64,000 bases of DNA from Zea mays (lineage: Eukaryota > Streptophyta > Magnoliopsida > Poales > Poaceae). The notes below the pieces were generated by a model. It did not search any database, was not told the DNA's origin, and was given only the letters and a program-made list of their open reading frames with translations. Shown here piece by piece: positions 1-64,000 of the stretch. The stretch lies in NCBI RefSeq assembly GCF_902167145.1, contig NC_050098.1, positions 14,404,501 through 14,468,500 on the forward strand. Reading direction: 5' to 3'. The stretch's first letter is position 1. Each line of letters starts with the position of its first letter. Made by a program: the position numbers and the translations under genes.

Positions 1-1250
1 CTAGGTCGAGTAGCTGCTTGCTAATCAGGATCTCGGTAGAAGTCGGGTGATTTTTCTAGCACTCGCGCGAGGTCAGGAATTGATTGTATTCATCTTGATA
101 ATGGGATATATGTTATTCTATGGACTTGGATACAGGGAGGATGCCTTGTCCATGAGACGGGAAAAAGGAATTAAGGATTAATGTGTGGATACCTGAGTCA
201 AGCTTTTGAACGTACTAAGCACATGCCGGGAAAAATGGTAACCGGTAAACCTAGTACCTGAGTGAAGCCGGGCGCAGACTTTATCCCTCATGCGACCTGA
301 GACTGGGTCTCCCATGCTAGCTATGGTGGGTACAAGTGCGGTCACTGCACGGCGGCAGCCGGGGTCAGTGGAGCATTGTATGCCAAGGCAATGAGGCCTG
401 GACGCGAACGGGGAATCGATGGGGACGGTTGTCATGTGTGGGGTCGGAGTACCCTGACATGCCGTGTGTTTAGGTTTACCTTGCAAGGTTAAAACTCGAT
501 TCGAATCGTCTGCTTCTCACAGCTAATGAGACTGCTTGACCCCTTGTACTGCATCGAGTAAGAAGTGAAATGAGGTTACATGAGATAACTTATTGATTGA
601 ACTAAATGCTTGTCACCATGTATGTTTAGAAGGAGCAAATCTAGCTAAGTTAATGATGATAGAATTCGAAAAGCTAAAAATTGATTTTAGAAACAGCTAG
701 TGCTTTTGGCAAACCAAACCCCTCAGCCAAACAGCTGCATAGTCTAGAGGTAGAGGAGTAGACTCCTCACACCGGTTAAGTCTAGCTGAGTATTAGTATA
801 CTCAGCCTTGCTTGTGGCACAATTTTTTGCAGGTACCATTCAGGAAATGGTTGATGGTGTGACTTGGCCTACCACTCTGCCACCGGGTTGGACGGTCGAG
901 TGGGATGTTGCTCCGGCAGGAGAGGAGCACGAGGAGTAGTGGGCTAGGCCTTGCCCAATTCCTCGATACCGACGACATCGATTATCCGCTGCACTTTATT
1001 TTGTGAACTTTATTTGCTACTCGAAAACTCCGATTTATGTAATAACTCAGTACTTAATTTGAGGTTTCCTGTTTTATTGTATTTCTTCTGTGACTCACCT
1101 TCGAGTGAGATTGTGGAATTTGATCCTGGTTAAGTGGCTCTATCAGACTAGATCTGAGGGACTGACGGGTTATTCCGATTTAAGTGTGTTACGGCCCCTG
1201 AGGCGTGACTTAGGCACTTAAGCTGGAATAATTCGGGCGGTTCTGCCACA
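1..1250 (+). mobile_element. Chromovirus (Tekay/Del-type) LTR, 3' part
   Basis: The reverse complement of this stretch aligns over its whole length with 12648-13920, the end of the 4.35 kb chromovirus LTR in this window, with many scattered differences, so it is another copy of that family in the opposite orientation. Read on the plus strand it ends in ...TGCCACA at 1250, the LTR 3' terminus; the next bases (GCTAG, 1251-1255) may be one side of a target duplication in Sirevirus A gag. The body of the element lies to the left of the window. The short ORFs inside are not credible genes. Confidence 0.8.
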
Positions 1251-1255
1251 GCTAG
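1251..1255. other. Possible target duplication next to chromovirus LTR
   Basis: GCTAG follows the LTR end at 1250. The partner would be left of the window, so it is unproven. Confidence 0.3.
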
Positions 1256-3527
1256 GGCCAGAGTGAGACTTCCTAGAATGAATTGTCCTAATTTTGCTCT
1301 CAGGATATCCGGCAGGGTACAAAATGTAACCCTCGTTATCCTGAGGCATGGGAGCCTTGCCCTTAACAAAATTAGATAATTTCTTAGGAGGGGCATTAAG
1401 CTTGACATTGTCCCCCTTTTGGAAGCCAATGTCATCCTTGATGCCAGGGCGTCTCCCACTATAAAGCATACTACGAGCAAATTTAAATTTTTCATTTTCA
1501 AGTTCATGCTCGACAATTTTAGCATCTAATTTTGCTATATGATCATTTTGTTTTTTAATTAAAGCCATGTGATCATGAATAACATTAACATCAACATTTC
1601 TACATCTAGTAAAAATAGAAGTGTGCTCAACGGTAGATGTAGATGGTTTGCAAGATTTTAATTCTACAACCTTAGCATGCAATATATCATTTCTACTTCT
1701 AAGGTCGAAAATGGTAACATTGCAAACATCAAAATCTTTAGCCTTAGCAAGCAATTTTTCATTTTCATCTCTAAGGCTAGCAAGAGAAATGTTCAATTCT
1801 TCAATCTTAGCAAGCAAATCATCATTATCATTACTAGGATTGGGAATTGAAACATTACAGACATTTGAATCAACCTTAGCTAATAAATTAACATTTTTAT
1901 TTCTAAAGTTGTCAATAGTCTCATGGCAGGTGCTTAGCTCACTAGATAATTTTTCGCATTTTTCTACTTCTAGAGCATAAGCGTTTTTAACTTTAACATG
2001 CTTCTTGTTTTCTTTAATAAGGAAGTCCTCTTGGGAGTCCAAGAGATCATCCTTCTCATGGATAGCACTAATCAATTCATTTAATTTTTCTTTTTGTTGC
2101 ATGTTTAAGTTGGCAAAAATAGTACGCAAATTATCTTCCTCATCACTAGCATTATCATCGCTAGACGTTGGGGAAGAGAAGTCCCTTGGTGACGGCGATG
2201 TTGGCGGCGTCCTCGTCGCCGGAGGAGTCGCTAGAGCTTTCGTCGGAGTCCCACTCGCGACAAACATGTGCATCGCCGCCTTTCTTCTTGTAGTATTTCT
2301 TCTTCTCCTTTCTTCTCCCCTTCTTGTCGTCGCCCCTGTCACTAGAAATAGGACATTTTGCTATAAAGTGACCGGGCTTACCACACTTGTAGCAAACCTT
2401 CTTGGAGCGGGGCTTGTAATCTTTCCCCCTCCTTTGCTTGAGGATTTGGCGGAAGCTCTTGATGACGAGCGTCATTTCCTCGTTGTCGAGCTTTGAGGCG
2501 TCGATTGGTTGTCTACTCGGTGTAGACTCCTCCTTCTTCTCCTCCGTCGCCTTAAATGCCACTGGTTGTGCTTCTGACGTGGAGGGATCATCTAGCTCAT
2601 TGATTTTCTTTGAGCCCTTGATCATATACTCAAAGCTCACAAAATTCCCGATTACTTCCTCGGGAGTCATTAGTGTATATCTAGGATTACCACGAATTAA
2701 TTGAACTTGAGTAGGGTTAAAGAAAATAAGTGATTTAAGAATAACCTTAACCATCTTGTGGTCATCACACTTTTTGCTCCCGAGGTTGCGCACTTGGTTC
2801 ACCAAGGTTTTGAGCCGGTTGTACATGTCTTGTGGCTCTTCCCTTTGCGAAGCCGAAAGCGACCGAACTCCCCCTCGATCGTCTCCCGCTTGGTGATCTT
2901 GGTTAGTTCATCACCCTCGTGCGCGGTCTTGAGCACGTCCCAAACTTCCTTGGCGCTCTTTAATCCTTGCACCTTGTTGTACTCCTCCCTACTTAGAGAA
3001 GCGAGGAGTATGGTTGTGGCTTGAGAGTTGAAGTGCTCGATTTGGGCCACCTCGTCCTCATCATAATCCTCATCCCCTACGGATGGTACCTGTGCTCCAA
3101 ACTCAACAACATTCTATATACTTTTGTGGAGTGAGGTTAGATGAAATTTCATTAAATCACTCCACCTAGCATAATCTTCACCGTCAAAGGTTGGCGGTTT
3201 GCCTAATGGAACGGAAAGTAATGGAGTATGTCTAGAAATGCGAGGATAGTGTAAGGGGATCTTACTAAACTTCTTGCGCTCATGGCGCTTAGAAGTTACA
3301 GAGGGCGCGTCGGAACCGGAGGTGGAAGGTGATGAAGTATCGGTCTCGTAGTAGACCACATTACTCATCTTCTTTTTTTTGTCGCCACTCCGATGCGACT
3401 TGTGGGAAGAGGCTTTCTTCTCCTTCCCCTTCCCCTTTTTGCAGGATTCTTCCGATGAAGCCTTCCCGTGGCTTGTAGTGGGCTTTTCGCCGGTCTCCAT
3501 CTCCTTCTTGGCGTGTTGTCCCGACAT
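1251..3527 (-). pseudogene. gag: Sirevirus gag, disrupted
   Basis: This is a capsid/nucleocapsid protein of the Sirevirus type. I start it at the ATG at 3527, one codon after an in-frame GTG, 48 bp inside the LTR. Visible blocks are a basic Ser/Lys-rich N-terminus, the capsid region (PLGKPPTFDGEDYARWS and on), a CCHC zinc knuckle (CYKCGKPGHFIAKC) and a long coiled-coil of Asn/Glu/Lys-rich heptads. Damage by comparison with the intact gag at 58070-60700: an in-frame stop near 3114, a frameshift near 2835, and a deletion of about 75 bp at 2161-2166 that removes the segment after LLFPNV and changes frame. The C-terminus is lost at 1251 to the inserted LTR. It cannot make a full protein. Confidence 0.85.
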
Positions 3528-3560
3528 CACTTCGAGCGGTTAGGCTCTAATGAAGCACCG

Positions 3561-3574
3561 GGCTTTGATACCAA
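3561..3574 (-). other. Primer binding site, initiator Met tRNA type
   Basis: On the minus strand TTGGTATCAAAGCC follows the LTR end (CTTTCA). It matches the usual plant Met-tRNA PBS except for one base (A in place of G). Sirevirus C has the undisturbed version at 58023-58036. Confidence 0.8.
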
Positions 3575-3575
3575 T

Positions 3576-4804
3576 TGAAAGTCGCCTAGAGTGGGGGGGT
3601 GAATAGGACGAAACTGAAATTTACAAAGTTAATCACAACTACAAGTCGGGTTAGCGTTAGAAATATAATCGAGTCCGAGAGAGGGTGTAAAACAAATCGC
3701 AAGCGAATAAGGAAGTGAGACACAAGGATTTGTTTTACCGAGGTTCGGTTCTCGCAAACATACTCCCCGTTGAGGAGGCCACAAAGGCCGGGTCTTTTTC
3801 AACCCCTTCCCTCTCTCAAACGGTCCCTCGGACCGAGTGGGCTTTCTCTTCTCAAATCAACCGGGAACAAAAGTTCCCCGTAAGGACCACCACACAATTG
3901 GTGTCTTTTGCCTTGGTTACAATTGAGTTTTGATCATAAGAAAAGAATGAGAAAGAAGAAAGCAATCTAAGCGCAAGAGATCAAAAGAACACAACAAATC
4001 ACTCTCACTTATCACTAAAGCTTTTGTGGAATTGAGAGAGGATTTGATCACTTGGGTGTGTCTTGTATTGAATGCCTAGCTCTTGTAAGTGGTTGGAAGT
4101 GTGAAAACTTGGATATCTTGAATGTGGGGTGGTTGGGGGTATTTATAACCCCAACCACCAAACTAGCCGTTTGGTGGAGGCTGCTGTCGCATGGCGCACC
4201 GGACACTGTCCGGTGCGCCAGCCACGTCACCAGGCCGTTGGGTTCCGACCGTTGAAGCTCTGACGTGTGGGCCCGCCTGGCTGTCCGGTGGTGCACCGGA
4301 CAAGTCCTGTAGACTGTCCGGTGTGCCACCCGCGCGTGCTCTGCTCCTCTGCGCGCGCTAGCGCACATTTAATGCGTCTGCAGGTGACCGTTTGCGCGAA
4401 GTAGCCGTTGCTCCGCTGGCTCACCGGACAGTTCAGTGTGCACCGGACATGTCCGGTGAATTATAGCGGAGTGGTTTCCCGAAGCTGGCGAGTTCAAAAT
4501 CGCTTTTCCTTGGAGCACCTCTGAGTTTTCTCGAAGCTGAAGAGTTTGGCTTGGAGTTCCCTGGTGCACCGGACACTGTCCGGTGGCACACCGGACAGTC
4601 CGGTGCGCCAGACCAGGGCTGCCTTCGGTTATCCCTTGCTCTCTTTGTTGAACCCATTTCTTGGTCTTTTTATTGGCTAAGTGTGAACCTTTGGCACCTG
4701 TATAACTTATAGACTAGAGCAAACTAGTTAGTCCAATTATTTGTGTTGGACTATTCAACCACCAAAAACATTTAGGAAATAGGTGTAAGCCTAATTCCCT
4801 TTCA
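3576..4804 (-). repeat. 5' LTR of Sirevirus A
   Basis: A 1229-bp LTR with 6-bp terminal inverted repeats (TGAAAG...CTTTCA). It is homologous to the LTRs at 26411-27718 and 56799-58022. It contains a cluster of palindromic CACCGGACA/TGTCCGGTG motifs (about 4200-4610) and a TATA-like TTATAAATA at about 4139-4148 on the minus strand, the probable promoter. The ORFs inside are shadows of the GC-rich palindromes. Confidence 0.9.
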
Positions 4805-4976
4805 CCTGGGCCAGCTTGCATGACGCGTGGGACCCAGCCCCCGTGTCATAGGGGGAGGACCTTGGAGCGTGTTGGAGAGGACTCAGTCCGCGACGGCTGA
4901 GGACGCAAGTGGGGAGAGTTGCCTTTAAGAGGAGGGTGACCCCCTTGAAAGGCAACCATGTCTTCGCGCTCCCCTC

Positions 4977-5936
4977 ATGTATCGCGTCTTTCCACCTTCC
5001 GAGCCCCCGGATGGGGGGCGCCCGCGGTTCTTCCGCCTTGTCATCGTTGGAGGAACGCAACTTCGCGGAAGTTGGTACCTTTCAGCCATCGTTCGGCTTC
5101 AAGGATTTTCATCAGGCAGCCCGGCTGCATCCCCTCGCCGGTGGTCACCCAAGACGGTGACCACCAGTTCGATGGTGGGGAGAAGCGAGCCGGGCTGCGC
5201 CCTCTGCCCCGCCCTCAGCTTCAAGGATCTTCATCATCCTTGCCGGGGCGGAGAGCGAGGTGAGCCGGGGCTCTACCTCCCGCACGGGTCGGCTGGCCAC
5301 CTCTTCTTCCAGCTTCTGGTGGTGGAAACCATCCTCCAGCTCTGCGGAGGAGGCGTCCTCCAGCCATGCCCTCCAGCCATGCCTGGGAAGGCGAACTGTT
5401 GCTGCCCAGCTAGGATGCAACATTTCGTCCTCTGTCCTCGCTTTCGTGGCGAGGACGGGAGCGAGGACCTGCCGGTGCGCTTTGGAGCGGCCTGCGCTCG
5501 CTGGTGCGGCGCTGGTGGACAGGCGGACGTCGCCGTCGGTGCTGACGTAATGGCAGCTGGAGAAAGCTTCTCTGCCGTCGAGGCCGTCAGCGCCGTTTAC
5601 GGACCGACCTCCGGCTCTTTGGCTTTAACGTCTGGTTCGCGTCCCTTGAGTGGGGACGCGAACGAGAGCCTTCCGGTGGCTGCGTCCGTCCTGGGACCAT
5701 GGCTGCTGCTGCAGAGGTCGCTGGCGAGTCACCTGGAGCTTGTCACCCCGCGGGCTCCCCGGTGTGGAGGTTGTTCATACCCGCGGGGACGGAACCGGAG
5801 TTCCGTTTGTAATGGCACCTTGAATGCCGGTGACTGTTCATTGTGGCTGTCGGGGCCTGAACATGTATGTATTTTTGGCACGGAGCTGTGTTTTTTCCCC
5901 ATTTCGAGCACTAGGACTTGCCTGTCAGCTAACTGA
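4977..5936 (+). other. Antisense ORF in the Huck-like 3' tail, unknown
   Basis: A 319-codon open frame on the strand opposite to gag-pol, between pol and the missing 3' LTR. The protein is Gly/Pro/Arg-rich in the middle with hydrophobic stretches (GHLFFQLLVVETILQL) and no domain I recognise. The segment LSFKDLHHPCRGGERG recurs, diverged, in the tail of the Tat-type element at 35330-35420 (LSFKDVHQPCGGGERA), also antisense. Conserved antisense ORFs are known for Tat-lineage elements, so this may be the decayed end of one. It could also be chance openness in GC-rich DNA. Confidence 0.35.
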
Positions 5937-5964
5937 ACCGCTTAACCAAGTGCGAGTTGCCTCG

Positions 5965-6920
5965 TGCGAAGGCGACGAGTGAGGTATCCGTATCCCGGAG
6001 GCATAGGAGTCACTCGGCTCGGTCGGCCTTGCCGCCCGAGGCTTCTCTTGCTTAGTTAAGGGAAACCCCTGGCCGCTCTTCGATGAGCCGGAGCCGGAGG
6101 CAGCGGTGTCAGTATGGACAGAGGCAGAGTTGGCTCGAAAAGAAGACTTCGTCGGCTGGAGCCTGGTCGGGCCGTCCACTGGCGGGACCGACGCCGGAGT
6201 CGAGTTGCCGAGGCCACGAGCCGGGCTGGTGTCCTCGGAGGACAGCTGGCTGAGGCTTCGGGGCGGCCGGCCGAGCCGTCTGCTCGGACCGGATTCTTGA
6301 GGGAGACCCCGGCGGTGATGGCCCGGGCGTGGTGCTGATGTCGTCCTTCGGGGTGGAGACCCTCCGACCGTGTTGCCGTCTGAGGCTCGGTCGGACTTCG
6401 CCGAAGGTGGAGTTGACACCGAGGGTGCTGCTGCTCCCCCTCCGTCGACGTCTGAGCCTGCAGGATCGGTTCATCTTGTAATGTGCATATGTTTTCTGCG
6501 GCCGCCGAGGCCCAAACATACTGTCGTCGCGCTGTAAAGCTGCGTTTCTTTTCCTCTTGTTTCGAGTATCTGGACTTATTTGTCGGTAACAGAATTGTTT
6601 GTCCGAGCAAGAGTTACTTTTCACGGAAGGTGATGAGTGAGGTATCCGTATCCCGGAGGCGTAGGAGTCACTCGACTCAGTCGGCCTTGCCGCTTACGTG
6701 TACTCGTACTTGTCCGTAGGATTCTGCTATCGATATAGTCGAGAAGGCACGAAAAATCGTTTCGGCAGAAGAGTTTTCGAGCGTTAAGACTTGTTCGGTT
6801 CGCGGAATCGCTTGTCCGAGCGTGAGTTACTTATCGCAGAAGGTGATGAGTGAGGTATCCGTATCCCGGAGGCGTAGGAGTCCCTCGGCTCGGTCAGCCT
6901 TGGCTGCTTACGTGTACTCC
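5965..6920. repeat. Diverged direct repeats in the Huck-like tail
   Basis: A block containing GAGGTATCCGTATCCCGGAG and the following GTAGGAGTCACTCG-type sequence occurs at about 5965-6035, 6635-6719 and 6838-6920. The last two copies also share a preceding stretch (TTGTCCGAGC...GAGTTACTT), giving a unit of about 200 bp. No coding potential is supported. Confidence 0.75.
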
Positions 6921-6931
6921 GTCGTCTTCAG

Positions 6932-7121
6932 GATCCCACTTTCGAAGTAGTCAAAAAGCACGAAAGGCGTTCTGGCGGAAAAGGTCAATCCCACTTTCGA
7001 AGTAGTCAAAAAGCACGAAAGGCGTTCTGGCAGAAAAGACCTTTTCCGAGGAAAATTTTGACGCAGAGGGGGTTCCCCCCTTCTAGGAAAATTTTGACGC
7101 AGAGGGTGTTCCCCCCTTCTA
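6932..7121. repeat. Two short tandem duplications
   Basis: A 57-bp unit beginning CAATCCCACTTTCGAAGTAG is present twice (about 6932-6985 and 6986-7042), almost identical. Directly after it a 36-bp unit beginning GGAAAATTTTGACGCAGAGG is present twice (about 7050-7085 and 7086-7121). Both lie in the noncoding tail downstream of the integrase. Confidence 0.8.
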
Positions 7122-7221
7122 GCCCCCGAGGGAAGGTCGGGCTTTGCCGAGGCAAGGCTGACCCTTCCTTGATGGTTAGACTTTGTGTGTGAACGAGGTG
7201 TACGAACAACTTGAAAGCATC

Positions 7222-8464
7222 TTAAGGGTAGAATCGACGTAGCTGTTGGATGTTCCAAGCGTTGTTGTAGACCTCGCCTTGACTGTTGGCCAGCTTGTAT
7301 GTCCCGGGCTTCAGAACCTTGGCGATGACGAACGACCCTTCCCAAGGAGGCGTGAGCTTGTGCCGCCCTCGGACGTCTTGTCGCAGCCGAAACACCAAGT
7401 CGCCCACCTGGAGGTCTCGGGACCGAACCCCTCGGGCGTGGTAGCGTCACAGGGACTGTTGATACCGCACCGAGTGTAGTAAGGCCATGTTCCGAGCCTC
7501 TTACAGCTGGTCCAGTGAATCTTCTCGGTCGGCCTGGTTGCTTTGATCGTCGTACGCCCTCGTCCTCGGGGAACCGTATTCTAAGGCCGTGGGCAAGATA
7601 GCCTCGGCCCCATAGACTGGAAAGAACGGTGTGAAGCTCGTGGCTCGGCTCGGCGTTGTCCTTAGACTCCAGACCACCGAGGGGAGTTCCTTCATCCATC
7701 ACTTGCCGAACTTGTTGAGGTCGTTGTAGATCCTCGGCTTGAGTCCTTGCAGAATCATGCCGTTGGCACGCTCTACTTGCCCATTCGTCATGGGGTGAGC
7801 CACGGCGGCCCAGTCCACCCGGATGTGGTGATCCTCGCAGAAGTCCAGGAACTTTCTGCCGGTGAAATGGGTGCTGTTGTCGGTGATGATGGAGTTCAGG
7901 ACCCCAAAGCGATGGATGATGTTGGTGAAGAATGCCACCGCCTGTTCGGACCTGATGCTGTTTAGGGGTCGGACCTCGATCCACTTGGAGAATTTGTCGA
8001 TGGCGACCAGCAGGTGCGTGTAGCCCCCGGGTGCCTTCTGCAAGGGACCGATGAGGTCTAGACCCCACACAGCAAACGACCAGGTGATGGGTATTGTCTG
8101 CAGAGCCTGAGCGGGCAGGTGGGTCTGCCTTGCGTAGAATTGACACCCTTGGCAGGTGCGGACAATTCTAGTGGCGTCGGCCACCGCGGTCGGCCAGTAG
8201 AAACCTTGTCGGAAAGCGTTTCCAACAAGGGCTCGAGGCGCTGCGTGGTGACCGCAAGCCCCCGAGTGTATTTCTTGTAAGAGCTCCTGGCCTTCGGTGA
8301 CGGATATGCATCGTTGGAGGATGCCTAAGGGGATGCGGTGGTAGATCTCCTTCTCGTCCCCCAGCAAGACGAACGACTTGGCGCGCCGCGCCAGTCGCCG
8401 AGCTTCGGCTCGGTCGAGGGGCAGCTCTCCTCAGTGGAGATATTGCAGGTATGGGGTCTGCCAA
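7222..8464 (-). pseudogene. pol: Tat-lineage integrase (3' end of pol)
   Basis: This is the integrase that would insert the element's cDNA into the chromosome. In one frame one can read the zinc-binding region (HSGACGHH ... CQGCQ), then the catalytic core with D (WGLDLIGP), D (SIITDNSTHF) and E (NGQVERANG), then the C-terminal end GDLVFRLRQ ... NAWNIQQLRRFYP. The frame has in-frame stops near 8420, 7699 (TGA where Trp is expected), 7501 and 7447, so it is dead. It ends at 7222. Reverse transcriptase and RNase H of the same polyprotein are at 27724-29698; the proline-alanine hinge between them carries the insertions. Confidence 0.88.
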
Positions 8465-8495
8465 TCTCGATTAGGCGGGACCCATTCCGCTCTTC

Positions 8496-8627
8496 CTCGA
8501 CGCGCAGTGCCTCACCTTCGGGGGTCGAGGGTGCCTCGGGTCGAGCCGAGGGCGCCTCGGGCTGAGCCGAGGGCGCCTCGGGCTGGGTCGAGGCTTCCTC
8601 GACGCGCAGTCATTGGCTGAGCCGAGG
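8496..8627. other. Rearrangement junction with duplicated filler
   Basis: CCTCGACGCGCAGT occurs twice, at about 8496-8510 and 8597-8610. Between the copies lie Huck-like hinge repeats (GCCTCGGGCTGAGCCGAGGG type) that are also present at 27724-27810. The second copy runs into CATTGGCTGAGCCGAGG and then chromovirus pol from 8628. CAGTCATTGGCT also occurs in the chromovirus at about 8669-8680. This looks like template-switch filler made during end joining. Confidence 0.6.
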
Positions 8628-9548
8628 GCACTTCTGGCTCCAAGTGAACTTGGCTCCCTTCTTCAATAACTCAGTCATTGGCTTGGCAATTCTGGAGAAA
8701 TCCGGAATAAATCGTCGGTAGTACCCTGCCAATCCCAGAAAACTCCGAATCTGCTTCACTGTAGTCGGGGGTTTCCAATCCATTACCTCCTGCACCTTCT
8801 CAGGATCAACTGATATCCCATCCTGAGAAATTGTGTGACCCAAGAATTTGATTTCCTTCAGCCAGAACTCACACTTACTCAGCTTAGCATACAACTGATG
8901 ATCACGCAGTCTCTGAAGTACAGTATGCAAGTGTTTGGTGTGCTCGGCTTCATTCTTGGAATAAACCAGTATATCATCAATGAAGACGACCACGAACTTA
9001 TCCAATTCTGCCATAAACACTGAGTTCATCAGGTACATGAAATAAGCCGGGGCATTGGTCAGCCCAAAAGACATCACCAGAAACTCATACAGTCCATATC
9101 TGGTAGAGAAAGCCGTCTTAGGAATATCACTGGCACGGATCTTGATCTGATGGTAACCTGAGTGAAGGTCTATCTTGGAGAATACCTTGGCTCCTACCAA
9201 CTGATCAAACAGAACATCAATGCGGGGCAGTGGGTATTTGTTCTTGATAGTCACCGCATTGAGAGGGCGGTAGTCAACACACAGCCTCAAACTCTCATCC
9301 TTTTTCTTCACAAATAAAGCTGGACATCCCCATGGTGAAGTGCTTGGACGAATAAACCCTTTGTCCAACAACTCTTGCAATTGTTTCTTCAGTTCTGCCA
9401 ATTCCGCGGGAGGCATCCTATAGGGTCTCTTGGAGATAGGAGCAGTCCCGGGTTGCAATTCGATGGCGAACTCAATATCTCGGTCAGGTGGCATTCCTGG
9501 CAATTCGTCTGGGAAAACATCTGGGTAGTCGCAGACCACTGGGATCTT
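8628..9548 (-). repeat. Terminal redundancy, left copy
   Basis: Direct duplicate of 19245-20165: same length (921 bp), no indels, and mismatches noted only at about 9356, 9402 and 9496. It covers the end of the protease linker and most of the reverse transcriptase. Confidence 0.9.
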
Positions 9549-11057
9549 TTCCACCGGGGATTCTATCATAACAAAGGCACAAGATCGGGTACAACCCTGA
9601 TCAGGTAAATATAAAACAGTCTCGCCATAAGCAGGGGAATGGATTTCAATGGCTCTGGCTGCAATGTCCAATACTGCCTGATGCCTGGTCAACCAGTCAG
9701 CTCCCAATATAATATCCACGCTATCCAATCCTAAGATGAGAAGGGTGGTTCTAATCATAAGGCTACCAAATTTTATAGGCACTTGCCTGCTGATTTGATT
9801 GGTGGCAATCCTGCCTCCTGGTGTTGAAATTGTAATGCCCCCATCGGTATGGTGAAAGGGCAACTGGCATTTGGCACTAAACTTAGCACTGATAAAACTA
9901 TGCGATGCACCCGAATCAAATAAAATAATCGCAGGATAATTCAAAACTGTAAAGATACCAGTCATGACGGGTGCTCCCTCTGGAATATCAGCCAGGGTGG
10001 TGAAGTTTAGCCTGCCTTGCCTCACTTGCACCTTCTGCCTCTTGCCTTGGTTCTGATTAGCATTCTGCCCCTGCCTCTGCTGGTTCCTGGGGCAATTCTT
10101 GGCATAATGCCCAGTGTTACCACAAGTGAAGCATCTGTTGTCATTTGCCTGGCGGTACTGCTGCTGCTGGTTATTCCTCTGAGCTGGAAACTGGTTGCGG
10201 TTGGGTGCCTGCTGCTGCTGCTGCTGCTGAGGTCGGATCACCCATCGCCCTTGCTGCTGCTGGGGTCCCCTGTTCTGTATGTCGGACACAATCCTGAAGC
10301 GCTGTGGCTGAGCTGAGGGTCCTGCCACAGGGGTCTTCCTCTTCTTCTCTGCCTGCCTAGCTGTAATGCAGTCCTCTTGGGAGATAGCCATGTTTACCAA
10401 CTCATTGTAGCTGTTGGCCCTGACGGTGTTGAGACGATCCCGGAGCTTAGTGCTGAGCCCCCTTCTGAATCTGTCCCTCTTCTTCTCATCTGTATCTGCA
10501 TGATATCCCGCGTACTGGCACAAGTCATTAAAGGCCTGGGCATACTGCAACACTGTCCTGTTGCCCTGAGTGAGTGCCAAGAACTCATTGAGTTTCCTGT
10601 CCATGATCCCGGCGGGTATATGGTGTCCTCTAAAAGCTGCCTTGAACTCCCTCCACTCCACCTCTCGGTCCTCTGGCTGCATAGCAAGAAAATGATCCCA
10701 CCAAGTCCTTGCTGGTCCGCGAAGTTGCTGGGTGGCAAACCTGACTTTGGTGACCTCTGAGCAAGCCCCATGGAGTAGTGGGAATTTGGATTCCACCACT
10801 CGCAGCCATACATCTGCGTCAAGTGGGTCCTCCGCCCTTGTGAACAATGGAGGCTGGGTGCTGAGGAATTCCTGATAGGTGGCCGCCGCGGGGTGACGCT
10901 GGTGGTCTCCACCACCATAATGCTGGGGTGGTGGCTGACGTTGAGCCAGCTGCCTCAGGATCTCATTCTGCTAAGCCATGAGCTCCTGTAGAGTGGGAGG
11001 TGGTGGCGGCGGTGGAGGAACGTGCTCGTTCTGGCCACGACGCTGCCTCCCGGCCAT
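8628..11057 (-). pseudogene. gag-pol: Chromovirus gag-protease-RT (5' part of polyprotein)
   Basis: One frame from the ATG at 11057 to the break at 8628. A Pro-rich start (MAGRQRRGQNEHVPP) is followed by a TAG stop at 10971-10973 (CAG changed to TAG); after that the frame stays open. Then come the capsid domain ([11 protein letters not shown] ... WREFKAAF), Gln-rich linkers, a CCHC knuckle ([14 protein letters not shown]), the aspartic protease ([12 protein letters not shown]) and the reverse transcriptase with its catalytic box [15 protein letters not shown]. The frame is cut in the RT/RNase H connection ([10 protein letters not shown]) and runs into filler sequence. It has a single point lesion, so it is comparatively young. 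Confidence 0.88.
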
Positions 11058-11365
11058 CTGAAAAACCACATACTTACTTAACACCGCAGTTCCAATTTCA
11101 AGATTTTATCACGGGGAAAAAAAAGTTAAAACAGCATGATAGACTCCGACTTCAACAAAAGGGATTTTTAAGAGGCATAAATTCTTCCTTCCAAAATTAA
11201 ACTGATAATAGCATCCATCAAACAAGCTCCCAAGAGAGTTTAACACGATTACATCAAATTGTTCCAAAATGACTCAACTCTATCTAGCCTAGTACCCCAA
11301 GGGTGCAAAAGCTAAGCTAGCTGCGAGGAGTCCGACTATCCAACCTCTAAGCCTACCCTGGACAC
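11058..11365 (-). other. Spacer between extra ORF and gag
   Basis: About 300 bp with no credible coding frame; it would be the untranslated leader of gag. I see nothing else in it. Confidence 0.6.
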
Positions 11366-12235
11366 CTAGTGTGCGAACGAAGCAACACTCGACTCGGGGG
11401 AAGGTGGTCTTCCCGAACCAGCAGTGTCTACACTGGAGGCAGGCTCATCTCCTCCCTCAACGTCGACGTCCTCGTTGGCCTCCTGGTCCTGGATCTCCTG
11501 GTGATGCATGTCCAGGTGCTCGTTAGCCTCAGCAAGCTGCTGCTGAGTGTTAATGAGCTGATCCTCCAGGACCTCGATGGTGTTCTCCCTGGTGCCCACC
11601 AGCTCTTCCAACTCATGAATCTCATCCAACAGCTGCTCCACTTGTAAATCTTTCTCTACCAACTCCTGGGACAAGTCAACCACTAGCTCCTCCCTGTTGT
11701 CCAGCGTGATCTTTGTTGCCTCCAGCAATGCCATCAGATGGGACATTGCCTCACCGCGCATCACCTGCAGACGGTACAGAGCATTCATGCACCGTACTGT
11801 CAAGTGCGCAGTCTGACCTGGGTAGATAGCCCAGATGTCCTTGGCGTGCTCCACCCGATCCTTCCACATTGGGTCGTCCTCCTTCTCAGCGGGGAACAAG
11901 CCAATGGGGTGGGTAGCCAGCTCCAAGGGATGGAATCCGCAGAAGGTAGTCAATCCATGCAGAGCGATCGCCTCGATCGTGTCCTCTGCTCGGTATCCGA
12001 AAGACTCGGAGTTCAAAGAGCGTCAGCCTGGCTGCAGGGGATGAGGCTCCAAGGTCATCCTCACCCGACAGCGAGGCACTCGGTGCTTCTCGAACTGCTG
12101 CACCGCGTACTGAGGGGGTGTCGTGTATCCAGCCCCCTGAAGTACCTCCCACAAAATACGGGGAAAGCCCTCTCGTGCAAGTCCGTCAGTGTGGGTCAGT
12201 GCATTTCCGTCATCGGAGGATACGTGGGAAGTCAT
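11366..12235 (-). pseudogene. Extra ORF between PBS and gag, coiled-coil protein
   Basis: An additional frame lies upstream of gag in the same orientation, about 290 codons with one TGA at 12023-12025 (apparently CGA to TGA). The N-terminal third starts MTSHVSSDDGNALTHTDG. The middle has FHPLELATHPIGLFP. The C-terminal part from about residue 140 is a strongly charged coiled-coil (heptads around LVVDLSQELVEKDLQVEQLL), ending in an acidic Ser/Pro tail. No known domain was recognised. It lies in the long leader, about 310 bp before the gag ATG. It could be a family-specific accessory gene rather than part of gag. Confidence 0.6.
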
Positions 12236-12633
12236 CTGTGTACGGTTAAGCGTAAGTAAAAGAAAAAGAATTATAAAAAGAACAAGGAAGAATAAAACTC
12301 AACCTTTCTCTAGTTAAGTAGAAAGGCACTAGGGTTGTTATCTTGTTTTTTAAGTCCTTACTCAGTTATCCATTTGCTTAATCATGAATGCATGCATGCT
12401 CGTCCTGAACGACCTCACAACAAGATAAAGGAATAAGGAGGAACTCCCATCCTGTAAAGGTGGCCTATAGGGCCTAGTTACTTAGCCACCTAGCTACCCT
12501 TCTATTATCCTAAGGCTTCACGTCCTAGGTCTATCCTGCTCGCCCTACTATCTATCCAACATTGTTTCTATCAAATTTTACTTGGAAAAATTGATGGTAT
12601 TTATATTTTATTGATTCCTCTGTGGTGGTACGA
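12236..12633 (-). other. Untranslated leader downstream of PBS
   Basis: Noncoding stretch between the PBS and the extra ORF, AT-richer than its surroundings. No gene, repeat or structure is supported. Confidence 0.6.
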
Positions 12634-12645
12634 GCTCCGATACCA
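12634..12645 (-). other. Primer binding site, Met-tRNA type
   Basis: On the minus strand the LTR ends ...CCGCCACA (12648), followed by GC and TGGTATCGGAGC, one base away from the plant initiator Met-tRNA PBS. It fixes the 5' LTR/internal border and the orientation. Confidence 0.8.
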
Positions 12646-12647
12646 GC

Positions 12648-15600
12648 TGTGGCGGAACTGCCCGAATTATTCCAACTTAAGTGCCTAAGCCCCGCCTTAG
12701 AGGCTAGACCACACTTAAATGGGAATAACCCGTCGATCCCTCGGATCTAGTCCGACACGGCCACTGACAGGATCAAGTACCACAATCTCACTCGAAGGTG
12801 AGTCACAGAGCAAATATAATAAGGCATAAAACCATACACGCCACAATGTTAAATTATTACATCACCATCATCGTCATCGGAGTTTTTGCAAAAGTAACCA
12901 TCATTGTTCGAAGTGCAGCGGAATAAAACTAACGGTAATTAAACAGAGAGATGGGGAAGCCTGTCCCATCACTCCTCATGCTCCTCCTCAGCCGAGGCAG
13001 GGTCCCACTCGACAGTCCAACCCGGTGGCAAGGTGGACGGCCAAGTTATCCCAGCAACCATCTCCTCCAGAGAACCTGTAAAAATTTTGCCACAAGCAAG
13101 GCTGAATATACTAATACTCAGCTAGACTTACCCGGTGTGAGGAGTCTACTCCTCTACCTCTAGACATGCAGCTGTTTGGCTGTGGGGTTTGGTTGCCAAA
13201 AGCACTAGCTGAGTTTCTAAATCAAGATTTTAACTTAGTCAAAGTTAAGTGTGACTCTCTTAAGGCTAAAAATGTAACATCTATTCATACAAAGTAGCAA
13301 ACATTTTAGCAATCAACATCTTATATCATCTCCGCATCATTCCACTTGTTACTCAATGTAGCAGCATGGATCAAGCAGTCTCATTAGCTGCGAGAAGCAG
13401 ACGATTCGAATCGAGTTTTTATCCTTGCAAGGTAAACCTAAACACACGACATGTAGGGGCACTCCGTCCCCACACACACCAACCGTCCCCATCGATTCCC
13501 TGGCAACAGAAAGGGGCTCACCGCCTTGGCGTACAATGCCTCACTGACCCCGACTGGCCGTCGTGCAGTGACCGCACTTGTACCCACCATAACCGGAATG
13601 GGAGACCACGTCTCAGGTCGCGTGAGGAGGGCAATCTGCGGGCAGGTTCACTCAGGTACTAGGCTTACCGATTTACCATATTTCTCGGTATGTGTTTAGT
13701 ACGTTCAAACGCTTGACTCACGGTACCACACCTTAATCCTTATTCAAATTTTTATCCCGTGGACAACCAATCCCCATGGATTGTTGTCCACAAACCAGCA
13801 TCATTCTGATAAGAAAGTGGATACAATCAATTTCCTGACCTCGCGCGAGTGCTAGAAAAATCACTCGACTTCTACCGAGATCCTACTTAATAAAGCAGCT
13901 ACTCGACCTAGCATACTAGTATTCATCTCAATAGGATTCCTGAGATCATGCAACTAGGGTTTCAAGCAAATCCTACACTTAAGTGCACAATCAATCCTAC
14001 AATCATTAAGTGAAGTAAAATAGCATAAATAACAGGTTATGCATAAAACCGGGGCTTGCCTTCCAAAGCAGTGGCAGACAGGTCCTCTGGTGCAGGCTCG
14101 GGTGCTGGATCTGGGGCTACCTCCTGAGCAGCTCCTTGCTCCGGCACGAGGATGTACTCTCCGTCAGCAAGATTACAGTCTATCGAAATGCAATGAACAT
14201 GTATGTCATGATTATGCAAGATTTAAGAACATTAAGCTAAAGAATACTAAGTCAAGAATTAACTTAGGGTTTTCTTAGTTGGACGGGGCTTCCAGTGGGT
14301 TAGGTTCAATACTACTTAGGCTCGGGTTTTCAGTGAGGGTAACATAGAGGATTGGTATTATCTCCATAGATTTCAGTGGACAATTTTATAAAGGTTTAGG
14401 ATGACATTAAGTTCCATTATTCATTTTCCTTTCTTTAATTTCCATTTAGGGTTTCTAGTGTAGGTTTGAACTATGACAGTGGGTTAAAAATTTCCAAAAA
14501 TTCTGTAAAAATTGCAGTGGGTTGCCATTGGCTATTCTAGCTGGTTTTAGGAATTGGAGGCTTAAACTATAAAGGCTATGCTTTAGACAAAAATAACAAG
14601 AGTGGTGTAAAATGGGTCACTTTACACTACACCTCATCATTAGAGTTGAGTTTCTTCCTAAGGGTCATTTTTGTTGGGATCTAACAGTAATACTAAACCT
14701 TTGTGTCAAAATCCATAGAAAGTTAATTGGTGGTTATTTAATTGTGATTTTCCAAAGTTTAATGCCAAAAAGGTGCTTATAACTAACTTGTCATTTGAAA
14801 AATATCAAACAACAGATTTTATATTTTTCCTCTGTTCAAAATAACCAACCATTTGTTATCCCAAGGTTTGGGGTGTTTTTGCCTTAGGGTGATTTTTGTA
14901 GAGTTTTTCTAAGTTTCACTTGTTTTATTAAAACAAAAGGGATATTACTTATTTTACACTAAAACAGGGTATGATATATTTTTCCAGTGAACTATATTGA
15001 ATAAGTAACCTAACAAAAATAGAGGTACTCTCTGGTTCATTAATTAAATTACATTTTCTATTTTTCTTATCTTTGAGCACATTGTGGAATAAGGGGTAAA
15101 AACTAACTTAATAGGGTGGACAGAGAGGTTTAATATTTTTAAACAGGCCATTAGGTAGGTATAAGCTTCTTCAAATTTTTCTAACCCTAGTCAAATAGCA
15201 CAACTATTTTTCTTTCTATTATTGAGCTTTTGGCCAAAACTAACATTAAATCAGAGCTTTAAAATCTTCCTTAATACCAAGGGGTTTTATATTTTTCTTA
15301 AATAGGTTACATTAATTAGAGTCTGACAAAATTGGTTTGACCAAATTTGGATGAACTAAACACAAGTTATGAATTTTTAAAGTCTCTGTTCAATTTAAAA
15401 ATAGATTTTAAAAGAGTTTCCTGGAAAAACGGTTTACACCGGGGTCCCTGAGTTTAAACTAAATCAACTTGCGCAAATCTACCCCCACGCCACTATTCCC
15501 CTATGTCTCTGACGTTTCACAAAACCCCCTGACCTTCTCTCCCTCTCACCCGCAGTCCTTCCCCTCACTGAAACAGTAACCGTGGGGAAGAAAAGGGCGG

Positions 15601-17000
15601 CGCGGCTTACCGGCGGCGAGGGAGGTCCGGCGAAGGGTGGGGTCGGCTCGGGGAGACTCTGGCGGTCACGTCGAGGTACGGCTCGACGTCGGAGATGGCC
15701 GGAATTGCCCGGTCCACGCGTGCAGGCGGGTGTCCTCGTCGGCGGCGAGTATACCGGCCAAACCACGGCGAACTGGTTCAATCCGAGGGCATGGTGAGCT
15801 TCACGGGGTCACGCAGCGACTGTGTGCGCAAGGGATCGAAGGATGGTGGAGTGGTTTACCCGGTCCACGTACTCCGGCGGGGTTGAGAGCTCCGGCGAGC
15901 GTGGGCTGGCCTCTCCGGCGAAGCAAACTCCGATTCCTTGCTCGGGGAGCTTCACGGAGGCGTGCACAGTCTATTCCGAGGGCTGGACGGGGTTGGGAAG
16001 GGCTCTGTCGGCCGGTCTACGGCGACAGGGGGATCGGGCGGCCGCGAACTCGCTGCGCAAGGGCAAACGGCGACGAGTTAGCTCCGGTGAGGGTTTGAGG
16101 GTGCGTGGAAGAGTGTACTCGAAGCCTGGGAGGGTTTTATAGGCTCGGGCGTGGGCCACGGCGCGGGTTTGGCTCGGGCGCGGTGCTGGGCACGCGGGAG
16201 CGCGCTCGGGCGTGCTCTGGCGCGGGCAGAAGGCGTCGAACACGTGGAGGTGAGTTTCTTCCATTGTTCAAACGTCTCCAGAGATCGCATACGTGCGAAT
16301 CTCGCCATGAATCCGGCGCAGACCTCCTCCTGGCACCTAGGGCTATCTCACATGTGTGAGTTCCAAAGGAAGATACGCCCTAGATCAGGAGATAGACAGG
16401 CGCCAAATCTGGCTTGTCTTACTGCCCACTCCGCGACAAAACTGATGTCAAGTGCTGTCAAACGTCTGAGTCTCGGCCTCCAATTTTTCCAGGGGGTGCC
16501 TCAAGTGGTATACCACATTTTTGGTATAGAACCCAAGTGGTTTTGGCGCCATCTTCAAAGTGAACACGGCTGGTCTTTGGATTAGGGCTAAAATGTGACT
16601 TAGAGGGAAATAGAGAGCTCTAGCTCTCTATTCACTTGGAGATTTGAAATGGGGTTTCTCCAGGGGTCTTTTTGCATTATTTCACTCCCCTCATTGCTGG
16701 TTATAAGGTTAATTAGGGTTTGGGTAAAGATTGCCCATGCTTTGCACCTTTGCTCACTCTCTTTCCCCCTTTTACTTAGGGTTTTAGAAGATAGGGTTTA
16801 GAAAGAGGTCTAGGGTTCTTCTCCCCTATTATCCAAGGTAGTAAGTGTGCAAGGATTAGAGTAATGCTTCTTATGTCATTGGCAACTTGATTAGCACATG
16901 AGCTCCAAAGTTCTTATGTGGTGCCCTAAGTCTTCACCCTTGTGAACACAGCTTCTAGTGCCAAAGTGGCTCTGGCCAAGGTAACACCTGGGGTGTTACA
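12648..17000 (-). repeat. Chromovirus LTR, 4.35 kb
   Basis: Bounded on one side by the PPT (17001-17013) and on the other by the PBS (12634-12645), it therefore serves as both the 3' LTR of one unit and the 5' LTR of the next. Its termini are TGTAACACCC...CCGCCACA. A TATA box (CTATAAAAC, 16134-16142 minus) puts the transcription start near 16110, leaving about 890 bp of U3 and an unusually long R-U5. The GC-rich part 15480-16280 is promoter-like; 14230-15460 is AT-rich and featureless. No long gene is credible in it. Confidence 0.85.
16134..16142 (-). promoter_or_regulatory. TATA box of chromovirus LTR
   Basis: CTATAAAAC on the minus strand, in a GC-rich setting, about 860 bp into the LTR from its 5' end. 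It is the only good TATA in a position consistent with retroelement transcription. Confidence 0.6.
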
Positions 17001-17013
17001 GCCCTCCCCCCTT
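17001..17013 (-). other. Polypurine tract
   Basis: AAGGGGGGAGGGC on the minus strand directly before the LTR start TGTAACACCC. It would prime plus-strand DNA synthesis and marks the LTR start. Confidence 0.8.
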
Positions 17014-17252
17014 AAAGGAATCTCGTCCCGAGATTTCAGGTAGAGCCCTTTGGAGGGATGCTTGAAGTTGTGCTGGTGCTGTTCTCCCCTTTATACTTAA
17101 GTTCCTCTTATTTACTGCTCTTCGAATGTCATCCTCTTTGCAACTTCAGAAGGAAGCCCTTCTTAAGTTAAATCCACAACTTAGACTATCCTTGTTATCT
17201 AAGTTTTTCTTATAATTGAATTCAAAGGGCAGGTGGGGGTGGTGTTTTGGGG
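17014..17252 (-). other. 3' untranslated spacer after pol
   Basis: About 240 bp between the pol stop (17253) and the PPT; short Ts and pyrimidine-rich stretches, nothing coding. Confidence 0.6.
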
Positions 17253-20165
17253 TTACGTACCGATTCTTTTGGGCAGAAAGTCGGGGAAGCGAGAGCGTAG
17301 AAAATCCTCAGTCTCCCACGTAGCTTCTTCTGCTGAATGGTGACTCCACTGAACCTTATACATTCTGACTGATCTTGCCCGAGTTGATCTCTCCTTCTGA
17401 TCTAATACCTTGACGGGGTACTCTTGGTAGGACAAGTCTGGTTCTATCTCAATGTCTGGTTCCGGTAGCACTTCAGTGGGTAGACGAATGCATTTTCGCA
17501 GCTGAGATACATGGAACACATTATGAACTGCTGACATGTGAGGTGGTAATTCCAATTGGTAGGCCACGGGTCCACAGCTTGCCTCGATCTTATAGGGTCC
17601 AATGTAGCGAGGAGCTAACTTGCCCTTGATCCCGAATCTCTGGACACCCTTGGTGGGTGATACCTTAAGATAGACATGATCTCCCACCTCAAATTGTAGG
17701 GGCTTCCGCCTCTTATCATGATAACTCCTTTGCCTGGCCTGAGCAGCTTCTAAGTTCTTGGTAATAACCCTGACCTTTGCTTCTGCCTCGAGTACTAAAT
17801 CTGGCCCAAAAATTTCCCTTTCTCCTGCTTGAGACCAATTTAGTGGGGTCCTACACCTTCTCCCATACAATGCCTCAAAAGGTGCCATCTTCAAACTGGA
17901 CTGATAGCTGTTATTGTAAGAAAACTCCGCCAAAGACAGACACTTGTCCCAATCCTTTCCATAGTGTAGTACACATGCTCGCAACATGTCTTCCAAAATT
18001 TGATTCACCCTTTCTGTCTGGCCATCTGTTTGGGGGTGGTATGCTGAGCTTCGGATGACATGGGTCCCAAGTGACTCTTGCAATTGCTCCCAAAATCGTG
18101 CCACAAATGGTGCTCCTCTGTCAGATATAATGGTTTTGGGAATACCATGCAACCTTACTATCTGATCAACATAAATTTCAGCGTACTTCTCTGCCCTGTG
18201 GGTGGTATGCACTGGCAAGAAATGAGCAGTCTTGGTCAACCTGTCCACGATAACCCAAATTGAATCATGGTGCCTGGAGGTATTGGGTAATCCCACTATG
18301 AAGTCCATACAAATGTCCTCCCATTTCCAAGATGGTATGGGAAGGGGTTGCAAAGGGCCTGCTGCCTTCAAGTGACTAGCCTTTATCCTCTGGCAAGTAT
18401 CACACTCGGATATGTACTTGGCAATTTCCCTTTTCATTCTAGTCCACCAATAAAGAGATCTGATATCATGGTACATCTTGTTGCTACCAGGGTGCATGGA
18501 GAATTTTGAAAGGTGAGCTTCATCCAATATCTTCTTTCTGAGCTCAGGGTCCTTGAGAACAACCAATCGATCTCCAAACCATAGAATTCCCTTGTTGTCC
18601 TGTCGGAAACACTTGTATTTTTCTGCCTTTTGCTTGATCATATCTTTGATAACCTGAACACCCTTATCCCGAATCTGTGCCTGAACTATTTGCTCTTGCA
18701 ATGTGGGCTCCACCGCGATATAGCTTAGGTCACCCGGAGAAACAACTTCTAGGTTCAGCTTGCACAATTCATCACACAGGGTGGTAACTCTTGCATCCAT
18801 GCTCATGCAATTGCACTGGGCCTTTCTGCTCAAAGCATCTGCCACAACATTGGCTTTGCCAGGATGATAATGCACCTCCAAATCATAGTCCTTGATTAAC
18901 TCTAACCACCTCCTTTGCCTCATGTTCAGATCTGCCTGAGTGAAGATGTATTTGAGACTCTTGTGATCAGTATAGATGTTACAGTGAGCTCCCATCAGGT
19001 AGTGTCTCCATATCTTTAGAGCATGAACTACAGCTGCCAATTCTAGATCATGTGTAGGGTAGTTCTGCTCATGGGGCCTGAGTGCCCGGGAAGCATAAGC
19101 AATCACTCTATTCTCTTGCATCAAAACACATCCCAAACCGGTACTAGAAGCATCGCAATAAACTTCAAATAACTTGGTGTTGTCAGGTTGGGCCAGCACT
19201 GGGGCTGTTGTCAAATGCTGCCTCAAGGCATGAAAAGTATCTTCGCACTTCTGGCTCCAAGTGAACTTGGCTCCCTTCTTCAATAACTCAGTCATTGGCT
19301 TGGCAATTCTGGAGAAATCCGGAATAAATCGTCGGTAGTACCCTGCCAATCCCAGAAAACTCCGAATCTGCTTCACTGTAGTCGGGGGTTTCCAATCCAT
19401 TACCTCCTGCACCTTCTCAGGATCAACTGATATCCCATCCTGAGAAATTGTGTGACCCAAGAATTTGATTTCCTTCAGCCAGAACTCACACTTACTCAGC
19501 TTAGCATACAACTGATGATCACGCAGTCTCTGAAGTACAGTATGCAAGTGTTTGGTGTGCTCGGCTTCATTCTTGGAATAAACCAGTATATCATCAATGA
19601 AGACGACCACGAACTTATCCAATTCTGCCATAAACACTGAGTTCATCAGGTACATGAAATAAGCCGGGGCATTGGTCAGCCCAAAAGACATCACCAGAAA
19701 CTCATACAGTCCATATCTGGTAGAGAAAGCCGTCTTAGGAATATCACTGGCACGGATCTTGATCTGATGGTAACCTGAGTGAAGGTCTATCTTGGAGAAT
19801 ACCTTGGCTCCTACCAACTGATCAAACAGAACATCAATGCGGGGCAGTGGGTATTTGTTCTTGATAGTCACCGCATTGAGAGGGCGGTAGTCAACACACA
19901 GCCTCAAACTCTCATCCTTTTTCTTCACAAATAAAGCTGGACATCCCCATGGTGAAGTGCTTGGACGAATAAAGCCTTTGTCCAACAACTCTTGCAATTG
20001 TTTCTTCAGTTCTGCCTATTCCGCGGGAGGCATCCTATAGGGTCTCTTGGAGATAGGAGCAGTCCCGGGTTGCAATTCGATGGCGAACTCAATATCTCGG
20101 TCAGGTGGCATTCCTAGCAATTCGTCTGGGAAAACATCTGGGTAGTCGCAGACCACTGGGATCTT
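17253..20165 (-). pseudogene. pol: Chromovirus RT-RNase H-integrase-chromodomain (3' part)
   Basis: The second half of the polyprotein. It enters at 20165 inside the protease/RT linker ([17 protein letters not shown]). One TAG near 20016 (TTG to TAG) splits it; from 19997 it is open for 914 codons. Visible: RT with [12 protein letters not shown], RNase H ([17 protein letters not shown] ... [13 protein letters not shown] ... [10 protein letters not shown]), an integrase zinc finger (CDTCQRIK), the core with D (CMDFIVGLP), D ([10 protein letters not shown]) and E ([10 protein letters not shown]), and a chromodomain at the very end ([16 protein letters not shown]), which in this lineage guides integration to heterochromatin. 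Apart from one stop this half is intact. Confidence 0.9.
19245..20165 (-). repeat. Terminal redundancy, right copy
   Basis: Direct duplicate of 8628-9548; carries the substitution that makes the TAG near 20016. It breaks off exactly where Sirevirus B gag begins, with at most a few bases (GAT/GATT) of shared sequence at the join. Confidence 0.9.
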
Positions 20166-22337
20166 GATTATGATGAGGACGAAGTGGCCCAAATCGAGCA
20201 CTTCAACTCCCAAGTCACATCAATACTCCTCGCCTCTCTAAGTAGGGAGGAGTACAACAAGGTGGAAGGATTAAAGAGCGCCAAGGAAATTTGGGATGTG
20301 CTCAAGACGACGCACGAGGGTGATGAACTCACCAAGATCATCAAGCGGGAAACGATCGAGGGGGAGCTCGGTCGCTTCCGTCTTCGCCAAGGGGAGGAGC
20401 CACAAGATATGTACAACCGGCTCAAAACCTTGGTGAACCAAGTGCGCAACCTCGGGAGCAAGAAATGGGATGACCACGAGGTGGTTAAGGTTATTTTAAG
20501 ATCACTTATTTTCCTTAACCCTACTCAAGTACAATTAATTCGTGTTAAGCCTAGATATACACTAATGACTCCCGAGGAAGTAATCGGGAATTTTGTGAGC
20601 TTTGAATTTATGATTAAGGGCTCACGAAAGATCAACGAGCTTGATGGCCCCTTTACATCCGAAGCATAACCGGTCGCATTTAAGGCAACGGAGGAAAAGA
20701 AAGAGGAGTCTACACCAAGTAGACAACCAATCGACGCCTCCAAGCTCGACAATGAGGAAATGGCGCTCGTCATCAAGAGCTTCCGCCAAATCCTCAAACA
20801 AAGGAGGGGGAAGGATTACAAACCTCGCTCCAAGAAAGTGTGTTACAAATGTGGTAAGCCCAGTCATTTTATTGCAAAATGTCCTATTTCTAGTGACAGG
20901 GGCGACGACAAAAAGGGGAGAAGAAAGGAGAAGAAGAGATACTACAAGAAGAAGGGCGGCGATGCCCATGTTTGTCGGGAGTGGGACTCCGACGAAAGCT
21001 CTAGCGACTCCTCTGACGACGAGGACGCCGCCAACATCGCCGTCACCAAGGGACTTCTCTTCCCCAACGTCGGCCACAAGTGCCTCATGGCAAAGGACGG
21101 CAAAAAGAAGAAGGTTAAATCTAAATCTTCCACTAGATATGAGTCTTCTAGTGATGAAAATGCTAGTGATGAGGAAGATAACTTACACACTCTTTTTGCC
21201 AACCTAAACATGCAACAAAAGGAAAAGTTAAATGAATTAATTAGTGCCATCTATGAGAAGGATGACCTCTTGGACACCCAAGAGGACTTCCTAATCAAGG
21301 AAAACAAAAAGCATGTTAAGGTTAAAAATGCTTATGCTCTAAAAGTTGAAAAATGTGAAAAATTATCTAGTGAGCTAAGCACTTACCATGAGACAATCGA
21401 CAACCTTAGAAATAAAAATGCTAATTTATTAGCTAAGGTTGATTTAAATGTTTGTGATGTTTCAATTCCCAATCTTAAAAATGATGATGATGATTTGCTT
21501 GCTAAGATTGAAGAATTGAACATATCTCTTGCTAGCCTTAGGATTGAAAATGAAAAATTGCTTGCTAAGGCTAAAGAATTAGATATTTGCAATGCTACTA
21601 TTTCCGACCTTAGAACTAAAAATGATATATTGCATGCTAAGGTTGTAGAATTAAAATCTTGCAAACCCTCTACATCTACCGTTGAGCATACTTCTATTTG
21701 TACTAGATGTAGAGATATTTATGTTAATGCTATTCATGATCACATGACTTTAATTAAACAACAAAATGATCATATAGCAAAACTAGATGCTAAGATTGCC
21801 GAGCATGACTTAGAAAATGAAAAATTTAAATTTGCTAAAAGCATGCTCTATAGAGGGAGACGCCCTGGCATTAAGGATGGCATTGGCTTCCAACAGGGAG
21901 GCAATGTCAAACTTAGTGCCCCTCCTAAGAAGTTGTCTAATTTTGTTAAGGACAAGGCTCCCATGCCTCAGGATAACGAGGGTTACATTTTATACCATGC
22001 CAGTTATCCCGAGAGCAAAATTAGGAGAATTCACTCTAGGAAGTCTCACTCTGGCCCTAATCATGCTTTTATGTATAAGGTTGAGACATCTAGTTCTAGG
22101 CAACAAACCCATGCTAAGTTGCCTAAGAAGAAAACTCCTAATGCATCAAATGAACATAACTTTTCATTTAAAACTTTTGATGAATCTTATGTTTTAACTA
22201 ACAAATCCGGCAAGGTAGTTGCCAAATATGTTGAGGGCAAGCACAAGGAGTCAAAGACTTGTGTTTGGGTACCCAAAGTTCTTGTTTCTAATGCCAAAGG
22301 ACCCAAAACCATTTGGGTACCTAAAGTCAAGAACTAA
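20166..22337 (+). pseudogene. gag: Sirevirus gag, N-terminally truncated
   Basis: Open in one frame from the junction (DYDEDEVAQIEHF) to the stop at 22337 except for a TAA at 20667-20669 (CAA to TAA, in SEAQPVAFKA). It shows the rest of the capsid region (LLASLSREEYNKVEGLKSAK), a CCHC knuckle (CYKCGKPSHFIAKC, Gly to Ser), Ser/Asp-rich linkers, then about 270 residues of coiled-coil and the basic end (CVWVPKVLVSNAKGPKTIWV). Missing against the full-length gag at 58070-60700: about 152 N-terminal residues. Confidence 0.87.
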
Positions 22338-22350
22338 ACATGTTTTGTAG

Positions 22351-25300
22351 GTTTATGCATCCGGGGGCTCAAGTTGGATTATCGACAGCGGGTGCACAAA
22401 CCACATGACATGGGAGAAAAAGATGTTCTCCTCATACGAGAAAAACCAGGATCCCAAACGAGCTATCACATTCGGGGATGGAAACCAAGGTTTGGTCAAG
22501 GGTTTGGGTAAAATTGCTATATCTCCTGACCATTCTCTTTCCAATGTTTTTCTTGTAGATTCTTTAGATTACAATTTGCTTTCTGTATCTCAATTATGCA
22601 AAATGGGCTACAACTGTTTATTCACTAATGTAGGTGTCACTGTCTTTAGAATAAGTGATGATTCAATAGCATTTAAGGGAGTGTTAGAGGGTCAGCTATA
22701 CTTAGTGAATTTTGATAGAGCTGAACTCGACACTTGCTTAATTGCTAAGACTAATCTGGGCTGGCTCTGGCATCGCCGACTAGCACATGTTGGGATGAAG
22801 AATCTTCATAAGCTTCTAAATGGAGAGCATATTTTAGGATTAACAAATGTTCATTTTGAGAAAGACAGAATTTGTAGCGCATGCCAAGCAGGGAAGTAAG
22901 TTGGCACTCATCATCCGCAGAAGAACATCATGACGACCGACAGGCCACTGGAGCTCCTGCACTTGGATCTATTTGGCCCGATTGCTTACATAAGCATCGG
23001 CGGGAGTAAGTACTGTCTAGTTATTGTGGATGATTATTCTCGCTTCACTTGGGTGTTCTTTTTGCAGGAAAAATCTCATACACAAGAAACCTTAAAGGGA
23101 TTCTTGAGACGGGCTCAAAATGAGTTCGACTTGAGGATCAAGAAAATTAGAAGCGATAACGGGACGGAGTTCAAGAACTCTCAAATTGAAGGGTTCCTTG
23201 AGGAGGAGGGCATCAAGCATGAGTTCTCTTCTCCCTACACCCCTCAACAAAATGGTGTAGTGGAGAGGAAGAATAGAACTCTATTGGACATGGCAAGAAC
23301 CATGTTTGATGAGTACAAGACTTGGATCGGTTTTGGGCCGAGGCGGTCAACACCGCCTGCTACGCCAACAAACCGGTTATATCTACACTGAATCCTCAAG
23401 AAGACATCTTATGAACTCCTAACCGGTAAAAAGCCTAATATTTCATATTTTAGAGTATTTGGTAGCAAATGCTTTATTTTTATTAAAAGAGGTAGAAAAT
23501 CTAAATTTGCTCCTAAGACAGTAGAAGGCTTTTTACTAGGATATGATTCAAACACAAAGGCATATAGAGTCTTTAACAAGTCCTCTGGGCAAGTTGAAGT
23601 TTCTTGTGACGTTGTGTTTGATGAGACTAACGGCTCTCAAGTAGAGCAAGTTGATCTTGATGAGATAGGTATTGAAGAGGCTCCGTGCATCGCGCTAAGG
23701 AACATGTCCATTGGGGATGTGTGTCCTAAGGAATCCGAAGAGCCTCCAAATGCACAAGATCAACCATCCTCCTCCACGCAAGCATCCCCACCAACTCAAA
23801 ATGAGGATGAGGCTCAAGTTGATGAAGAAGAAGATCAATCAAATGAGCCACCTCAAGATGACGACAATGATCAAGGGGGAGATGCAAATGATCAAGACAA
23901 GGAGGATGAAGAACAAAGACCGCCACACCCAAGAGTCCACCAAGCAATCCAACGAGATCACCCCGTCGACACCATCCTCGGCGACATACATAAGGGGGTA
24001 ACCACTAGATCTCGTGTTGCACATTTTTGTGAGCATTACTCTTTTGTTTCCTCTATTGAGCCACACAGGATAGAGTAAGCACTACAAGATTCGGATTGGG
24101 TGGTGGCGACGCAAGAGGAGCTCAACAACTTCACTAGGAATGAGGTATGGCATTTGGTTCCACGTCCTAATCAAAATGTTGTAGGAACCAAGTGGGTTTT
24201 CCGCAACAAGCAAGATGAGCATGGTGTGGTGACAAGGAATAAAGCTCGACTTGTGGCCAAAGGATACTCCCAAGTCGAAGGTTTGGATTTCGGTGAAACC
24301 TATGCACCTGTAGCTTGGCTTGAGTCAATTCGTATATTATTGGCCTATGCTACTTACCATAGCTTCAAGCTTTATCAAATGGACGTGAAGAGTGTCTTCC
24401 TCAATGGACCAATCAAGGAAGAGGTCTATGTTGAGCAACCTCCCGGCTTTGAAGATAGTGAGTACTCTAACCATGTGTATAAACTCTCTAAGGTGCTTTA
24501 TGGGCTTAAGCAAGCCACACGAGCATGGTATGAATGCCTTAGGGATTTCCTTATCACTAACGGATTCAAAGTCGGAAAGGTCGATCCTACTTTATTCACT
24601 AAAACTCTTGAAAATGACTTGTTCGTATGCCAAATTTATGTTGATGATATTATATTTGGGTCTACTAACGAGTCTACATGTGAAGAATTTAGTAGGATCA
24701 TGACACAAAAATTCGAGATGTCTATGATGGGGGAGTTGAAATATTTCTTAGGATTTCAAGTGAAGCAACTCCAAGAGGGCACCTTCCTAAGCCAAACGAA
24801 GTATACTCAAGATATTCTAAGCAAGTTTGGAATGAAGAATGCCAAACCCATCAAGACACCCATGGGAACCAATGGACATCTCGACCTCGACGAGGGAGGT
24901 AAATCCGTCGATCAAAAGGTATACCGATCGATGATAGGCTCTTTGCTATATTTATGTGCATCTCGACCGGATATTATGCTTTCCGTATGCATGTGTGCAA
25001 GATTCCAAGCCGACCCTAAGGAAGCTCACCTTACGGCCGTAAAACGAATCTTGAGATATTTAGTTTATACTCCTAAGTTTGGACTTTGGTACCCTAGGGG
25101 ATCCACTTTTGATTTGATTGGTTATTCGGATGCCGATTGGGCGGGGTGTAAAATCAATAGAAAGAGCACATCAGGGACTTGCCAGTTCTTGGGAAGATCC
25201 TTGGTGTCTTGGGCTTCAAAGAAGCAAAACTCCGTTGCTCTTTCTACCGCCGAAGCCGAGTACATTGCCGCAGGACATTGTTGCGCGCAACTACTTTGGA

Positions 25301-25593
25301 TGAGGCAAACCCTTAGGGACTATGGCTACAAATTAACCAAAGTTCCTCTTCTATGTGATAATGAGAGTGCAATCAAAATGACGGACAATCCCGTCGAGCA
25401 TAGCCGCACTAAACACATAGCCATTCGGTATCACTTTTTAAGGGATCACCAACAAAAGGGAGATATCGAGATTTCATACATTAATACTAAAGATCAATTA
25501 GCCGATATCTTTACCAAGCCTCTTGATGAACAAACCTTTAACAAACTTAGGCATGAGCTAAATATTCTTGATTCTAGAAACTTCTTTTGTTGA
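22351..25593 (+). pseudogene. pol: Sirevirus pol (PR-IN-RT-RNase H)
   Basis: Pol is in the +1 frame relative to gag and opens just after a TAG at the gag-pol border. In order: the protease (WIIDSGCTNHMT, about 22380), the GAG-pre-integrase motif (GWLWHRRLAHVG), integrase D,D,E (LHLDLFGPI; IRSDNGTEF; NGVVERKNRT), an acidic Gln/Asp-rich linker (about 23640-23930), reverse transcriptase ([14 protein letters not shown]; catalytic [11 protein letters not shown]), and RNase H ([26 protein letters not shown]). Lesions: TAA at 22897, opposite 1-bp indels near 23322 and 23365, TGA at 23389, TAA at 24076. From 24100 to 25593 it is open for 497 codons. Confidence 0.88.
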
Positions 25594-26410
25594 TTTGCAC
25601 ACATAGCTCATTTATATACCTTTGATCATGCCTCTTTCATATGCTATGACTAATGTGTTTTCAAGTCTATTTCAAACCAAGTTATAGGTGTATTGAAAGG
25701 GAATTGGAGTCTTCGGCGAAGACAAAGGCTTCCACTCCGTAACTCATCATTCGTCATCACTCCGCGCAACTCTCCATCTTTGGTATAATCTTCACTCATT
25801 TATTTATGATCAAAGGGGGAGAGAGTATTACTAAGGGCTCTAATGACTCCGTTTTTGGCGATTCATGCCAAAGGGGGAGAAAAAAATAGCCCAAAGCAAA
25901 AGGACCGCACCACCACCTAATTTGAAAAAAAAAGAGTTTTTTTCAATTAGTATGATTCTCAATTGATAAATTTCAAAATTGATATCTTATTGTGTTCAAA
26001 AGGGGGTGAAAAGTAGTATTTCAAAATTGATATATCAAAACCCTCTTGAACACTAAGAGGAGGATTTCATCTAGGGGGAGTTTTGTGTAGTCAAAGGAAA
26101 AGCATTTGAAACAGAGGGAGAAAATTTCAAATCTTGAAAATGCTTCGCAAAATCTTATTCATTTGCCTTTGACTATTTGCAAAAGGACTTTGAAAAGAAT
26201 TTACAAAAGAATTTGCAAAAACAAAACATGTGGTGCAAGCGTGGTCCAAAATGTCGAAAATTGAAGAAACAATCCATGCATATCTTATAATTATTTACAT
26301 TGGCTCAATTCCAAGCAACCTTTGCACTTACATTATGCAAACTAGTTCAATTATGCACTTCTATATTTGCTTCGGTTTGTGTTGGCATCAATCACCAAAA
26401 AGGGGGAGAT
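25594..26410 (+). other. Noncoding spacer with multiple polypurine tracts
   Basis: Between pol and the 3' LTR. Purine tracts of the form AAAGGGGGAGA occur at about 25813, 25870, 25998, 26073 and 26397; the last abuts the LTR. Several PPTs ahead of the 3' LTR are a described hallmark of Sireviruses. No gene is supported; the 64-codon ORF at 26230 is chance. Confidence 0.75.
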
Positions 26411-27718
26411 TGAAAGGGAATTAGGCTTACACCTATTTTCTAATTGATTTTGGTGGTTGAATTGCCCAACACAAATAATTGGACTAACTAGTTTTGCTCT
26501 AGTGTATAAGTTATACAGGCGCCAAAGGTTCACACTTAGCCAATAAAAGACCAAGAATTGGGTTCAACAAAAGAGCAAAGAGATACCGAAGTGTGCCCTG
26601 GTCTGGCGCACCGGACATGTCCGGTGCACCACCGGACAGTGTCCGGTGCAGCAGGGGACTTCACGCTGAACTCCTCACCTTTGGGAAAATCCAGAGGCGC
26701 TTCGCTATAATTCACCGAACTGTCCGGTGCTCTAAGGAAGGGCGTCTCAGGAACTCGCTAGCTTCGGAAAATTGCAACGGCTGCTCCGCTATAATTCACC
26801 GGACATGTCCGGTGTACACCGGACATGTCCGGTGTACACCGGACTGTCCGATGTAACTGCGGGGCAACGGCTACTTCGCGCCAACGGTCACCTGCAACAG
26901 CAATTAATGCGCGCCAGAGCGCGCAGAAGTCAGGCACGCGCGTAGTGGCGCACCGGACACTCTACAGTACATGTCCGGTGTGCCACCGGACATCCAGGCA
27001 GGCCCAGAAGACAGAGCTCCAACGGTCGGAACCCAACGGCCTTGGTGACGTGGCTGGCGCACCGGACATGTCCGGTGTGCACCGGACTGTCCGATGCACC
27101 ATGCGACAGAAAGCCCCACCAAACGGCTAGTTTGGTGGTTGGGGCTATAAATACCCCCAACCACCCCACATTCAAGTCATCCAAGTTTTCCCACTTCAAC
27201 TACTTACAAGAGCTCTAACATTCAATTCTATACACACCCAAGTGATCAAATCATCTCCAAATTCCACACAACACCCTAGTGATTAGAGAGAGAGATTTGC
27301 TTGTGTTCTTTCGAGCTCTTGCGCTTGGATTGCTTTCTTCTTTCTTTGATTCTTCATTGCGATCAAACTCACTTGTAATTAAAGCAAGAGACATCAATCT
27401 TGTGTTGGTCCTTGTGGAAACTTTGTGTTCCAAGTAATTGAGAAGAAAAGCTCACTCGGTCTGATGGACCGTTTGAGAGAGGGAAAGGGTTGAAAGAGAC
27501 CCGGTCTTTGTGACCACCTCAACGGGGAGTAGGTTTGCGAGAACCGAACCTCGGTAAAACAAATCCGCGTGTCACACCTCTTATTTGCTTGCGATTTGTT
27601 TTGCACCCTCTCTCGCGGACTCGATTATATTTCTAACGCTAACCCGGCTTGTAGTTGTGATTATTTTGAGAATTTCAGTTTCGCCCTATTCACCCCCCCC
27701 CCCTCTAGGCGACTTTCA
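26411..27718 (+). repeat. 3' LTR of Sirevirus B
   Basis: 1308 bp, TGAAAG...CTTTCA. It has the palindrome cluster CACCGGACATGTCCGGTG and relatives at about 26605-27100 and a TATA box CTATAAATAC at 27145-27154. Homologous to the other two Sirevirus LTRs here but longer by about 80 bp in the palindromic part. Confidence 0.9.
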
Positions 27719-27723
27719 CAGTG
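27719..27723. other. Target site duplication, right side of Sirevirus B
   Basis: CAGTG immediately after the LTR. The same five bases occur at the corresponding point of the Huck-like sequence on the other side (8505-8509). Confidence 0.6.
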
Positions 27724-29698
27724 TCTCACCTTCGGGGGCCAAGGGTGCCTCGGGCTGAGCCGAGGGCGCCTCGGGCTGAGCCGAGGGTGCCTCGGGCTGG
27801 GCCGAGGCCTTCTCGGGCTCGGGCGTGTCGTCGATCCTGACTGAGGGTTGATGTAGGTCTCGGGAGAAGACGTCCGGGGGAACCGTTGTCCGCCCCGAGA
27901 CTATCTTAGCCAGCTCGTCCGCAGTCTCGTTGTATCGTCGGGCGATGTGGTTGAGCTCGAGCCCGTAGAACTTGTCTTCCAGGCGCCGAACCTCATCGCA
28001 GTAGGCTTCCATCTTCGGGTCGCGGCAGAGGGAGTTCTTCATGACCTGGTCAATGACAAGCTGCGAGTCGTCGCGAGCGTCGAGGCGTCGGACCCCTAGC
28101 TCGATGGCGATGCGCAGCCCGTTAACCAGAGCCTCGTACTCGGCCACGTTGTTGGACGCCGGGAAATGGAGGCACAGCACGTAGCGGAGGTGCTTCCCGA
28201 GGGGCGAGATGAAGAGCAGGCCCGCGCCTGCCCCTGTTTTCATCAGCGACCCGTCGAAATACATGGTCCAGAGTTCCGGTTGGATCGGAGCTGCTGGAAG
28301 CTGGGTGCCGACCCATTCAGCCACAAAGTCCGCCAAGACTTGGGACTTGATGGCCTTTCGAGGGGCGAACGAGATTGTCTCGCCCATGATTTCCACCGCC
28401 CACTTTGCAATCCTACCCGAGGCCTTTCGGCACTGGATGATCTCCCCCAGGGGGAAGGATGACACCACAGTCACCGGATGAGCCTCGAAGTAGTGTCGCA
28501 ACTTCCGCCGCGTCAGAATCACCGCGTACAGCAGCTTCTGAATTCGTGGGTAGCGGATCTTGGTCTCGGACAGTACCTCACTGATGAAGTAGACCGGCCT
28601 CTGGACGGGCAATGCATGCCCCTCTTCTCGTCTCTCAACCACGATCGTGGCGCTGACCACCTGAGTGGTAGCGGCGACGTAGATCAAGAGGGCTTCTCCG
28701 GCAGCAGGGGGCACCAAGATGGGCGCATTCGTGAGGAGCGCCTTCAGGTTCCCGAGGGCTTCCTCGGCCTCAGGGGTCCAAGTGAAGCACTCAACCTTTC
28801 TTAAGAGGCGGTACAGAGGTAGGCCTCTTTCGCCGAGGCGCGAGATGAAGCGGCTCATAGCCGCAAGGCATCCCATGACCCTATGTACGCCTTTCAAGTC
28901 CTTGATGGGCCCCATGTTGGTGATGGCCGCGATTTTCTCCGGGTTGGCCTCGATGCCCCGCTCGGAGACGATGAACCCCAAGAGCATGCCTCGGGGGACT
29001 CCGAAGACACACTTCTCGGGGTTGAGTTTTACGCCTTTCGCCTTGAGACACCGGAATGTCGTTTCAAGGTCGGAAAGGAGGTCGGAAGCTTTCCTCGTCT
29101 TGACTACGATGTCGTCGACGTAAGCCTCGACCGTTCGACCAATGTGTTGGCCGAACACGTGGTTTATGCACCTTTGGTATGTCGCACCCGCATTCCTCAA
29201 ACCAAACGGCATAGTAACGTAGCAGTACATGCCAAAAAGTGTGATGAAAGAAGTCGCGAGCTGGTCGGACTCTTTCATCCTGATTTGGTGATACCCTGAG
29301 TAGGCATCGAGGAAAGACAAGGTTTCGCACCCAGCAGTGGAATCCACGATTTGATCGATGCGAGGCAGAGGGTAGGGAACCTTCGGACATGCTTTGTTTA
29401 GACCAGTGTAGTCTACACACATCCGCCATTTCCCTCCTTTCTTTCTCACAAGCACAGGGTTGGCAAGCCATTCGGGATGGAATACCTCTTTGATAAACCC
29501 TGCAGCCATCAGCTTGTGGATCTCCTCGCCTATGGCTCTGCGCTTTTCTTCGTCGAATCGGCGCAGAGGCTGCTTCACGGGTCGGGCTCCAGCTCGGATG
29601 TCCAGCGAGTGCTCGGCGACTTCCCTCGGTATGTCGGGCATGTCCGAGGGACTCCACGCGAAGACTTCGGCGTTTGCGCGGAGAAAGTCGACGAGCAC
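27724..29698 (-). pseudogene. pol: Tat-lineage RT and dual RNase H (pol)
   Basis: 658 open codons starting directly after a TAG (29705-29707) that separates it from the protease in the same frame. Reverse transcriptase: WRMCVDYTGLNKACPK, GYHQIRMKESD, the catalytic VEAYVDDIVVKTRK. A first RNase H-like region (LLIYVAATTQVVSATIVV ... RKLRHYFEAHPV) is followed by a second one (LWTMYFDGSLMKTGAGAG ... NNVAEYEALVNGLRIA ... DSQLVIDQV), the dual RNase H arrangement known for Tat elements. The C-terminal hinge has tandem AQPEAPS repeats, where Sirevirus B inserted. Integrase is displaced to 7222-8464. Confidence 0.88.
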
Positions 29699-29704
29699 TG
29701 CTTC

Positions 29705-32700
29705 CTATTTGGGGTCGAGCTCGGAGCCGATCTGGATCTGCTTGGAGGCTTCGTTGCTGGGGTCGAGAGGGACAGACTTAACCATCTCTACTGGCTCGAA
29801 GTTGCCGGCATGGCGCTTCGCGTCTGGCGCCTCCTTGGAGAGGCTCTGCAGGTCGGCGATGAGGGCCTCGGATTCGGCGAGGGCCTCAGCGTACTCCACG
29901 CACTCCACGTCGCATTCGTACGCGTGTCGGTACGTGGGGCCGACGGTGATGACCTCGTTGGGGCCCGGCATCTTGAGCTTGAGGTAGGTGTAGATGGGGA
30001 CGGCCATGAACTTGGCGTAGCACGGCCTCCCCAGCACTGCGTGGTAGGTTCCTCGGAACCCGACCACCTCGAACGTGAGGGTTTCCCTTCTGAAGTTGGA
30101 GGGAGTCCCGAAGCAGACGGGCAGATCGAGTTGTCCGAGGGGCTGGACACGTTTCCTGGGGATGATCCCGTGAAAAGGCGTCGCGCCCGCCCGGACCGAG
30201 GACAGATCGATCCGCAGGAGCCCGAGGGTCTCGGCGTAGATGATGTTGAGGCTGTTGCCTCCGTCCATGAGGACCTTGGTGAGCCTGACGTTGCCGATGA
30301 CGGGGTCGACAACGAGCGGATATTTCCCCGGGCTCGGCACGCGGTCGGGGTGGTCGCCCTGGTCGAAGGTGATGGGCTTGTCGGACCAGTCTAGGTAGAC
30401 TGTCGCCGCCACCTTTACCGAGCAGACCTCCCAACGCTCTTGCTTGCGGTGCCGAGCCGAGGCGTTCGCCACTGGCCCACCGTAGATCATGAAGCAGTCG
30501 TGGACCTCGGGGAACTCCTCTGCCTTGTGATCCTCCTTGTTGTTGTGGGCCCTGCCACCTTCCGCAGGTGGCCCGGCCTTGTGAAAGTGGCGCCGAAGCA
30601 TGACACACTCCTCGAGGGTGTGCTTGACGGGCCCCTGATGATAATGGCACGGCTCCTTGAGCATCTTGTCGTAGAGATTGGCACCTCCGGGAGGTTTCCG
30701 AGGGTTCTTGTACTCAGTGGCGGCGACAAGGTCCGCGTCGGCGGCGTCGCGTTTCGCTTGCGACTTCTTCTTGCCTTTCTTCTTGGTGCCGCGCTGAGTG
30801 GACGCCTCGGGGACATCTTCCGACTGGCGGCCCTGGGGCTGCTTGTCCTTCCGGAAGATGGCCTCAACCGCCTCCTGGCCAGAGGCGAACTTGGTGGCGA
30901 TGTCCATCAGCTCGCTCGCCCTAGTGGGGGTCTTGCGACCCAGCTTGCTCACTAGGTCGCGGCAGGTGGTGCCGGCGAGGAACGCGCCGATGACATCCGA
31001 ATCGGTGACGTTGGGCAGCTCGGTGCGCTGCTTCGAGAATCACCGGATGTAGTCCCGGAGAGACTCTCCTAGCTGCTGGCGGCAGCTTCGGAGATCCCAG
31101 GAGTTCCCAGGGCGCACGTATGTGCCCTGGAAGTTGCCGGCGAAGGCTTGAACCAGGTCGTCCCAGTTGGAGATCTGCCCCGGAGGCAGGTGCTCCAGCC
31201 AGGCTCGAGCGGTGTCGGAGAGGAACAGGGGGAGGTCGCGGATGATGAGGTTGTCATCGTCCGTTCCACCCAGTTGGCAGGCCAGCCGGTAGTCCGCGAG
31301 CCACAGTTCCGGCCTCGTCTCCCCCGAGTACTTTGTGATAGTAGCCGAGGTTCAGAACCGGGTCGGGAACGGCGCCCGTCGTATGGCCCGGCTGAAAGCC
31401 TGTGGACTAGGTGGTTCAGGCGAGGGACTCCGATCCTCCCCGCTGTCGTAGCGTCCCCCACGCCTGGGGTGGTAGCCTCGGCGCACCCTCTCGTCGAGGT
31501 GGGTTCGACGGTTGCGGTGGTGGTGCTCGTTGCCGAGGCGACCCGGGGCCGCAGGCGCTGTGTTGCGCGTGCGCCCGGTGTGGACCGAGGCTTCCCGCAT
31601 GAATCGGGAAGTCGCGGCGCGATGCTCCGAGGGGTATCCCTGCCTTCGGGAGGCAGAGCTTTAGGCCCGTCGGACCGCGGCATCCTCCGGGAGATTCTTG
31701 AGCTCTCCCTGGATACGCCGCCCTTCGGTGGTCGATGGTTCCGGCATCGCGCAGAGTAGTATCGCTGCCGCAGCCAGGTTCTAGCCGACCCCACTAGAAG
31801 CCGGTGGCGGCCTTGCCCTGATGTCGTCGGCAATGCGGTGCTGGATGCCCTGGGGTAGATGATGCGCATCTCCGGCCGGAGCTTGGTCTGCCCATTCCTG
31901 CCCGATGTTCCGCCGGAACGGCTCAAGCGTTCCTGCTCACTCGTCGAGCCTGGCCTGCATCTCGCGGATTTGCTCGAGTTGTGCGTCCTGACCCCCCGCA
32001 GGGACTGGGACCACAACTAGCTCCCGAAGGATGTCAACGCGAGGCGCAGGCCTAGGGGGATCACCGTTTTCCGGTATACCAAAATGGTTGCCTTCGCCGG
32101 GACCCCCTAGATCGACGTGGAAACATTCACGACTTGGGCCGCAGTCCTCGTCGCCGAAGCTGCGGCTACCGTCGAAACAATCGGAAAGGCAGTAGTCACA
32201 TGCGGTCATGAAGTCCCGCATGGCACTGGGGTTACCGAGTCCGGAGAAATCCCAACAAAAGTCGGGCTCGTCTTCTTCCTCGGAACACGAGGGTCCGTAG
32301 GTCGAGACGGCCGTCAGCCGGTCCCAGGGTGACCGCATACCGTACCCCGGAGGGTTTGGACATGCCTCTATGAAGGCTTCCGCCGAAGCGAAGTCGCTTG
32401 GTGGGTCGAGGCTGAATCCAAAAGGCACGAGATGGGGATCGGTCGGTACCTCTTGGTCGACGGGCGGTGACGAAGTCGCGTCAGGGACGGACTGCACCGT
32501 CGTCTCAGGTACGAGGGTGACGCCCAGCAAGTCCCTTGCGAGCGTGCTGGCGTCGTCCGTCCGCTTGGAGTTGGCGTGTTGCGGGGAAACGGCGCTCGTC
32601 TTCGTCTCAGACGCGAGGTCGACGCCCGACGTGTCCCCCGTTGGGGAGTCGGCGCCGTCGACTCGCTCGACAGCCGACGAGGTGCCGCCTCCTGCTTGGC

Positions 32701-32884
32701 CACGGTTGCCCCGCCTCTTCCTCCGTCGGCGGGGGAGGTGACGGGACAAACTCGGATGTTGTTCTTCCGCCACGTGGGGAAGACGTCGTTGATTCCGCCG
32801 CCGCCGGGCGGGCTGACGGCCGCCATTGTCGCTGTCGCGCGGCGGAGGAAGGAGTATCATGTCGTAGCTGCCGTCGAGAGACAT
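29705..32884 (-). pseudogene. gag: Tat-lineage gag and protease
   Basis: I start it at the ATG at 32884 (MSLDGSYDMILLPP); the same frame runs open upstream across the PBS into the LTR, which is not meaningful. Gag continues in a single frame through several in-frame stops (31937, two near 31780 and 31660, 31349, 31041) with no frameshift: all damage is substitution. Landmarks: capsid region DTARAWLEHLPPGQISNWDD, LVQAFAGNFQGTYVRPGNSW; a Cys/His cluster CHYHQGPVKHTLEEC; the protease with KVLMDGGNSLNIIY and HAVLGRPCYAKFM. The 416 codons from 30952 are intact to the TAG at 29705. Confidence 0.82.
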
Positions 32885-33290
32885 GAACTCAAGACTCCCG
32901 AAACGGAGCACCGTTCCGGGTTGGAAAGGTTGCTGGAGACCACCCATCTGGAGCTTGACGGGAAGCTGTTCGTCAACACGCAGGAGGCCCCTACCTGGCG
33001 CGCCAACTGTCGGTGTTTCGACCCCGGGGGTCCCTGGACCGACGAGTAAATTGTCGCCACGTGTCCCAGCCCAGATGGGTCGGCGCGAGACGGAGCACGA
33101 AGGGGGGAAAGGAAAGGAGGAGGCAGGCAAGAAAGGGGGAACCCGCGGCCTTCGTGTTGTCCTGCGCCCAGGTCGGGTGCGCTTGCAGTAGGGGGTTACA
33201 AGCGTCCGCGTCGGAGGGAGCGAGAGGCTTACACGCGCCGTCCCGTTCTCCCGCACGGCCAACCTTCTCGTAAGAGAGCCCTGGACCTTC

Positions 33291-33298
33291 CTTTTATA
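33291..33298 (-). promoter_or_regulatory. TATA box of Huck-like LTR
   Basis: TATAAAAG on the minus strand in a GC-rich context, about 1.3 kb from the LTR start. Confidence 0.6.
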
Positions 33299-33664
33299 GG
33301 CGTAAGGAGGGGGTCCAGGTGTACAATGGGGGGTGTAGCAGTGTGCTAACGTGTCTAACAGAGAGGAGCTAGCGCCCTAAGTACATACTGTCGTGGCAGC
33401 CGGAGAGGTTTTGGCACCCTGTTCATGTGATGTTGTGGCCGTCGGAGGAGCGCTGGAGCCTTGCGAAAGGACATCTGTCGGGGCTGTCGAGTCCTTGCTG
33501 ACGTCTACTTGCTTCCGTAAGAGGCTGAGAGTCGCCGTCGTCATGGAGCACGCGGGGCGCCATCATTATTTGTTTACCGGGGCGAGCCAGATGGGACGCC
33601 GGTCTTGTTCCCCATAGCCTGAGATAGCTAGAGGTAGGGTAATGATGGCCCCCCTGTGACGTGG

Positions 33665-34120
33665 TCGGTCCGAGCCCTGGGTCGGGCGAGGCGGAGGCTC
33701 CTCCGAGGTCGAGGTCGAGTCTGTCTTCCGAGGTCGAGGTCGAGTCCGAGCCCCGGGTCGGGCGAGGCGGAGACCGTCGTCTGAGGCCAGGGCTGAGTCC
33801 GAGCCTTGGGGTCGGGCGAGGCGGAGTTCGTCGTCTTCTGGAGCCGAGGCCGAGTCCGAGCCTTGGGGTCGGGCGAGGCGGAGTTCGTCGACTTCCGGAG
33901 CCGAGGCCGAGTCCGAGCCCTAGGGTCGGGCAAGGCGGAGTCCGTCATCTTCCGGAGCCGAGGCTGAGTCCGAGCCCTGGGGTCGGGCGAGGCGGAGTCC
34001 GTCGTCTTCCGGAGCCGAGGCTGAGTCCGAGCCCTGGGGTCAGGCGAAGCGGAGTTCGTCGTCCGAGGCCAAGACGGGGGCCGAGCCCTGGGGTCGGGCG
34101 AGGCGGAGCTTCCTATGGCG
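33665..34120. repeat. 57-bp tandem array in the LTR U3
   Basis: About seven to eight copies of a 57-bp unit containing CCTGGGGTCGGGCGAGGCGG and CGGAGCCGAGGC; inner copies are the most alike, edges are diverged. The position, upstream of the TATA box, is that of an enhancer-like U3 array. The ORFs through it are just the repeat read in frame (57 = 3 x 19). Confidence 0.85.
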
Positions 34121-34619
34121 CCCGAGGCCGGACTTGGCTGCTGTCAGCCTCACTCTGTCGAGCGGCACAACAGTCGGAGCGACGCAGGCGGCGCTGTCTT
34201 CTTGTCAGGTCGGTCAGTGGAGCGGCGAAGTGACTGCGGTCACTTCGGCTCTGTCGACTGAAGAGCGCGCGTCAGGATAAGGTGTCTGGCGATCCTCGCA
34301 TTAAATGCTCCTGCGATACGGTCGGTCGGTGTGGCGATCTGGCCAAGGTTGCTTCTCGACGAAGACTGGGCCTCGGGCAGTCGAAGGTGTGTCCGTTGCT
34401 TGAGGGGGCCCTCGGGCGAGACGTGGATCCTCCGGGGTCGGCTGCCCTTGCCCGAGGCTGGGCTCGGGCGAGGCGAGATCGTGTCCCTTGAGTGGACCGA
34501 GCCTTGACCTTAATCGCACCCATCAGGCCTTTGCAGCTTTGTGCTGATGGGGGTTACCAGCTGAGATTAGGAGTTTTGGGGGTACCCCTAATTATGGTCC
34601 CCAACAAGTCTTCACCGCA

Positions 34620-35157
34620 AAGTGGACCATAATCACGATGTTTATTTCGTTTGGGGACAAGATTTACAAGTTTCCCCTGCCTGCCTTCCTCAAGACCGTT
34701 TTCTGGTGGGGACCCCCCACGCCACTACAACTGCAATCGCAAAACCAACACTGAATCCCATTCCAGCAAAAAGAAATAGCCTGATGTCTACGGGATTCTT
34801 CTCCTTCTCCGAATAATGTGGCACCGCATTTGGTGGTGTTGCGTTGACACTCTTTCGACATTGGAGGACCACACAGACCATCATTTCCAGCAAACGAGAT
34901 GTTGGAGAATGTCAAAAAATGAGGCGATTCTGGTATGCTTCCCACCAGCTGGTTGTCAGACAAGTTCAGCGCTGTGAGGAAGTCCAGTGACGTTAGCTCC
35001 CGTGGGATCTCCCCCGAAAGCTGGTTGGAGGATAGGTCCAAAGCCTCTAACTGGCTCAGGTTTCCGAGCCGGGATGGAATCATGCCTGTGAGTGAGTTAT
35101 GCGAAATGTTGAGCCCGTGCAGCAAAACTAGCTCCCCAACAGCTTCTGGGATGCCAC
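34620..35157 (-). pseudogene. LRR receptor-like protein gene fragment (C-terminal end)
   Basis: Minus strand, starts abruptly at about 35157 inside a leucine-rich repeat (GIPEAVGEL), continues through three more repeats ([58 protein letters not shown]) and the cap [13 protein letters not shown]. After a 1-bp frameshift near 34850 the other frame gives an acidic stretch, a membrane segment ([20 protein letters not shown]) and a short basic tail ending at 34690. This is the 3' end of a grass RLP (Cf/Ve-like cell-surface receptor without kinase). The N-terminal repeats are missing. It is joined to Tat-type element tail on one side and cut by the Huck-like LTR on the other. Confidence 0.8.
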
Positions 35158-35159
35158 CT

Positions 35160-35750
35160 GCTTGGATGGGGTGCGCCAGCGTTCGGCGGAAGGATTTGCG
35201 CCGACACCATCCTCCCCGGCGAACTTTCCGTCGGAGAGTTCGTGCTCTTTGTCTTCAACCTCCCCAGCGGGTTGGTGCTGCCGATCTTGCCTTTCTTCTG
35301 CTGGAGGTGCACGACCTCGCGGGGGCGGCGCTCTTCCACCGGTGCTTAGCTTCAAAGATGTTCATCAGCCTTGCGGTGGTGGAGAGCGAGCTGGGCTGCG
35401 GCTCCGTCTTCCACGTGAGCTGGTGACCCGCCTCTTCCTCTAGCATTCGGAGGAAAGGGTGATCACCAGCCTTGTGAAGGTTGGAGGCGAACTTCGGCTA
35501 CGTTGCACCGGCCAGACCGCAAGCGCCGTCTGCCGCCGAGCTTCCAACTCCTTGGCTTGGATGGTCTTGTCATCACCCCCGTAGGAGGACAGGGGCGAGG
35601 TCCTCTTCGCCATGGCGCACACGCTGAGGTGGTCGCCGCCGCTGGCAAGCCGCTCGGAGCTAGCTTTCAACGCGACCCTGCTGGTGCAGAGTAGTCCATA
35701 CCTGTAGAGTAGAGATGGAGCTAGGACTCCGCTTGAAGGCGGATGTAATA
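35160..35750 (+). other. Antisense ORF remnant in the tail
   Basis: On the strand opposite to gag. GC-rich overlapping frames cover about 35160-35700. The segment LSFKDVHQPCGGGERAGLR resembles a segment of the antisense ORF in the Huck-like tail (4977-5936). The coding-like part ends before an AT-rich stretch (GATGTAATAAC, about 35740) that looks like a 3' end. A decayed antisense gene is the best guess; no domain was recognised. Confidence 0.35.
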
Positions 35751-36091
35751 ACTTTTGCTTTTTTAAGGTACTTTTGAGTACTATTTATCAAACAGTATTA
35801 GCACTTATCTGTATACTATTCGTCCATATTGTGTGTGGTGTTACCGACTCCTCCCTGGTACCCATGTGGTCCCCCTAGGATGTAGGCTCGACGTGTCGAG
35901 GCTGGATACCAGTATACCTAGGAATGAGTTGGCAATGGCCCCTAGGAGGTAGACTCGACTGGGACCCGGACCTGCACACAGCTTCGGCTAGGGAGCGTTA
36001 GTAGTACACCCATAGTACCCATCGTCTGACATTAGTCATCCTTTGATATATGCACGAGACCTGCAAGTTTTAGTCTGGGAAGCCAAGTTGT

Positions 36092-36430
36092 GTGTCCGGA
36101 CCCCCTGGACCACGGTTCCAAATACTAGGACACCCGTCACAAAGTGGTGGAGCGTGCAGGCTTACGGTACGGGACCAGGCTAAGCGGCTACACGACTCCG
36201 AACCACCTCAGGGGACAAGTATCCATTCTCTAGAGCCGGACCCCAGGTTGCCGGACCCACAGGACTATAGCTCCAAATACTAGGGTGCCCGTCACAGAGT
36301 GGTGGAGTGTGCAGGCTTTTGGATACGGAACCAGGCTAAGCGGCCACACTGCTCCGGACCACCCCATGGAACGAGCTCCTGTTCTTTAGAACCGGTCCCC
36401 AGGCTACCGGACCCCCTGCTTTCGTAGAGG
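36092..36430. repeat. Tandem repeat, about 156-bp unit
   Basis: Two diverged full copies (about 36092-36247 and 36248-36404) and the start of a third. Shared blocks include CCAAATACTAGG and GACCAGGCTAAGCGGC / AACCAGGCTAAGCGGC. In the noncoding tail of the Tat-type element. Confidence 0.75.
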
Positions 36431-36688
36431 GGTCCTAAACTGCAGGCCTGGCTACTCAATTCGAATGTCATCATGCCAGGACAGATGGGAACTGTGCAGG
36501 TGGGTTAGGTAAAAAATAATATCTGGGACCTGCTGGATAAAACCATGGAGGCAGGAGGATAAAACTGTCATAGGAGCATATACGAGGGGGCAAATCTTCT
36601 CTTTATAACTCGACATGCATGGGTGCAGACCAACAGGCCGGGCTTATGAGGGCGGACCTCACCGGGCTGGCGTACACGTATGCGCAAC

Positions 36689-37148
36689 CTAGTTACAAAA
36701 GGGAGAAAAACTCAACCCCTCAGACTTGCTCCTATGGATAGAACTTACAGAGATGCTCCAGGGGTTAGGAAGAGGTGCTCCAGCTGTAGCAGGGTGGTTA
36801 CCCCCGGGTCGGCACATTTCCGTCACCTTGAAGGGTTCCTCCCAGCTGGGGGGGCGTTTACGGAACCCTCCTTGGTTCAGTACTATGCACGAACCGTTAG
36901 TAGCGCCTGGGCGCCTGGTTGCAACGTGCATTTCGGGTCGCTGCTTGCCCTCTGCGTTCGTCGATGGAGTCCACATCCTTACGCTGTGGCCGCTCCTGCA
37001 CAGACTTATCAAAAGACTGGACCCGTGGTGAGTCCATAAGGGTTTCCGGTGGAAGGCAGGCTTCAGCCCCGTAGGTTAGGGAGTACGGGGTCCCCTGGGC
37101 GGCCCGTCTAGCTGTCGCCACCGGAGTAGGAGTCTCCGGTGATGACAT
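36689..37148 (-). pseudogene. pol: Integrase C-terminal remnant
   Basis: Starting near 37148, PYSLTYGAEACLPPETLMDS is the conserved segment after the integrase core of Tat elements. After a further internal deletion and frame change, SWEEPFKVTEMCRPGG and LPNPWSI mark the very end of pol. The catalytic core is not present: the preceding sequence is the end of gag. The pol body was lost by deletion, leaving this end. Confidence 0.75.
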
Positions 37149-37266
37149 CCTTCAGGACCCCCTCGGGTGACTGATACCCGAGGTCCCATTCAGCCGCGGC
37201 CACCTCGCCGTCGTCGACCCTTTCCTTGCCAGGTCAGCGACGAGGTGGGGAGCCGTCCTTGGAAGA

Positions 37267-38130
37267 CTACTCGCGCCGCTCGCTGACGCGTTTCGCGAGG
37301 TCGATGATCTCGCGACACTCCGCGGCGCTGTGGCGACTGTTGGGGTGCACAGGGCATGAGCCGCTGTTACCCCTCGGCGGCCGTGGGCGCTTGTTGTGGT
37401 CGCCCCGGCCCCCAGTTGCGGTTGCGACGACTAGAGCGGTGGACTGCGGCTTCTCGTGGCCGCGACCCTTCTTTTTCTTTTTACCGTCCCGGGGGACGGC
37501 ACCCGAGCCACCCGTTTGGGCAACCCCGACGTGTGGTGTCGAGTGCCATGCCCGGCCTTCGGCGGCCCTGGCATACTTGTCGGCCAGGGCGAAGAGTGTG
37601 GTGACAGTCTCCACGTCATGCGTGGCCAACTTCTCTAACATTCTTTCATCACGTACCCCCTGACGGAAAGCAGTGATGATTGAAGCATCTGAAATACGAG
37701 GTATGGTGCCTTGTACCTTGGTGAAGCGGGAGATAAACGTCCGGAGAGTCTCTCCAGGTTCCTGCCTCACTCCGTGGAGGTGGGCCTCCACACCGTGTTG
37801 TTGATAAGCGCTGGCGAAGTTCGCTGTGAACCGCGCGCAGAGCTCTTCCCAGGAATAGATTGATCCTGGGGCAAGATTCATGAGCCAAGTCCGGGTAGGC
37901 CCAGACAAGGCGACATGAAAATATGTCGCCATCACAGCGGTGTTTCCACCTGCTGCTGTGATAGCGGTGACGTACACCTGCAGAAATTCCGACGGATTTG
38001 ACGTACCGTCGTACTTTTCCGGCAGGTGCGGCCGAAACTTGGATGGCCAGGACGCCGCGCGAAGGTGATCCGCGAGAGCGGCGCAGCCCACGCCGGCCAA
38101 GGGGACACCCGCCTGGAACTGGGCGCCCAC
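37267..38130 (-). CDS. gag: Gag of the non-autonomous Tat-type element
   Basis: Open for 287 codons. Capsid signature: FRPHLPEKYDGTSNPSEFLQ, ALSGPTRTWLMNLAPGSIYS, WEELCARFTANFASAYQQHG, then GETLRTFISRFTKVQGTIP. A basic linker (GKKKKKGRGHEK) leads to a zinc-knuckle-like CPVHPNSRHSAAEC. The frame may begin further upstream: 38130-38800 is GC-rich and has a broken open frame (38271-38813, minus) that could be the N-terminal part. It resembles the gag of the Huck-like element in order of motifs but is clearly a different family. Probably still able to encode most of a capsid protein. Confidence 0.75.
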   Translation of the reverse strand: MGAQFQAGVPLAGVGCAALADHLRAASWPSKFRPHLPEKYDGTSNPSEFLQVYVTAITAAGGNTAVMATYFHVALSGPTRTWLMNLAPGSIYSWEELCARFTANFASAYQQHGVEAHLHGVRQEPGETLRTFISRFTKVQGTIPRISDASIITAFRQGVRDERMLEKLATHDVETVTTLFALADKYARAAEGRAWHSTPHVGVAQTGGSGAVPRDGKKKKKGRGHEKPQSTALVVATATGGRGDHNKRPRPPRGNSGSCPVHPNSRHSAAECREIIDLAKRVSERRE

Positions 38131-38774
38131 TGGGGTTTGCGGTGCTACCGCAGCAAAGTCTTGATCGAGGTTGCGACCCTCGATGTTTTGTCGGCGCTCC
38201 CGCGCCCTCTCTAGAGAGACTCGAGCGTTATCGCGACCCTCGAAGTTTTGTCGACGCTCCCGTGCCCTCTCTAGAGAGACCCGGGCATCCCCCCCATACG
38301 CCTGCAGTTGAGCTCTGCCCAGAGGTCGTTGGTCTGTGCACCCCTTACTGAGGGTGAGCTCACAGACGTTGACGCCTCATGTTGGCGCCGGGATGACCGT
38401 AACCTCGATCTGGTCGAGCCAGAGTGCGCCATGCCGAGCAGTCGGTCAACGTCGTCCCGCCACTGCTTCATGGCCCCCGGTGAGGCCGTGGAGCTTGGAG
38501 GGTGACGCAGCAACTCCCTGACTGCAGACAATGCCCCCGGAGCCGCACTCGACGGAGTCCAGGATGTCTGCGCAGTTGTATGCTGCTGTGCAGCGCGCAC
38601 AACAGCAATGCCCGGCACTGGGCGGTTAGAAACCTGCGATGTGGAAGAAGCAGCCTCCTCCTCCACCAGGAAATCCACCGAAGTCTCGGCGCGATGCTCG
38701 ACGATTTGCACCATCATGCTGAGCAAGAAAACAAGCAAAAACCTAAAGTCAAGCCCCCTACCTGGCGCGCCAAA

Positions 38775-39890
38775 TGTCGGAGAGAAAATCTCCAGCCGGG
38801 TGGCGAAATACACCTGTCCTAAATCCTAAGATGAGGAGGGGCCTAAGCGTTTTGCTTGTTAGTTAGAAAATAGGGAGAACACAAGAACACACAAGGATTT
38901 AGAGTGGTTCGGACCGCCGGAGTGCAACACCCTACTCCACTGTGTGATGTATTGAGCTTGTATGAACTTGTGAGCTTGAGCTGGGTCTAAGTGAGTCTGT
39001 GTCTAAGTTGACCTTTTCCTTTTCTTTTTTGAACGTTGTGTGCCTCCCCTTTTATAGCCCAAGGGGGGCATGTACAAGGGTGCTGAGCCCCGACATGTGG
39101 GCCCAGGAACATAACGGATGTAATACTTGGAGTAACTAATGTTCGTTGCTGGAGCAATCTCCTTGCGCCCTGATATTCGCGATCTGTGTAGCTTTGGCGT
39201 GCAGGGGAAGCCTCCCTAACAACGTACGAGTGATGATGGTCACAGTGCTCCTCGCAGCACAGGCGTACTATTTGGCAATGGACTAGACAGACACGCCGCC
39301 TGCAGGATGGCCTGGACGTCACCTGCCAGCGGAGTGGACAGGACACATTAAATGCTGAGGCAGCATATCGCCTGTCAGCGAAATAGTCAGGCAGTGCGTC
39401 TTCTCTGCAATAAATGCAGAGACCGCGCGGCCCAGAGGCCTTACGTCAGGCTCCGCCCGCTGGCTTACGTCACGGGCGATATGCCACGTGACAGCATCAG
39501 ACCTCCGCCTGAGCGGGGAGCGGAAGTGTACATGGTATGGTCCGGACCCCCGTCTGGCCTTGATTAAGGCCTGGGTATTCTTTGTCCCAGAATCCCGGGA
39601 CTCTGCTGAGGGTGGCCCGAACCCTACACAAAGAGGTCCGGGACCCGTCCCGAGGGTCCGGTCTGTACCCGCGGAGGTCCTGGATCCTACCCGGAGGCCC
39701 GGTCCGGATATATTGGGGTCCGACACTTTCCCATGGGGTCCGGACCCACCGTTGATACCTTGGAGGATATTGTCTTCCCTGGCCACGTGGCGACCCCAGA
39801 GCCGTCCACGTGGTGGAGACGGGTACTGTTTACCGTGCGACTAAGGATAGCCGCATGGACAGCGCAACTTCATGTTCTAGGGTACTGACA
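38775..39890 (-). repeat. 5' LTR of the non-autonomous Tat-type element
   Basis: 1116 bp, minus orientation, TGTCAG...CCGACA, fixed on the inner side by the PBS (TTTGGCGCGCCAGG, about 38761-38774). TATA box TATAAAAG at about 39049-39056 (minus). Transcription would run away from Smh, in the same direction as that gene. Confidence 0.75.
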
Positions 39891-40051
39891 ATTACTTTGG
39901 AAATCATAATCTTCGGTGAATAAGTCGGTGTGTTTGTGAAAACTTCTGATTTCAGGTTCTTTTAGTAACCAATTAGTTGCATACAGAGCTACGGAACTGG
40001 ATTCTACGTGTGGAAGGACAAGAGGGCATATCTAAGATTCATGGACTCGAG
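39891..40051 (-). other. Smh 3' untranslated region, cut by an LTR
   Basis: Only 161 bp separate the Smh stop codon from the LTR end at 39890. I see no AATAAA-type signal in it. The natural 3' end of the transcript is therefore either further out, now separated by the element, or supplied by the LTR. Confidence 0.55.
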
Positions 40052-40369
40052 CTATACCAATTTCGCAGCATTTCTGTTCTTCAGTGTCAAAACTGCTGCT
40101 TCAGCAAAGGCCTGTGCAGCTCGGGCCTCTGCTTCCGCAGCTTCTGCTTCCCTAGCAGCTGCTTCAGCTTCTGCCATGATAGCCTCTGCCTCTGCAACTG
40201 CATGAGCAGCAGCTGCCGCCGCCGCCTCAACAGTCATAGTTGCCATACGGACCAATTCAGCATCGACTTGGGATCTTGTAAGGGTTCTACTAGCATCACT
40301 CCCTAATTTCAAGGGTTCTCTTTGCACGTCTTCCAGCAAACTAGGTGCTATCCTGTACTTCCGATTCAC
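40052..40369 (-). CDS. smh: smh coding exon 5 (C-terminal coiled-coil)
   Basis: Acceptor AGTTTGCAG before GTGAATCGG. Ends in TAG at 40052-40054. An alternative is splicing at GGTATAGC just before that stop to another exon, which the inserted LTR would have removed. Confidence 0.85.
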   Translation of the reverse strand: MNRKYRIAPSLLEDVQREPLKLGSDASRTLTRSQVDAELVRMATMTVEAAAAAAAHAVAEAEAIMAEAEAAAREAEAAEAEARAAQAFAEAAVLTLKNRNAAKLV

Positions 40370-43108
40370 CTGCAAACTCCCACAGGGTAATGCTGAAAAA
40401 CTCAAGGTTCTTCAATTTTTTTAGATCAAAGGCTCAGCACAGCTTTATTAGAAAGTGTACGAAACAAGGTTCTTCAATTTGAGAACATGCAACTTCTGAT
40501 TGGATCAAAATATGAACATTCAGCAATGGAAGATGGGTCACAAATCGAGTAGTGCTGAAAATAGCATTTATAGTAAGATCAACAGGAAACCTGCAGCCTA
40601 ACAAAAGATTCTACATGAAATTGAACAAGAAATCAATGTATCTAACAGTGGAGTGTTGTGCATTACTGAACAAAAACTCAGTGTTTGCTAATACTGATTA
40701 ACATGTTTGGCACTGTAATAATAGAAAGAATAGAGTATGGTGCATGATTGATCAAGTCTACGTTTGTGCATCTTCTAGAGCACATGCTTATGCCCAAACA
40801 TATGGGTCATGATAAACCTTCATATACTTGAATTCATAAACATGGCACATGAGTTGTCCCAGTTCGATGAAAACTAGGCTTCTCATGGTGTTATGTGTTG
40901 AAGTGTATAAGTGGATTGGCTACCTTCTTTCATTAGCTTAAACTTTTGGGTTGAACTGGTTAGTGCGTTCACTCTAACATGGTATCAAAGCCAGAGATCT
41001 CGAGTTCGAATCTTGGTAGAGGCTTTATGTGTGCCCCCGCCCATTTATTTCCACGTTTGCATCTTTCTCTCTGGTGGGAGAAGGTTGTCAATCCACTTAT
41101 ACACTTCAACATTATGCACAAATTTTACTTATCTTGGAGTACAACACCAGGTGATGTCATGAGAATGCACTAGTGTGGTGGCCGGTGGTTGGGCACCCAG
41201 TTGTGGTGCTGTAGGATCAGGGTTTGAACCCTGGGTTTCACAAAAGGCCCCTCACGTTGCAACTGCTTTCAGAGATATACATGGTTGCATCCTGGGAAGT
41301 CAGCTGGCCTTCTTGACCCTGTGGTTAAGGTTTCTCCTTAATACAATGCCTTGGGGGAGATCTTTCCTCCAAGAAGAGTTTTTTTAGGTGAGCTGATGAC
41401 ATTAATTGAATTTACTCACGTGATATCACCTAGTAGTTTCATCTTTAAATTAACTTCATTTCTCATAGCATAAAATGATGTAGGGAGCTAAAAATCATAT
41501 TTACCTTCAACAATTTCCCACTGGTAGCTAAATACTTCAGTTTTGCAGACAATAAGTGATCAAAATCACTAGGTGGCCAATATTGCTCCTACATAAAACC
41601 AAGGTAAGAGCCTGATTGTGCACATAGAAAATAAGACGACCATGACCTAGTTCACCAATAACTTTTATTAGCAAATAAGAAAGAACATGATGATTTCAAA
41701 ATGAAATCAGAACTCTGCGAGAAGACAGTGCAATAGCTAACGCTTTGGACAACAAGAGGAAATCTAATCTAATTAACTAGACATGCTTTTTTATTGGATT
41801 CTACTATTTGATATCTATGATATATAACTTTTATACAGTCAGATCAGGTGTGCTGAAGTTCTGTTTCTGGCATGACAAGTGTTCACTGATTATTTAGATG
41901 TTTATGATATATAAACCGATGCAAGTTTTTTCCCTGTAAATGTAGAGAGCCTGCTTTGAACCCGTGATCTGGTGACTCAGCGAGACAGCTCTCATCACTA
42001 CACCACGCCTACCCTTCCGATTTGGGCAAAATCATGGGTTCATGACGGTTGGGTAGCCACGTAGTTGACTTATCATACACTTTTGTCAAAAATAAGAACA
42101 ATACATTTACTATTAACAAGATATCATGAGTATAAATTTTTTTGGCTGACTAATTACAAACAGAAAAGGCAAATAATGTTGACGTTCAAAAGTAAAGGAA
42201 AATGGGAACGTAGACAGACCATAAATAAAGCATATTGTAAGTCTATAAGTTCTAGAAAGAAACAGAAACAAGAGAAGAATGTACACCTCTATGTAATTAG
42301 CAATAGTAGTTCTGTGGGACCCTGTAGGCTCATTCAAAGAAACAAAAACAAGAGAAGAATGCACACCTCTATGTAATTAGCAATAGTAGTTCTGTGGGAC
42401 CCTGTAGGCTCATTCAAGTTCTTTATAGCCTCCATTATAATATTGTCTAGCCTGCATTAAAGCAATAGTAAGTGAAGACTTCAGTCTATCTAGTTTTCTA
42501 TTGAGATAATGAAGAGAGAGAGGGAGATAAGCTAAACGGCACAATTATGTATTATTACACATGCATATGTAATCACCTTGAGTGAGATTTCTTTGAATTT
42601 GAAGTATTCCATCCTTCAACAGACATTGATACTATGGGCTTTACATCAACAATCTCATCATCAACCTCAGAAGTGATTGTGCTCATTGCCAACAATTGGT
42701 CATTATTCTTAGGAGCAGCTCGGGTTCTCCTCGTGGAAGTTCTCCCCCTGTCACGAGTACTCGATGAAGTGACAATTACATTCATGTTGCGCCATTTGTC
42801 CTAAGTAGTGATTAATAAAAAAGGAACATATGAGCATTAAGATTGAAGATGAATCTAGAAATTTGAAAACCAAAAGACACATGATTTCAAGGAATACCCA
42901 AATATGGCAGTCCCTTCACTAAATCAATCTTACGTAAAAACGAGTGAATAGATTTAACCTTTAGGTCAACATTCGAGCGGTAGCGCAATGTGGAGCTAAG
43001 TTCTGGATCATTCAATATCATGCGCCAATTTCCAACTCCATGTCTGGCTACTCCAGCTCTAAGAGCAGCCTCTTCCTCAGAAGTCCACCTCTGTTTTGGA
43101 GCCCCCAT
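40052..43108 (-). CDS. smh: Single-myb-histone / telomere-repeat-binding protein
   Basis: Five coding exons on the minus strand: 43108-42959, 42800-42577, 42451-42367, 41588-41505, 40369-40052. All introns are GT-AG and the joined frame is 861 bp, 286 codons plus stop, with no lesion, close to the usual Smh length. The N-terminal myb/SANT domain ([20 protein letters not shown]) ends in the telomere-DNA contact motif VDLKDKWRN, built across intron 1. The central linker-histone H1/H5 globular domain ([19 protein letters not shown], then [29 protein letters not shown]) spans exons 3-5. The C-terminus is an Ala/Glu-rich coiled-coil ending in [12 protein letters not shown]. Known family role: nuclear proteins binding telomeric repeats and related promoter elements. 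TE insertions flank it on both sides. Confidence 0.9.
40896..41111. mobile_element. 216-bp TRIM/MITE-like element
   Basis: Starts TGTTGAAGTG and ends CACTTCAACA: the first 23 bp (40896-40918) and last 23 bp (41089-41111) are perfect inverted repeats. Direct 5-bp target duplication TTATG at 40891-40895 and 41112-41116. Inside, TGGTATCAAAGCC (about 40980) looks like a Met-tRNA PBS, followed by a tRNA B-box-like GAGTTCGAATCT. TG...CA ends and a 5-bp duplication point to LTR-retrotransposon integrase, as for TRIM/SMART elements, but I find no direct LTR pair. Lies in smh intron 4. Confidence 0.65.
41175..41386 (+). mobile_element. SINE-like element
   Basis: tRNA-like head (GTGGCCGGTGGTTGGG, then B-box-like GGTTTGAACCC) and a tail CTTGGGGGAGATCTTTCC followed by a short T run. 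This tail style is what I recall of maize SINEs that share a 3' end with L1-type LINEs. Target duplication not identified. In smh intron 4. Confidence 0.5.
41505..41588 (-). CDS. smh: smh coding exon 4
   Basis: Acceptor TTTTATGTAG before GAGCAATATT; ends TTGAAG before GTAAAT. 28 codons of the H1/H5 domain. Confidence 0.88.
41905..42035 (-). mobile_element. tRNA-derived SINE, second type
   Basis: On the minus strand: GGTGTAGTGATGAGAGCTG (A-box-like), then GATCACGGGTTCAAAGC (B-box-like), ending in CTTGCATCGGTTTATA. Typical of a common grass SINE. In smh intron 3. Ends are approximate. Confidence 0.5.
42256..42415. repeat. 80-bp tandem duplication over smh exon 3 donor
   Basis: 42256-42335 and 42336-42415 are the same 80 bp with two mismatches seen. 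The copy at the right includes the last 49 bp of exon 3 and the start of intron 3; the left copy puts the same exon end and a second GT donor into intron 3. Confidence 0.85.
42367..42451 (-). CDS. smh: smh coding exon 3 (H1/H5 domain start)
   Basis: Acceptor TTTAATGCAG; ends CATAGAG before GTGTGC. Its last 49 bp are inside an 80-bp tandem duplication that also places a second, orphan copy of this exon end in intron 3. Confidence 0.88.
42577..42800 (-). CDS. smh: smh coding exon 2
   Basis: Acceptor CTACTTAG before GACAAATGG; ends ACTCAAG before GTGATT. Encodes [14 protein letters not shown], a basic stretch and an acidic linker ([14 protein letters not shown]). Confidence 0.88.
42959..43108 (-). 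CDS. smh: smh coding exon 1 (myb domain)
   Basis: Starts at the ATG at 43108 and ends CTAAAG before GTTAAA. Holds the three-helix myb up to NVDLK, with Trp at residues 8 and 28; the third core Trp (DKWRN) is the start of exon 2. Confidence 0.9.
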
Positions 43109-43556
43109 GCGTAGGCCCAGTCTTTTTAGTCAAATACAATATTATGAACACGAATGCATACCTTCTAACCTGGATTGTGAAATTCAATCCATTAAAGCAT
43201 TGTAAAACAAAAAAAGAATATAGCCACTGTTGTACTATAATAGATTAACACTGCTGCAAACATTGAATCATCTGAAAACTCAATTCCATGAATATTTTGG
43301 CAACAAACAAATCCATAATGTGCAAAAACTTATCACAAATAAGTTCTTGTTTTAATATGTAAAAGATCCTGCCATGATTGGCTAAAGAAGAAAATCAGGT
43401 TTGAAGTACAACTTAAATATACCGAATATTGGAGAGGGAGTCTAATGTACAACATAAAAATATGTACAGGCCTAGAAATTACTGAAGATATTTGCTGATT
43501 TCCAAAGGCTCCATTACTGTTCATGAATAGAGATTATGATATCCATCGTAGTATTA

Positions 43557-43721
43557 CTCCCTTCGGACAAAAGTGGTGTTATAGACATCGGCACTGTCCT
43601 GAATACATAACTTTGACTACTAGTTCCTGTCGTGATATATTTATGAATGATTTGCGGACCAAGATTAGGTTGGTTCTTTGCACACAACCCAAAACATCAC
43701 TTATCTGTGACTGTGTGGGAG
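43557..43721. mobile_element. Degenerate Stowaway-like MITE
   Basis: TA, then CTCCCTTCGGACAAAAGTGG at the left, and TGTGGGAG then TA at the right (43722-43723), about 165 bp apart. CTCCCT ends with a TA duplication are the Stowaway hallmark; the right end is eroded. In the upstream, presumably 5' UTR, intron of smh. Confidence 0.45.
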
Positions 43722-44297
43722 TACATATGAGACAAAATGGCATAAAATGGCCTCTGTGATGTGACCAAACAGAGCTTCAAACTAGAGCTTACAAAGCAAA
43801 TTCAGAACTGCCTTTTTTTGTCAGAGAAGTGGTGAACACCAATCCAATCATATCTCAATAAGCTTGTGCATTTCTATTTAATAATTCCATTGCTATGCCA
43901 GCATGAACTAACCTCCTATGGTACCAAAACAAACCAATACAAACATTGATGTAGGACATAAGACAACATGGGAGCATTGAAAGGAACTGCTTAACCATCT
44001 CCATTTCTTAAACTCCATGGGTGCCCTTTCTAACAAATCCAAACAAACTTAACAAATTATCAACACAGGAAGATGGTGAGTTCAGGGGCAGAGCCAGTAA
44101 AGTACATGGGTGTGCAAATGTACAATGTTCGCCCGATACTTTCTGCCAAAAAATCGCAGTTGGTACGCATAATACATGTATACGCTTGCAATAATGCAAT
44201 TAGATCAGATCCGAATATACAAATACCCATATAGGTTAACTTAGGGTTCGGGTGCTTGGTTTCTCACAACTGGTAGGGCAGAGAAGGGATCCACATA

Positions 44298-44470
44298 CCT
44301 AGCGGGCGCTCGTCGTTGGCGAAGGGCCCGAGAAAGACCTGGCGAAGGCACCGACGAGGCTAGACCTGGGCGCCTGGTATAGGACGGCAGTTGCGCCACG
44401 CGCAGGAGAGAGAGAGAGCGGCAGAGCCAGAGCGCACACGCGGCGTGAACGGCGGTGAACGGGCACCGGG
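44298..44470 (-). other. smh: Probable smh 5' UTR exon and promoter-proximal DNA
   Basis: A GC-rich island (CT-rich CTCTCTCTCTCC) ending CGCTAG before GTATGT at 44298, a good donor. From here to the coding start is about 1.2 kb of intron-like sequence. A TATA-like AATATAATAAAA lies upstream at 44521-44534 (minus). The complete Tat element begins 318 bp upstream of this exon. Inferred, not proven. Confidence 0.5.
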
Positions 44471-44534
44471 GTACGCCCGATTTTTCCCTCCGCCGCGGTG
44501 ACAGCAGTGCGCGCAGTTTTTTTTTATTATATTA

Positions 44535-44783
44535 GCCTTTTTAGATGATAGCTGAATGACCGTGCGTTGCAACGAGAATATATAATATTAGTATACTACG
44601 ATAACTTATATATAAAATGTGTGTTATACCGTTACGAGAAAATGTTTCATAATCAATTTGTGATTCTGGCCATACATAAATTTTGTTATTTATAATATAT
44701 CTGTTTCACCACTACATTGAAACCATCAGTATCATGCAGACTTCGATATATGTCACGCTCTGTATGGTCTCATCATTGGAGAG
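44535..44783. other. AT-rich intergenic DNA upstream of smh
   Basis: About 250 bp, very AT-rich, containing GTGCGTTGCAACG, a sequence often seen at the edge of grass DNA transposons, but no pair of ends was found. No gene. Confidence 0.4.
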
Positions 44784-44788
44784 CACGT
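44784..44788. other. Target site duplication, left
   Basis: CACGT, repeated exactly at 56300-56304 on the other side of the complete element. Confidence 0.9.
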
Positions 44789-45266
44789 TGTTGGGGTGAA
44801 GGCGAAGCCGCTACCCTTCGCTCGATGCCTTCGCCGATCTCGCCGCACCAACGGAGGTAAAGCGACCGGCAGTTTCCACCCTTCGTCCAACACGCCGCAA
44901 GACGAAGGCCTACGACGAGGTCGCTCCGTCTCGCGGCCTCGTCCAACACGAAGGCCCACGCGGAATTCGGCTCATTGTAACAGGCCCCGGTCGGCTGAGT
45001 GTATTACGGGCCCGATTTGTAAAGACTTTTCTGTAATGACAGTCTGTAACCCTGCTTTATTGGAATATTTCGGGGATGACCTAGGCGCCTGAGGGCACAT
45101 GCGTCCTTAATCCAAGACGCTGGGTACTCAGGCACCTATAAATACCCCTGCACAGTGCCCTTGAGAGACTGGATTAACAGAGCAATTGCCTTCCTGAGCT
45201 AAAACCTTTTTGCATTACTTTCACTCCCCCGTTGGATCATCTTGCTCGGGGGAGCAAGTTCCAACA
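44789..45266 (+). repeat. 5' LTR of the complete Tat element
   Basis: 478 bp, TATA box TATAAATA at 45137-45144 (+). Ends AGTTCCAACA. The expected PBS does not simply follow: see the tRNA-Lys insert. Confidence 0.92.
45137..45144 (+). promoter_or_regulatory. TATA box of the complete element
   Basis: TATAAATA, 348 bp into the LTR; also present at 56169-56176 in the 3' LTR. Confidence 0.65.
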
Positions 45267-45271
45267 TTTGA

Positions 45272-45345
45272 CGCCCACCGTAGAGCCCGAACCCACGACC
45301 ACAAGGTTAAGAGCCTTGTGCTCTACCGACTGAGCTAGACGGGGC
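45272..45345 (-). tRNA. tRNA-Lys(CTT)-like sequence, probably copied from the primer tRNA
   Basis: On the minus strand a near-complete tRNA-Lys: D-arm GCTCAGTCGGTAGAGC, anticodon arm CAAGG-CTCTTAA-CCTTG (anticodon CUU), T-arm GTGGG-TTCGGGC-TCTAC, acceptor end GGTGGGC, discriminator G and then TCA in place of CCA. The 5' end has one C too many (GCCCCGTCT). The T-loop has G where A58 is nearly invariant. It lies immediately after the 5' LTR with AAA/TTT between, exactly where a tRNA-Lys primer would have been attached. More likely a reverse-transcribed fossil than a working gene, though scanners may call it a tRNA. Confidence 0.75.
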
Positions 45346-45479
45346 GACCTCGTCGTAGGCCTTCGTCTTGCAGCGTGTTGGACGAAGGGTGGAAACTGCC
45401 GGTCGCTTTGCCTCCGTTGGTGCGGCGAGATCGACGAAGGCATCGAGCGAAGGGTAGCGGCTTCGCCTTCGCCCCAACA
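45337..45479 (-). repeat. Inverted copy of the LTR's first ~145 bp
   Basis: The reverse complement matches 44789-44932 and 55821-55964: it ends (plus strand) GCCCCAACA at 45479, the LTR start reversed. At its other end it overlaps the tRNA-Lys 5' end in CCCGTCT, shared by both sequences. I counted about 5 differences to each LTR and about 8 between the two LTRs over the same stretch. Confidence 0.85.
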
Positions 45480-45565
45480 TTTGCCCTCTGAGGGACCAGT
45501 TCGACTATCGCTAGATGGTGGAGATGCTGCCCTCGTGGCGAGTTCCAACATTTGGCGCCCACCGT
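45480..45565. other. Inverted PPT-flank, LTR tail and real PBS
   Basis: 45480-45534 is the reverse complement of the sequence just before the 3' LTR (55740-55820), minus an internal stretch of about 24 bp. Then GAGTTCCAACA (45540-45550) repeats the LTR end, TT, and TGGCGCCCACCGT (45553-45565) is the PBS for tRNA-Lys. Gag starts soon after. Confidence 0.8.
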
Positions 45566-45590
45566 TCGTGCTACGAAAAAACCACCCGCG

Positions 45591-47475
45591 ATGGCACCCA
45601 AGAGAGCTAGCTCGAAGGCAGCCCCATCCGTTGACGAAGCAGCGAAGGCAGCGCTGTTGGCCGAGAAAAAGGGCAAGGCCCTTGTCGACACCACCCACCA
45701 AGAAGCCTGCGAAGACGACGCACTCAGCAAGAGGCAGCGCAATGAACAACCCACACCCGAAGGCAGCCTCCGCACCTGCAGCTCCAGAGGACAGCCGCAA
45801 CCCCCCAGGCTTCGCTCTACCGGAGGGCGCGGACGCCACTGAGGATGGCGAAGCCATCGGCGTTTCAGCAGAAGAACAGCTACAGCTGCGGGCCTTGCGC
45901 ATCAAGAACCGCAACCTCCAGAAGGAGAAGGAGATCCTCGAGGCCAAGCGCCAACGTGTCTCTGCGCAAGCCAAGGTGCGCCAGATGATACGTGACGAGG
46001 AGCGGAAGGCTCAGGAGCTTGAGCAAGAGATTGCGCTCATGCAGAGCGAAGGCCAACTTGGTCTGCAACAAGGCCCACCCCTCCAACAGCGCGTGCCATT
46101 CAAAGACCTGTTCATTCCTCAGCGCGGACCCGTCATCCCGCACGCCACAACATTCCAAGGTGTCAACTACCTTGACGAGCGAAGTCCCCTGGCACCGCAC
46201 CTGCAAGTGTCACCATGGACCGCCAACTTCAGGGCAGGGACCTACCCCAAGTACAACGGCAGCACTGACCCAGCACAGTATATCATGAGCTACCAAGTCG
46301 TCGTTGCATCATCCGGAGGGGACGACGCCACGATGGCCAAATCATTCATCATCGCTCTCGAAGGCCCGGCTCTCACTTGGTACACCAGGTTGCCCCCGTT
46401 GTCCATCGACTCCTAGAGAAGTCTGCGGGACAAATTTTTGCTCAACTTCCAAGGGTACCGCCCAGACACCGACGCCTTGGCTGAACTGTCACTCTACAAG
46501 CAGCTGGAAAGAGAAACTCTGCGAGAGTATTACCGCAAGTTTCTGACTCTCAAGTCACAACTGCCCTCGGTTGATGACCAAATAGCCATTCACTACGCTA
46601 TCAGTGACCTTCGGGCTGGCGTCCTTTACAGCCACTGCATCAGAGATCCACCCAAGAACCTCCAGGAGTTGTATCAGCTGTTCAAAAAATATGCCAGATC
46701 CGAAGAGCTCCACCAGCGCAAAGTCGAGTCCCAGAGGAAACCCAAAGACCCTCCGCAGTCCACCCGTACGTGGATGAGACCTTCGCAGGCAGACTCCGGT
46801 CGAGATGGCCGCAGTCAGCAGCAGGTACACAACATCGCCAACCAGCACCCCGCTGGTGAGGCCCCTCGCCGCCAAGAGTATCCCCCCCAGGGCCACGACA
46901 ACGGAACTCGTGGTCGGGGCCGGGGATGGGCGCAGCAGCCGCGCAGATTTTACTGTTTGTTCCACGGCGAAGACTGCGCGCACCCTACAAGGGACTGCCT
47001 AGAAACGAAGGCCACCAGAGACAGGATGTCTCGGGCGCAACCAGCCGACAACCCTAGAGTTGTCGCGCACACATATCAACAACTCCCTCAATCATACAAC
47101 CACGGCCCCGCTCAGCATCCACCTAACCACGCATACCCACACCACCAGGAGGTACAAATCGTACCTCCCCCGCTTCCACCTCCACACCCGCAACAGCAAA
47201 ACATCCACCACCCCCAAGCCCCAAAACAAGAAGACTTCGCCGATCAGCCGTATCGCGGAGTCATTCACATGATCACTGGGGGGTCCAGCGTCGACTTCGA
47301 CACAAAGCGACAGAAGAGGGACCACTACCGCAGCATCAACCATGTCGCCGTCACTGGTCCAGTCGTGCAGACAAAGTGGTCCCATGTGCCATTGACCTTC
47401 GACGCCCGAGACGTCGACCTGCGCAGCGCACCCCACATCGACGCCATGGTTATCAACTGCAGCGTGGCAGGCTGA
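45591..47475 (+). pseudogene. gag: Gag of the complete Tat element
   Basis: ATG at 45591 (MAPKRASSKAAPSVDEAAKA), 26 bp past the PBS. A frameshift near 45765 moves to the frame that stays in use to 49830. A coiled-coil (EKEILEAKRQRVSAQAKVRQ), then capsid: NFRAGTYPKYNGSTDPAQYI, LEGPALTWYTRLPP, a TAG at 46414-46416 (Trp expected), then LRDKFLLNFQGYRPDTDALA. A Gln/Pro/His-rich linker and a Cys/His cluster CLFHGEDCAHPTRDC follow. A TGA at 47473 (Trp expected) ends it just before the protease. An earlier in-frame ATG at 45481 lies in the inverted LTR insert and is not a real start. Confidence 0.82.
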
Positions 47476-49950
47476 GACCTGCACAAAGTCTTAGTTGACA
47501 ACGGCAGCCAGGCAGATATCATTTTCCTCCACACCTTTGTCCGCATGGGCATCAGCCACAGCTTGATCAAACCTTCGGACAACCCACTGTATGGCTTCGG
47601 CGGCAAGGACACCTTTCCTGTCGGCAAAATAGAGCTACCCCTCTCCTTCGGTGTAGCACCCAATGCACGAAGCGAGCAAGTCACTTTCGACATCGTCGAC
47701 ATGATGTACCCGTACAACGCCATAATGGGTCGGGGCTCCATCAACAAGTTTGAGGCAGCCATTCACGGACTTTACCTGTGCATGAAGATCCCAGGTCCGC
47801 AAGGCGCGATCACAGTCTACGGCAACCTGCAGGCCGCGCGCAACATAGAAAGAGACTTCGTTCCTAGGCAAAGGAACGTACACTGCCTCACGGCCCAACG
47901 CGAGGCCCCCGAGTCTGCCAGCCCAACCGCCAAAGAGCATGAAAAGGCACAGCTGCAGAGCAACGATGGGACCAAGACTGTCCCCCTCGACCAGGCAACG
48001 CCCAAGCAAACGGTCATCATCAGCGAAGACCTCACTTCGCATGACGAGGAGAGACTCCTCTCCTGTCTGTCCAAAAATAAAGACGTCTTCGCCTGGTCCG
48101 CCCTCGACCTGGTCGGAGTCGATCGCTCTATCATCGAGCACAGCTTGGGAATTGACCCTTTGGTGAGGCCGAAGAAGCAGCGGCTGCGCAAGATGTCTGA
48201 TGAGAAGACAGAAGCCGCCAAGGCTGAGGTACACCGCCTGCTTGAGGCCAACTTTATCGAGCCAGTCGCCTACCCTACGTGGCTCGCAAATGTAGTAATG
48301 GTGCAGAAGAAGAGCGACAAGTGGCGGATGTGCATTGATTTCACCAGCCTCAACAAGGCCTGCCCCAAGGATAATTTCCCGCTGCCTCGGATCGACAAGA
48401 TCGTCGATAGTGCGACCGGGTGCGAAGTCATGTCACTCCTTGATTGCTTTTCTAGCTACCACCAAATATATATGAAGGAGGAAGACAAGGCCAGCACTAG
48501 TTTCATAACACCCTTCGGCACATATTGCTTCATCAGAATGCCGGAGGGACTTAAGAACGCTGGGTCCACATTCTCTCGACTCACCAAAACGGTGCTCGAG
48601 AGCCAAGTCAGCAGAAACATATTTACGTATGTGGACGACATCGTCGTCGCCAGCAGAAGCAAGGAAGACCATCTGGCTGACCTCGCAGAAACGTTCGCGA
48701 ACATGAGGGACGCACGACTTCGCCTAAACCCCGAAAAGTGTGTCTTCGGCGTTCGTTAGGGGAAAATATTGGGCTACCTGGTGTCGCACCGCGGGATCGA
48801 AGCCAACCCGACCAAAATCTAGGCCATCATCAACATGACGCCCCCGCAGTCAGCTAGAGACGTCCAACGACTGACAGGCAGATTGGCCGCCCTCAACAGA
48901 TTCATCTCCAAGTCCGCAGAGCGAAGCCTACCTTTCCTCAAAACACTCCGCGGCGCAAAAGACTTCGCATGGGGACTAGAGCAAGCGGCAGCCTTCGCTT
49001 CACTAAAGCAGCACCTGTCAGAGTTAGTGATTCTTACAAGCCCCAACCCCTCGCTACCCCTGTTGCTCTACATCGCAGCTTCGCCGCACGCGGTCAGCGC
49101 AGCACTGGTTCAGGAGCAGGACAGAGAGGGCATGATCAGGCAATGTCCAGTTTATTACGTCTCCGAAGTACTCACGACATCAAAATGCAACATGACGGAA
49201 CTGGAAAAAATCGCCTACGCAGTTGTTATGGCTTCGCGCAAATTGCGCCATTATTTTGAAGCATTCAAGGTACGGGTCACCTCAGACAGGGGACTTGGCG
49301 AATTGTTTAGAAATCTGGAGGCATCTGTCCGGATCGCCAAATGGGCAGTCGAGCTTTCCGGCTACCATATCACCTTCGAACCCAGGACAACCATCAAGTC
49401 ACAAGTCCTGGCAGACTTCATCGTCGACTGGACCGGGCCAATAACGCAGCCGGACACGTCCGTAGAAAAGGTATGGACCATCCATTGCGACGGCGCATGG
49501 TGCCATGCGGGGGCAGGCGCAGCTTCAGTCATTACTTCACCCACAGGGGTCAAGCACAGATATACAGCACGCCTCAGCTTTGCTTTGGAGTCTGATAGAT
49601 GCACCAACAATATAGCAGAATACGAAGCCGTCATCCTCGACCTTCGCAAGCTAAGGGCACTTGGTGTCACTACCTGTATCATCAGAACAGACTCCAAGGT
49701 AGTCGCCGGCCAAGTCAAGAAAGATTACGCAGCGAAGGACCCCGCACTTATGCAGTATCTCGCGGCTATCCATAGTCTCGAGAGACAATTCAAAGGGTTC
49801 ACCTTGCAGCACATGGACGAGCCAAGAATGAGGAGGCCGACGCATTGGCAAGGCAGCCGCCAGAGGCGAGGCCCTGCCCTCCGACGTATTATACCATGTC
49901 ATCGGCACGCTAGCCATCCGCAGCCCAGAGGGCCTCCAAATAACCAATGA
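47476..49950 (+). pseudogene. pol: Tat-lineage protease, RT and dual RNase H
   Basis: Same frame as gag. Protease HKVLVDNGSQADIIF and YNAIMGRGSINKFEA. RT: WRMCIDFTSLNKACPK, the catalytic IFTYVDDIVVASRSK. Two stops where Gln is expected (near 48757 and 48820). Then the first RNase H-like part (LLLYIAASPHAVSAALV ... RKLRHYFEAFKV) and the second (WTIHCDGAWCHAGAGAA ... NNIAEYEAVILDLRKL). A 1-bp loss near 49825 shifts the frame, so the published end at 49950 is an artefact. Confidence 0.85.
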
Positions 49951-51217
49951 CAGCGAGGGTCACCGCATAGTCAACCTCATTATGACTGAAGACTGGCGGG
50001 CACCAATAACCCTGTTCCTGTAGGGGTACTATCATCCAACCGATATCAACATGGCCAAGCGCCTCAAACACCAAAGTCGGGACTTCGCACTCATCGAAGG
50101 CCAGCTTTACAAGAAGGGGGTCAGCCAACCCATGCTTAAATGTGTCACCGAGACCGAAGGCATCCAAATCCTGCGCGAAGTCCACAGCGGGACTTGCGGC
50201 TCTCACGCAGGGCCTAGGGCCCTAGCTGCAATGGTGATCCGTCAAGGCTTCTACTGGCCCGCCATGATCTGCGCCGCAAATCGGGTCACAAGGTCATGCG
50301 AAGCCTGCCAGAAGTTTTCTCCACACTTGAGAAGCCCTTCGCAATTCACAAAGCTAATCGCCCACACGTGGCCCCTTCAGCGCTGGGACCTGGACATTGT
50401 CGGGCCACTACCCACGACCCAAGGGAACCTCAACTTCACCTTCGTCGCCGTCGAGTATTTTACCAAGTGGATCGAGGCGAGGGCAGTATCCACGATAACA
50501 TCGAAGACTGCCCAGAATTCTTCTGGCAAAACATTGTTTGCCGATTCGGAGTCCCGTCCGAGCTCACAGTTGACAATGGCAAGCAATTTGACAGCCAAGA
50601 CTTCAGGGATTTCTGCTTCTCCATTGGCGCCAAGCTTGCCTTCGCCTCAGTGTACCACCCACAATCCAATGGCATCGTGGAGCGCGCCAACGACAAGATT
50701 TTCACGGCGATCAAGAAAATGCTCATCGACGACAAGAAGGGCAAATGGGCTGACTTGCTACCTGAAGCAGTTTGGGCACTGAACACGACCGAGTGTCGGG
50801 CGACCGGATTCACTCCCTTTCGCCTTCTATATGGATCGGAGGCCATGACCCCGCAGGAAATCAAACATGGATCCTCACGGACAAGCGCTTCAGCAGTACC
50901 CGACGTCGACGAGCCAACTTCCAAAGACCTCATTAACGGAGACCGTGTCTTCGCCCTGTAGGCCCTCACCAAATATCAAGCCCAAACGAAGGCCTGGCGC
51001 GACCACGCAGTCGTCCCAAGAGAATTCAACGAAGGGGACCTCGTACTTGTCCGCACAACCCGGACAGAGTCACGGGGTAAGCTAGAACCAAAGTGGGAAG
51101 GATCATTTATCGTCAAGACAAAGTCATCTCCCAGCGTGTACAGATTAACAACACAATCTGGCGAAGACCTGGAACACTCCTGGAATATAGATAATCTTCG
51201 CAAATTTTTTGTTTGAA
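49951..51217 (+). pseudogene. pol: Tat-lineage integrase
   Basis: Begins in the frame opened by the 49825 shift. Zinc region HSGTCGSHAGPRAL and CEACQKF; core D (RWDLDIVGPLP); a second 1-bp loss near 50505; then D (ELTVDNGKQFDS) and E (NGIVERANDKI). A stop near 50960 (Gln expected). C-terminal end GDLVLVRTTRTES ... HSWNIDNLRKFFV ending at 51217. Confidence 0.85.
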
Positions 51218-51439
51218 TCCTCAGGGCCATCACGCCCTTGTAATTCACCAAACATTATTATTCCGGCCCGCACTCTTTTCCTCCCAGGGGGGTGAGGTTT
51301 TTAATGAGGCGGAGCCATGTAAATATACAAGCAAAAATCCCCCAAAAAACTAAGCAAATGTCGAAAAAGACCGCATCGACGGTCTTCGGCATTCGACCAC
51401 ACCGAAGTCACCGCGAGGGGCAGCGCTGACTACCCTCGC

Positions 51440-51790
51440 GTGCGACACTCCGCGCAAAAGTCGCCTAAGGGTGCAGCCGGATTCTCCGTGCAAAAGTCAC
51501 CTATGGGTGCAGCCGGAATAGCACAATAAGTACGCAAATTTGAAGTCTTCTCCAAAAGACTCCCCGTGCAAAAGTCGCCTAAGGGTGCAGCCGGACTCTC
51601 CGTGCAAAAGTCGCCTACGGGTGCAGCCGGACTAGCACAACAAGTGCGCAAAATCAAAGTCTTCTCCAATAGACTCCCCGTGCAAAAGTCGCCTACGGGT
51701 GCAGCCGGACTAGCATAACAAGCACGCAAAATCGAAGTATTTTCCAAAAGGCTCCCCGCGCACAAGTCGCCTACGGGCACGACCGGATCA
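51440..51790. repeat. Tandem array, about 79-bp unit, after pol
   Basis: Units of GTGCAAAAGTCGCCTACGGG + TGCAGCCGGA, some followed by an AGCACAACAAGTGCGC-type spacer, at about 51450, 51485, 51563, 51598, 51676 and 51755. Noncoding, between the integrase and the antisense gene. Confidence 0.8.
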
Positions 51791-51846
51791 ACGAAGGCAC
51801 GCAGCTTCATATAAATTACGGTTACATACAACGAGGGCATCACACT

Positions 51847-54800
51847 TTACATTGGCTCAACCTTCGGGACGATACCCATCTCCCTGTAGTTGAACAGCAT
51901 TATCCTCAGCTCCTCACCCTCAAAAATACTTCGCAACTCCCCCTCACCTACACTCGCCCCAGCCGGCGAAGACAACAATTCCCGTTTGCTAGCCCCGTCT
52001 ACACGAAGACGACCACCCTCCACCTCACTCACCCTCCGCTTCGCCACCGCCCTTCGCCGCCTACGCCCAACACTCACACCAGGCAGAACTTCAGCACCTA
52101 TCACACGTGGAGAAGCTTCCGCCGCAGCCACATCCAGTGCCGCAAAATAATCCGAGTCCTCATCCGAAGACTCTTCCGTCCACACAACTGAGCCCCCAGA
52201 ATCATCAGACTCAAAAAACTTAGACACAGAATCATCCGAAACAGCTTCAGCAACCACGGTCGAAGCCGCCACAAAATTAGCATTGTCAGTAGCGGTTGCG
52301 TGCGCAGGCCCAAAACCGTGAACCTGCGCAGCAACCGAGGTTCAGTAACACGTAGACAAAATTTACACACCCCAGCACCTATTTAACTACTTAGCCACCT
52401 GCGAAGGCCCGACCGTGGCTGTGGGGTCTTCAACTGTCGGCTCGCCGCCACCTTCAGGGCACCTTCGACCGTCGGCGCAGGGGCCGACATAGGGTCTTCG
52501 CCGGCCATAGCAGGCATGGGCACGGCCGAGGGGCCTTCACCGGCATCCGAGGGCTGCACCGGATTGACCTCCGCAGGTTCGGGCGGCGCGCCGACCAGGC
52601 CTCCAAGGTCCTCGACGTCCTCAGCACGCTCCATCTGCAGCAACAGCACATTCACTCAGCAAAAACTACACATACCCACACGCAACCAACCACACAAAAA
52701 TAATAACCTTCACCTGCTCTCTCGCCCGGTCGGATCGCTCCCTGACAGCCTCCCGACCATGCGCCCCCCACATCCTATCAAAAAGTGCCCCCGCTGACTG
52801 CTTCACAACAGGGTCTTCGGCCTTGAAGATCTCGTGTTCAAAGCTCTCGTCTGATTGGTCGAAGACCTCATAGTGTCTGCAGCCCTCGCAGAACAGCGCA
52901 TTCATGGCCCCCTCGCAGGTGACGAGGGAGGCAAAGGACATGAAACCCTCGACGATGGTCGGGAGCACCAGCAACTCCTCATGCAACCATTCGAGGAAGC
53001 GAAGGCCCGCCTCCCGGTCGGGCACCTCGAAGTCAGCAGTCCGCGCACCCAGCTCGTTGTATGAGTCCACGAACTGTGCGAGTGTCCGCTCAACCTCCGA
53101 GCACATAGAGGCCTCGGCCTTGTCCACGCGGCCGCATAGGGCATTGAACCTCGCCTCCCACTCCTCCGCGCGTTGGCTGGCGAGACTTCCCTCCGCCCGC
53201 GCCACTTTGGCCTCCGCCTGCGCAGCCTGCGCCTCAACGATGGCCTAGTTTGCCTCCTTCCTTTCCTCCACCAGTTGGCGCCGGAGGTCCGTCTTCTCGG
53301 CCTCCAGAGTGGCCACTTTCTCCGCCAGCCTGTGGTTTTTGCTCTCCGCAGCCGACTTTTCCCGGACGACATCCGCGTGCTACGCCCGAAGCCTCTCGAC
53401 TTCAGTAGCCACGTCCGCAGTCAGGACACCAGACGCAACACGGTCGGCGAAGTCGGCCGCCTAACAAAAACACATGAGACCCAACTCTTCATGGAAACAA
53501 CAAACACCGAAGTCCAGCTCAACTTACCTGACCTAGCTGCTGCGACAGCCGCTGCGATGCCTCCCTCAGCCGCTGGGACATGGTACCCGCCACGTCCTTA
53601 GCGGTAGCGGCTGTCAGAATCTCGCCGCTTGCGCAGAAGGCGGCCCACGGGTCCTGCACGGTTCCCCTCGCCCTCACCACCGCCGATGGAGAAGTGGTCG
53701 CCACCGAAGGTGGGACAACAACCATTTGTCCCTCGCCCGACCCTGCAATATACCACCGGTCAGAAGACCTCCCAAAAAAACTTACCAACAAAATATTCCT
53801 CCATGCTGATGTTCGTGCCGAAGTCGGCAACACGTTTCCCCGGCGAGGGCAGCTCCCGTCCTTTCGCAGCCTCGACCGGGGCAGGCTTGGTCCCGCCAGC
53901 GGCGGCTGTCTTCGCGATCGCCGACAACTTGCCGGGTCCGGGCGCGGCCGGTTTTGGAGCCGGCATCGGCTGGCTGCTGCCGGGGGCTGTAGCCTTCGCG
54001 CTCCCCCGCGCTCTCTTCGCCTCACGCCTAGGATCTGCGATCCTGATAGCCGCCCGGCGCTTCTGCGCAGCGTCTTGACGGTCCTTGTTCATCGCTGCCG
54101 ACACAACATCAACAATATTTCGTCCGTAAGGGAAAATCCTCAAGCCACGAGCTATACAAGATGTAGACATGTCTTCGCCCTCCGTCCAGGGGATCGAAAG
54201 ATTCTTTGGCCATCGACCCCCGGTAACCTCCAGCATTCGCGCCGAAGACTCCCGGAGCTCGGGCGAAGACATCCTTCCCCCAGGGGCCGCACATGTCCCC
54301 ATCAACTCCACAGCAAAATTATCATACACCCCCATTCCCCCCACCATAGTACCTAATTTCCTCCTCTTAGCGGCCGGGGCAGCGTCCTGCGAAGGCCCTT
54401 CCTTGGTCCCGCCCATCAGTTTCTTCCCGCGGCGGTCGGCGGCGTCTTCCCCGGGATAACCACCGTACGGCAAGCGGTTCAGTTCGAAGACCCGATTCAA
54501 CCTGTCGTTGGACCCACGGATTTCCCAACTCTGCAGGCCCTCTGTCCTCGGCACGTAGTGCCCCACGATCCTCGCTGCACCGTTTTCCTTTTCACGCACG
54601 AATGCGGTGGGATCTCGACCACGCAAATCCAGCGCGAAGGCAGGACTTCGCACCAACTGCCCGCCCTGGGAGGGCATCTCGCGAGGGCATACTTCGCCTA
54701 GCGCCCAGCCATGCGCCAAGGGCCATACCCCATACCCAACAAATTCCTCAACCAAATCGCGCCCGCTACTCATGCGGGTAGCGCACCGAAGGGCTCCTTC

Positions 54801-55485
54801 GTCTGCATCATCCTCCTCTACCTCAAACTGTGGGTACGCTACATAATAATGGGAGCACATGACGGCCACGGGGAGCCCTGGGTGGTCTTCGACTATGCCT
54901 TCGGAAACGTAAAACTAGAATTCCCACCAGTTGCCCCACTTATTGCGGGCGCAGGGAACCAACTCCACGTCTTCCATCGAAGTCTTGCCGGTCTTAGGCG
55001 TAAATGTGCATGATCCAAATTATGCAATCTCATGTCCAATTTTCATGTTTTGCCAATGCAGACAATAATGTTTTGCGAAGACTTCCACAGAGGGCTCACT
55101 GCCATATGAAGTCGTCGCCCACATACTTCGTCAGGGCCACCACGACATTCGGTGTCAGCTGATGGACCTGGACCTCGAATCTCCGCAGGACCTCCGCCAC
55201 GAATCGATGCGCAGGCAGACGAAGGCCAGCGGCGAGAAAAGCCTCAAAAACAACCAACTCGCCTTCTGGCTCGGGGACCTCCTCCGCCCCCGGGACACGC
55301 CCCACTCCGCTGCCAAAATATCCAAGTTGTTGCATATCTTGCACGCGGACCGAGGACATCCGTGACACGCCAAACTCCACTGTATCACCAGGATGCAACT
55401 CCTCCGCCGCCACATTGCTCAGTGTGTCCTCCGACGATGCGCCGACCGGCGGTGTATCGGCAACAGAAGAGGAAGAGGACGGCAT
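51847..55485 (-). pseudogene. Antisense multi-exon gene, Transposase_28-like
   Basis: On the strand opposite to gag-pol, starting close to the 3' LTR. Proposed exons: 55485-55100, about 54992-53786, 53742-53528, 53460-52714, 52634-52399, 52323-51847, all bounded by GT and AG; exons 2 to 5 keep one frame when joined, while the first and last joins do not with the sites I can see. Exon 1 has the signature FEAFLAAGLRLPAHRFVAEV + LRRFEVQVHQLTP of the family Pfam names 'putative gypsy type transposon' (Transposase_28). Exon 2 continues with WEFYVSE-type sequence and a basic nuclear-type tail (AKRARGSAKATAPG); exon 4 is a coiled-coil; exon 6 is acidic. Three TAG stops (one in exon 2, two in exon 4) make this copy dead. 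Confidence 0.7.
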
Positions 55486-55810
55486 GGCTACGTACCGTCG
55501 GTGGCGGCAGGCGGTCTGCTTCACGCGGGCCAGATCTCCGATGAGCAGGAGCAAGGAGGGCAGGCAAGCGATCAAACAGTTTCAAGAGGAGGCTAGGGTT
55601 TTGCGGCGCGCAGAAAGAGTGCCTGACCCGCGCCGCCTCGCCCCCTTTTTATACACAGGACGCGACGCTTCGGGAAAACCGCAGTCCAACAGTGCCGCGT
55701 CCGTCAACGGTCACATCAAAAACCCCCGCGGAACCACTTCGAGCGAGGGCAGCGTCTCCACCATCTAGCGACGTCTTCGGCACTAGATGACTTAGTCGAA
55801 CTGGTCCCTC

Positions 55811-55820
55811 GGAGGGCAAA
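55811..55820 (+). other. Polypurine tract of the complete element
   Basis: GGAGGGCAAA directly before the 3' LTR start TGTTGGGG. Confidence 0.65.
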
Positions 55821-56299
55821 TGTTGGGGCGAAGGCGAAGCCTTTACCCTTCGCTCGATGCCTTCGTCGATCTCGCCGCACCAACGGAGGCAAAGTGACCG
55901 GCAGTTTCCACCCTTCGTCCAACACGCCGCAAGACGAAGGCCTACGATGAGGTCGCCCCGTCTCGCGGACTCGTCCAACACGAAGGCCCACGCGGAATTC
56001 GGCCCATTGTAACAGGCCCCGGTCGGCTGAGTGTATTACGGGCCTGATTTGTAAAGGCTTTTCTGTAATGACAGTCTGTAACCCTGCTTTATGGGAATAT
56101 TCCGGGGATGACCTAGGCGCCTGAGGGCACATGCGTCCTTAATCCAAGACGCTGGGTACTCAGGCACCTATAAATACCCCCACAGAGTGTCCTTGAGAGG
56201 ATGGATTAACAGAGCAATTGCCTTCCTGAGCTAAAACCTTGTTTGCATTACTTTCACTCCCCCGTTGGATCATCTTGCTCGGGAGAGCAAGTTCCAACA
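55821..56299 (+). repeat. 3' LTR of the complete Tat element
   Basis: 479 bp, pair of 44789-45266, about 5 percent divergent by eye; many differences are C/T or G/A. Confidence 0.92.
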
Positions 56300-56304
56300 C
56301 ACGT
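56300..56304. other. Target site duplication, right
   Basis: CACGT, matching 44784-44788. Confidence 0.9.
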
Positions 56305-56798
56305 TCCACACATACCGGAAGAAATTCACTCGTACATCGTTAGTCATCAAATATGTACCACCATACGCTTTTGCTTAGACAAAAAGGCAAGTGTGTGTTT
56401 GCGAAGAGAATTAAAGGCAAGCCGGCACAAAAGCTACCCCAACGGTGGCGAGGATGACGAACTGATCATTGTTGTCGGTCCTCCTCTGCATCACCTCTGG
56501 CGCCAAGATGACGACACAGTCCTCGATATAGTAGTCGTCGAACGCCGCGACATACCGAGTACTGATGACTCTTGGTTGGTCTGTAAAACAAAGTGCACCC
56601 TGGGCTCATCAGCAAGGTAGTACCCCTGACCGTTGCACCACCGGATGCGCTACTCCTCTACATACATCGTGTTCGAGGACACTCATACAACGTCAGCAAC
56701 GACCATCGTCTCAGCGCACAAGAATTCATGGCCAGCCAGTAGCGACTTACGTGGCAGGTTGGGCTTCAGGTGGACGATGAGCTGGACGACGTGATGAT
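56305..56798. other. Low-copy-looking sequence between two elements
   Basis: 494 bp that match none of the elements in the window; with 44535-44783 it formed one locus before the Tat insertion. On the minus strand (about 56572-56430) there is an open stretch reading TRYVAAFDDYYIEDCVVILA with balanced composition, which could be a piece of an exon. The plus-strand ORF at 56243 begins in the LTR and is not convincing. No product can be named. Confidence 0.35.
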
Positions 56799-58022
56799 TG
56801 AAAGGGAAATAGGCTTACACCTTTTCCTAATTGATTTTGGTGGTTGAATTGCCCAACACAAATAATTGGACTAACTAGTTTGCTCTAGATTATGAGTTCT
56901 ACAAGTGCCAAAGGTTCACAACAAACCAATAAAAAGACCGAGAAAGGATTCAAATATTGAGAGCTAAAGTCAGCCGAAGTGTGACCTGGTCTAGCGCACC
57001 GGACTGTCCGGTGTGCCACCGGACAGTGTCCGGTGCACCAGGGACTTCAACTCCGAACTGCTCACCTTCGGGAATTCTGGAGGCCGGTCCGCTATAATTC
57101 ACCGGACTGTCCGGTGGAGCACCGGATAGTGTCCGGTGGCGCACCGGACTGTCCGGTGTGCCAGCAGAGCAACGACTACTTCGCGCCAACGGTCGTCTGC
57201 AAAAGGCATTAAATGCGCTACAGTGTGCGCTAGGGTCAGAGCAGAGCCAGACGGCACACCGGACAGTCTACAGGACCTGTCCGGTGCACCACCGGACTGT
57301 CCGGTGGCCCAGAAGACAGAAGCTCCAACGGTCGAACCCTAACGGTCGGGTGACGTGGCTGGCGCACCGGACAGTGTCCGGTGGCGCACTGGACTATCCG
57401 GTGCGCCATGCGACAGACAGCCTCCCAACGGCCACTTTTGGTGGTTGGGGCTATAAATACCCCAACCACCCCACATTCATTGCATCCAAGTTTTCCAACT
57501 TCACACACCTTACAAGAGCTATAGCATTCAATACAAGACACACCAAAGAGATCAAATCCTCTCCCAAGTCCTTAGTTCATTCCAAATCAAATAGTGACTT
57601 GTGAGAGAGTGACTTGTGTTCATTTGAGCTCTTGCGCTTGGATTGCTTCTTTTTCTCATTCTTTCTTGTGATCAACTCAATTGTAACCGAGGCAAGAGAC
57701 ACCAATTGTGTGGTGGTCCTTGCGGGGACTTTGTGTCCCGTTTGATTGAGAAGAGAAGCTCACTCGGTCTAAGTGACCGTTTGAGAGAGGGAAAGGGTTG
57801 AAAAGACCCGGTCTTTGTGACCACCTCAACGGGGAGTAGGTTTGCAAGAACCGAACCTCGGTAAAACAAATCATCGTGTCTCACTCTTTATTTGCCCGCG
57901 ATTTGTTTTTCACCCTCTCTCTCGGACTCATTCATATTTCTAACGCTAACCCGGCTTGTAGTTGTGCTTAAGTTTATAAATTTTAGATTCGCCCTATTTA
58001 ACCCCCCTCTAGGCGACTTTCA
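56799..58022 (+). repeat. 5' LTR of Sirevirus C
   Basis: 1224 bp, TGAAAG...CTTTCA, with palindromic CACCGGACTGTCCGGTG motifs at about 57000-57410 and a TATA box CTATAAATAC at 57451-57460. Followed by PBS TTGGTATCAGAGCC (58023-58036). Confidence 0.92.
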
Positions 58023-58036
58023 ATTGGTATCAGAGC
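58023..58036 (+). other. Primer binding site, initiator Met tRNA
   Basis: TTGGTATCAGAGCC, the standard plant copia PBS, immediately after the LTR. Confidence 0.88.
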
Positions 58037-58069
58037 CGGTGCTTCATTAGAGCCTAACCGCTCGAAGTG

Positions 58070-60700
58070 ATGTCGGGAGCATTCGCCAAGAGGGAGATCG
58101 GGACCGGCGAGAAGCCCGCCACAAGCCATGGGAAGGCTCCATCCAGGGAGTCCGCCAACAAGGTGAAGGGATCCCCTTCACACGACAAGTCGCGTCGGAG
58201 CGGTGACAAGAAGAAAAAGATGAAGAAGGTGGTCTACTACGAGACCGACTCCTCATCACCATCCACCTCCGGCTCCGACACGCCGTCCGTAACTTCTAAG
58301 CGCCATGAGCGCAAGAAGTTTAGTAAGATCCCCCTACGCTACCCTCGCATTTCCAAACGCACTCCATTACTTTCCGTCCCATTAGGCAAACCACCTATGT
58401 TTGACGGTGAAGATTATAATATGTGGAGTGATAAAATGAGGCATCATCTAACCTCACTCCACACTAGCATTTGGGATGTTGTTGAAATTGGAGTACAGGT
58501 ACCATCACCAGGGGATGAAGACTATGATTCGGACGAGGTCGCCCAAATCCGACACTTCAACTCCCAAGCCACCACTATACTCCTCGCCTCTCTAAGTCGA
58601 GAGGAGTATAACAAGGTGCAAGGGTTAAAGAGCGCCAAGGAGATTTGGGACGTGCTCAAGACCGCACACGAAGGAGACGAGGTGACCAAGATCACCAAGA
58701 GGGAGACGATCGAGGGGGAGCTCGGTCGATTTAGACTTCACCAAGGGGAGGACCCACAAGCCATGTACAACCGCTTGAAGACCTTGGTGAACCAAGTGCA
58801 CAACCTCGGGAGCACCAAATGGGATGACCATGAGATGGTCAAGGTTATTCTAAGATCCCTCGTTTTCCTTAACCCTACGCAAGTTCAGTTAATTCGAGGT
58901 GATCCTAGATACACGCTAATGTCTCCCGAGGAGGTCATAGGTAAATTTGTGAGCTTTGAGCTAATGATCAAAGGCTCCAAAAAGATCATCGAGCAAGACG
59001 ACTCCTCCACGCCCGAAGCACAACCCGTTGCATTCAAAGCAACGAAGGAGAAGAAAGAAGATTCTACTCCAAGTAGAATCCCCATTGACGCCTCCAAGCT
59101 CAACAATGAGGAAATGGCGCTCATCATCAAGAGCTTCCGCCAAATCCTCAAGCAAAGGAGGGGAAAGGATTACAAGCCCCGCTCCAAGAAAGTTTGCTAC
59201 AAGTGTGGTAAGCCCGGTCATTTTATTGCAAAATTTCCACTATCTAGTGACAGTGACAGGGGCGACGACAAGAAGGGGAGAAGAAAGGAGAAGAAGAGGT
59301 ACTACAAGAAGAAGGGCGGTGATGCCCATGTTTGCCGGGAGTGGGACTCCAACGAGAGCTCCACCGACTCCTCCTCCGACGAGGACGCCGCAAACATCGC
59401 CGTCACCAAGGGTCTTCTCTTCCCCAACGTCGGCCACAAGTGCCTCATGGCAAAGGATGGCAAAAGGAAGAAGGTAAAATCAAGATCCTCCACTAAATAT
59501 GCATCCTCTAGTGATGAAGATAATTCTAGTGATGAGGAGGATAAATTGCACACCCTTTTTGCCAACCTAAACATGCAACAAAAAGAAAAATTAAATGAAT
59601 TAATTAGTGCCATTCATGAGAAGGATGAACTCTTGGACTCCCAAGAGGACTTCCTAATTAAGGAAAATAAGAAGCATGTTAAGGTTAAGAATGCTTATGC
59701 TCTAGAGGTAGAAAAATGTGAAAAAATTTCTAGTGAGCAAAGCACATGCCATGATATTATTGCCAACCTTAGAAATGAGAATGCTAGATTAGTTACTAAG
59801 GTTGATTCAAATGTATGTGATGATTCAATTTCCAATCTTAGAGATGATAATGTTATTTTACTTGCTAAGATTGAAGAATTGAATGCCTCTCTTGCTAGCC
59901 TTAGAAATGAGAATGAAAAATTAATTGCCAAGGCTAAAGACTTAGATGTTTGCAATGTTACCATTTCCAATCTTAGAAGTGAAAATGACATTTTACATGC
60001 TAAGATTGTTGAACTAAAATCTTGCAAATCTTCTACATCTACCGTCGAGCATGTTTCCATTTGCACTAGATGTAGAGACATTAATGTTGATGCTATTCAT
60101 GATCACCTAGCTTTAATTAAGAACCAAAATGATCACATAGCTCAACTTAATGCCAAAATAAATGAGCATGACTTAGAAAATGAAAATTTTAAATTTGCTA
60201 GAAGCATGCTCTATAGTGGGAGACGCCCTGACATCAAGGATGGCATTGGCTTTCAAAAGGGGGACAATGTGAAACTTAATGCCCCTCCTAAAAGATTGTC
60301 TAACTTTGTTAAGGGCAAGGCTCCCATGCCTCAGGATAACGAGGGTTACATTTTGTACCCTGCCGGTTATCCCGAGCATAAAATTAGGAGAATTCACTCT
60401 AGGAAGTCTCACTTTGGCCCTAATCATGCTTTTATGCATAAGGGTGAGACATCTAGCTCTAGGCAATCAACCCGTGCCAAATTGCCTAAGAAGAAAACTC
60501 CTATTGCATCAAATGATTCTAATATTTCATTTAAAACTTTTGATGCATCTTATGTTTTGACTAACAAATTCGGCAAAGTAGTTGCCAAGTATGTTGGGGG
60601 CAAGCACAAGGGGTCAAAGACTTGTGTTTGGGTACCCAAAGTTCTTGTATCTAATGTCAAAGGACCCAAAACCGTTTGGGTACCTAAAATCAAGAACTAA
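58070..60700 (+). CDS. gag: Sirevirus gag, full length
   Basis: 876 codons without a stop; I take the ATG at 58070 rather than the in-frame GTG at 58067. N-terminal 100 residues basic and Ser-rich; capsid domain about residues 105-330 (PLGKPPMFDGEDYNMWSDKM; LLASLSREEYNKVQGLKSAK; LFHLTPTQVQ-type LNPTQVQLIRGDPRYTL); a zinc knuckle near residue 375 reading CYKCGKPGHFIAKF, so the last metal-binding Cys is Phe; then a 280-residue coiled-coil with repeated LRNENE-type heptads; a basic end CVWVPKVLVSNVKGPKTVWV. Long coiled-coil gags are usual for this lineage. Nucleic-acid binding by the knuckle should be impaired. Confidence 0.92.
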   Translation: MSGAFAKREIGTGEKPATSHGKAPSRESANKVKGSPSHDKSRRSGDKKKKMKKVVYYETDSSSPSTSGSDTPSVTSKRHERKKFSKIPLRYPRISKRTPLLSVPLGKPPMFDGEDYNMWSDKMRHHLTSLHTSIWDVVEIGVQVPSPGDEDYDSDEVAQIRHFNSQATTILLASLSREEYNKVQGLKSAKEIWDVLKTAHEGDEVTKITKRETIEGELGRFRLHQGEDPQAMYNRLKTLVNQVHNLGSTKWDDHEMVKVILRSLVFLNPTQVQLIRGDPRYTLMSPEEVIGKFVSFELMIKGSKKIIEQDDSSTPEAQPVAFKATKEKKEDSTPSRIPIDASKLNNEEMALIIKSFRQILKQRRGKDYKPRSKKVCYKCGKPGHFIAKFPLSSDSDRGDDKKGRRKEKKRYYKKKGGDAHVCREWDSNESSTDSSSDEDAANIAVTKGLLFPNVGHKCLMAKDGKRKKVKSRSSTKYASSSDEDNSSDEEDKLHTLFANLNMQQKEKLNELISAIHEKDELLDSQEDFLIKENKKHVKVKNAYALEVEKCEKISSEQSTCHDIIANLRNENARLVTKVDSNVCDDSISNLRDDNVILLAKIEELNASLASLRNENEKLIAKAKDLDVCNVTISNLRSENDILHAKIVELKSCKSSTSTVEHVSICTRCRDINVDAIHDHLALIKNQNDHIAQLNAKINEHDLENENFKFARSMLYSGRRPDIKDGIGFQKGDNVKLNAPPKRLSNFVKGKAPMPQDNEGYILYPAGYPEHKIRRIHSRKSHFGPNHAFMHKGETSSSRQSTRAKLPKKKTPIASNDSNISFKTFDASYVLTNKFGKVVAKYVGGKHKGSKTCVWVPKVLVSNVKGPKTVWVPKIKN

Positions 60701-60713
60701 ATTTGTTTTGTAG

Positions 60714-62950
60714 GTTTATGCATCCGGGGGCTCAAGTTGGATCATCGATAGCGGGTGCACAAACCACATGACAGGGGAGAAGAAGATGTTCTCCTCCTAC
60801 GAGGAAAACCAAGATCCCCAAAGAGCGATCACATTCGGGGATGGGAATCAAGGTTTGGTCAAAGGATTGGGTAAAGTTGCTATATCACCTGACCATTCCA
60901 TTTCAAATGTTTTTCTTGTAGATTCTTTAGATTATAACTTGCTTTCAGTTTCGCAATTATGTAAAATGGGTTACAACTGTCTTTTTATGGATACAAGTGT
61001 TACTGTCTTTAGAAGAAGTGATGATTCAGTAGCATTTAAGGGAGTGTTAGAGGGTCAGCTATACTTAGAAGATTTTGATAGAGCTGAACTCGACACTTGC
61101 TTAATTACTAAGACTAACATGGGCTGGCTCTGGCATCGCCGACTAGCACATGTTGGAATGAAGAATCTTCACAAGCTTCTAAAGGGAGAACACATTTTGG
61201 GACTAACAAATGTTCATTTTAAGAAAGACAGGATTTGTAGCGCATGTAAGGCTGGAAAGCAAGTTGGTGTTCATCATCCACACAAGAACATCATGACGAC
61301 TGACAGGCCACTCGAGCTCCTACACATGGACCTATTTGGCCCGATAGCTTACATAAGCATCGGCGGGAGTAAGTACTGTCTAGTTATTTTTGATGACTAT
61401 TATCGCATCACTTGGGTGTTCTTTTTGTAGGAAAAATCTCACACCCAAGAAACCTTAAAGGGATTCTTGAGACAGACTCAAAATGAGTTCGGCTTAAGGA
61501 TCAAAAGGATTAGAAGCGACAATGGGACGGAGTTCAAGAACTCACAAATCGAAGGCTTCCTTGAGGAGGAGGGCATCAAGCATGAGTTCTCTTCTCCCTA
61601 CACCCCACAACAAAATAGTGTAGTGGAAAGGAAGAATAGAACTCTATTGGACATGGCAAGGACCATGCTTGATGAGTACAAGACTTCGGATCGGTTTTGG
61701 GCGGAGGCGGTCAACACCGCGTGCTACGCCGTCAACCGGTTGTATCTACACCAAATCCTCAAGAAGACATCATACGAACTTCTAACCGGTAAAAGGCCCA
61801 ATGTTTCATATTTTAGAGTCTTTGGTAGCAAATGCTTTATTCTCGTTAAAAGAGGTAGAAAATCCAAATTTGCTCCTAAGGCTGTAGAAGGCTTTTTACT
61901 AGGATATGATTCAAACACAAGGGCATATAGAGTCTTTAACAAGTCCACTAGACTAGTTGAAGTTTCTTGTGACATTGTGTTTGATGAGACTAACGGCTCT
62001 CAAGTAGAGCAAGTTGATCTTGATGAGCTAGATGATGAAGAGGCTCCGTGCGTCGCGCTAAGGAACATGTCCATTGGGGATGTGTGTCCTAAGGAATCCG
62101 AAGAGCCACCACAAGCACAAGATCAACCATCTTCCTCCATGCAAGCATCTCCACCAACTCAAGATGAGGATGAGGCTCAAAATGATGAAGGAGAAGATCA
62201 AGAAGTTGAGTCACCTCAAGAGGAGAGCAATGATCAAGGGGGAGATGCCCATGATCAAGAAGAGGAAGATGAACAAGTTCCAAGACCGCCACACCCAAAA
62301 GTCCACCAAGCAATTCAATGAGATCACCCCGTGAACACAATCCTCGGTGATATCCAAAAGGGGGTAACTACTTGATCCCGTGTTGCCCATTTTTGTGAAC
62401 ATTACTCGTTTGTTTACTCTATTGAGCCACATAGGGTGGAGGAAGCACTTCAAGATTCAGATTGGGTGATGGCGATGCAAGAGGAGCTCAACAACTTCAC
62501 TAGGAACGAGGTATGGCATTTAGTCCCATGTCCTAACCAAAATGTTGTAGGAACCAAGTGGGTTTTCCGCAACAAGCAAGACGAGCATGGTATGGTAACA
62601 AGGAACAAAGCCCGACTTGTGGCCAAGGGATATTCACAAGTCGAATGTTTGGATTTTGGTGAAACCTATGCACCCGTAGCTAGGCTAGAATCAGTTCGCA
62701 TTTTACTTGCCTATGCTACTTACCATGGCTTCAAGATTTACCAAATGGACGTAAAGAGTGCCTTCCTAAATGGACCAATCAAGGAAGAGGTCTATGTTGA
62801 GCAACCTCCCGGCTTTGAAGATAGTGAGTATCCTAACCACGTATATAAACTCTCTAAGGCGCTTTATGGGCTCAAGCAAGCCCCAAGAGCATGGTATGAA
62901 TGGCTAAGAGATTTTCTTATCACTAATGGCTTCAAAATCAGAAAGGCCGA
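60714..62950 (+). pseudogene. pol: Sirevirus pol, truncated in RT
   Basis: The +1 frame relative to gag. Protease WIIDSGCTNHMTG (about 60738), GAG-pre-integrase GWLWHRRLAHVGMKN, integrase D,D,E (LHMDLFGPI; IRSDNGTEF; NSVVERKNRTL, where Gly is usual before VVERK), an acidic linker (62000-62280), then RT up to [21 protein letters not shown] at 61428 (Gln expected), TGA at 62320 and TGA at 62372 (both Arg expected) interrupt it. At 62951 the foreign LTR begins, before the YVDD box. Confidence 0.87.
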
Positions 62951-64000
62951 TGTCACACCCGGTTTCGAAGGTAAACCGAATGCGAACCATGTACGTGCCA
63001 GGATCAGAAATTCACGTACACAGCGATTACATAAATGACTCATCATAGCACAATGCTTCGAATTACAATAAAGAGTAAGTAATAATATTACAGACTAGAG
63101 CCATTTACATAATATAAATCAAAGTACACAGAATCGAAACGTAGCCAATGTAAACAACCCACCACAGGCAGCTGACTGGGGGAGATCGCTAGCCTAATCC
63201 TCGAACTCATCAACGTCCTAGAACTCCTGGAGATCCACCTCGACGCCTTCTTCTTTGCCTGAGCATAGATTGCACCAAAGGCAACCTGGTGTTTTGTGAA
63301 AGCAAGGGTGAGTACACATCAACGTACTCAGCAAATGTCCCGTTTGGTTGAGGTGGACTAGCTTTATGTGGGGTTAAGCTCAAGCAGTTGCTTTTAATTG
63401 GTCAGGTATTTATTATTAGTGGAAGCCAAGTTTTATCATATAACCAACCCGTGAATCATTTCCTCATCGAGGAACATCATTATTGTCATCGAACCAAAAT
63501 AATAAATAGAACCATTGTATCTCAGATCATTTGTATCTCTAATCAAAGAGGATCCCAAGGCTGCTCTTAACCGTGAGCACGGCTGATATACCAGTTTCAC
63601 TACCCTCTGCAGAGGTCGCACACTTTACCCATGAGCCGTGATTCCCTCTCTAGCCCGGGCTTGCAAGACCCTTATTCACTCCCGAGGTGAATGGCCAGGG
63701 ATTCACTACGAAGCCTTTACAAAGATTCCCTAGAGGTCATAGCTGCCCGTTAGGTTTCTCCAGTTTGATAAACACAGTACCTCTCCCCGCAGGAGGGTGA
63801 CTAAAAAGCAAAACGAAAGAACCTCGGCACCCAGCCTCGGCAGAGCAAGCACTGTGCCTGGACCCCATTGACGGCACGACGGCGAAGCAACTACACTTCT
63901 AGTTCCTCTAATTAATTAGCTAAGGGCACCCCATTCCACCCTCATGGTTGCACTGTTATCCCGGGTGGTCTCTCAACGAACAGGTCCTTACGGAGAGGTA
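62951..64000 (-). mobile_element. LTR of another retrotransposon, partial
   Basis: Starts TGTCACACCCGG right inside Sirevirus C pol. On the minus strand it contains GCTGAGTACGTTGATG then TGTACTCACCCTTGCTT, the same kind of motif as GCTGAGTATTAGTATACTCA + GCCTTGCTT in the chromovirus LTRs at 779-815 and 13090-13130. I therefore read it as a chromovirus-like LTR in minus orientation, ending at 62951. The remainder is AT/GC-mixed noncoding sequence; no gene is seen to the window end. Confidence 0.65.

Follow-up and report, generated by a model that had tools for sequence, protein, structure and literature searches.

The stop of reverse transcriptase at m1A58 is the textbook reason why a primer tRNA is not inherited together with the retroelement that it primes. 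Exceptions to this stop have been described for HIV-1, whose primer is tRNA-Lys,3: when the m1A58 methyltransferase is mutated, plus-strand synthesis continues beyond A58, such extension being reported from TRMT6/61A mutant cells, full copying of the primer is obtained with in vitro transcribed tRNA, and minor stops are described at the modified A37 (PMC13191261). Reverse-transcribed tRNA has also been described in other positions near proviral DNA. A cloned circle of Moloney MLV DNA carried a tRNA-Gly between its LTRs (Colicelli and Goff 1986, via PMC12220202), hairpin-induced tRNA-mediated recombination in HIV-1 placed pieces of tRNA-Asp and tRNA-Glu in the nef region rather than a primer at the PBS (Konstantinova 2006, via PMC12220202), and tRNA-Gly DNA has been reported beside HIV proviruses (PMC12220202). 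The Helenus TRIM elements hold a tRNA-like part inside the LTR; it characterises the family and is described as having no complementarity to the PBS (PMC10886601).

The sequences described here share a feature with each of these systems: with HIV-1, the copying of the primer past A58 by the plus strand; with the Moloney circle, reverse-transcribed tRNA beside LTR ends; with hairpin-induced recombination, the insertion of long tRNA pieces; with the HIV proviruses, the joining of retrotranscribed tRNA to the integrated element; and with Helenus, tRNA sequence within an LTR element. Unlike in the HIV-1 cases, the plant copies past A58 were resolved by template switching, became integrated and persist in the genome, and unlike in Helenus the tRNA sits behind the LTR, where it extends the PBS. 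In the literature covered (titles and abstract openings, with most subscription journals outside the scope), we found no report of primer-tRNA read-through copies in a host genome.

The sequence analysed is a stretch of 64,000 nucleotides of the Zea mays genome, hereafter the window, and all coordinates below are positions in it. Positions 44789-56299 are occupied by an LTR retrotransposon with LTR ends TGTTGG...CCAACA (TG...CA), a tRNA-Lys PBS and, as an earlier note on this sequence had claimed, a perfect target site duplication (TSD), with CACGT on both sides. Its parts are as follows.

44784-44788, no strand: left TSD, CACGT
44789-45266, plus strand: 5' LTR
45269-45344, minus strand (on which it reads as tRNA): antisense copy of the primer tRNA-Lys(CTT) with encoded CCA-type end
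45269-45281: PBS part of the tRNA copy
45337-45343, no strand: AGACGGG microhomology between tRNA copy and inverted U3, read from the alignment
45337-45479, minus strand: inverted U3 (LTR positions 143 to 1), 143 nt
45480-45535, minus strand: inverted PPT and pre-PPT
45538-45550, plus strand: second U5 end, 13 nt
45553-45565, plus strand: second PBS, canonical, tRNA-Lys
45566-55820, plus strand: internal region
55821-56299, plus strand: 3' LTR
56300-56304, no strand: right TSD, CACGT

The two LTRs differ at 21 of 478 sites (K2P 0.046), which at a substitution rate of 1.3e-8 per site and year corresponds to an age of about 1.75 million years. In the internal region, RVT_1, RT_RNaseH_2/RT_RNaseH, RVT_3 and Integrase_H2C2 (reverse transcriptase, two RNase H-like domains and the integrase zinc-binding domain) score above their Pfam cut-offs, rve (28.1 vs 32.6 bits) and gag (21 vs 24.1) fall below theirs, and the matches, weak gag and integrase core included, run in Ty3/gypsy order. 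The Tat lineage is marked by two RNase H domains, the second of which (aRH) lies between RH and integrase (PMC6317226); with RVT_3 taken as the putative aRH, the domain order would place the element in Ty3/gypsy Tat (Ogre/Retand type). The element also contains 114-nt direct repeats at 51444-51749; outside it, the window has an 80-nt tandem duplication at 42256-42415 and, just to the right of the element at 56970-57408, short palindromic units repeated around CACCGGACTGTCCGGTG.

Between the 5' LTR and the canonical PBS lies an extra block that reads, in order, TT linker, antisense tRNA-Lys, inverted U3, inverted PPT/pre-PPT, U5 end and PBS. ARAGORN calls a tRNA-Lys(CTT) at 45272-45344 on the minus strand, in agreement with the antisense tRNA that the earlier note had seen behind the 5' LTR; of the "full" tRNA described there, no more than the first few nucleotides are missing. 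The copy is certain to about position 9, and to position 2 if the shared AGACGGG letters are assigned to the tRNA; in the alignment to position 2, where the last 7 nt are common to U3, it passes A58. Its CCA-type end reads TCA, and its changes are G26A, A58G and C-to-T at 61, 63 and 74. This CCA-type end links the tRNA to the end of U5, and the strand is the one expected of the minus-strand primer. The inverted start of the same LTR, put at about 145 bp in the earlier reading, measures 143 nt, and the second LTR end and canonical PBS are present as described there. The inverted sequence that normally precedes the 3' LTR is likewise in place, with a detail to be added: it is without 21 nt that are present in the element's own 3' end and in the four relatives compared. 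Two nucleotides at the second junction (45536-45537) have no assigned source. Chance falls far short of explaining a near-complete tRNA with CCA that adjoins two pieces of one and the same element. Across the 143 sites, 5 differences separate the inverted piece from each of the LTRs and 8 separate the LTRs from each other, the values that had been estimated approximately; if the block had come down from an older element, the piece would be the more distant, and so these counts, small as they are, fit formation of the piece in the replication round that gave this insertion.

The sequence of events put forward in the earlier note, in which the primer is read through, the strand switches template by microhomology (within AGACGGG) and goes back to U5/PBS, and integration is normal, fits everything measured. 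We regard such a course, begun in plus-strand strong-stop synthesis and with 7 nt of microhomology at the switch, as very probably the origin of the block. The reverse transcriptase would have copied U3-R-U5 and, with the tRNA-Lys primer not yet detached from the minus strand, gone on into it, passing A58 and reaching within 1-8 nt of the tRNA 5' end. AGACGGG, at the 3' end of the strand just made, would then have paired with CCCGTCT in U3 on a template of plus sense. Most likely this was genomic RNA, in its 3' part, and U3, PPT and pre-PPT would have been copied from it backwards. A second switch, onto the minus strand at its 3' end (a few nucleotides inside U5 and ahead of the PBS), would have allowed the element to be finished and to integrate normally. 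The anatomy, the TSD, the divergence counts, the single junction and the parallel sites described below are observed; in which order the switches came, that RNA was the template and how the primer was modified, we infer. To another element, on C2, the inverted stretch shows a match of 97% over 174 nt, no worse than that to the window element's own LTR (96% over 146 nt), so that a co-packaged RNA could have been the template. Against this mechanism stand this possible second template, the two nucleotides without assigned source and the 21-nt gap in the pre-PPT, which demands a third slip or a later deletion.

Primer copying past A58 is recurrent in this one genome, at more than 100 sites. Besides nuclear tRNA-Lys genes, a search with the tRNA block, of whose 739 candidates 40 were scored, brought up something unexpected: further copies of the tRNA whose CCA adjoins an LTR end. 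A pattern comprising tRNA-Lys positions 45-76 plus CCA-A, with up to three mismatches allowed, then matched 132 places, and its reversed control none; at least one of the 132, namely one of the 100 places listed, is a known tRNA gene, and the window copy itself, with four changes in this stretch, falls outside the limit. The flanks were read for 30 of the 132 places and 12 more were read as 91-nt pieces; the 30 flanked loci, together with 8 read-through loci from the tRNA-block search, make up a set of 38 copies. An LTR-type end, AACAT or AACATT, stands before the PBS in all 30 flanked loci, and throughout the 38 copies such an end (AAAATT in L042) is followed by the PBS and then by the tRNA copy, whose end point varies between positions 45 and 1. 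End points fall at positions 27-28 in 4 of the 30 and at 36-39 in 8 of the 30, numbers too few for a claim. Where the LTR was compared with that of the window, in seven of the 38 copies, it was found in all seven. For one LTR type there are 430 exact LTR-end/PBS sites; among the first 100 of these, no fewer than 8 recur in the listed pattern matches. The 29-nt junction of tRNA and inverted U3 has one match in the genome at up to three mismatches, and the insert is not one carried by most family members. The earlier reading is to be corrected in that the window event is a member of this recurrent class.

Copies of another primer were also encountered. Six candidate copies of initiator tRNA-Met with encoded CCA (L088-L093) all extend past A58, and one of them (L089) reaches position 1; three (L088, L090 and L093) have adjoining sequence in common. 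Plant elements that were surveyed use tRNA-Met most often as primer, at 39% vs 9% for Lys (PMC6317226); our 6 initiator-Met and 132 Lys places are raw counts, not normalised for the number of elements in the genome.

Beyond the tRNA copy, 19 of the 38 copies match the window element downstream. The other 19 have no such match and may belong to other families, so that their landing sites are known only from siblings, if at all. The mechanism would be the same for the class as a whole, but 18 of the 19 mapped copies resume in plus sense, with minus-strand DNA as the template, either behind the PBS or at other places of the element, a pattern that fits internal deletion or LTR duplication. L049 lands just behind the PBS and L047 in U3, scattered internal landings are found for example in L060, L062, L070, L074 and L085, and in L064, L072 and L086, among others, the match begins some tens of nucleotides past the junction. 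L077 runs through LTR, 41-nt tRNA copy, 73 nt of pre-PPT, a second full LTR, PBS and internal region, its doubled 5' LTR being the product of one wrong landing. The remaining mapped copy, L042, is the one inverted landing and runs backwards through at least 1.5 kb of internal sequence. Where a reference exists, 0 to 5 letters are shared at the junction, for example GCTA in L049 and CGGGC in L051, but no letter in L074 or L077; the window junction shares 7. In a related element, L004 (also L010 1-833; C7:71764016 onward; 79%), a whole inverted LTR and PPT, with 52 nt of inverted pre-PPT, adjoin CAACA-PBS, which is followed by internal sequence, and L101 lands on U5 end and PBS. With L042 landing inverted, L101 landing on the U5 end and PBS, and L004 joining inverted PPT to PBS, every step proposed for the window has a parallel at other loci. 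At L078, positions 430-1622 hold an inverted LTR and inverted 3' internal end, ahead of a partial LTR, a tRNA copy and a U5 piece; several switches took place within this one element.

These loci also bear on other ways in which the block might have arisen. The read-through strand might have folded back, its AGACGGG end pairing with the CCCGTCT of its own U3, and copied its own U3, the PPT RNA primer and uncut upstream RNA before moving to the PBS. Such a course would find its microhomology partner in the same strand and would yield U3, PPT and pre-PPT as one continuous copy; it also requires at least about 50 nt of uncut RNA upstream of U3, and the backward copying in L042 is better accounted for by genomic RNA or another plus-sense template, so that we hold folding of the strand possible but doubtful. 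That the element captured a nuclear tRNA gene can be put aside as vanishingly improbable: the tRNA is near-complete and called by ARAGORN, yet it has an encoded CCA-type end directly adjoined by an LTR end, and its 5' side is U3 rather than gene flank. The tRNA genes shown have neither an encoded CCA nor an LTR end, the sequence on both sides of the window copy is LTR sequence unlike the flanks of the tRNA genes compared, and among the loci of the tRNA-block search none with matching flanks was seen. An extended PBS handed down within families is a very unlikely source of the class, given the varied end points and landings among the 30 loci and the single occurrence of the window junction. It could nevertheless explain a few pairs: L047 and L048 agree in end point and landing and probably go back to one event, and L049 and L102 land at the same place. 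A SINE derived from tRNA has its own TSD directly around the tRNA unit and occurs in many copies with the same body; we rejected this candidate, as the TSD in the window flanks the whole LTR element and the junction was found once.

The A58G change of the window copy, which the earlier note had taken as the expected mark of read-through, is present in this copy, but does not serve as a general mark: of the 99 listed copies 96 retain A58 and 3 are changed there, the most among seven A/T sites (binomial p 0.023) but a weak excess, and A58 is changed in 0 of the 23 copies that match a longer pattern. We rejected A58G as the main mark on these counts. Among the initiator-Met copies A58 is changed in 2 of 6, as judged against the initiator tRNA sequence. 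With A58 kept in nearly all listed Lys copies, most Lys templates were probably unmethylated at A58, as is the case in HIV when the methyltransferase is mutated, and the A58G of the window may represent bypass of a methylated A58 or a later mutation.

Position 26 behaves differently. All 31 tRNA-Lys genes compared have G26 and A58. The longer pattern gave 32 matches, of which one is a gene and six mismatch the tRNA at positions 22-25 and were taken as break points (flanks read for two); from the remaining 25 we set aside two with a shared cluster of changes that includes A26, leaving the 23 copies. These two, L069 and L080, have different LTR-type ends and the same cluster, AAATA for GAGCG at tRNA positions 22-26. 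A26 is found in 20 of the 23 read-through copies and G26 in three, vs A26 in 0 of 31 genes (Fisher p 5e-12), in a search whose pattern contained A26, so that a G26 copy was permitted one fewer change elsewhere. The window copy is one further A26, and in a smaller copy set A26 is present in 11 of the 12 copies that pass position 26. In a search with a 31-nt core, the exact A26 matches were all read-through copies (11 of 11), vs 1 of 32 otherwise exact G26 matches known to be such a copy (p 2e-9). A26 fits misreading of m2,2G26. In yeast, tRNA-Lys(CTT) is affected when Trm1, which dimethylates G26, is lost (PMC9943672), in fission yeast misincorporation at G26 depends on Trm1 (PMC4697793), and in Arabidopsis tRNAs m1A58 and m2,2G26 marks are described as widespread; the one Arabidopsis G26 profile described there, from an organellar transcript, shows mostly deletions and G to C (PMC11658184). 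We infer that G26 of the tRNA-Lys of this plant is dimethylated and read as A by this reverse transcriptase.

A26 might instead bear no relation to modification, and derive from a lost or decayed A26 tRNA-Lys gene or from methyl-CpG deamination of C25G26 after insertion. C25G26 is indeed a CpG, and four A26 tRNA-Lys copies without CCA exist (L106-L109). Decay of this CpG should, however, hit C25 as often as G26, and in the same 23 copies C25 is changed in 0, G26 in 20 and the next most changed CpG site, C56, in 6 (Fisher p 7e-5 vs C56), which argues against it. In the 99 listed copies, which have at most two mismatches and are biased to few changes, CpG positions are changed in only 1 to 9 (Fisher p 3e-13). 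Position 26 is the sole difference from the genes in L060, and L051, L042 and L049 differ at one more site each, whereas L106-L109 are all changed elsewhere too. Both sources of A26 unrelated to modification are on these grounds unlikely, and misreading of dimethylated G26 is the explanation that we retain. A similar 3' flank, like TTTAATATTTTTTGTCTTTGTCACTGATTTG, is common to the tRNA-Lys copies L106-L113 and to gene loci such as L018-L020, L029 and L030; several copies with this flank are changed in the tRNA, and they may therefore represent a multiplied gene or pseudogene family.

In this one plant genome the m1A58 stop failed repeatedly and its products integrated, and tRNA gene counts can include read-through copies. 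The frequency of strand-transfer errors, the pause sites of reverse transcriptase on native tRNA, the modification of primer tRNAs and the origin of deleted elements are testable from genome sequence alone. Joints like those of tRNA, CCA and LTR have been proposed for the origin of SINEs. Taking the observations jointly, we think it fairly likely that the genome is an archive of primer-tRNA chemistry, in which m2,2G26 would be recorded as A and A58 kept, the primers hence often having been dimethylated at G26 and unmethylated at A58; that read-through would occur in a sizeable share of new insertions in some tRNA-Lys-primed families; and that it would drive the birth of internally deleted and LTR-duplicated elements, leaving integrated tRNA-CCA-LTR joints behind.
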